A stretch of 25,591 nucleotides of DNA. It comes from a virus. The stretch lies in IMG/VR virus record IMGVR_UViG_3300013130_000043, positions 1-25,591 of that record. One strand, given 5' to 3'. Shown in pieces: positions 1 through 25,591 of the stretch. The notes under the pieces were generated by a model. It saw only the letters and a program-made list of their open reading frames with translations, was not told where the DNA came from and searched no databases. Position 1 is the stretch's first letter; each line of letters begins with the position of its first letter. The position numbers and the translations under genes were made by a program.

Positions 1-58
1 TCACTGCCGCACAGGCAGCTTAGAAACACCAAGAGGGAGTCCTTCCCAAGATCCTGTA
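1..58 (+). CRISPR. Partial type I-F CRISPR repeat plus one 32-nt spacer-length segment
   Basis: Positions 1-26 match the type I-F (Ypest) CRISPR repeat from its third base to its end: TCACTGCCGC at 1-10, then ACAGGCAGCT and TAGAAA, with the palindromic CTGCCGCACAGGCAG core. The usual leading GT would lie just outside the window. Positions 27-58 are 32 nt, the standard I-F spacer length. No second repeat follows at 59, where the sequence changes to what looks like coding sequence of another gene on the minus strand. No cas gene is in the window. This is therefore one end of an array, or a fragment of one, and not a functional locus as seen here. The recognition comes from memory of the repeat family. 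Confidence 0.72.
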
Positions 59-128
59 GCGCCACGACGAAGCCGATCACGATGTTCATGCCCGCCTCGA
101 TCAGCGAACTCAGTTTGCTCTGTTCCAT
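57..128 (-). pseudogene. N-terminal fragment of a small DUF7220-like membrane protein
   Basis: Read on the minus strand from the ATG at 128-126, the frame gives MEQSKLSSLIEAGMN followed by IVIGFVVAL. This matches the start of the small DUF7220-like proteins found in phages and mobile elements (M-x-Q-(S/T)-(R/K)-L-x-S-x-I-E-A, then a hydrophobic helix). The resemblance stops at about position 57-59, which is exactly where the CRISPR spacer-length segment ends. Beyond that the frame stays open but reads through the spacer and repeat. A TAGGAAC ribosome-site-like stretch lies upstream of the ATG. The piece is a truncated gene start in a foreign mosaic. The family call is from memory and tentative. 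Confidence 0.4.
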
Positions 129-149
129 TGCGTTCCTACAGTTGCGCGC

Positions 150-377
150 TTCGGATGTGCAAATCACCGCCGTACCGCTGTGGCCGCTATTCCGCCACAA
201 ACCCCGGCAAAAGGTCTTGAAAGACACCTGGGCCAAACTAGAAAAAGGCGATTACGACTGGGCTCACCTGGCCATGGCTTACTGGCCAGAGCGTGTGCGC
301 GAGAAATGCAAGACCGACAAGTCCCTTGCTATTGCTCATGGTCTGGAAGATCTGTACGTGGAGCCGGAAGCGGCACC
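150..377 (+). pseudogene. C-terminal fragment of a large DNA methyltransferase-like protein
   Basis: The plus-strand frame passing through 150-377 encodes DVQITAVPLWPLF, then KDTWAKLEKGDYDWAHLAMA, YWPERVREKCKTDKSLAIAH and GLEDLYVEPEAAP. The blocks YDWAHLA, YWPERVREKCKTDKSLAIAHGL and the acidic/Pro tail resemble the C-terminal end of large class I adenine DNA methyltransferases of the Eco57I/PglX-like kind. No catalytic motif is included, and the frame upstream (82-150) looks unrelated. The piece is GC-richer than all phage genes to its right. It is a gene fragment in a mosaic, either a host remnant or a chimeric read end. The family assignment is by recall only. Confidence 0.4.
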
Positions 378-434
378 CAGACAACTGTTAACCAGCTTTT
401 GCAGGCGACCTCGTGTGGATTGATCGAAAGTCAT
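378..434 (-). pseudogene. Possible N-terminal fragment of the same kind of DNA methyltransferase
   Basis: On the minus strand an ATG at 434-432 opens MTFDQSTRGRLQKLVNSCL. This resembles the first residues of the large methyltransferases whose C-terminal end seems to be present at 150-377 on the opposite strand (M-(T/S)-F-D-x-(S/T)-T-R-x-R-L-Q). There is no good ribosome site before it, and the likeness is lost by about 378. If right, the two ends of one gene family sit here in inverted order within 300 bp, which is not a natural gene arrangement. The fragment is short, so the call is weak. Confidence 0.28.
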
Positions 435-442
435 GCTGGTTT

Positions 443-622
443 TCATTTTCGCTTTTTCGCTGCCTTACCTTTTTTTGTGATGTGTTGTTTTTCCATAGTA
501 TCTGCAAATTGCCACGCTAAAACACGCTTAAGTGCAACAGCAGTACACTCTTCATAAGTGCCCTCAGCTTTCAAAAAATTATCAAAAGAAGAGCCTTCGT
601 GTGTATTTTTGTTTTTTTTCAT
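443..622 (-). CDS. XRE/HigA-type antitoxin-like protein, truncated
   Basis: This frame encodes 59 residues when started at the ATG at 622-620, which has AAGGA just upstream. The frame is open back to 706, but that would overlap the next gene, so 622 is preferred. The pattern G-S-x-F-D-x-F-L, then EGTYEECTAVALKRVLAWQ and a QHITKK helix, is that of small XRE-family antitoxins whose helix-turn-helix normally follows this point. Here the protein ends in a Lys-rich tail (GKAAKKRK) before the HTH and LLDP-like motif, so the DNA-binding part is missing. The truncation lies next to the foreign mosaic at the left end, which suggests a frameshift or a junction near 435-443. No RelE/HigB-like toxin is visible beside it. 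Confidence 0.5.
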   Translation of the reverse strand: MKKNKNTHEGSSFDNFLKAEGTYEECTAVALKRVLAWQFADTMEKQHITKKGKAAKKRK

Positions 623-645
623 ATTCCTTCTTTTATAACATGTTG

Positions 646-915
646 TTATATTACTCGTTTTTCCAATCCGTCTATAATCCAGCGTATACGAAAAGCACAT
701 CGCCACCGGTCTTTAATGTATTCTAGTGTGGAATCGGGGTTATCGTAGCCGTATGTTTTGGTTCCGCTTCTCCAATCTCCTCCATGATTTTTTGCATAAC
801 GTTTATAAATGCGCTTAAGTTCAGGAAGTAATTTATAAAGACAATCGCTTTCGCCAGTTCTCAATCGATGTTCGATAGCTTTATTCATCAAATTCTTTAG
901 CTTTTCTGGTCTCAT
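646..915 (-). CDS. Hypothetical basic phage protein, 89 aa
   Basis: The start is the ATG at 915-913, with GAGGTAAC eight bases upstream. The stop lies 24 bp before the downstream antitoxin-like gene. The protein is basic and helical in its first half (MRPEKLKNLMNKAIEHRLR, then LPELKRIYKRYAK). Its second half is aromatic and Gly-rich (GGDWRSGTKTYGY, then DRWRCAFRIRWI). I do not recognise a family. Its position directly upstream of an antitoxin-like gene is where a toxin could sit, but the sequence shows no RelE/HigB pattern. It is probably the last intact early gene of the leftward operon. Confidence 0.6.
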   Translation of the reverse strand: MRPEKLKNLMNKAIEHRLRTGESDCLYKLLPELKRIYKRYAKNHGGDWRSGTKTYGYDNPDSTLEYIKDRWRCAFRIRWIIDGLEKRVI

Positions 916-986
916 AGTTACCTCGTAATTGATTGACCACTAACAACGCAATCAAGTGGACTAGGCTCTTATTGCAATGAATTACT

Positions 987-1385
987 TTAAGTGTTGGAAG
1001 ACTTGTAAATTGTTCCATGCCCTTCATTAAGTAGGGTTTCATTCACGTTAGATAATTCCTTATTGGTTTCTACCCATACCCACGATAAAACCCTCCCATA
1101 TTTTCCAACGGAATCCATAATAGTTTGAACATACACTTGGGTTGCTGAATCTACAATTTCTTGTAACCTTTTCTTGGCCGCTAAACCCTTTTCCTTTTCA
1201 ACCCCCCTAATTTCCCAAGCATCTATCAAAAAAAGACGTAACCTCTTAGTAATATTTGTACTAAACCCCACATCGATAACTACGTCTAAGGTATCCCCGT
1301 CTACCACCTTGATTACTTTACATTTATAAGTATAAGCGGGGTGTACAAAGGGGGGTCTATCGAGGATGCTAGTGGGTGTTTTCAT
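987..1385 (-). CDS. Staphylococcal nuclease-like (thermonuclease) protein
   Basis: A 132-residue member of the SNase/TNase family of calcium-dependent nucleases that cut DNA and RNA. The family core is clear: KCKVIKVVDGDTLDVVID holds the VxDGDT metal-binding loop, KRLRLFLIDAWEIRG holds the catalytic Arg and the (I)DAxE position (Trp replaces the usual Pro), and DSVGKYGRVLSWVWV holds the GKYGR motif with the second catalytic Arg. The length suits a single SNase domain without a signal peptide, so it should act in the cytoplasm. The start is the ATG at 1385. It lies in the leftward early operon beside other hydrolases and may degrade host nucleic acid or recycle nucleotides. The specific role is inferred. 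Confidence 0.85.
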   Translation of the reverse strand: MKTPTSILDRPPFVHPAYTYKCKVIKVVDGDTLDVVIDVGFSTNITKRLRLFLIDAWEIRGVEKEKGLAAKKRLQEIVDSATQVYVQTIMDSVGKYGRVLSWVWVETNKELSNVNETLLNEGHGTIYKSSNT

Positions 1386-1455
1386 ATTTAATTCTCTGAA
1401 AAATAGTTTATATTAAGTTAAAGTTATAATAAAAGATTTTATAAAGTTAAACAAG

Positions 1456-2079
1456 TTAATATGGGATTGGGGGTAATACTCCAGAGACTATCCAACTTGC
1501 AATCCTAGAAAAACTAACCGGATAATAATTATGGGCGGGGACCCCTACATCTACTTGATTGTGTGTATAAATTTCTTTTCCATTTATCGAAGAACAATGA
1601 GTATGCCCATGTAAATGTTTTTGGCCAAAATCAGGGAAGGAAAACATGTGTTTAAATTTAGTCTCTTTATGCCAACACTCCCCCTCAGTAGCCCCACGCA
1701 TTCCTGTAACATCTTCCCTAAAAACCCCAGTTAGGGGGCAATGACTTAACGTAATAATTACCTTTCCATAAGCTAACTGAGCTTTATATGTTACAAAATC
1801 AAACCCCGCATTATACATAGATTGTATCTTACCATCGTGGTTTCCCAAAACCAGTATTTTTTTTCCATTTAATTCATTAATAATATCTTTTAAAGTATTT
1901 ACAGAAGTAAGTCCCATGTCTCCCAAAAAATAAGTTATACCGTGTTTGGGCACAAGCCTATTAAATCTTTTTATTAAAGTTTCGTGCATTTCTGTTAAAG
2001 TGGAAAAGGGGCGTTGGTCAAAATGTAAAACCTTTTCATGTCCTACATGCCAATCAGATGTGAAATATAGATTTTTCAA
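1456..2079 (-). CDS. Calcineurin-like metallophosphoesterase
   Basis: A 207-residue phosphoesterase with every motif of the two-metal calcineurin-like superfamily: SDWHVGH (D-x-H), YFLGDMG (GD), LVLGNHDG (GNHD), ITLSHCP (His) and HLHGHTH (GHxH). The start is a TTG at 2079-2077, chosen because GAGGATAA lies at proper spacing before it and residue 1 directly precedes the first beta-strand (KNLYFTSD). Members like this are common in phage early regions and hydrolyse phosphomonoesters or diesters, with the substrate usually unknown. A second, different metallophosphatase (4686-5381) lies in the same operon. Confidence 0.88.
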   Translation of the reverse strand: MKNLYFTSDWHVGHEKVLHFDQRPFSTLTEMHETLIKRFNRLVPKHGITYFLGDMGLTSVNTLKDIINELNGKKILVLGNHDGKIQSMYNAGFDFVTYKAQLAYGKVIITLSHCPLTGVFREDVTGMRGATEGECWHKETKFKHMFSFPDFGQKHLHGHTHCSSINGKEIYTHNQVDVGVPAHNYYPVSFSRIASWIVSGVLPPIPY

Positions 2080-2133
2080 TTATTTATCCTCGCAAATACA
2101 ACAATTAAAAACCCCCTTAAAAAATCAGAAGGT

Positions 2134-2334
2134 TTATTTCAACTTAAATAACCGTAAAACCTCTTTAAGAGTGATTGTGGGACAAATAAGCTTTAAGAAA
2201 ACGCAAGTTAGTAAAATTATTATAATTGGAATTAACAGGGGAGCCAAAACCCAAAACCAGTTCCAAGTTATCCCATTTAGTAATTTTAATACTATAAGCA
2301 CTATAGTAAAGAAAAATAAATGTCTGGGATTCAT
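2134..2334 (-). CDS. Small two-helix membrane protein
   Basis: A 66-residue protein dominated by hydrophobic stretches: FFFTIVLIVLKLL near residues 8-20, and WFWVLAPLLIPIIIILLTCV near residues 26-46, with a basic tail KEVLRLFKLK. The start is the ATG at 2334-2332, eight bases after GGA, overlapping the end of the upstream gene's control sequence. Two membrane helices and a charged tail are compatible with a holin or a superinfection-exclusion protein, but no endolysin is near it and no family is recognised. It should sit in the host inner membrane. Confidence 0.6.
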   Translation of the reverse strand: MNPRHLFFFTIVLIVLKLLNGITWNWFWVLAPLLIPIIIILLTCVFLKLICPTITLKEVLRLFKLK

Positions 2335-2338
2335 CGTG

Positions 2339-2626
2339 TTATTCCGTTATAATTAAGTCTGAGTTCCAACAAAAAACACAATATCCCGAAGAAAGGCCAA
2401 AACGGGTTGTTTTTTCTCCTTCTTCTGGACCATAAAAAATATAATTAATTTCTACTGGGCCAAATAATTGGTCGGTCTCTACACCATTAATCACTTCTCG
2501 TATCGTAACTAAATCAAAATATTGAAAACTGTTATTATTCTTTGTGAGTAGAAAAGTCTTAAACCCTTTTTGAATCGCCCGAAAAAACCCAGTTTCAACA
2601 TTTATGTGGTGATGTTTCCTATTCAT
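2339..2626 (-). CDS. DUF3850 / ASCH-like protein
   Basis: Started at the ATG at 2626-2624 (GGGGAAAG just upstream) it is 95 residues. The frame is open to an ATG at 2671 that has no ribosome site. The sequence HHINVETGFFRAIQKGFKTF, then NNNSFQYFDLVTIRE, VEINYIFYG and GLSSGYCVFCW follows the DUF3850 pattern (H-x-L-K-x-x-x-x-F-x-A-x-x-x-G-x-K-x-F-E-x-R, F-x-V-G-D, then a beta-strand with G-x-x-x-G-Y-x-V). This small PUA/ASCH-like fold is thought to bind RNA or modified nucleobases and is frequent in phage early operons. Here the Glu-x-Arg of the usual KTFExRK motif reads Leu-Leu-Thr, so ligand contacts may differ. Confidence 0.6.
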   Translation of the reverse strand: MNRKHHHINVETGFFRAIQKGFKTFLLTKNNNSFQYFDLVTIREVINGVETDQLFGPVEINYIFYGPEEGEKTTRFGLSSGYCVFCWNSDLIITE

Positions 2627-2674
2627 TAACTTTCCCCTTTTATCCTTATCTAATTTACTATACATTAACATTGT

Positions 2675-3004
2675 TTAAAGATACCATTTTTTGGGGTCAA
2701 AAAAATACACATTTCCAGTAGAAGCTTTTATAGCCCGCTCAACATATGGTTGAATGTCTATTTCTATGGCTATCTCCTGCTCCAATAGTTCCCTAACTAG
2801 TTCTGGTGGGGTTGGGGGGTGTTTTCCTGTTGTAGCCCGTTGTTGTAAAACATCCTCTAATTCTTTTAATAGATACCAATATGGAGGGGTTTGATTTGTA
2901 TACCATAATACGCTCAACCCAGTATCTAAATTATGATAAGTATCTAGGGAAATAAAACTATTTATGGGCTTATCTAATCTTGTAAATATAAAAGAGTGCA
3001 TCAT
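2675..3004 (-). CDS. Hypothetical phage protein, 109 aa
   Basis: The start is the first of two adjacent ATG codons at 3004-2999, with a weak GGAATAAG upstream. The N-terminal half is beta-like (MHSFIFTRLDKPINSFISL). A segment YWYLLKELEDVLQQR and a Pro-rich linker KHPPTPPELVRELLEQE follow, and the protein ends in FFDPKKWYL. I recognise no domain. It lies in the leftward operon 3 bp from the longest reading of the DUF3850-like gene, so it is probably cotranscribed with it. Confidence 0.5.
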   Translation of the reverse strand: MMHSFIFTRLDKPINSFISLDTYHNLDTGLSVLWYTNQTPPYWYLLKELEDVLQQRATTGKHPPTPPELVRELLEQEIAIEIDIQPYVERAIKASTGNVYFFDPKKWYL

Positions 3005-3130
3005 ATAAACTTATTCCAACCAAAGATACAATAAAACTATTATACGACAGCTAATAAAAATTTTAAAGCTTTTTTTTGCATCAGTTCCATAATTTTTCCG
3101 AATTAACGACTCACAACCCGGCCCCAGTGT

Positions 3131-3217
3131 TTAAAAACTTATTATAACTGTTGTTAAACTGCAAAAAAATAGTATGCTGGAAACAATATAATATCTAGCC
3201 CTAGTTTTAATTTTCAT
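3131..3217 (-). CDS. 28-residue membrane peptide
   Basis: An ATG at 3217-3215 follows GGAG at six-base spacing, and that GGAG belongs to the last codons of the upstream gene. It opens a 28-codon frame: MKIKTRARYYIVSSILFF, then CSLTTVIISF and a TAA at 3133-3131. The arrangement is a basic N-terminus plus one transmembrane helix. The good ribosome site, placement at a gene end and amphipathic layout suggest it is translated. No homologue is recognised. The rest of 3005-3130 holds AT-rich sequence with no clear gene. Confidence 0.45.
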   Translation of the reverse strand: MKIKTRARYYIVSSILFFCSLTTVIISF

Positions 3218-3220
3218 AAT

Positions 3221-3433
3221 CTACTCCAATAGTTCAGATATGTTTAACTCTTTGTTTAAAGAGTGTTGACCGGATTCATAATAAACACTACGCCACCTAT
3301 CCCCCCTAAACAAAATGGAATAATAATCTTGTGTCCCAGGAGGGCCTTTTAGGAATACAATAGATTTTATTATTTTTTTCATTCCATTGTCAAGTAAAAC
3401 TTTATTTCCGATTGTAAGATTTCTAATAATCAT
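3221..3433 (-). CDS. Hypothetical phage protein, 70 aa
   Basis: The start is the ATG at 3433-3431, overlapping the end of the upstream small gene by 11 bp. It begins MIIRNLTIGNKVLLDNGMKK, a beta-rich opening like small SH3-type or PUA-type barrels. It continues IVFLKGPPGTQDYYSILF and RGDRWRSVYYES and ends LNISELLE. There are no cysteines or membrane segments. The family is unrecognised. It lies in a run of overlapping small genes, so translation is probably coupled. Confidence 0.5.
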   Translation of the reverse strand: MIIRNLTIGNKVLLDNGMKKIIKSIVFLKGPPGTQDYYSILFRGDRWRSVYYESGQHSLNKELNISELLE

Positions 3434-3539
3434 ACTTTATGATTACTGGCCCCGTATAATTTTTTTGTATATAGGAAGCTCCATAACATAAAGCCACTCC
3501 TACAATATTAATAAAGAATAACAAATGGATTAATCTCAT
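3423..3539 (-). CDS. 38-residue hydrophobic peptide (single membrane helix or signal anchor)
   Basis: An ATG at 3539-3537 overlaps the stop of the upstream gene as ATGA and is preceded by GGAG at five-base spacing. The frame is MRLIHLLFFINIVGVALCYG, then ASYIQKNYTG and PVIIKYDY, ending with TAG at 3425-3423. A hydrophobic helix (residues 3-18) with a Cys at 18 and a polar tail suggests a membrane-anchored peptide. Its ATGA coupling to the upstream gene and overlap with the downstream gene argue that it is a real cistron. Function is unknown. Confidence 0.5.
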   Translation of the reverse strand: MRLIHLLFFINIVGVALCYGASYIQKNYTGPVIIKYDY

Positions 3540-3799
3540 TTTTTCTCCATATTCCACGTAACTTCTCCATTAAATTGGAAAACTAGCCAAGTTAATGCCA
3601 GCCGCATTTCTTTTAAAGAAACAGAATCCCCTCCAATATACACTAGATCTCCTAAGACTTCTATTTCTCTAGCAGTTCCACCTAATACTCTATGCACGTC
3701 CCAGGGCATTGGAATGGTATAACCCCTGTTTAACAAATCAAAAGCAGTAACAGCCTTTGTTTGTCCTTCATCCTTTATTTCTTCAACTTCTTCTTTCAT
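3536..3799 (-). CDS. Hypothetical phage protein, 87 aa
   Basis: The start is the ATG at 3799-3797, with GGAG upstream. The N-terminus is acidic (MKEEVEEIKDEGQTKAV). The middle, TAFDLLNRGYTIPMPWDVHR, then VLGGTAREIEVLGDLVYIGG and SVSLKEMRLALTWLVFQF, looks like a small folded domain. No family is recognised. Its stop overlaps the start of the 38-residue peptide, and it is six bases downstream of the exonuclease gene, so it is part of the same leftward operon. Confidence 0.55.
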   Translation of the reverse strand: MKEEVEEIKDEGQTKAVTAFDLLNRGYTIPMPWDVHRVLGGTAREIEVLGDLVYIGGDSVSLKEMRLALTWLVFQFNGEVTWNMEKK

Positions 3800-3805
3800 G
3801 AGTGG

Positions 3806-4684
3806 TTACTCCTGTGGTAAGTACCTTTTAAAAGAATCATCTAATTTAATGATCTCACCATCATCTTCGGCATTTGGATACAAAGCAATTAACATATCAG
3901 TTTCCCTATCAATTTCATCCTTGTAAATATCTTTACTCCAAACGTTACGAACGGGAGCATTCCAAGTATATCCACACTCTTTTAGTGTGTCTTTAACTGA
4001 GAAGGGAGCTTCCCAAGCCAAGACTCTATATTTGTCTTGGTTAATATTGTGAAGTAAGTCTTTAAATAACTCAATATTAATTTGGAATAAAAAAGCTAAG
4101 GCTCCAGCATCGTTTAAGGCTCGATGAACCTCAAACGTATAATTATCTAACAACAATAATTGGTCTAAACTGCATTTATTTTGTCCCAAGCTCTTCCACG
4201 GGAGGTCTTTATAAGAACATCCCCACTTCATGTGTGGAGCATTAGGAAAATACTTATGAAAGAATGGTCTATCAAAAGTAGCATTATGAGAAACTATATA
4301 AGTTACACCCTCTAAAAACTCATATATATCTTTAGGTATAATGGTTTGACCTTCTACCATAACGTTAGTAATGCCATTCGCTTTTGCAGCGTCTCCACAC
4401 TCGTTGATAGGGGTGCTGGGTTGTTGTAAATGTGAATAAAAATCAACTGGAGAAATAAAACCTGTACTACTAATACTACACTTTACTAGTGCAAGTTCTA
4501 TAAGTTCATGCTCTTTATAGTTTAACCCAGTGGTTTCTAAATCTAAAAAAACTACATAAGTGTTAGAGGCGGGAGTTAATTTGGGGACGCCTCGCTCTAA
4601 ACTCCAAGGGACTTTCCTCGCAACCTTAAATTCACTTGGATATTTGTTAATTTCTTCTAATAGTGTTTTATTAATGTCTAACAT
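3806..4684 (-). CDS. DnaQ-like DEDDh 3'-5' exonuclease
   Basis: A 292-residue exonuclease. VVFLDLETTGLNYKEHELIE is Exo I (D-x-E plus the downstream ELIELA), YIVSHNATFDRPFF is Exo II (H-N-x-x-F-D) and VHRALNDAGALAFLF is Exo III with His and Asp five residues apart, which makes it the DEDDh type. After about residue 210 comes a C-terminal module (YRVLAWEAPFSVKDTLKECG, then YTWNAPVRNVWSKDI) found on some bacterial and phage exonucleases of this group. GGAG lies six bases before the ATG at 4684. The enzyme would remove nucleotides from DNA or RNA 3' ends. Whether it proofreads or degrades host nucleic acid cannot be told, since no polymerase is in the window. Confidence 0.88.
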   Translation of the reverse strand: MLDINKTLLEEINKYPSEFKVARKVPWSLERGVPKLTPASNTYVVFLDLETTGLNYKEHELIELALVKCSISSTGFISPVDFYSHLQQPSTPINECGDAAKANGITNVMVEGQTIIPKDIYEFLEGVTYIVSHNATFDRPFFHKYFPNAPHMKWGCSYKDLPWKSLGQNKCSLDQLLLLDNYTFEVHRALNDAGALAFLFQINIELFKDLLHNINQDKYRVLAWEAPFSVKDTLKECGYTWNAPVRNVWSKDIYKDEIDRETDMLIALYPNAEDDGEIIKLDDSFKRYLPQE

Positions 4685-4685
4685 T

Positions 4686-5381
4686 TTAAACTCCGAATAA
4701 ATCTTCTACTGGTAGAAAAGTAATAGATCTACCCCGCTTGTATCCACCAGTGTCTATAAAAATGGAATTTGCCACTTTAGTAATGCGGGGAATTATTGTG
4801 TGTCCATGTACGGTTAAATCTATATTTTTACATAAAGGGGCCTTTTTTCCTAATTTAATACGCTTTCTACCCCACAACATTTGGCTAATTTGAACATCTA
4901 AAAGTGGTTTGGATTCTTCCTTCACCTCACCCCAATCAAGGGTTCCTGGTTCTGCATGACTAATTCCTACAGACCCTCTTTTAGTTTGTAAGGTAATCGT
5001 TAAAGGAATAGCAGTATTTAAAACTTTAGAATACCGCTTAACCTCTTTTACTTGTTCTTCTGTTAAAGAGAACACCCAACTACCCCCATTACTCAACCAC
5101 GTAAACCCTACGGGGGGATATGTATGATTAAAATATTGGACTAAAAAATCTTCATGGTTTCCCAAAACTGGGTAAAACCACGGTTGGTCTAATAATTGCA
5201 AACACTCATAACTCTTGGGTCCCCTATCAATCAAATCTCCTACGCTAAACAACCTATCTGTTTTTTGATTAAAGGAGACTCGTTGTAAGTGCTGTTGTAA
5301 CTGATGCCAATTTCCGTGTAAGTCACTAACGATATAATCAGTTCCAATCACGTTTAAAGAAAATTCCTTATTAATTAACAT
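4686..5381 (-). CDS. PPP-family metallophosphatase (ApaH / lambda phosphatase-like)
   Basis: A 231-residue protein with the PPP signature set: YIVSDLHGNW (D-x-H-G), FSVGDLIDRGPKSYE (GDxxDRG), YPVLGNHEDF (GNHE), GISHAEPG (His) and LTVHGHTIIP (HGH), plus SIFIDTGGYKRG near the end. This places it with protein Ser/Thr phosphatases and diadenosine tetraphosphatases such as lambda phosphatase, which remove phosphate using two metals. The start is the ATG at 5381-5379. It is directly upstream of the exonuclease gene and probably cotranscribed. The substrate (phosphoprotein or dinucleotide) is not set by the sequence. Confidence 0.88.
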   Translation of the reverse strand: MLINKEFSLNVIGTDYIVSDLHGNWHQLQQHLQRVSFNQKTDRLFSVGDLIDRGPKSYECLQLLDQPWFYPVLGNHEDFLVQYFNHTYPPVGFTWLSNGGSWVFSLTEEQVKEVKRYSKVLNTAIPLTITLQTKRGSVGISHAEPGTLDWGEVKEESKPLLDVQISQMLWGRKRIKLGKKAPLCKNIDLTVHGHTIIPRITKVANSIFIDTGGYKRGRSITFLPVEDLFGV

Positions 5382-5420
5382 ATTTATTCCTAACTATAAG
5401 ATTTTCCAGAGATAGTTAAA

Positions 5421-5468
5421 TTATATGCTTTGGAGGTCTATTAAGTGATTTATTTGCGTTTGGGACAT
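5421..5468 (-). CDS. Possible 15-residue peptide with a strong ribosome site
   Basis: In the 129-bp gap between two early genes, an ATG at 5468-5466 is preceded by CAGGAG at six-base spacing, one of the best ribosome sites of the left arm. The frame is only MSQTQINHLIDLQSI. It could be a regulatory leader peptide for the phosphatase and exonuclease genes downstream, a very small functional peptide, or the remnant of a decayed gene. Expression cannot be judged from sequence. Confidence 0.25.
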   Translation of the reverse strand: MSQTQINHLIDLQSI

Positions 5469-5510
5469 TTATAACTCCTGTAGTTCTTTAAAAGTAAAAA
5501 TACAAACTGA

Positions 5511-5957
5511 TCATAAAAGAGATGAGTCATCTCCCCCTTGATCTAGTGAATATGCCAAGAGTTTATCTGCATCATAGTCTGTAGTATCAAACGCTTCCCC
5601 AATAGGTGCGGGGGGTTGTTTTTTAGACCCAGCCTTCTTCTTTAGGGGGGGTTCAAACTCCCCTCTAGAGATCCTAACCTCAATAATATTCAGAGATTCT
5701 ATTAAAGATTTAATGGTTGTTTTAAACTCTGAAACTAAAGGAGTAAGCACAGTAGTTGTAGGACTTCCTTCTGTTCCATCTGAATTTTTGGGACGATAAA
5801 ACAAATCTCCATGTTTTTCCTTATAACCTTCTAACATTTCTCTATCTTGCTTAATGGTTTCTTTTATAAAATCTAGTTGCTGCTTCAACTCTAACCCCAA
5901 AGCCAATAGAGAATGATATGTTCCAGATGTTAACTGTTTTTGTTTTGTGGGCGTCAT
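5511..5957 (-). CDS. Hypothetical protein; candidate small terminase subunit
   Basis: A 148-residue protein starting at the ATG at 5957 with GAGGTTACTT before it. Residues 20-50 form a charged helix (LKQQLDFIKETIKQDREMLE). A segment SPTTTVLTPLVSEFKTTIK then SLIESLNIIEVRISRGE recalls the helix of P27-type small terminase subunits (N-P-x-x-x-x-L, then L-x-x-L-L-x-x-L-x-L-x-P-x-x-R). The tail is basic, then Pro-rich and acidic (KKKAGSKKQPPAPIGEAF). No other small-terminase candidate lies near the large subunit. It is transcribed away from the large subunit, which is unusual, so the call is an inference and the gene could equally be an unrelated early protein. Confidence 0.45.
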   Translation of the reverse strand: MTPTKQKQLTSGTYHSLLALGLELKQQLDFIKETIKQDREMLEGYKEKHGDLFYRPKNSDGTEGSPTTTVLTPLVSEFKTTIKSLIESLNIIEVRISRGEFEPPLKKKAGSKKQPPAPIGEAFDTTDYDADKLLAYSLDQGGDDSSLL

Positions 5958-5969
5958 AAGTAACCTCAG

Positions 5970-6008
5970 AAAAAAAGGCCACTCAGATTATAAACAATCA
6001 AAAGTGGC
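5970..6008 (-). terminator. Leftward rho-independent terminator or attenuator
   Basis: On the minus strand GCCACT (6008-6003 side) pairs with AGTGGC (5983-5978 side). The loop contains a second possible GATT/AATC pairing, and the stem is followed at once by seven T residues (the A run at 5970-5976 on the plus strand). It lies between the first and second genes of the leftward operon, so it may attenuate transcription past the first gene. The stem is only 6 bp with a long loop, so readthrough is likely. Confidence 0.5.
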
Positions 6009-6058
6009 TCGGAACTATTAACAACACTTAATTAATTATGTTATTATATCGCCTTTTT

Positions 6059-6322
6059 TTATGGTTTAACGGGTGTGGGTAGATTCTCCTTCAAGAGATA
6101 CCCAATTTGTAGGGGCTTGCCCCCCAAGCGTTTAGGAAACCTTTGAGTTAAAGCTCTCCCAAGTCTAGATTTAGTTATACTATGTGGGTGTTCCCCACTG
6201 GCAATAAAAGAAGAGTGTAAATCAGATAAAGATACCCATACTACACCCGGTTGTGGGTTTACGGTCATAAGCCACGATGAAAAAGCAGTATCAAAATACT
6301 CTTGAATAGTAGTTTTAGTCAT
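6059..6322 (-). CDS. Small winged-helix-like protein, first gene of the leftward operon
   Basis: An 87-residue protein starting at the ATG at 6322 with GGAGTG before it, 42-49 bases from the predicted transcription start. The pattern WVSLSDLHSSFIASGEHPH, then SITKSRLGRALTQRFPKR and LGGKPLQIGYLLKE resembles the winged-helix found at the C-terminus of phage/plasmid D5-type primases and in some phage regulators (S-x-x-x-L-G-R-A-L-x-x-x-F, then a Gly-rich turn and Y). As the first gene behind the early promoter, and with DNA repeats nearby, it could regulate the divergent promoters or act in initiation. Both roles are inference. Confidence 0.5.
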   Translation of the reverse strand: MTKTTIQEYFDTAFSSWLMTVNPQPGVVWVSLSDLHSSFIASGEHPHSITKSRLGRALTQRFPKRLGGKPLQIGYLLKENLPTPVKP

Positions 6323-6370
6323 ATATCACTCCACTGGTTTAAATTATCATTTGTTTAAAAATGAAGTTTC

Positions 6371-6399
6371 AGAATACTACTCTTCTGGATTATTGTCAA
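6371..6399 (-). promoter_or_regulatory. Leftward early promoter
   Basis: On the minus strand a perfect -35 box TTGACA (6399-6394) and a -10 box TATTCT (6376-6371) are separated by exactly 17 bp. Transcription would start near 6364 and reach the winged-helix gene at 6322. The box pair is identical to that of the rightward promoter at 12923-12951. It is probably the main early promoter of the left arm. Confidence 0.75.
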
Positions 6400-6423
6400 T
6401 AACTTTTATCAAAAAAATTTTTT

Positions 6424-6455
6424 GGGAGGGGGTGGGGCGGAACTTTGGGGGTGGG
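6424..6455 (+). other. G-rich tract between divergent promoters (possible G-quadruplex)
   Basis: Five G runs lie on the plus strand: GGG (6424-6426), GGGGG (6428-6432), GGGG (6434-6437), GGGGG (6447-6451) and GGG (6453-6455). Single-base loops join the first three and the last two, and one 9-nt loop lies between the groups. It is preceded by an A7T6 tract that should be bent or easily melted. Such a G-rich island is unique in this AT-rich window. Confidence 0.5.
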
Positions 6456-6510
6456 CTTAGCGAAAAATAAATTTTATAACAATAAATTCACTTTTTTAAA
6501 AAAATAAAGC

Positions 6511-6539
6511 TTGACAAGGGTAATTTTTCGTGGTAAAAT
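6511..6539 (+). promoter_or_regulatory. Rightward promoter for the packaging/head operon
   Basis: The -35 box is TTGACA (6511-6516), the spacer is exactly 17 bp, and the -10 box is TAAAAT (6534-6539), with TGG directly before it as a partial extended -10. Transcription would begin near 6546 and run through the nested stem-loop and the 18-bp repeats into the terminase gene, giving a leader of almost 400 nt. Confidence 0.75.
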
Positions 6540-6560
6540 AGCTAAGAGTTAAATAAATTA

Positions 6561-6608
6561 ATGAATTTAAATCTTACTAAGTGGTTTTTTCTTGGCTTTT
6601 CCCTATAA
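6561..6608 (+). CDS. Possible 15-residue leader peptide
   Basis: The first ATG after the rightward promoter opens MNLNLTKWFFLGFSL and stops at 6606-6608. Only AAGAG at 6544-6548 could serve as a ribosome site. The 5' arm of the outer stem (6595-6603) lies within this frame, so its translation would block that pairing, as in attenuation leaders. The frame may be accidental. Confidence 0.18.
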   Translation: MNLNLTKWFFLGFSL

Positions 6609-6678
6609 TCCTATTCCACAGCGCACACGTTAAGGCAATAAGCCTTAACTATGCACATACACGCTAATCGGGAAAAGC
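6595..6678 (+). other. Nested inverted repeats upstream of the terminase
   Basis: The outer arms GCTTTTCCC (6595-6603) and GGGAAAAGC (6670-6678) are perfectly complementary over 9 bp. Inside lies a perfect 8-bp hairpin, GTTAAGGC (6629-6636), loop AATAA, GCCTTAAC (6642-6649). Short AGCG (6620-6623) and CGCT (6662-6665) segments can pair between them. Without a T run it is not a terminator. It may be a structured leader RNA, an operator, or part of a packaging (cos/pac) site. No known riboswitch or ribozyme core was recognised. Confidence 0.5.
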
Positions 6679-6744
6679 AGTCCACATGGGGTTGAATATA
6701 ACTCTAATTTAAAGTAATTTCAAGAATTAAATTAGATATTAAGA

Positions 6745-6850
6745 TCTAAATTAACGCTTAACTCTAAATTAACGCTTAACTCTAAATTAACGCTTAACTC
6801 TAAATTAACGCTTAACTCTAAATTAACGCTTAACTCTAAATTAACGCTTA
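6745..6850 (+). repeat. Six tandem 18-bp direct repeats (iteron-like)
   Basis: The unit TCTAAATTAACGCTTAAC occurs five times without change, in perfect register, from 6745 to 6834. A sixth copy (6835-6850) matches through its sixteenth base and then diverges. Each unit carries the near-palindrome TTAA-CGC-TTAA. The array starts 191 bp before the terminase and has no coding frame of note. Such iterons serve as binding sites for a terminase small subunit, an initiator or a repressor. The position favours packaging or control of the late operon. Confidence 0.93.
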
Positions 6851-6858
6851 GGCTGAAT

Positions 6859-6882
6859 GGTTCCCCCACAAGTAAGGGGACC
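6859..6882 (+). other. Hairpin just downstream of the repeat array
   Basis: GGT-T-CCCC (6859-6866) pairs with GGGGACC (6876-6882) with one bulged T and a 9-nt loop. It is followed by CGCTAATTTTTATG, a weak T run, so it could attenuate the leader transcript or be part of the same protein-binding region as the iterons. The remaining bases to 6935 are A-rich, without other structure seen. Confidence 0.4.
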
Positions 6883-6935
6883 GCTAATTTTTATGATAAA
6901 ATAATAAAAAAGTAAGAAAAAATAAGTGAAACTTA

Positions 6936-9518
6936 ATGTCTAGAACATATATTAAACGTATTCCTGGAAGAAAGAGTGCAAAGTTTAGCTTTGAGTCTCA
7001 AGAGGAGTTTATTATAAAATTCAATAAGTTAATGGTAGCTGTTAATAAAGATCCTGTTAACAACTTCTTTAAACACCCTTGGTTTTTAAATTTTCAAGCT
7101 AGTCCTGCTCAAACTGTAGCTTTAAAGACTATTTTTAAGAAACCGCTAGACCCATTTACAAAATTCGAGGTATACCAAGAAGATATAAATGAATTAGATC
7201 AATTTGATTTAAGTGTAGCAGAACTTACAGAAATAGAACTTTACGAACTAATGACTGGAAGAGTGTATGATTTAGAAAAGGTTAATAATCCTGATCATTA
7301 TGTAAACATGATTGATTTAATTATTGGCCGTAGGGGTGGTAAGTGTCAAGCAATAAACACCACAGTATTATTGGCAAACGGAAGCCTACGTAAGATACAA
7401 ACCCTTGTGGATTCTACTTTTTTAGTTCCATCTTATAATAACACGACTGAAAAAATAGAAACAAAATTAGCTAGTTGCATAAATAATGGTTTACAGCCAG
7501 TTATACGAATAAACACTAAATCGGGACTTTCATTAGATAGAACTAAAAATCATCAATTATTAACTAATGAAGGGTGGTTATCACAAAATGATGGGTTGAA
7601 GTCGGGGTTGTTTATTAAGGTTCCTAAAGAACTTCCATTTTATAATTCAGAAGATTTATTAAATAGAAGTAATTTAGAAAAATTAGCTACGGAGACTAAA
7701 CCCCAAATCCCAGAAGAGTTGTTTACTGGATCTAAGGCTGAGATCACTTTTTATTTGAATCTCGTATTCCATAAACACGCAACTAGTAATAAACAACTTA
7801 AATCTTTCGATAAAGATTTCTTATTAAAAATCAAGCATTTACTTCAACGATTGGGTAAAATAAGTCATATTGGAAAAGCTATAACTGGAGAATATACTCT
7901 TACAGCTTATACTTTAGCTGTTGATTATTGGTGGGATGAAATATTATCTATAGAGGATCTCGGAGAACTTCCCACATATGGATTATCGGTAGAAGATAAT
8001 CAAACATATATTACAGATGTAATCGAACATAATACTACGGTCGCTGGAGGGCTTGCTACATTCTTCTCTGCGGCTACTAATTGGAATCCCTACCTCTACA
8101 CTACACCCCACGCAACTGTTATCCTCCTAAGCCACAAAAAAGAGGGTGCCATTGAAATTTTGGACATGATTAAGGGGTTTGTGAATAAGTCTCCAATCCT
8201 TAAACATTGTATAGATCCTGAGGGGAAACAGACGGATGAGCAACTAAGTTTGTCTTTCCCCTATATTAGCGCAGAAACCGGTTATGTGGAACCATCTAAA
8301 GTTGTGGTTAAAGCTGGAGTAGCATCTTCTAAAACAACTCGAGGTACAGCTGCTTGTGCAGTACTTTGTGATGAGATTTCATATTGGCAGTTGGAAGAAG
8401 CCTTGAAGGAAACCGATGTAAAGATTTTGAATGCTGTTCGGCAAAACATGAAGCAGTTTGGCAAAAAAGCTATTTTGGTTAAGTTAAGTAGCCCTGGGAT
8501 AAAACAAGGTGTTTTATACAACGAACACCAGAGGTGGTTGATAAACGACCTTCCTAGTAATTATCAAATTTTTAAGGCCCCTAGTTGGGTGTGGAATACT
8601 ATTTTATCCCCAGAAGAGTACATTATCGAGTGGCAGTATGACGCTGATAATTTTGATGCAGAACTTCGAGCTAACTTCGTAGATGCGATTTCTGACTTCT
8701 TTAACGTTGAGATGTTGGAACTTTGTGTAGCTAAAAATATTACTTTTTTAACTCCTGAAGTTGAGGAGGGGGAAGTTATTTATAAGGCTGCAATTGACGC
8801 AGCTTTTAAAAATGACACTTTTACTTTTTCGATTGTTGGACATACAGAAGCCCAAATAAGACAATACGTTATAAAGGGGTGGGAGGGGGAAAAAGGTCCA
8901 GATGGTAAGAAAATCTCTGTAAAAGTGGCAGATATAGCTGAGTATTGTAAAAACATTTGTCAACAATACGGTATTGAAGAGATCTCTGCCGACCAATTTG
9001 CATTCCAACCCCTAAAAGAATTGTTTGAACAACAAGGTTTAACTTTAGTAGAAAGACCCTTTTCCCAAACATACAAGAAGAAAATATATTTTAATTTAAA
9101 GAGATTAGTTAATTCCGGGCAAATCCAGCTCTTAGATCATCCTAAGATGCTAAAAGAACTAAAACAGCTTATTGTAGAGCAAACGTCCAACGGTAATATA
9201 AAAATAGGGCACCCAAATGGTGGCAGTGATGATTACGCAGACTCCTTAGCTATAGCAGCATATGAAGCCGTAGAATCTTGTGGTGTAGGCACTTTTAATT
9301 TTGATGCTACCCTACCCACTAGAGATTTTGGGATTGATGTGGATAAAAATGGTACTCCTTTTACTGCTCCTAGCCCAGAAATGCTAGCTGATTCACTGGG
9401 TCTCAGTTTTACATGTAATGGGTCCAGTTTTGTTAAACATCCTATAACAGGGAAACTAATCCCCATCGATGAACTTAAAGATAAACCAGGAGATGATGGG
9501 TTTGTCTTTAGTTTCTAA
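6936..9518 (+). CDS. terL: Terminase large subunit, interrupted by an intein
   Basis: This 860-residue precursor becomes a 630-residue terminase after splicing. The ATPase half has the Walker A motif GRRGGK-TTVAGG, which the intein splits after Lys136, and Walker B AVLCDEIS with Asp479-Glu480 in precursor numbering. The nuclease half has the RNase H-like acidic residues: Asp621 in AAIDAAF, Asp in SADQFAF, and the final cluster GGSDDYADSLA (Asp765, 766, 769). It is the motor that pumps DNA into proheads and cuts the concatemer. The start ATG is preceded by A-rich sequence with only AAGAAAAAATAAG as a weak ribosome site. It is the first large gene of the rightward operon. Without splicing the ATPase cannot form, so splicing is essential for packaging. 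Confidence 0.95.
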   Translation: MSRTYIKRIPGRKSAKFSFESQEEFIIKFNKLMVAVNKDPVNNFFKHPWFLNFQASPAQTVALKTIFKKPLDPFTKFEVYQEDINELDQFDLSVAELTEIELYELMTGRVYDLEKVNNPDHYVNMIDLIIGRRGGKCQAINTTVLLANGSLRKIQTLVDSTFLVPSYNNTTEKIETKLASCINNGLQPVIRINTKSGLSLDRTKNHQLLTNEGWLSQNDGLKSGLFIKVPKELPFYNSEDLLNRSNLEKLATETKPQIPEELFTGSKAEITFYLNLVFHKHATSNKQLKSFDKDFLLKIKHLLQRLGKISHIGKAITGEYTLTAYTLAVDYWWDEILSIEDLGELPTYGLSVEDNQTYITDVIEHNTTVAGGLATFFSAATNWNPYLYTTPHATVILLSHKKEGAIEILDMIKGFVNKSPILKHCIDPEGKQTDEQLSLSFPYISAETGYVEPSKVVVKAGVASSKTTRGTAACAVLCDEISYWQLEEALKETDVKILNAVRQNMKQFGKKAILVKLSSPGIKQGVLYNEHQRWLINDLPSNYQIFKAPSWVWNTILSPEEYIIEWQYDADNFDAELRANFVDAISDFFNVEMLELCVAKNITFLTPEVEEGEVIYKAAIDAAFKNDTFTFSIVGHTEAQIRQYVIKGWEGEKGPDGKKISVKVADIAEYCKNICQQYGIEEISADQFAFQPLKELFEQQGLTLVERPFSQTYKKKIYFNLKRLVNSGQIQLLDHPKMLKELKQLIVEQTSNGNIKIGHPNGGSDDYADSLAIAAYEAVESCGVGTFNFDATLPTRDFGIDVDKNGTPFTAPSPEMLADSLGLSFTCNGSSFVKHPITGKLIPIDELKDKPGDDGFVFSF
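7344..8033 (+). other. Intein within TerL Walker A motif
   Basis: Residues 137-366 of the precursor (230 aa) are an in-frame protein intron. Block A begins with Cys1 (CQAINTTVLLANGSLRKI). Block B is GLSLDRTKNHQLLTNEGW with the TxxH motif. Block F is WDEILSIEDLGELPTYGLSV, and the end is VIEHN with penultimate His and final Asn, followed by Thr as the +1 nucleophile. Removing it joins GRRGGK to TTVAGG exactly. The middle (TFYLNLVFHKHATSNKQ, then DFLLKIKHLLQRLGKIS) looks like a shrunken DOD/LAGLIDADG endonuclease region. No acidic LAGLIDADG motif remains, so homing is probably lost while splicing residues persist. Confidence 0.93.
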
Positions 9519-9530
9519 AAATGTTATAAT
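9502..9530 (+). promoter_or_regulatory. Promoter before the portal gene
   Basis: TTGTCT (9502-9507), a 17-bp spacer, and a perfect TATAAT (9525-9530) preceded by TGT form an extended -10 promoter. It begins inside the last codons of the terminase and would start transcription near 9537, 46 bases before the portal start. Confidence 0.65.
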
Positions 9531-9582
9531 TAAGATAGATATACCCACATAAATATAAAAGTATTAACAGGAAGTCTTTGTT

Positions 9583-11568
9583 TTGGCAGAAGAAAAAACT
9601 CCCTCACTTTTCCAAAAGTTTAGAGTCGCCACGGATTCGTGGTTAGAAGCAGTCATTCAGAAAAATAATTTATTAGCTAAATCTAATAAATCTAATAAAG
9701 ATAACGAAGAAGATGTTTTATTTTATCGTTTATCGTTAGATAAAGATAATAATGAATATGAGGGATCACATGGATATTATGAGAAAAAGAGGGCATTGAG
9801 TTTTGATCATCAAACCCACATGATGAGGAAGGATTCTGTAGTAGCTAGTATTGTATTGACTCGTCAAAACCAAATAGCTGGATTTAGTAGTTTTGTTAAA
9901 AATAAGTTTGATCGAGGAGCACAAATCCGACTCAAAAACGAACCCCTAGTTCTTGATTATGTTTCAAAAATGCTGCGAGAGGGGATGTCAGACGAAGAGA
10001 TTATAGCTCACTTACAAGAAAGTTTATATGATAAAGAAGATAATTATATATCTCTTCCCAAACGTTTAGACAAAACTTTAAAAGAGTTTAACCTTAAAAA
10101 ATCTTCTAAGTTTACACTAGATAAGACTCCTACTACTACTACACGAAATAACACCCCCGAAGCTGAGGGTGATATAACTACCCAAGAAGAATATTACGAA
10201 GAAGAAAAGCTTAAAGAACATTGGATGATTAAGAGGAAAGCTAGGCTTTTAGTAAAAACAGCTACTTCCAGTAGAAAACATTATTTAGAGGCTTTCATCA
10301 CCAATTGTGGGGTTACGGAAGGTAGACCCTTTGAAACTAAAAGGTGGACGTTTAGCAGTATTAATCGAGCATTAATGCTAGATTCTTTAGTTCATGATCA
10401 GATGTGCATCGAGATTATTCGTAACGAAGCTGGAGACCCACATCATTTTGTTCCAGTAGATGCAGCTACCATTAGATTTTCTTCTGATGAGTTAAAAAAG
10501 TATAAAGATCAACCATTTGAAACTAAAGTTGATATTTTTGATTCAAATAACCCCGTTAAAACGGAAGCAATCTATAGAAAAGATTTTGAATTAGATGAAT
10601 CAAAGTTAGAGAAAAATGAATATAAATACGTACAAATAATTAATAATGTTATTGAAAGAGCTTTTTTAGATAGTGAGTTAAAATTAGGCATTAGAAACCC
10701 AACTACAGATATTTATAGTAATGGGTATGGAGTCTCTGAATTAGAGCTACTTGTGTCTTTAGTGTCTAGTCATTTAAACACAGAGAATTACAACATTTCT
10801 TATTTTAGCCAAGGGTTTTCAGCCAAAGGTATTCTACATATTAAAAATGCTATGGGATACCGTAAATTGGAAACCTTTAGGCAACAATGGAGAACTATGA
10901 TTAGTGGTTCTAGAAACTCTTTTCAAACCCCAATTTTAGCTGGGGCAGAGGAGGTTAATTGGATACCGTTGACCCAAAACCACAGTGATATAGAGTTTAG
11001 AGGGTGGCTACAATATCTCATTAAAATGATTTGTGCCATTTATCAAATAGATCCCCAAGAAATTGGGTTGGGTATGAAAGATGAGGGTGGATCTGGTGGG
11101 ATATCTGGAGATAACACAGCGGAAAAAATTAGTCTTAGTAAAGACAAAGGCTTATATCCACTTTTAACATTTTTAGCTAATTTTTACAATACTAACATTA
11201 TTGATGAAATAGACCAAGATTTTGAATTAACCTTTGTGGGTCTTAGAGACGAAACCATTAAAGATGCTTTAGAGAGACAAAAAAGAGAATCAGAATTTAA
11301 GAAAACTGTTAATGAGATTCGAGAAGAAGATGATCTTGATCCCCTACCAGGAATGAATGAGTTTATTCTATCATCCGTATTTTTTCAATGGTATCAACAG
11401 TTTTCTAGTTCAGCTAGAGATCAAAGAGAGGATAGGCAACAAACACTTTTAGCACAAAATTTATTGACTTATGAACAAGAAGGTGATAATCTTGAAGCTA
11501 AGCCATTAGAAGAAAAAGTAGTGAAAGCGTTAAAAGTAGAGTTTTATCAACTCCCTAAAGAAGATTAA
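9583..11568 (+). CDS. Phage portal protein
   Basis: A 661-residue portal, the dodecameric ring at the packaging vertex. Segments typical of HK97/SPP1-type portals are seen: RKDSVVASIVLTRQNQIAGF near the start, WTFSSINRALMLDSLVHDQM and IEIIRNEAGDPHHFVPVDAA in the wing/stem, then IYSNGYGVSELELLVSLVS, GFSAKGILHIK, FRGWLQYLIKMICAIYQIDP and the NTAEKISLSKDKGLYPLLTF helix. The start is TTG at 9583, supported by ACAGGAAG upstream. The frame has no nearby ATG. A Lys/Thr-rich segment (about residues 160-215) is less conserved in appearance and may be a surface loop. It follows the terminase as usual, with its own promoter in between. Confidence 0.92.
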   Translation: MAEEKTPSLFQKFRVATDSWLEAVIQKNNLLAKSNKSNKDNEEDVLFYRLSLDKDNNEYEGSHGYYEKKRALSFDHQTHMMRKDSVVASIVLTRQNQIAGFSSFVKNKFDRGAQIRLKNEPLVLDYVSKMLREGMSDEEIIAHLQESLYDKEDNYISLPKRLDKTLKEFNLKKSSKFTLDKTPTTTTRNNTPEAEGDITTQEEYYEEEKLKEHWMIKRKARLLVKTATSSRKHYLEAFITNCGVTEGRPFETKRWTFSSINRALMLDSLVHDQMCIEIIRNEAGDPHHFVPVDAATIRFSSDELKKYKDQPFETKVDIFDSNNPVKTEAIYRKDFELDESKLEKNEYKYVQIINNVIERAFLDSELKLGIRNPTTDIYSNGYGVSELELLVSLVSSHLNTENYNISYFSQGFSAKGILHIKNAMGYRKLETFRQQWRTMISGSRNSFQTPILAGAEEVNWIPLTQNHSDIEFRGWLQYLIKMICAIYQIDPQEIGLGMKDEGGSGGISGDNTAEKISLSKDKGLYPLLTFLANFYNTNIIDEIDQDFELTFVGLRDETIKDALERQKRESEFKKTVNEIREEDDLDPLPGMNEFILSSVFFQWYQQFSSSARDQREDRQQTLLAQNLLTYEQEGDNLEAKPLEEKVVKALKVEFYQLPKED

Positions 11569-11606
11569 GTTTTTGTTTTATAACACATAAACTCGGGGAT
11601 TTATAC

Positions 11607-11804
11607 ATGAATGAACAAGATTTGCAAATTTTAAAAAATTTAAAACAGCCAATTTATACGTCTAGAAGCAAAACTCCATTTCAATTAGAAGAAGTTGGAG
11701 AAAGTTTTTCTAAACTTTCTTATATCCACAGATTAGGACATAGAGAAGTAATCCCCTACGGGTTTTCTAATAAAGCTCTATTGTCAAAACCTAAGCAGAG
11801 ATAG
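11607..11804 (+). CDS. Hypothetical small protein between portal and MuF-like gene
   Basis: Sixty-five residues: MNEQDLQILKNLKQPIYTS, RSKTPFQLEEVGESFSKLSY, IHRLGHREVIPYGFSNKALL, and a basic tail. CGGGGAT lies upstream of the ATG at 11607; an ATG four bases on at 11611 is out of frame. No domain is recognised. It lies 38 bp after the portal and 6 bp before the next gene, in the same operon. Confidence 0.6.
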   Translation: MNEQDLQILKNLKQPIYTSRSKTPFQLEEVGESFSKLSYIHRLGHREVIPYGFSNKALLSKPKQR

Positions 11805-11810
11805 GGTTTA

Positions 11811-12029
11811 ATGGCTAACATTAAGATTTTTTTAGAAGACGGAGAAACAGAATTATCTGCTTTATTAAACCTTCAAAAAGCACTGGCTATGCACGACGAA
11901 GGATTAGTTCATGATCATGATCGTTATTCTGATGTAGCAATGGAATCTACTAAAAATTATTTAGAAGCGTTATACGAAGAGTTTTTTGAGGACCTTTTAC
12001 AAGATATTTTAGATATTTTAAGAAATTAG
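11811..12029 (+). CDS. Hypothetical small acidic protein
   Basis: Seventy-two residues, strongly acidic, with a short beta-like start (MANIKIFLEDGETELSALL), a His/Asp-rich middle (HDEGLVHDHDRYSD) and a Leu/Glu-rich helix (YLEALYEEFFEDLLQDILDI). AGGGTTTA precedes the ATG. It is adjacent to the MuF-like gene by 3 bp. The His/Asp cluster could bind metal, but no family is recognised. Confidence 0.6.
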   Translation: MANIKIFLEDGETELSALLNLQKALAMHDEGLVHDHDRYSDVAMESTKNYLEALYEEFFEDLLQDILDILRN

Positions 12030-12032
12030 GTT

Positions 12033-12926
12033 ATGATAATTTCAAAAGATACTTTAGAGAGGATTAAACAGCTAATAGAGTTAAAATATACTGGGTTGTT
12101 ATTAAAACTTTTAAACCCAGAAGTTTTATCTTCCCAACAAAAAAAAGATTTATTAGATAGTAATGTAAGTTTGTCTAATTACTATGACATAATAAGATAT
12201 TTATATACTTATAATTTTAATTATGATATTGATGATCCCACTAAACCCAACTCTTTCAAAGAAATTATAGTTGACGCTATTTCAAATAGAACCCCTAATG
12301 GGGATGTTCACACTTCCGCTATTAGTTATTTAGAACAAAGCTTAAATACAGCTATAGAAAAATTAAAGCAAGTAGTTATAAATAATATTAGTTCTATCTT
12401 TCTTGAAGCTAATGAAGAATATAGGCGGGGGATTCTGCAAGATTTAGATCGCTCAGAAACCTTAGAATCTGTTTTTAAAGAAAAGTTTATAAACCAAATT
12501 ACTAAGAAGCTTAGAGAAACTTCTAAGGAGGTTAATAGGGATTGGCAAAGAGTGGTAGTCACAGAATTAACTAATTTAATAGGTATAGCTCATACCGATA
12601 AAATTATAATGGATAACGCAGACACTGATTTGGATACTGTTTTTGTTTATCGTAAACCCATGAGTGATGCTTGTAGGTGGTGTAAAGAGTTTTATTTAAC
12701 ATCATCGGATACCCCAAAGCTCTATCCAATAACTGAATTAATAGGGAATGGTAGTAATTATGGAAAGAAAAATTCAGAATGGCTCCCTGTAGTTGGAGCT
12801 ACCCACCCCTGGAGTAGGACATCTCCCCCCATACAACTCAAACCAGGGTTTAAAGTTAATCTAGACGGAACCCAATCTTTTATGGGATTAAAAGATTGGC
12901 TCGACTACGTTAAAAATAATCTTTGA
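12033..12926 (+). CDS. MuF / SPP1 gp7-like minor head protein
   Basis: A 297-residue protein with a long helical N-terminal region and a C-terminal domain of the phage Mu F / SPP1 gp7 type. The core is DNADTDLDTVFVYRKPMSDA, CRWCKEFYL, TELIGNGSNYGKKNSEWLPV, and VGATHPWSRTSPPIQLKPGF. This gives the D-x-x-C-x-W-C pair, the Gly-rich turn and the A-T-H-P motif, with Trp-Ser in place of the usual Asn-Cys before Arg. These proteins bind the portal inside the head and may be injected with DNA. Its location after the portal fits. The second family Cys pair is lost (THPWSR rather than THPNCR), so any zinc site is altered. Confidence 0.72.
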   Translation: MIISKDTLERIKQLIELKYTGLLLKLLNPEVLSSQQKKDLLDSNVSLSNYYDIIRYLYTYNFNYDIDDPTKPNSFKEIIVDAISNRTPNGDVHTSAISYLEQSLNTAIEKLKQVVINNISSIFLEANEEYRRGILQDLDRSETLESVFKEKFINQITKKLRETSKEVNRDWQRVVVTELTNLIGIAHTDKIIMDNADTDLDTVFVYRKPMSDACRWCKEFYLTSSDTPKLYPITELIGNGSNYGKKNSEWLPVVGATHPWSRTSPPIQLKPGFKVNLDGTQSFMGLKDWLDYVKNNL

Positions 12927-12951
12927 CAAACTACCCCCACCGTGGTATTCT
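12923..12951 (+). promoter_or_regulatory. Strong internal promoter
   Basis: TTGACA (12923-12928), exactly 17 bp, and TATTCT (12946-12951). The -35 box overlaps the stop of the MuF-like gene. Transcription would start near 12958, directly before the AGGAG of the next gene. Its boxes are identical to those of the leftward early promoter at 6371-6399, suggesting the accessory genes from 12974 on can be made early or independently of the head operon. Confidence 0.75.
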
Positions 12952-12973
12952 GGTCCTAACAGGAGATAGGATT

Positions 12974-13192
12974 ATGATTTCAAAATTTGTTATTGGTAAA
13001 AGTTATAAATATATATCTGATATTCCAAACATTTATCCACATAGTTATTTTTATGTTATAGGTATTTCTAACACATCTGAAGAGAGTCTTAAACTAGCTG
13101 TATATTGGTTAAACTCTGAAAAACGATACGTAGGAACTGGACACGTTGACCTATCTAAAGTAGATAGGGATAAGTGGAGTGAGGTAAAGTAG
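12974..13192 (+). CDS. Hypothetical protein, 72 aa
   Basis: The ATG at 12974 is chosen because AGGAG precedes it and it follows the promoter. A TTG at 12923 would put the start inside the promoter -35 box. The product begins MISKFVIGKSYKYISDIPN, with a beta-rich body (YFYVIGISNTSEESLKLAVY, WLNSEKRYVGTGHVDLSKVD). It looks like a small beta-barrel or KOW/SH3-like protein, without a recognised family. It is the first gene of the accessory cluster and overlaps the next by one base. Confidence 0.6.
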   Translation: MISKFVIGKSYKYISDIPNIYPHSYFYVIGISNTSEESLKLAVYWLNSEKRYVGTGHVDLSKVDRDKWSEVK

Positions 13193-13596
13193 TGTTAGAG
13201 GGTGAAGAATTAAAGGAGTGCGCTATAACTCCTACAAGTTTAACTATTATTCAAGCGCAACAAAAAATCTTATCTGACAAAGTAGAATTAATTGAAACTT
13301 ATCAACATGTAATAGATAATCTTGATCGTGTTTTTACTACAAAGAAACGGTCAGAGTTTAAAAACCCCATTAAATCTCAAGTAATAGAGTTTATTCAAAG
13401 GAAAATTGATGAAGTATCTTTAGATGATCAAATTTCTTTAGATGATTCAAATTTTAAATTCACAGAAGAAGATATTCTTATTTTAAAAGCTTTGATAGTC
13501 AGAGCAAAAGAAAAAGAAAAACCCACAACTAGTGGGGTTAATAATGGCAACCATAAGGTTATTGGTGCAGATCAAAAAGATTTAAGCGTAAGGTAG
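13192..13596 (+). CDS. Hypothetical helical protein, 134 aa
   Basis: It starts with GTG at 13192, sharing its first base with the upstream TAG; GGAGTGAGG lies close before it. The product is mostly helical: LTIIQAQQKILSDKVELIET, YQHVIDNLDRVF, KSQVIEFIQRKIDEVSL, then acidic SLDDQISLDDSNFKFTEED and a basic, Gly/Asn-rich tail. A coiled coil near residues 17-45 is likely. No family is recognised. Confidence 0.55.
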   Translation: MLEGEELKECAITPTSLTIIQAQQKILSDKVELIETYQHVIDNLDRVFTTKKRSEFKNPIKSQVIEFIQRKIDEVSLDDQISLDDSNFKFTEEDILILKALIVRAKEKEKPTTSGVNNGNHKVIGADQKDLSVR

Positions 13597-13603
13597 GTTT
13601 TAT

Positions 13604-14023
13604 ATGAAAAAAATAACTTATAAAGAGTTGAGATCTTTAGTTCAAGCTCTTTCTCAAAACGCTATTCAGCTTCAAAATCGCTTATCGGCACTAGAAGCCG
13701 TATTAGTTGAAACTAAATTAATAGAAGTCCCTCACTTAATTCATAAAATAGCAAATTGTGAAGATGTTTTTGAGGGGTTTCAACCAGTAGAGCAAGTGGA
13801 AGTTGGAGATAGGGTTAGATTAATATGTGAGTTTCCATCCACAAACACCCATAGACGATTTAAACTAGACAACGTAGCAATAGATTCTAATTCCCCCCTA
13901 GCATTGTTAGAAACACTCCTCTTACAAGGAAAAGTGGGTTCTAAGATGCAGTTTGAAGAAAGTGGAGAATTACGTAATGTTACTATTGAAACAATTTCAA
14001 GGAGGGTGATAAATGTCCAATAA
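13604..14023 (+). CDS. Coiled-coil protein with a possible GreA/GreB-like C-terminal domain
   Basis: A 139-residue protein. Residues 1-45 form a helical hairpin-like region (YKELRSLVQALSQNAIQLQN, RLSALEAVLVE). From about residue 62 the pattern VEVGDRVRLICEF, then SNSPLALLETLLLQGKVGSK, MQFEESGELRNVTIETI resembles the GreA/GreB C-terminal domain (V-G-x-x-V, S-P-L-x-x-x-L-L-G-K-x-V-G-D-x-x, then a beta-hairpin E-x-x-I). If true, it could bind the RNA polymerase secondary channel. The N-terminal acidic tip typical of GreA is not obvious, so transcript-cleavage activity is doubtful. The alternative is an unrelated beta-rich head protein. Its stop overlaps the next start by 11 bp. Confidence 0.35.
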   Translation: MKKITYKELRSLVQALSQNAIQLQNRLSALEAVLVETKLIEVPHLIHKIANCEDVFEGFQPVEQVEVGDRVRLICEFPSTNTHRRFKLDNVAIDSNSPLALLETLLLQGKVGSKMQFEESGELRNVTIETISRRVINVQ

Positions 14024-14276
14024 CATAGAAATGGTAGAGGATTTTGTAGCGGTAGTTAGGGGAAGAAAATCCGAGCAACTAAATGGAATGTTTGCTTCAG
14101 TCGAACCAAGTGCAAATCAAGGCATAGTTTTATATAAAGGTCCTCAAGCAAATATAGTACACATAGGACAAAAAGTTTATTTTGGAAAAAATATAGAGAC
14201 TATGAAAATCCTTAATGATGAAGTAGCTGTTATGAGAATGGCTAATATAGTAGCGGTAGTAAATGCCGAAAACTGA
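14013..14276 (+). CDS. GroES-like co-chaperonin
   Basis: An 87-residue protein laid out like Cpn10: VEDFVAVVRGRKSEQLNG opening strand (GroES D-x-V-x-V), a short loop with MFASVEPSANQ in the place of the mobile loop, GIVLYKGPQANIVHIGQKV, then VYFGKNIETMKILNDEVAVM and RMANIVAVVNAE, which match the GroES end (V-x-F-x-K, K-x-x-x-E-E, L-x-x-x-D-I-L-A-V). T4 gp31 shows that phages replace GroES to fold a capsid protein. AAGGAGGGTGAT upstream of the ATG at 14013 is the strongest ribosome site in the window. The GroEL-binding I-V-L is not evident in the loop, so its partner may differ. Recognition is by pattern. Confidence 0.62.
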   Translation: MSNNIEMVEDFVAVVRGRKSEQLNGMFASVEPSANQGIVLYKGPQANIVHIGQKVYFGKNIETMKILNDEVAVMRMANIVAVVNAEN

Positions 14277-14451
14277 GATGTGCGTTAGGTGCGGTATGAA
14301 AGGCCATACCTCAGACTCCACTAAGTGTAAAATGGTAGTTTCTAATAATCAGAAGATTACTGGACAAGTGAAAATTACTGTATCCGATCCAGACTTTCCA
14401 ATCATAAAGAATAAAAAAGGATTAAATTTCTTATTTGGGAAGATAAAATGA
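14263..14451 (+). CDS. Small zinc-knuckle-like protein
   Basis: Sixty-two residues beginning MPKTEMCVRCGMKGHTSDST, followed by KCKMV. Cys7, Cys10, His15 and Cys22 form C-x2-C-x4-H-x6-C, a slightly stretched CCHC zinc knuckle, so nucleic-acid binding is plausible. The tail is basic (KITGQVKITVSDPDFPIIK). The start ATG at 14263 overlaps the GroES-like gene by 14 bp; an ATG at 14278 would also keep the knuckle. It ends with an ATGA overlap with the nuclease gene, so the two are probably translated together. Confidence 0.6.
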   Translation: MPKTEMCVRCGMKGHTSDSTKCKMVVSNNQKITGQVKITVSDPDFPIIKNKKGLNFLFGKIK

Positions 14452-15254
14452 GTAGGTTTAATTTAAAAAAAAGACCAAGTTTAATCCCTATTTTTAATAA
14501 AGTTTTAGAAGAAAAAGCTAAACCACAATATAAATCATCAGACGAACCCAAACTTAAACCTAGTGATTTTGGGAATCCTTGTTTTAGATATCTGTTCTAC
14601 AGTTATCTTAGAACGGAAAAAGATTTTTATCCCTCTTCAAAAGAACAGAAAACATTTGATATAGGAACCGCATTACATGAAATGATGCAGTCTTGGTTAC
14701 AAAGTTCTGACTCATTTATCCCTTATTTAGATCCACAAACAAACAAAATCCCCATTAGCCCTATGACGGGGTTGCCAGACCCAGAATTTAAAATAGTTTT
14801 TCCTCCCCTAGAAGTAAAAGTTGGTAAAATAGATGGGGTAGTTATTATTGATAATCAGCTTTGGTTGGTAGAATTAAAATCTATAAAAGATGAATTATTT
14901 ATAGCATTAAACGAACCTAAGGACGCTCATCAGATTCAAGCAAACATTTATGTTATGGGGTTTGAGGATAATCGTAAGAAGGGTTTATATAATCACATTC
15001 CCCAATTAAGTGGATTAGGACCAGTCCAAGGAGTTATCTATAATTATTTTAATAAGAATACTGGGGATATAAAGGATTATGTAGTTCTGGTTTCAGAAAC
15101 AGCCATTAAAACTATTTTTGATAAATATAAAAAATTTAAGAAATATGTGGAAAACAAAGAATTACCACCCAAAACAAAGTACTATTGTAATTCTTGTGCC
15201 TTTCGCGTAAAATGTAAAAATGAAATCAATCCACTAAGGTGTAAAAATGAGTAA
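14448..15254 (+). CDS. Cas4/RecB-type PD-(D/E)XK nuclease with iron-sulfur cysteine pattern
   Basis: A 268-residue member of the Cas4/RecB-like PD-(D/E)XK family. GTALHE gives the N-terminal His (77), KIDGVV the Asp (129), WLVELKSI the E-x-K (Glu142, Lys144), and HQIQANIYVMGF the QxxxY motif. Cys45 (GNPCFRYLFY) with Cys247, Cys250 and Cys256 near the C-terminus form the one-plus-three pattern that holds a 4Fe-4S cluster in Cas4 and AddB. Family members are DNA exonucleases, often acting on 5' ends. No cas genes accompany it, so it is a phage recombination, packaging-end or DNA-degradation nuclease. It overlaps both neighbours and belongs to the accessory cluster inside the head operon. Confidence 0.85.
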   Translation: MSRFNLKKRPSLIPIFNKVLEEKAKPQYKSSDEPKLKPSDFGNPCFRYLFYSYLRTEKDFYPSSKEQKTFDIGTALHEMMQSWLQSSDSFIPYLDPQTNKIPISPMTGLPDPEFKIVFPPLEVKVGKIDGVVIIDNQLWLVELKSIKDELFIALNEPKDAHQIQANIYVMGFEDNRKKGLYNHIPQLSGLGPVQGVIYNYFNKNTGDIKDYVVLVSETAIKTIFDKYKKFKKYVENKELPPKTKYYCNSCAFRVKCKNEINPLRCKNE

Positions 15255-15969
15255 ACGAGGAAAGTTAACTTGTGGAATAATATTTTTTATTGGGTGCTTT
15301 TTTCTTTACGAGAGTTTAGCGGAGAATCAACAAGAAGTCGTATCTTACACCCCTTATAAAACTTTAGTTTTAGAAAAAGAAAACACCTTAATTTTAAATG
15401 GGGAGATTACGCGATCTTTAGTGGCAGAGTTACAATATAAACTCCATAAAATGTCTTATAAACTTCCCTTAGACAAACCCATTATCTTAGTTATTAACAC
15501 TCCTGGGGGTTCTGTATTAGCTGGCCACAGACTCATAGTTGCTATGGGTGCAGTTCCCCAACCAGTACACACCTTAGTTCTCAATGCTAATTCTATGGGA
15601 TTCTATATTGCTCAGGCTGGAAAGATTAGATATACTGCTCCCGATTCTCAATATATGGCCCACAGAGCCTCCCTTCAAGGACTTTCAGGGGAATTAAACG
15701 GTTCTTTAAACTCTCGTCTTTTACAAATAGAAAACATAGAAAAGTTTTTGCAGTTTGTTACAGCTCTGAGATTAAAAATGGATTTAAGCACCTTCCAAGA
15801 AAAAATAAAAGATGAATACCGCTTCTCTGGGTTTGAATCAAAAGACCACAATGCGGCTGATGAGATAGTCCTCCCCCTTTGTGGAGTTAGTTTGTTAGAT
15901 AGGGTGGTAGTGGTTATAAATCCCACTACACAAGCTATGTTTTACTCTTGTCCACTGTTTTCATTATGA
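15247..15969 (+). CDS. Membrane-anchored ClpP-like serine protease
   Basis: A 240-residue ClpP/crotonase-fold protease. LILNGEITRSLVAEL is the opening strand. PIILVINTPGGSVLAG is the oxyanion-hole region (PGGSV). LNANSMGFYIAQAG carries the nucleophile Ser116. SQYMAHRASLQG carries His139, and the Asp probably lies in the ESKDHNAADEIV segment as in ClpP. A basic start and a hydrophobic stretch (residues 8-25, GIIFFIGCFFLYESLA) predict a signal anchor or lipoprotein-like leader, unlike cytoplasmic ClpP. The phage already has a prohead protease further on, so this enzyme may act elsewhere, for example on membrane or head proteins. It overlaps the upstream gene by 8 bp. Confidence 0.8.
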   Translation: MSKRGKLTCGIIFFIGCFFLYESLAENQQEVVSYTPYKTLVLEKENTLILNGEITRSLVAELQYKLHKMSYKLPLDKPIILVINTPGGSVLAGHRLIVAMGAVPQPVHTLVLNANSMGFYIAQAGKIRYTAPDSQYMAHRASLQGLSGELNGSLNSRLLQIENIEKFLQFVTALRLKMDLSTFQEKIKDEYRFSGFESKDHNAADEIVLPLCGVSLLDRVVVVINPTTQAMFYSCPLFSL

Positions 15970-16313
15970 AAAAAAGAGATTATAAGAATACTATAGGGGA
16001 TATTCCTCTTCCACAAAATCCTCGCCCAGGATCTATACCACGTTTAGATAATTATGGGCTTCTTGTAGAACCCCCAAAAGACCCTTGGTGGATTAATTCT
16101 AAAAAGAATTGTTATTGTTTTTGGAGTTATGTTAATGATAAGTCTAATAGGATGGGGGAGATGGAGGCTTTGAACATAAAACAAATATCTGTATTATTAG
16201 GGATTACTCCAGTTCAAGCCAAAGCAGAATACCACGCTGCAATACAAGATCTTAATACTCATTTAAAAATAAAAGATTTGGAAGATGCTTTATCTCAAGT
16301 GTTTTTAAAATAA
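15966..16313 (+). CDS. Hypothetical protein with a possible helix-turn-helix, 115 aa
   Basis: The ATG at 15966 overlaps the protease stop as ATGA and is taken as start; a TTG at 15948 would add six residues without a ribosome site. The N-terminal half is Pro-rich (IGDIPLPQNPRPGSIPRLD, PPKDPWWIN). Then WSYVNDKSNRMGEMEALNI, and KQISVLLGITPVQAKAEYHA suggest a tri-helical or HTH unit, with a helical C-terminus. It lies directly before the prohead protease and could be a small head assembly or regulatory protein. The family is unrecognised. Confidence 0.55.
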   Translation: MKKRDYKNTIGDIPLPQNPRPGSIPRLDNYGLLVEPPKDPWWINSKKNCYCFWSYVNDKSNRMGEMEALNIKQISVLLGITPVQAKAEYHAAIQDLNTHLKIKDLEDALSQVFLK

Positions 16314-16316
16314 GTG

Positions 16317-16325
16317 TGATATAAT
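16317..16325 (+). promoter_or_regulatory. Extended -10 promoter before the prohead protease
   Basis: TGA directly followed by a perfect TATAAT (16320-16325). No good -35 box lies 16-18 bp upstream. The site sits in the 41-bp gap before the protease, with transcription from about 16332. It is one of several TGn-TA-rich extended -10 sites at gene ends. Confidence 0.5.
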
Positions 16326-16354
16326 AATTTAAACTGTATAGGTTTTAAGTAGTT

Positions 16355-17203
16355 ATGTCAGAAGACGCTTTTAATTTTGTAATTCCAGCTAAGTTAAATA
16401 GTGAAGTTCCTGGTTCTTATAAGATTTGGGGGCTAGCTTCTACTTCTTCTTGGGATCAACAAGGAGAAAAAGTGTTACAAGAAGGTATAGATTTAACCCC
16501 CATTAAGGAAGGAAGGGGGTATTTTAATTTTGAACATTCTTCTGCCCCCGAAAACAGATTGGGTCGAGTAGAGGGTTACAAACAGGGGCAAGAACATTTA
16601 TACGTACATGGAGAGTTGTTTAAAGGAAATCCCCGAGCCGATGCGATCTATGCTATTATGAAGGCTCTTGAAGATCGCGGAGAATCCGCTGTTGGGTTGT
16701 CTATTGAAGGTAACGTTATAGAAAGAGACCCTTTAGATAAAAAAATTATAAAGCGTTGTATTATAAACAATATATCTTTAACCATGAAGCCAGCTAATAA
16801 TGAAACTTATGCCTCTTTAATGAAAAGTTTGGGGGCTGCAACTTTAGAGTTTAATTGCACAAAGCCAGAAAGAGGGGTAGAGAGTAATGTTTCTACCGAA
16901 ATTCCAATCTTTACTACATCTCAAGTCTTTGATATTATCCAAAAAGCATTAGCTGTATCTCAAAATTATGGAACTACAGCTCCCGTAAATCTTTCTGGGG
17001 GTTCCGCTCTTGCTCAATCTACCTTATCTTCTAAAAAAGATAAAGAAGTAGAAAAGGTAGATTTTAAAGGAAAACCAATCAAAGAGTGTATTTCTCATAT
17101 TCTAGCAAACTTGAAAGCTTTATATCCAAACGAAACAAACGAAACTTTATTAGAAGCTTTAAAGCGTAGGATTGTCAAAAAACAAAAACCCGGTATGTTA
17201 TAA
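16355..17203 (+). CDS. Prohead protease with capsid-like C-terminal segment
   Basis: A 282-residue herpes/HK97-type (assemblin-fold) prohead protease. GYFNFEHSSAPENRLGRV carries His61 and ESAVGLSIEGNVIERD carries Ser116 (H-x, then V-G-x-S-I-E-G). ISLTMKPANNETYASL closes the domain. It trims scaffold and capsid proteins during maturation. After about residue 160 comes a linker, and residues 196-220 are nearly identical to residues 27-51 of the major capsid protein (SQNYG, TAP, GGSALA). This is followed by a basic C-terminal tail (ETLLEALKRRIVKKQKPGML). Order protease, scaffold, capsid is the usual one. The ATG at 16355 has only a weak AGG upstream. Confidence 0.85.
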   Translation: MSEDAFNFVIPAKLNSEVPGSYKIWGLASTSSWDQQGEKVLQEGIDLTPIKEGRGYFNFEHSSAPENRLGRVEGYKQGQEHLYVHGELFKGNPRADAIYAIMKALEDRGESAVGLSIEGNVIERDPLDKKIIKRCIINNISLTMKPANNETYASLMKSLGAATLEFNCTKPERGVESNVSTEIPIFTTSQVFDIIQKALAVSQNYGTTAPVNLSGGSALAQSTLSSKKDKEVEKVDFKGKPIKECISHILANLKALYPNETNETLLEALKRRIVKKQKPGML

Positions 17204-17204
17204 T
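17196..17204 (+). promoter_or_regulatory. Extended -10 promoter before the scaffold genes
   Basis: TGT plus TATAAT (17199-17204) spans the last codons and stop of the protease gene. A TTGTCA at 17172-17177 is 21 bp upstream, too far for normal spacing. Transcription would start near 17211, ahead of the 71-residue gene. Confidence 0.5.
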
Positions 17205-17244
17205 CATTTAACACTAAAAGTTATTTATTTGGAGAACCCTAAAT

Positions 17245-17460
17245 ATGGCAGATGTAGGCCGACCAGAACGTCCCAACACTCAAGTTTACACAGACACTGT
17301 TCCCGATGGTAGTTCATTGCAAGCTGTGTTGGTAAAACAAGATGAAATTATTGCTACATTGAAAGCTTTGACAGCTAAATTAGATGTGGATTCTGGGGTT
17401 GCAGATACTAATTATGCCGCTCTTCTGACAAACGCTCTTAAAGTCGTTAAACTTATTTAA
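17245..17460 (+). CDS. Small protein between protease and scaffold
   Basis: Seventy-one residues with GGAGA nine bases before the ATG. It begins MADVGRPERPNTQVYTDTVP and continues with a helix DGSSLQAVLVKQDEIIATLK, ALTAKLDVDSGVADTNY, ALLTNALKVVKLI. The helix-loop-helix layout and position suggest a small capsid-associated or decoration protein. Its GRPERPN motif is echoed by DRAERPK in the next gene. The family is unrecognised. Confidence 0.6.
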   Translation: MADVGRPERPNTQVYTDTVPDGSSLQAVLVKQDEIIATLKALTAKLDVDSGVADTNYAALLTNALKVVKLI

Positions 17461-17472
17461 GGGATTATTTAA

Positions 17473-18267
17473 ATGGTAGATAACGTAAACACTCCCAGTC
17501 AAGAAGATATTTTAAATAAAGCTATTGATCAATTAGTAGAAGAGTTATTTACTACTAATGATGCTATTCAAAAAATGGACGTAGGCACTTCTCATACTTT
17601 GGCTGATGAAGCTTTGGCTAAGGTTCCTAATAGCCCAAAGGATACTGACCGAGCAGAGCGCCCTAAACAACTAACTCAAATCCCAGAAGGGCAAGGTGAA
17701 CAAATGTCGGAAGGAACTTACGATAAAGATATTACAAGTAATCTTGATGAAGAATTGCAACCAGAAGAAGCTAAAACCCAATCTAATGCTTCAGCCCCTA
17801 CTACTTCTATGAACAAGTCTATTTCTGAAGAAGAATACAACGAATATCAAAGCCTTAAGGCAGAAAGAATAAAACTAAACCAAGAGCAAGAACTTGAAAA
17901 ATCTCAGAAATTAATGGAACAAGTAGTTGCTCGGGCAGTAGAAGCTACAGCTGCTAAGTTTCAAGCTGAAAACTCTGATCTTAAAAAATCCGTGGAAGAG
18001 ATGAAACAAGCTTTTACTAATATGGCATCTAAACCCCAAGCGAGAAAGTCTATTGAGTCTGTAGTTGCTATAGAAAAGTCTCAAAAGAAAATGGAACCCA
18101 CAGCATATTCTCGTCAAGAAGTGCTTCAAGCAGTAGAAGATTTGGTACTTAGCAAGTCTCACCCTCAATTTAAAATTGAGCATATTGCAGAAATGGAACA
18201 ATTTGGAAATTTATCAGATCCAAGCCTTAGAAAAGATGTAGAAAACTATTTAAACAGAAAAAGTTAA
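17473..18267 (+). CDS. Probable scaffolding protein
   Basis: A 264-residue acidic protein between prohead protease and major capsid protein, where scaffolds normally lie. The first 110 residues are low-complexity and polar. A long coiled coil then follows (EEEYNEYQSLKAERIKLNQE, KLMEQVVARAVEATAAKFQA, SDLKKSVEEMKQAF). It ends in a compact helical domain (YSRQEVLQAVEDLVLSKSHP, IAEMEQFGNLSD). No enzyme motif is seen. Scaffolds are helical and acidic, guide capsid assembly and are usually degraded by the neighbouring protease. The call rests on position and composition only. Confidence 0.65.
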   Translation: MVDNVNTPSQEDILNKAIDQLVEELFTTNDAIQKMDVGTSHTLADEALAKVPNSPKDTDRAERPKQLTQIPEGQGEQMSEGTYDKDITSNLDEELQPEEAKTQSNASAPTTSMNKSISEEEYNEYQSLKAERIKLNQEQELEKSQKLMEQVVARAVEATAAKFQAENSDLKKSVEEMKQAFTNMASKPQARKSIESVVAIEKSQKKMEPTAYSRQEVLQAVEDLVLSKSHPQFKIEHIAEMEQFGNLSDPSLRKDVENYLNRKS

Positions 18268-18326
18268 ATTAGTACACAACTAAACAAATTTACAGATAAC
18301 GACAATAATTTTAAAAGGTAAGAATA

Positions 18327-19730
18327 ATGAATGAAGCACAATTCGCTAATAATTATGACGTAACTGGGTTTGGAGCCCACACTAGTCAAGAAGTAGCAGA
18401 ACTTCAAAAAGCTCTATCTATTTCTCAAAACTATGGTTCAACAGCACCAAATTCTTTGACTGGAGGTTCAGCACTAGCTGTAGAATCTCTGGATCGCACC
18501 CTGAAGTTGGTTACAAACTCAGTAGAACACCTCCGTTTGTGGAAAGATATCGGGAAAGAAAAAGTAGATCAAGAAGTGTTTGAATATAATGTTCAAAACT
18601 CTTATGGTCAAGAAGTATCTCCATTCTTTCAAATGGGTGGAAATCCAACTAGTACAGATTCTAAATATAATCGAGAATTTGGTATGTGTAAGTATCTTGG
18701 TACTCAAGCCCAAGTACACCACAATCTTACCTTGATTGCTGCGGCTCATGGTCCAGTTGTTGCACGAGAAACTAAAAACAAAACCATCGAACTTCTTTCT
18801 CGTAATGAAAGATTCATGTTTTCTGCTGATTCCACAGTTAACTCTTTAGAGTATGATGGTATTGAGCAACAAATGTTAGTAAAAGGTTCTGATGCCCAAT
18901 ATCTCTCTACAGCAATGGCTGGTTTTGACACAGTGGATACTGGTTCAGTTTTCATTGATGCTAGAGGTGGAGCACTGGATGATGACTTGTTGGAACAAGC
19001 TGGTTTGCGTTCTTTGAATGGATTTGGCATGGCTGATTGTATGTTTCTTGGAACCGATACCCATAGCCGGTTCAGCCGACAATTCTATGCAAAACAACTA
19101 CTTGCTCCAGGTACATCTATTAACTCTGGTCAAATGGTTCCTCAGCATAATGGCGCTCTTAGCTTTAAGTTTAAGCCCAGCTTGTTTAACCGTCCACGTC
19201 AAGCTCCTTTGACTACTACTGTTAGTGCAAGTGCCGCCCCAACTCTTGCTAACCTTGCTACCCCAGCCGATGCTGCTAGCGAATTTGCGTCTGCTGATGC
19301 CGGAACTTATAGTTATAGAATTAGTGCAGTATACGCTGATGGCGAAACTACAGCTGCTACAGAAATTAATGGAGCTGTTGCATCTGGTGACAAAGTAACT
19401 ATTGAAATTACTTACACTGGTGCTCCACTGTACTTCAATGTGTTTCGTGCTCCAGTAGGAACAACCACTGGTCATTTGTTTACCAAGCGGATTGCCCCAG
19501 CTGGTTCTGGTGTAGCTCATAATGTTGACTTCAACGCTAAGCTTCCAGGCACTGCTACGGCTTTCTTGCTTCAAAACGATGGAGAGGTAGTAGTTTGGAA
19601 ACAATTGGGCTCAATGGTTAAATACGATTTGGCGACAATTGATACATCATATCGATGGAACCAATTGATTTATGGAGCTCCTCTAATTACAGCACCTAAA
19701 AAGAATGTAATTATAGAAAACTTAGGCTAA
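18327..19730 (+). CDS. Major capsid protein with an inserted Ig/FN3-like domain
   Basis: A 467-residue HK97-fold major capsid protein. The N-terminus has the ELQKALSISQNYG, TAPNSLTGGSALAVESLDRT segment typical of one capsid family and shared with the protease of this phage. VEEYNV-type residues follow as FEYNVQNSYGQEVSPFF, then KYLGTQAQVHHNLTLIAAAH, MFSADSTVNSLEYDGIEQQM and LGTDTHSRFSRQFYAKQ. Residues about 290-400 (GTYSYRISAVYADGETTAA, KVTIEITYTGAPLYFNVFRA) form an immunoglobulin/fibronectin-like domain, likely displayed on the capsid surface. The core resumes in VVWKQLGSMVKYDLATIDTS. AAAAGG precedes the ATG at 18327, and a strong terminator follows. Confidence 0.9.
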   Translation: MNEAQFANNYDVTGFGAHTSQEVAELQKALSISQNYGSTAPNSLTGGSALAVESLDRTLKLVTNSVEHLRLWKDIGKEKVDQEVFEYNVQNSYGQEVSPFFQMGGNPTSTDSKYNREFGMCKYLGTQAQVHHNLTLIAAAHGPVVARETKNKTIELLSRNERFMFSADSTVNSLEYDGIEQQMLVKGSDAQYLSTAMAGFDTVDTGSVFIDARGGALDDDLLEQAGLRSLNGFGMADCMFLGTDTHSRFSRQFYAKQLLAPGTSINSGQMVPQHNGALSFKFKPSLFNRPRQAPLTTTVSASAAPTLANLATPADAASEFASADAGTYSYRISAVYADGETTAATEINGAVASGDKVTIEITYTGAPLYFNVFRAPVGTTTGHLFTKRIAPAGSGVAHNVDFNAKLPGTATAFLLQNDGEVVVWKQLGSMVKYDLATIDTSYRWNQLIYGAPLITAPKKNVIIENLG

Positions 19731-19756
19731 TATGTAGTTCAACTCCAATTCTGACT

Positions 19757-19790
19757 AAAGGGAGACTTATTAAGTCTCCCTTTTTTTATT
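19757..19790 (+). terminator. Strong rho-independent terminator after the capsid gene
   Basis: AAAGGGAGAC (19757-19766), loop TTATTAA, GTCTCCCTTT (19774-19783), then a run of T to about 19787 and TATTTT-like sequence. The inverted repeat is perfect, and the T run is long. It lies 27 bp after the capsid stop and separates the head block from the following genes. Confidence 0.9.
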
Positions 19791-19794
19791 TTAG

Positions 19795-19803
19795 TGATAT
19801 ACT
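19795..19803 (+). promoter_or_regulatory. Extended -10 promoter directly after the terminator
   Basis: TGA plus TATACT (19798-19803) lies just downstream of the terminator T run. It would restart transcription near 19810 for the genes from 19826. There is no clear -35 box, because that position is occupied by the terminator stem. A shifted reading of the -10 (TATAAA at 19803-19808) is also possible. Confidence 0.45.
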
Positions 19804-19825
19804 ATAAAGAGTGCTGGAGAGATTT

Positions 19826-20320
19826 ATGACTTCAAACATTTTACCTTTCAGGATAGTAAAAAAATCTGGCTCTTCTCACAGAAGGTTTAACCCTAATGTT
19901 AAATTGTGTATAGAAATAGCTTCTAATGGTCTTAGATTACAAACCTTTGATTATTTTGAAGAATTTCCCATACTTAATGAATTATATTTAACTAAAACTA
20001 AAACGAGAGCTTTAAAAGTAATTCAAGATATTATTTATGGCTTGGGGTTGGAGGAGTTTTTTGTAGCATCTATTAGAAAAAAACCACTGAAAAAAAAAGT
20101 CATTAATAATGTGAGCTACATGGAAGTAGAGTTGTTGTGTGGGGGTTATATGTTATATACATATGATTCTGAAGGAACTCTTAAACATAGAGCAGAGCTG
20201 TGTTTAAAGGGGGTTAAAAAACAAGAAAAGGAATTATTAGAAAAGCTACTAAAAAGTTTGGGTTTACACAACTTTATAATCATTAAAACACCTAAACCCA
20301 CGTTAAATATGTTAAAATAA
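19826..20320 (+). CDS. Hypothetical protein, 164 aa
   Basis: The ATG at 19826 is chosen over the GTG at 19811 because GGAGAG lies at correct spacing before it. The product is MTSNILPFRIVKKSGSSHR, with mixed alpha/beta body (LCIEIASNGLRLQTFDYFEE, FPILNELYLTKTKTRALKVI, QDIIYGLGLEEFFVASI) and very basic segments (RKKPLKKKVINN). No domain is recognised. It is the first gene after the capsid terminator, in a position where head completion proteins often lie. Confidence 0.55.
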   Translation: MTSNILPFRIVKKSGSSHRRFNPNVKLCIEIASNGLRLQTFDYFEEFPILNELYLTKTKTRALKVIQDIIYGLGLEEFFVASIRKKPLKKKVINNVSYMEVELLCGGYMLYTYDSEGTLKHRAELCLKGVKKQEKELLEKLLKSLGLHNFIIIKTPKPTLNMLK

Positions 20321-20343
20321 CAAAGGAGTTAAAAGGATAAAAG

Positions 20344-20544
20344 ATGATTAAAGCTAATTGCAGGTGTGGAAAAACTCAAAAAACCTTCTCTAAATTAACA
20401 GCTTTAGATTGGTTTATTAATGGGGATTGTTGTTTTGCTGCCGGGTACAATGCGTTAGGTGAGGTGGTGGTCAAAAATCCTATAGTAGAATCAAAAATTC
20501 CTACTACTTTAAAGCTTCCTAAGAAGAAACAAAGGCTTAAATAA
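20344..20544 (+). CDS. Small Cys-containing hypothetical protein
   Basis: Sixty-six residues: MIKANCRCGKTQKTFSKLTA, LDWFINGDCCFAAGYNALGE, then a basic Pro/Lys tail. Four cysteines occur as C-R-C-G and adjacent C-C, which could bind a metal ion. AAAGGATAAAAG precedes the ATG. It overlaps the next start at TAATG. The family is unrecognised. Confidence 0.55.
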   Translation: MIKANCRCGKTQKTFSKLTALDWFINGDCCFAAGYNALGEVVVKNPIVESKIPTTLKLPKKKQRLK

Positions 20545-20882
20545 TGACATATGTGATAAAAAAAGAGTCTGCTGGATCGGCAAAAATCCCTCAGTTAAAG
20601 TTTAATGATGTTGCTAAGGCTGATAAAGTTATTACAACACTAGCCATGCCCATCCAAGTTATCCCAAACGCTTTTGCTTCTGCAATAAGAGTTGGGACTG
20701 GTAACTTACTTAGGGTTGCTGGAGTTGCATCAAACTATATTTGGTTTGGAACAGACTCTCTAGCTGTTCCCACTTCAACAGATGCGGCCATCTCCATGCC
20801 AGCCGAGTTTTTTTATGTGATTGCAACTAATGATTTTGTACGGACTTCTAGTGCAGTAAGAATTGAGGTTGTGGAGGATTAA
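20544..20882 (+). CDS. Probable head decoration or structural protein, 112 aa
   Basis: A beta-rich, Ala/Val-rich protein: MTYVIKKESAGSAKIPQLKF, VITTLAMPIQVIPNAFASAI, RVGTGNLLRVAGVASNYIWF, GTDSLAVPTSTDAAISMPAE and FFYVIATNDFVRTSSAVRIE. This pattern (a ligand-free beta-sandwich with A-x-x-x-x-x-W-F-G-x-x and a terminal V-R-I-E-V-V) is common for phage head or virion decoration proteins. It starts in overlap with the previous stop. No exact family is recognised. Confidence 0.55.
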   Translation: MTYVIKKESAGSAKIPQLKFNDVAKADKVITTLAMPIQVIPNAFASAIRVGTGNLLRVAGVASNYIWFGTDSLAVPTSTDAAISMPAEFFYVIATNDFVRTSSAVRIEVVED

Positions 20883-20884
20883 AT

Positions 20885-21514
20885 TTGTTTAGAAACAAAT
20901 TTTGGGCAGAAGTTGGCCCCATCCCACTAACGCTTGATGGAACGGTTTTTGGAGAAATAAACCTTAGTGCTGAAGATGCGGCTAAGCTGCGAGAAGGACA
21001 AATTATTTTCATTCAATCATCTTTGGCAGCAATGGTTGAGGTGCGAATAGAGGAGTTCGCTTCCGATACAAAACTTATAGTTTCAGAAAAAAACAATAGA
21101 GAAAAATTAGCGGATCTTCAAGCTTATCTGGTAGCTGATGCTGCCTATATTACCGCTCCCTTCCAGACACGAAAACAATACAATTATAAAGAACATGGGA
21201 GCCATGTCTTTGAAACAGAACCAGTTGTAGCATATAGAACCACTTTAGTAGATTTTTCTGGAAAGTATTACGGTACTACCAGCAACCCAGTAGTTACGAT
21301 TGATAAGTCAACGGGTTTAAAAAAAAGATTAGATGATGTAGGTGGAGGGGTACTTTATTTAGGAGAAGCTCTTCCAGGAACTTCCGATGCAGCTCCAGCT
21401 TGGAAAATCCAAAAAATAGAGTGTGTTGGGCTTGACGTAAATGTTATTTGGGCTAACTCTTCTATAGAGTTTGTTCATGTGTGGGATGATAGATTAACCT
21501 ATTCTTATAATTAA
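20885..21514 (+). CDS. Virion structural protein, 209 aa
   Basis: It starts at TTG 20885, supported by TGGAGG about eight bases upstream. The C-terminal segment GGGVLYLGEALPGTSDAAPA, WKIQKIECV, VIWANSSIEFVHVWDDRL and TYSY follows a motif seen repeatedly in phage virion proteins (Y-x-G-x-A-x-P-G-T-x-x-x-x-x-x-W-x-I, W-A-x-x, F-x-x-x-W-D-x-R-x-x-Y). The N-terminal half is unrecognised (PIPLTLDGTVFGEINLSAED). Likely tail or baseplate associated. Confidence 0.6.
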   Translation: MFRNKFWAEVGPIPLTLDGTVFGEINLSAEDAAKLREGQIIFIQSSLAAMVEVRIEEFASDTKLIVSEKNNREKLADLQAYLVADAAYITAPFQTRKQYNYKEHGSHVFETEPVVAYRTTLVDFSGKYYGTTSNPVVTIDKSTGLKKRLDDVGGGVLYLGEALPGTSDAAPAWKIQKIECVGLDVNVIWANSSIEFVHVWDDRLTYSYN

Positions 21515-21519
21515 AACTA

Positions 21520-21548
21520 TTGACATAATTTCTGGTTTGGTGTAGTAT
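21520..21548 (+). promoter_or_regulatory. Promoter before the virion fibre genes
   Basis: TTGACA (21520-21525), exactly 17 bp, and TAGTAT (21543-21548) with TG directly upstream of the -10. Transcription would start near 21555, ahead of the gene at 21595. The 80-bp gap it occupies is the largest between genes from 19826 on. Confidence 0.65.
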
Positions 21549-21594
21549 AACAATTTGGGCCAAAAATACATGGTTTTTATAAGCAGGATACTAA

Positions 21595-21927
21595 ATGGCC
21601 TCGTCCACCAAACAATTAATTACATCAACACAAAAAATAGTATTAAACAGCACAACTGAAGTAATTGACTCTTTTCCTTTTACTAGTTGGACTGGAGTTG
21701 TAGAATACACTTTAATTTTTGAAACAACTATAGGAGCCCGTTTAAAAACATTAAAGTTGGTAGCAGAAAAAAAGGGGGTGGGAGTAGAGGACCAAATTTA
21801 TAACAGAGCCGGATCTGTGATAACATTACAAGTAACAGCACAAGTAACTGGGCTAAACTTTGAATTAGCAATAACAAATAATGATATAGTTCCCATTAAA
21901 GTCACATTAATTAGAATAAAACAATAA
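21595..21927 (+). CDS. Hypothetical beta-rich virion protein, 110 aa
   Basis: Beta-strand pattern throughout: KQLITSTQKIVLNSTTEVI, DSFPFTSWTGVVEYTLIFET, ARLKTLKLVAEKKGVGVEDQ, VITLQVTAQVTGLNFELAIT and IVPIKVTLIRIKQ. AAGCAGGATAC precedes the ATG. It looks like a single beta-sandwich of the type used in head fibres or tail tips. It is the first gene behind the promoter at 21520. Confidence 0.55.
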   Translation: MASSTKQLITSTQKIVLNSTTEVIDSFPFTSWTGVVEYTLIFETTIGARLKTLKLVAEKKGVGVEDQIYNRAGSVITLQVTAQVTGLNFELAITNNDIVPIKVTLIRIKQ

Positions 21928-21948
21928 AATTTAAGTAGAGGAAATATT

Positions 21949-23142
21949 ATGAGTAGAGTTAGGCAGGGGGTTGAATTAGGTTTTAATCTTTTTGAAGAAA
22001 ATGGGGATTCTCCCGTAGCGGCCATCCTCATTACCAACACAGCTCCGATTGGAACGGGTGATCAAGGAGATGCCCCAATTGGCTCCCTTTTGGTCCGTTA
22101 TGATAACGGTACACTGTACCAAAAAACCGCAAATGCTGGAGCTCCTGCTGATTGGGCATTAAATGGAACCGCGAGCGCAGTTATTGGTAAGTGGCGTAAT
22201 GAAACCGTTTCCGTTGTTACCAACGATACCCAAGGAGTGGGGGTTAGAGATGTAGTTGCTAGCCCCTTTTCAGATGATTCTGGAGCAGTATTAGTACCAG
22301 CCGATTTTATTATTGGTGAGCATATCATTTCTGATGCAGATGGTACTCCCGCCCTTTTAAGAATTTCTGCAAAAAGTGGAGTTGGGGATAAAGATATCAC
22401 GTTTGTAGCAGCTACTACAGCTTTGGTCGCAGAAGATACCTTTATTTGTAAATTTTATTTGCCAGATCCTGATGGAGGGGAAAATAGAGCCCTTGTAAAT
22501 TATAATGGAACCGTTGTTGTTAAAATATCTGATATAGATTGGCAGTTTTTGACTGGTATTAATCTTTCTTCTGGATACACTCCGGGTACGGGTAATCCAA
22601 TAGCTGGAGATACTGGCGAAGACGCTATTCAAAAAATAGACGGAAACGTGGACCAACTAACGGCTGCTGTAGGTATTGCCCAAGGTGCAGCAAATATGGG
22701 CACTTACACGGGTGTCACTATATCAGATAACCAAACCGCAAAGCAGAATATTCAACAACTAGAAACTGCCCTCGAAGCTTTGCAAACGAAGGTTGGACCA
22801 GCTAATATTGCTCAAAGTACTCCTACTGTAGTAGACTCTGTTTTGGTTGATGTTTGTCAACGAGTCTCTTGGGAAGTAGTCGCCCACGACCAAGGAGATC
22901 CAACTGCAGTACAAACTTTTGTAATTTCAGCATTTCATAATGGACATGCTGGAGCTGATGCTACTTCCGTTCGTGATGATATTACGAACAAGAAAAAATT
23001 AGGAGCTAACTTTAATTTTTCTGCTAGTGTTACTCTTACTGGATCTGCTGGAACACAAGCTATTAACTTGGTGTTAAATACTACAGATGCTAATGGTATT
23101 CGATATTCTATCAGACGCTTAAATTATGTAAATGCACTTTAA
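21949..23142 (+). CDS. Tail-fibre-like virion protein, 397 aa
   Basis: AGAGGAAATATT precedes the ATG. The N-terminal module (GDAPIGSLLVRYDNGTLYQK, APADWALNG) is of the kind common in phage fibres (G-S-x-x-x-x-x-x-x-G-x-x-Y-x-K, then D-W). The middle carries TGEDAIQKIDGNVDQLTAAV and a coiled coil (NQTAKQNIQQLETALEALQT). The C-terminal domain (VDVCQRVSWEVVAHDQGDPT, FVISAFHNGHAGADATSVRD, KLGANFNFSASVTLTGSAGT) matches a repeated virion-fibre end domain. It probably forms a trimer on the particle. The receptor role is inferred. Confidence 0.7.
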   Translation: MSRVRQGVELGFNLFEENGDSPVAAILITNTAPIGTGDQGDAPIGSLLVRYDNGTLYQKTANAGAPADWALNGTASAVIGKWRNETVSVVTNDTQGVGVRDVVASPFSDDSGAVLVPADFIIGEHIISDADGTPALLRISAKSGVGDKDITFVAATTALVAEDTFICKFYLPDPDGGENRALVNYNGTVVVKISDIDWQFLTGINLSSGYTPGTGNPIAGDTGEDAIQKIDGNVDQLTAAVGIAQGAANMGTYTGVTISDNQTAKQNIQQLETALEALQTKVGPANIAQSTPTVVDSVLVDVCQRVSWEVVAHDQGDPTAVQTFVISAFHNGHAGADATSVRDDITNKKKLGANFNFSASVTLTGSAGTQAINLVLNTTDANGIRYSIRRLNYVNAL

Positions 23143-23149
23143 GTAACTA

Positions 23150-24361
23150 ATGACAATAAATAGTAACGAAGCCTTTGGAATAGAGGAATTTGGGATAATA
23201 AGTACTGATTTTGATGGAAAAACAGTACTTTATATTACTGGGGGAACTGGGTCGCCTGTAGGTCAGGCGGCCCCTATTAGTACTATTTATATTGATGAAA
23301 CTGGTAGAGTTTGGCGTAAGTTTGGGACTAACGTCAATGATTGGAGGACTAGTGAGTCAACTAGAACTATAACTCAAACTGCTCACGGTTTTACTCTTCC
23401 CACAGCTGGAGTTCATCCACTAACCTATAATCCAGCAACTTCAAGATATCAGTTAGCAAGAGCCAATCTTTTAAGTACGACCGCAAGCATTATGGCTATA
23501 GGATACCCAGATGCTAACACTATTTTAGTTCAAAGTGAAGGATTAGTTTTTAAACCTGGACACGGCCTCTTAGTCGGTAGATGGTATGTTCTCAGTAATA
23601 CTACCAGCGGAGCATTAAGTCTTAGAGAGAATTTCATAGGAAGTAACATACAATATTTAGTATTTGTAGTAGATTCAGAGACCCTCGCATTACAAATGAA
23701 CCCACTATTTGTGGGATTCATTCCACAAAATATAGCTATTGTTAATAATTGGACTCAAGGAGCAAATCCAGCCCTATCAACAGGAACTGATAGATTACTG
23801 ATAGCGGGGGTGGTTTGGGAAGAAAAGACTACTCCTACTGCGGTTAGTTCAATAGTGGTGGGAGGACAAACTGGAACCCCATTAGTGTCTCAAACCATTA
23901 TTTCTGGGCAACAAGTTGGCATTACGTATTATTATTTTAAAGAATCTACAATCAGTTCAATGGTGGGTAATACTCTTACAATTAACTGGACCTCGGGGGC
24001 CCCAGATACTTTTAGAACATCTACTGTATTGTTACAATATGTGGAGCAAATTACTCCAATAATAGATATAAATTCTGACTCTGGGACGGGAGCAACAGAT
24101 GTATTAGACGCCGACGTAAATACACTAGCGGGAGGTTACGTGTTTTTAGTTTCAGGGGGCGGTAAAAACAACATGGGATTTACTAATAATGGTTCTAGTT
24201 GGACTAGAAAATTAGACCTAACTGAATTATCCGGAGCTGACGGAGTTGTGGATGATAAATTAATTACTACGCCAGCAACTCCCGAAAACGTTAATATGTC
24301 TATTTCTTCGTCTAATAGACATGTTCTGGTAGCTGCTTCAATAAGAAGGCGGGAGGTATGA
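23150..24361 (+). CDS. Tail-fibre-like virion protein with Ig-like C-terminal part, 403 aa
   Basis: It starts 8 bp after the previous gene. The first 55 residues repeat the fibre module of its neighbour (TGSPVGQAAPISTIYIDETG, RVWRKFGTNVNDWR). Residues about 70-190 contain ITQTAHGFTLPTAGVHPLTY, IMAIGYPDANTILVQSEGLV, HGLLVGRWYVLSNTTSGALS, a beta-rich domain common in phage fibres. The C-terminal 190 residues (RLLIAGVVWEEKTTPTAVSS, IVVGGQTGTPLVSQTIISGQ, VEQITPIIDINSDSG) look like an Ig-like or jelly-roll adhesive domain. It ends with an ATGA overlap with the next gene. Confidence 0.7.
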   Translation: MTINSNEAFGIEEFGIISTDFDGKTVLYITGGTGSPVGQAAPISTIYIDETGRVWRKFGTNVNDWRTSESTRTITQTAHGFTLPTAGVHPLTYNPATSRYQLARANLLSTTASIMAIGYPDANTILVQSEGLVFKPGHGLLVGRWYVLSNTTSGALSLRENFIGSNIQYLVFVVDSETLALQMNPLFVGFIPQNIAIVNNWTQGANPALSTGTDRLLIAGVVWEEKTTPTAVSSIVVGGQTGTPLVSQTIISGQQVGITYYYFKESTISSMVGNTLTINWTSGAPDTFRTSTVLLQYVEQITPIIDINSDSGTGATDVLDADVNTLAGGYVFLVSGGGKNNMGFTNNGSSWTRKLDLTELSGADGVVDDKLITTPATPENVNMSISSSNRHVLVAASIRRREV

Positions 24362-24840
24362 GTTTAAATCATCTTCAGGCTACACCAACTGCAATTTGGG
24401 TGTTTGCTCAAAAAATAAATCAAGATATTACAACTAATATCAATAACCTAAGCCACACAGAAGTGCCCATAGATGGGGACATGATAACTAATTATCCGAG
24501 TTTTGTTTTTAATAATAATGGTATTCAATTAGCGGGTCCAGAAGCTTATATAAAAATAACCTCAAACATACACATAGTCTCTACAAACAATAATGTGAAT
24601 CTTACAATCAGGCTTCATAGTAGTGTTAATGGATTATTTGGCCCCATAGCAGCTCATGGACATATTGCGGGGGGAAGTGGGAACGGAGAATCAAGTTATG
24701 CCATCCCAGGTTTTTGGAAATTTATGGCCCCTAATGAAATTATTACGGTTGTTTCTTTAAGAGAAGCTAAGCAAGGAAGTGTGGTATTGGCTGTACCAGG
24801 AACTAGTTATTTATTATTAGAGGGTTTACGGTATGTCTAG
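24358..24840 (+). CDS. Probable C1q/TNF-like jelly-roll virion protein, 160 aa
   Basis: GGGAGGT lies directly before the ATG at 24358, which overlaps the previous stop. The pattern SFVFNNNGIQLAGPEAYIKI, TSNIHIVSTNNNVNLTIRLH, SSYAIPGFWKFMAPNEIITV, VSLREAKQGSVVLAVPGTSY, then LLLEGLRYV is like small C1q/TNF-like beta jelly rolls found on phage heads and fibre tips, ending with the L-x-I-E-x-L-R-Y type strand. It may trimerise and bind receptors. Family membership is from pattern only. Confidence 0.5.
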   Translation: MSLNHLQATPTAIWVFAQKINQDITTNINNLSHTEVPIDGDMITNYPSFVFNNNGIQLAGPEAYIKITSNIHIVSTNNNVNLTIRLHSSVNGLFGPIAAHGHIAGGSGNGESSYAIPGFWKFMAPNEIITVVSLREAKQGSVVLAVPGTSYLLLEGLRYV

Positions 24841-25471
24841 ATATGAAGTAAGTCTAGATGTTAAAGTGGCTATTGAAGGCTTAACTCAAAAACATCATTT
24901 TTATGAAGATTTGGGTCATTATTACATAGATGAAAGTAAACGCTGGCTTTCTATTAATTACTATGATTCCGTAACAGACTCATATCCCACAAAGACTTTA
25001 GATCAAATTTGTCAGGACTTATACTCTACTGACTTTTCAGCCCAAAGTACGATCGTGGCTGAAAAGCCCGTTATTCTTAGAACTCAAACTTATATTGGAT
25101 CACATAATATAGTTTTGAGAGAATTTGGATATAATTTTATTGCTACTGCAAACACAAATACTGCCGGAGATATGGTTTTACCTGTAAAATACTTAAGGGG
25201 TGCTGGGTTTGAAACAGAGGATCACGTCTTTGGAGATTCAATTACAGTACAGATAGTTGATAAAGATAATGTTTTAGGTTATGGGGCGGGATTGGTAGTA
25301 AATACTTTTGGGCAAACCATCCAAATTCCTAGAACTGGATTTTTTACGGTATTGAGTGAAGCTATTTCAAGCGCTATACCGACCGGACTTTATTTTAGAG
25401 TAATTTATCACTCTGTGGGCACAACATCCGTCAAGATGAGGGTTAATTGTCGCGGCTATAATGACGTTTGA
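24833..25471 (+). CDS. Virion-associated beta-rich protein, 212 aa
   Basis: The ATG at 24833 overlaps the previous gene by 8 bp. The first part, MSRYEVSLDVKVAIEGLTQK, HHFYEDLGHYYIDESKRWLS, is unrecognised. The second part, DHVFGDSITVQIVDKDNVLG, YGAGLVVNTFGQTIQIPRTG, SSAIPTGLYFRVIYHSVGTT and VKMRVN, is a beta-sandwich found in phage virion proteins that coat heads or tails. No catalytic residues are seen. The gene lies in a run of fibre-type genes, so a particle role is likely. Confidence 0.55.
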   Translation: MSRYEVSLDVKVAIEGLTQKHHFYEDLGHYYIDESKRWLSINYYDSVTDSYPTKTLDQICQDLYSTDFSAQSTIVAEKPVILRTQTYIGSHNIVLREFGYNFIATANTNTAGDMVLPVKYLRGAGFETEDHVFGDSITVQIVDKDNVLGYGAGLVVNTFGQTIQIPRTGFFTVLSEAISSAIPTGLYFRVIYHSVGTTSVKMRVNCRGYNDV

Positions 25472-25489
25472 TGCGGAAATTAAAAGAAC

Positions 25490-25591
25490 ATGAGTTCCGA
25501 ACACATACTAGTAGATCTCGGAGACCCACTACCCTTAGAGCTTCTGCTTACCGACGGTAATGTTGGAAAGTTTCCCCAAGCCATTGTTAGA
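25490..25591 (+). CDS. Start of a further virion protein, truncated by the window end
   Basis: The ATG at 25490 opens a frame to the last base, 34 codons so far: MSSEHILVDLGDPLPLELLL, then TDGNVGKFPQAIVR. The strand pattern and the D-G-N-x-G-K-F-P-Q-A motif are typical of phage fibre or baseplate proteins of the same block. A competing ATG at 25471 gives a frame that stops after 29 codons and is less likely. The ribosome site is weak (GGAAAT). Confidence 0.55.
   Translation, partial: MSSEHILVDLGDPLPLELLLTDGNVGKFPQAIVR

Follow-up and report, generated by a model that had tools for sequence, protein, structure and literature searches.

In the herpesviruses (assemblin and assembly protein, UL26/UL26.5), the C-terminal part of the capsid protease has sequence in common, a self-cleavage site included, with a second constituent of the immature capsid, and this partner brings the protease inside. 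The cleavage motif of phage T4 ends in Glu. For HK97, Duda et al. reportedly found in 2013 that the C-terminus of gp4 is needed for packaging. The HK97 head protease is packaged into the prohead and trims an N-terminal portion off its capsid protein (PMC12749128). SPN3US gp245 and the phiKZ protease are head proteases with a C-terminal propeptide and self-cleavage at the type of site found in other head substrates (PMC7411985, PMC5694885, PMC10052503). According to the SPN3US report, the protease removes its own C-terminal propeptide, and a truncated enzyme is still active and apparently absent from proheads, so that its authors infer a targeting role; that text also describes the capsid targeting sequences of T4, short peptides that direct proteins into the prohead and are removed by the head protease (PMC7411985). 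The protease of the Herelleviridae phage JS1 has been reported among the virion proteins (PMC12977511).

The window analyzed here is the whole stretch of 25,591 nucleotides from IMG/VR virus record IMGVR_UViG_3300013130_000043, and all of its features discussed below are on the plus strand. It carries a prohead (head maturation) protease gene at 16355..17203 (282 amino acids; phrog_1028 head maturation protease, 9e-30) and a major capsid protein gene at 18327..19730 (467 amino acids; phrog_752 major head protein, 2.9e-59). Between them, at 17473..18267, lies the gene of a presumed scaffold protein (264 amino acids, acidic and rich in K-S motifs), which has no PHROG match; its position between protease and capsid matches that of the annotated SPO1 head scaffolding protein.

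A sequence-only reading of this locus had described a near-identical segment of 25 residues in the protease and the capsid protein, and the two are alike as claimed: protease residues 196-220 (16940-17014) and capsid residues 27-51 (18405-18479) are identical at 19 of 25 positions without gaps. A longer alignment, with 23 of 39 residues identical, joins protease residues 188-226 (16916..17032), a capsid-like segment in the protease tail with an HMM match of 1.3e-11, to capsid residues 19-57 (18381..18497), which comprise the end of the propeptide, the cut site and the start of the mature N-arm. The Smith-Waterman score of the pair is 109, against a mean of 35.6 and a maximum of 66 for shuffled sequences (Gumbel p ~5e-9). 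In an all-against-all BLASTP of the 33 ORFs of the window the protease/capsid pair has an E value of 5e-9, and there is no other significant similarity, the next-best pair being at 0.09. A chance match as the origin of the likeness is ruled out by these two tests. Searches of the open-access literature turned up no description of the shared segment.

The sequence-only reading had also noted that the DNA differs more at synonymous sites, and the codons bear this out. Of the 19 residues common to the window pair, 8 have the same codon, and agreement at fourfold sites is 4 of 12. Among 42 cognate pairs the same codon occurs at 215 of 485 shared residues, where codon usage by itself predicts 224. 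The random synonymous sites speak against a recent duplication or gene conversion in the window, which is rejected, and they imply that it is the protein sequence that is conserved.

The segment pair is present in 42 head modules, comprising 18 Herelleviridae, Touem01 and 23 members of the group to which the window belongs, and also in further Gram-negative and Thermus phages. Its location is constant, in the protease tail and the capsid N-arm, and no third copy was found in the scaffold, portal or other ORFs of the examined loci. Cognate copies are alike on the product side of the cut, over positions +1 to about +25 with GGxAL included, and hardly upstream of it. In most of the window's nearest relatives the two copies diverge in the middle of the segment and have only K-A-L and GGxAL in common. 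The K-S sites of the scaffolds score below 5 bits against the segment. Since the likeness extends some 25 residues beyond the cut and is absent from the scaffold sites, the segment is more than a cleavage motif. Bacteroides phages DAC19/SJC03, MT835500 and Chryseobacterium phage MA9V-3 keep the capsid site and have no protease copy. The refuting case that had been named in advance, a protease without the segment beside a capsid with it, thus exists in this one Bacteroidota-type branch; across the wider capsid family the protease copy is not obligatory.

Phylogenetic comparisons reveal that the segment copies cluster by phage lineage and not by gene. A topology that unites every protease copy in one clade is rejected (p-AU 0.0099), and in 36 of 36 clade pairs the likeness within a phage exceeds that between proteases of different clades. 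Thermus phage phiMa has its own version, GDPHALD, in both copies; these are ~75% identical at the nucleotide level, contain an identical stretch of ~26 nt, and share 18 codons compared with 13.1 expected, so recent gene conversion seems to have occurred in this phage. Permutation within clades gave a p value of 0.13 for the SPO1 clade, which has four members; for the two larger clades p was ~5e-5 to 1e-4. A regression on the similarity of the protein bodies was uninformative, with slopes of opposite sign. Where the bodies are very similar, cognate pairs score no better than non-cognate ones (59.7 versus 57.9, and 91.5 versus 93.0), and concerted evolution is therefore claimed at the level of lineages only. 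The co-variation that the sequence-only reading had proposed to look for in aligned protease/capsid pairs is thus clear between lineages and not resolvable among close relatives.

The capsid protein belongs to the SPO1/Twort-type family, with matches to PDB entries 9vel (SPO1 Gp6.1, 4e-44) and 5lii (5.5e-14); its AF2 model is poor (mean pLDDT 52). The mature capsid protein Cps of Listeria phage A511 starts at Ser24, directly after Lys23, according to its sequence record, and the capsid chains of phage 812 (9row, 9rox and 9roz) start at Ser25, after Lys24. The shared block begins at the residue equivalent to these cuts, which are documented for A511 and phage 812 only. Alignment to the A511 and phage 812 starts predicts a propeptide of residues 1-28 (18327..18410) in the window capsid, with the cut at K28↓A29 (the arrow marks the bond). 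K28 is invariant in 12 diverse capsids, the cut-site Lys is present in 42 of 42 capsids and 41 of 42 proteases, and the residue after it is A, S or T in 40 of the 42 proteases. Both segment copies contain the motif Phi-x-K↓A/S. In 35 presumed scaffolds Phi-x-K[SA] was observed 336 times against 43 expected (~8-fold enrichment), and in the capsid bodies it is depleted, with 23 observed and 45.5 expected. The window scaffold, of charge -16, has 6 compared with 1.0 expected. The proposal that the segment contains a maturation cleavage site is therefore strongly supported, by a block that starts where relatives are documented to be cut, a retained Lys and a motif-packed presumed scaffold. Cleavage of the scaffold at its Phi-x-K↓A/S motifs may be inferred as well.

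The best Foldseek match of the AF2 protease model is T4 gp21 (5jbl, E 1e-5, probability 1.00), followed by weak matches to assemblins (1o6e, 2wpo and others, E 0.01-0.05). By modeled fold the protease is thus of the gp21 type, a family assignment that extends to the fold and not to specificity. The catalytic domain comprises residues 1-150 (16355..16804), with pLDDT ~75-93 up to residue 150. His61 and Ser116 are invariant in both protease alignments (A2, 11 rows; A3, 23 rows), and from this conservation they are likely the catalytic residues. K157 is invariant in both, and S158 is invariant in A2 and nearly so in A3; their codons (LMK↓SLG, 16823..16828) mark a further putative site of self-cleavage, where the catalytic domain ends. 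The capsid-like segment of Twort-, Listeria- and Enterococcus-type phages starts at the equivalent of this very site. The C-terminal extension, residues 151-282, is modeled as a disordered linker and a hairpin. Within the segment a helix is predicted at 188-198 and disorder thereafter, residues 199-236 having pLDDT <50 in a shallow alignment. The helical hairpin, residues 242-276 (17078..17182; helices 242-256 and 262-276), has pLDDT ~80-87 over most of its length, and L256, P258 and R272 are invariant. By analogy with the capsid cut sites of relatives, self-cleavage is predicted at K157↓S158 and at K197↓A198 (codons 16943-16948).

The locus differs from each of the described systems. T4 gp21 has the same fold, and the gene order protease, scaffold, capsid is common to both, but gp21 and the N-terminus of gp23 have no significant common segment (p 0.06), and the documented capsid cuts among relatives of the window follow Lys, not Glu. 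The best gp4-gp5 match of HK97, a weak one (p 0.008), is at a different place, towards the N-terminus of gp4. Neither control has a comparable protease/capsid segment. The T4 capsid targeting sequences are N-terminal and belong to internal proteins, whereas the window segment is C-terminal, in the protease, and capsid-like. In the herpesviruses the shared partner is the scaffold and the genes overlap; in the window the partner is the capsid N-arm, whose two coding copies have stayed alike over divergence. The SPN3US and phiKZ enzymes use T4-like sites ending in Glu (such as AQE and ATE), in contrast to Lys followed by Ser/Ala in the window group, and the available portions of those reports describe no extended likeness of the propeptide to the capsid N-arm (PMC7411985, PMC5694885, PMC10052503).

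The examined loci display a conserved two-copy architecture, concerted evolution and a distinct motif distribution. With a probability of roughly 0.55, we propose that the protease tail imitates the capsid protein, that it is a propeptide which the enzyme itself cleaves off, and that its N-arm copy docks the enzyme in the prohead. The tail would consist of a capsid maturation site (K197↓A198, corresponding to capsid K28↓A29), the N-arm copy and the C-terminal helical hairpin. The N-arm copy would bind the partner of the capsid N-arm, either the capsid shell or the scaffold, so that the protease is built into the growing prohead. After assembly the protease would cut behind the Lys of Phi-x-K↓S/A at the capsid N-terminus and at many sites of the scaffold, and would cut its own tail, freeing the catalytic domain from its tether. 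The docking role is plausible. It is the addition we prefer because the likeness runs ~25 residues past the cut and the scaffold sites do without it. A further reason is that another prohead protease apparently needs its C-terminal propeptide for packaging and not for activity (PMC7411985). The idea of mimicry for packaging, in which the tail fills the place of the capsid N-arm in the prohead (or at its scaffold partner), co-evolves with the capsid in each lineage and is freed by the maturation cut, is more tentative, and we rate it somewhat below even. Against the proposal, packaging and cleavage can work without a protease copy, as the Bacteroidota-type relatives show. The divergent middle of the segment in most of the nearest relatives, and the lack of a better cognate match among very close ones, also count against it. 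Finally, an exosite of the protease, and not the shell, could be what reads the product-side likeness.

This last possibility, taken alone, would make the segment a recognition element only: an exosite would read the cut site and ~25 product-side residues in the capsid and in the protease itself, which would make these cuts specific or well timed, and no docking would occur. A block that starts exactly at the documented cut position, a Lys almost always kept in both copies and the concerted evolution of the copies all agree with it. However, the numerous sites in each presumed scaffold consist of the Phi-x-K-S core and lack the extension, and the Bacteroidota-type proteases lack the extension though the capsid site persists. 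We know of no exosite in the gp21 family, and consider recognition alone rather unlikely. Less probable again is that the segment acts as a pseudosubstrate, sitting in the active site of the protease that bears it and holding the enzyme inactive until assembly, as the sequence-only reading had suggested. The segment is substrate-like and lies C-terminal to the catalytic domain, to which it is immediately adjacent in Twort-type phages, but residues 199-236 are predicted to be disordered, no packing on the catalytic domain is readable from the AF2 output with its shallow alignment, the site is a cleavable Lys-Ala/Ser that is not blocked, and the comparable SPN3US enzyme self-cleaves when expressed alone (PMC7411985); the suggestion thus finds no support. 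A functionless by-product of recombination, with capsid DNA occasionally copied into the protease gene, would fit the nucleotide identity and shared codons of phiMa, but is very improbable. The fully randomized synonymous sites of the window and the 42 pairs rule it out as a complete explanation, since the likeness would decay without selection; recombination may be how a new version of the segment spreads.

The segment, which the well-studied laboratory phages SPO1, Twort and A511 also carry, offers a concrete candidate for how a head protease enters the prohead and how its early action is prevented. Point mutations should tell the two roles apart, Lys to Ala affecting cleavage and changes in GGxAL affecting docking. 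The predicted Phi-x-K↓S/A specificity covers a large group, phages of Staphylococcus, Listeria, Enterococcus and Bacillus among them, and should aid the annotation of mature virion proteins. The segment pair is a phage parallel to the tail shared by the herpesvirus protease and scaffold. If the mimicry is true, one peptide would be at once a ticket for packaging, a switch for release and a structural arm.

The gp21-type prohead protease of the window (ORF 16355-17203, 282 aa, matching phrog_1028, head maturation protease) carries in its tail a copy of the N-terminal arm of the major capsid protein (ORF 18327-19730, 467 aa, matching phrog_752). The sequence-only reading had reported 19 identities in 25 positions between protease residues 196-220 and capsid residues 27-51, with divergence at synonymous sites. 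Alignment bears out both claims: fourfold sites agree at only 4/12, and the match extends to protease 188-226 and capsid 19-57, with 23 of 39 residues identical (p ~5e-9 against shuffled sequences). A tblastn search of the window with the capsid finds the protease segment as the sole second place (1.2e-8), and protease and capsid are the only pair below E 0.09 among the 33 window ORFs.

AF2 models the protease with a mean pLDDT of 70 and a catalytic domain that is confident up to residue 150; the best solved structural match of the model is T4 gp21. The tail is disordered, with a helix at 188-198, which stops where the putative cut lies, and with a helical hairpin at 242-276. Between the protease and the presumed scaffold lies a small ORF (17245-17460, about 71 aa), and L004 and L030, both relatives, also have one in the equivalent position. 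Between the scaffold and capsid genes of L030 (2587-4501), the minus strand carries three HNH-like ORFs in tandem, related to one another and assigned to their family by eye. The head region also contains a gene for a Cas4/PD-(D/E)XK-type exonuclease (14448-15254), and the terminase large subunit (6936-9518) contains an intein at residues 144-366 (Pfam Intein_splicing). The head module seems to have two unrelated proteases, since a ClpP-type serine protease with a hydrophobic N-terminus is encoded at 15247-15969 (Pfam CLP_protease 5.8e-15; phrog_94, head maturation protease), two genes upstream of the gp21-type enzyme; about 19 relatives share it.

The nearest annotated phages, Herelleviridae of the SPO1 and Twort types, have capsids about 30% or less identical to that of the window. 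The capsid of the viral contig L004 is 63% identical and, used as a query, returned 28 loci including L004 itself (61-100% identity). Proteases and capsids were gathered per locus and aligned inside each phage. The capsid N-arm aligns to the protease tail immediately after the catalytic domain in 42 phages: 18 are Herelleviridae, one is Pseudomonas phage Touem01, and the window's own group supplies 23 loci, the window counted. Protease and capsid copies are DKSLEAGYEVDPEKMEGGDVFRKESLD and NKALEAGHTVNPLDLEGGGAFRVESLE in SPO1, MKSWTTGHGTTPDTQVNAGALRRESLA and LKSFTTGYGITPDTQTDAGALRREFLD in LP-125 (A511 type), and NKSLEAGYGSDMANLSGGSAMRMQSLD and QKSLQAGYGSDMNDLSGGSALRIQSLD in Touem01. The pair also occurs in Bordetella PHB04, Yersinia fHe-Yen8-01 and Thermus phiMa, and weakly in Thermus Lalka8, in whose record (L059 5083-7253) the capsid gene is immediately followed by an annotated CRISPR repeat region and by a TnpB-family gene. 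A profile search of the fetched loci found protease and capsid copies and no third one, and the controls T4 and HK97 showed nothing comparable. The exceptions to this otherwise general pairing, in which the capsid has the site and the protease lacks the segment, are Bacteroides DAC19 and SJC03, MT835500, and Chryseobacterium MA9V-3. Locus L043 (2624-3230) has a break in the protease frame past VMKS, with the capsid-like segment resuming in another frame, either through sequencing error or in reality. Seven tails (L041, L046, L049, L004, L030, L031, L039) have lineage-specific inserts behind the segment (CWxGxxRVPGTK...SC; EREHKLYEDARQR domain), and in L039 the hairpin is seemingly duplicated.

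Over the 42 pairs, the same codon is used at 215 of 485 shared residues, where codon usage predicts 224; on this evidence protein identity is upheld by selection despite randomised synonymous sites. In a tree of 68 segments, whose 35 columns leave many forks unresolved, one branch sets apart the window group with both its protease and its capsid copies, and another does so for the Twort/Bastille group; a tree constrained to hold every protease copy in a single clade is worse by 71 log units (p-AU 0.0099). Likeness within a phage exceeds protease-protease likeness between clades in 36/36 clade pairs and capsid-capsid likeness in 31/36, the clade pairs being mutually non-independent. Judged from these comparisons, the two copies change together between lineages; the co-variation for which the sequence-only reading had proposed a check holds at that level, and phages that are very closely related show no cognate preference. 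The copies in phiMa (L062 1706-4850) are identical over a stretch of about 26 nt, which looks like recent copying at the DNA level, as after gene conversion between the protease and capsid genes.

The proposal that the segment marks a maturation cleavage site is strongly supported by records of relatives, which document a capsid cut at Lys|Ser. Mature Cps of A511 is annotated from Ser24 (X91069; propeptide end ...QEDALK, translated mature start SFTTGYG), and the phage 812-type capsid chains 9row, 9rox and 9roz start at Ser25, right after Lys24. In the alignment both starts fall on K28|A29 of the window capsid, and thereby on K197|A198 of the protease; 42/42 capsids and 41/42 proteases retain the Lys. 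Where the phage is of the Twort, Listeria, Enterococcus or Bastille type, the segment starts at the Lys-Ser closing the catalytic domain, so that a cut there would leave a tail fragment with a near-mature-capsid N-terminus. An extra motif like K157-S158 of the window, a second putative self-cleavage site, is present in 31/42 proteases. The 35 presumed scaffolds contain 336 instances of hydrophobic-x-K-[SA] (43 expected from composition) and the capsid bodies 23 (45.5 expected); 27/42 capsids have no motif past the site. This distribution fits a protease that would shred the scaffold and spare the shell.

The tail duplicates the capsid cut site and N-arm, a likeness that the sequences show to be kept by selection; in the proposed mechanism it would also dock the protease and be removed by self-cleavage, and the enzyme would cleave the scaffold too. 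Docking is preferred over a bare recognition site because cognate identity spans +1 to about +25, the product side, which is the mature N-arm in the capsid, and because the presumed scaffold sites manage without a downstream extension. SPN3US gp245 offers a precedent: the enzyme removes its own C-terminal propeptide, a truncated form is active yet apparently missing from proheads, and packaging via the C-terminus is inferred by the authors (PMC7411985). C-terminal self-cleavage is likewise reported for phiKZ (PMC5694885). The JS1 virion proteome includes the protease (PMC12977511), and in the record of fHe-Yen8-01 both the protease and the presumed scaffold are flagged as particle-associated. 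The product-side likeness and the SPN3US precedent make the docking-peptide reading plausible, and it is the preferred one. Its main rival is an exosite by which the protease would recognise its substrate instead. The suggestion that the tail is a substrate mimic holding the protease inactive gains no support beyond the position of the segment and its resemblance to substrate, and is unlikely. MA9V-3 (L015 2270-3868) lacks the capsid-like segment, and its protease and scaffold are apparently one fused 532-aa ORF, as with herpesvirus UL26; such a fusion would render a docking tail superfluous, an account that is only suggestive since DAC19, SJC03 and MT835500 have no such fusion.

The open-access literature, to which the search was confined, yielded no account of the shared segment. 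Head proteases that are packaged and bear a self-cleaved tail are already known as a kind; a tail that mimics the capsid and evolves in concert with it appears to be new.
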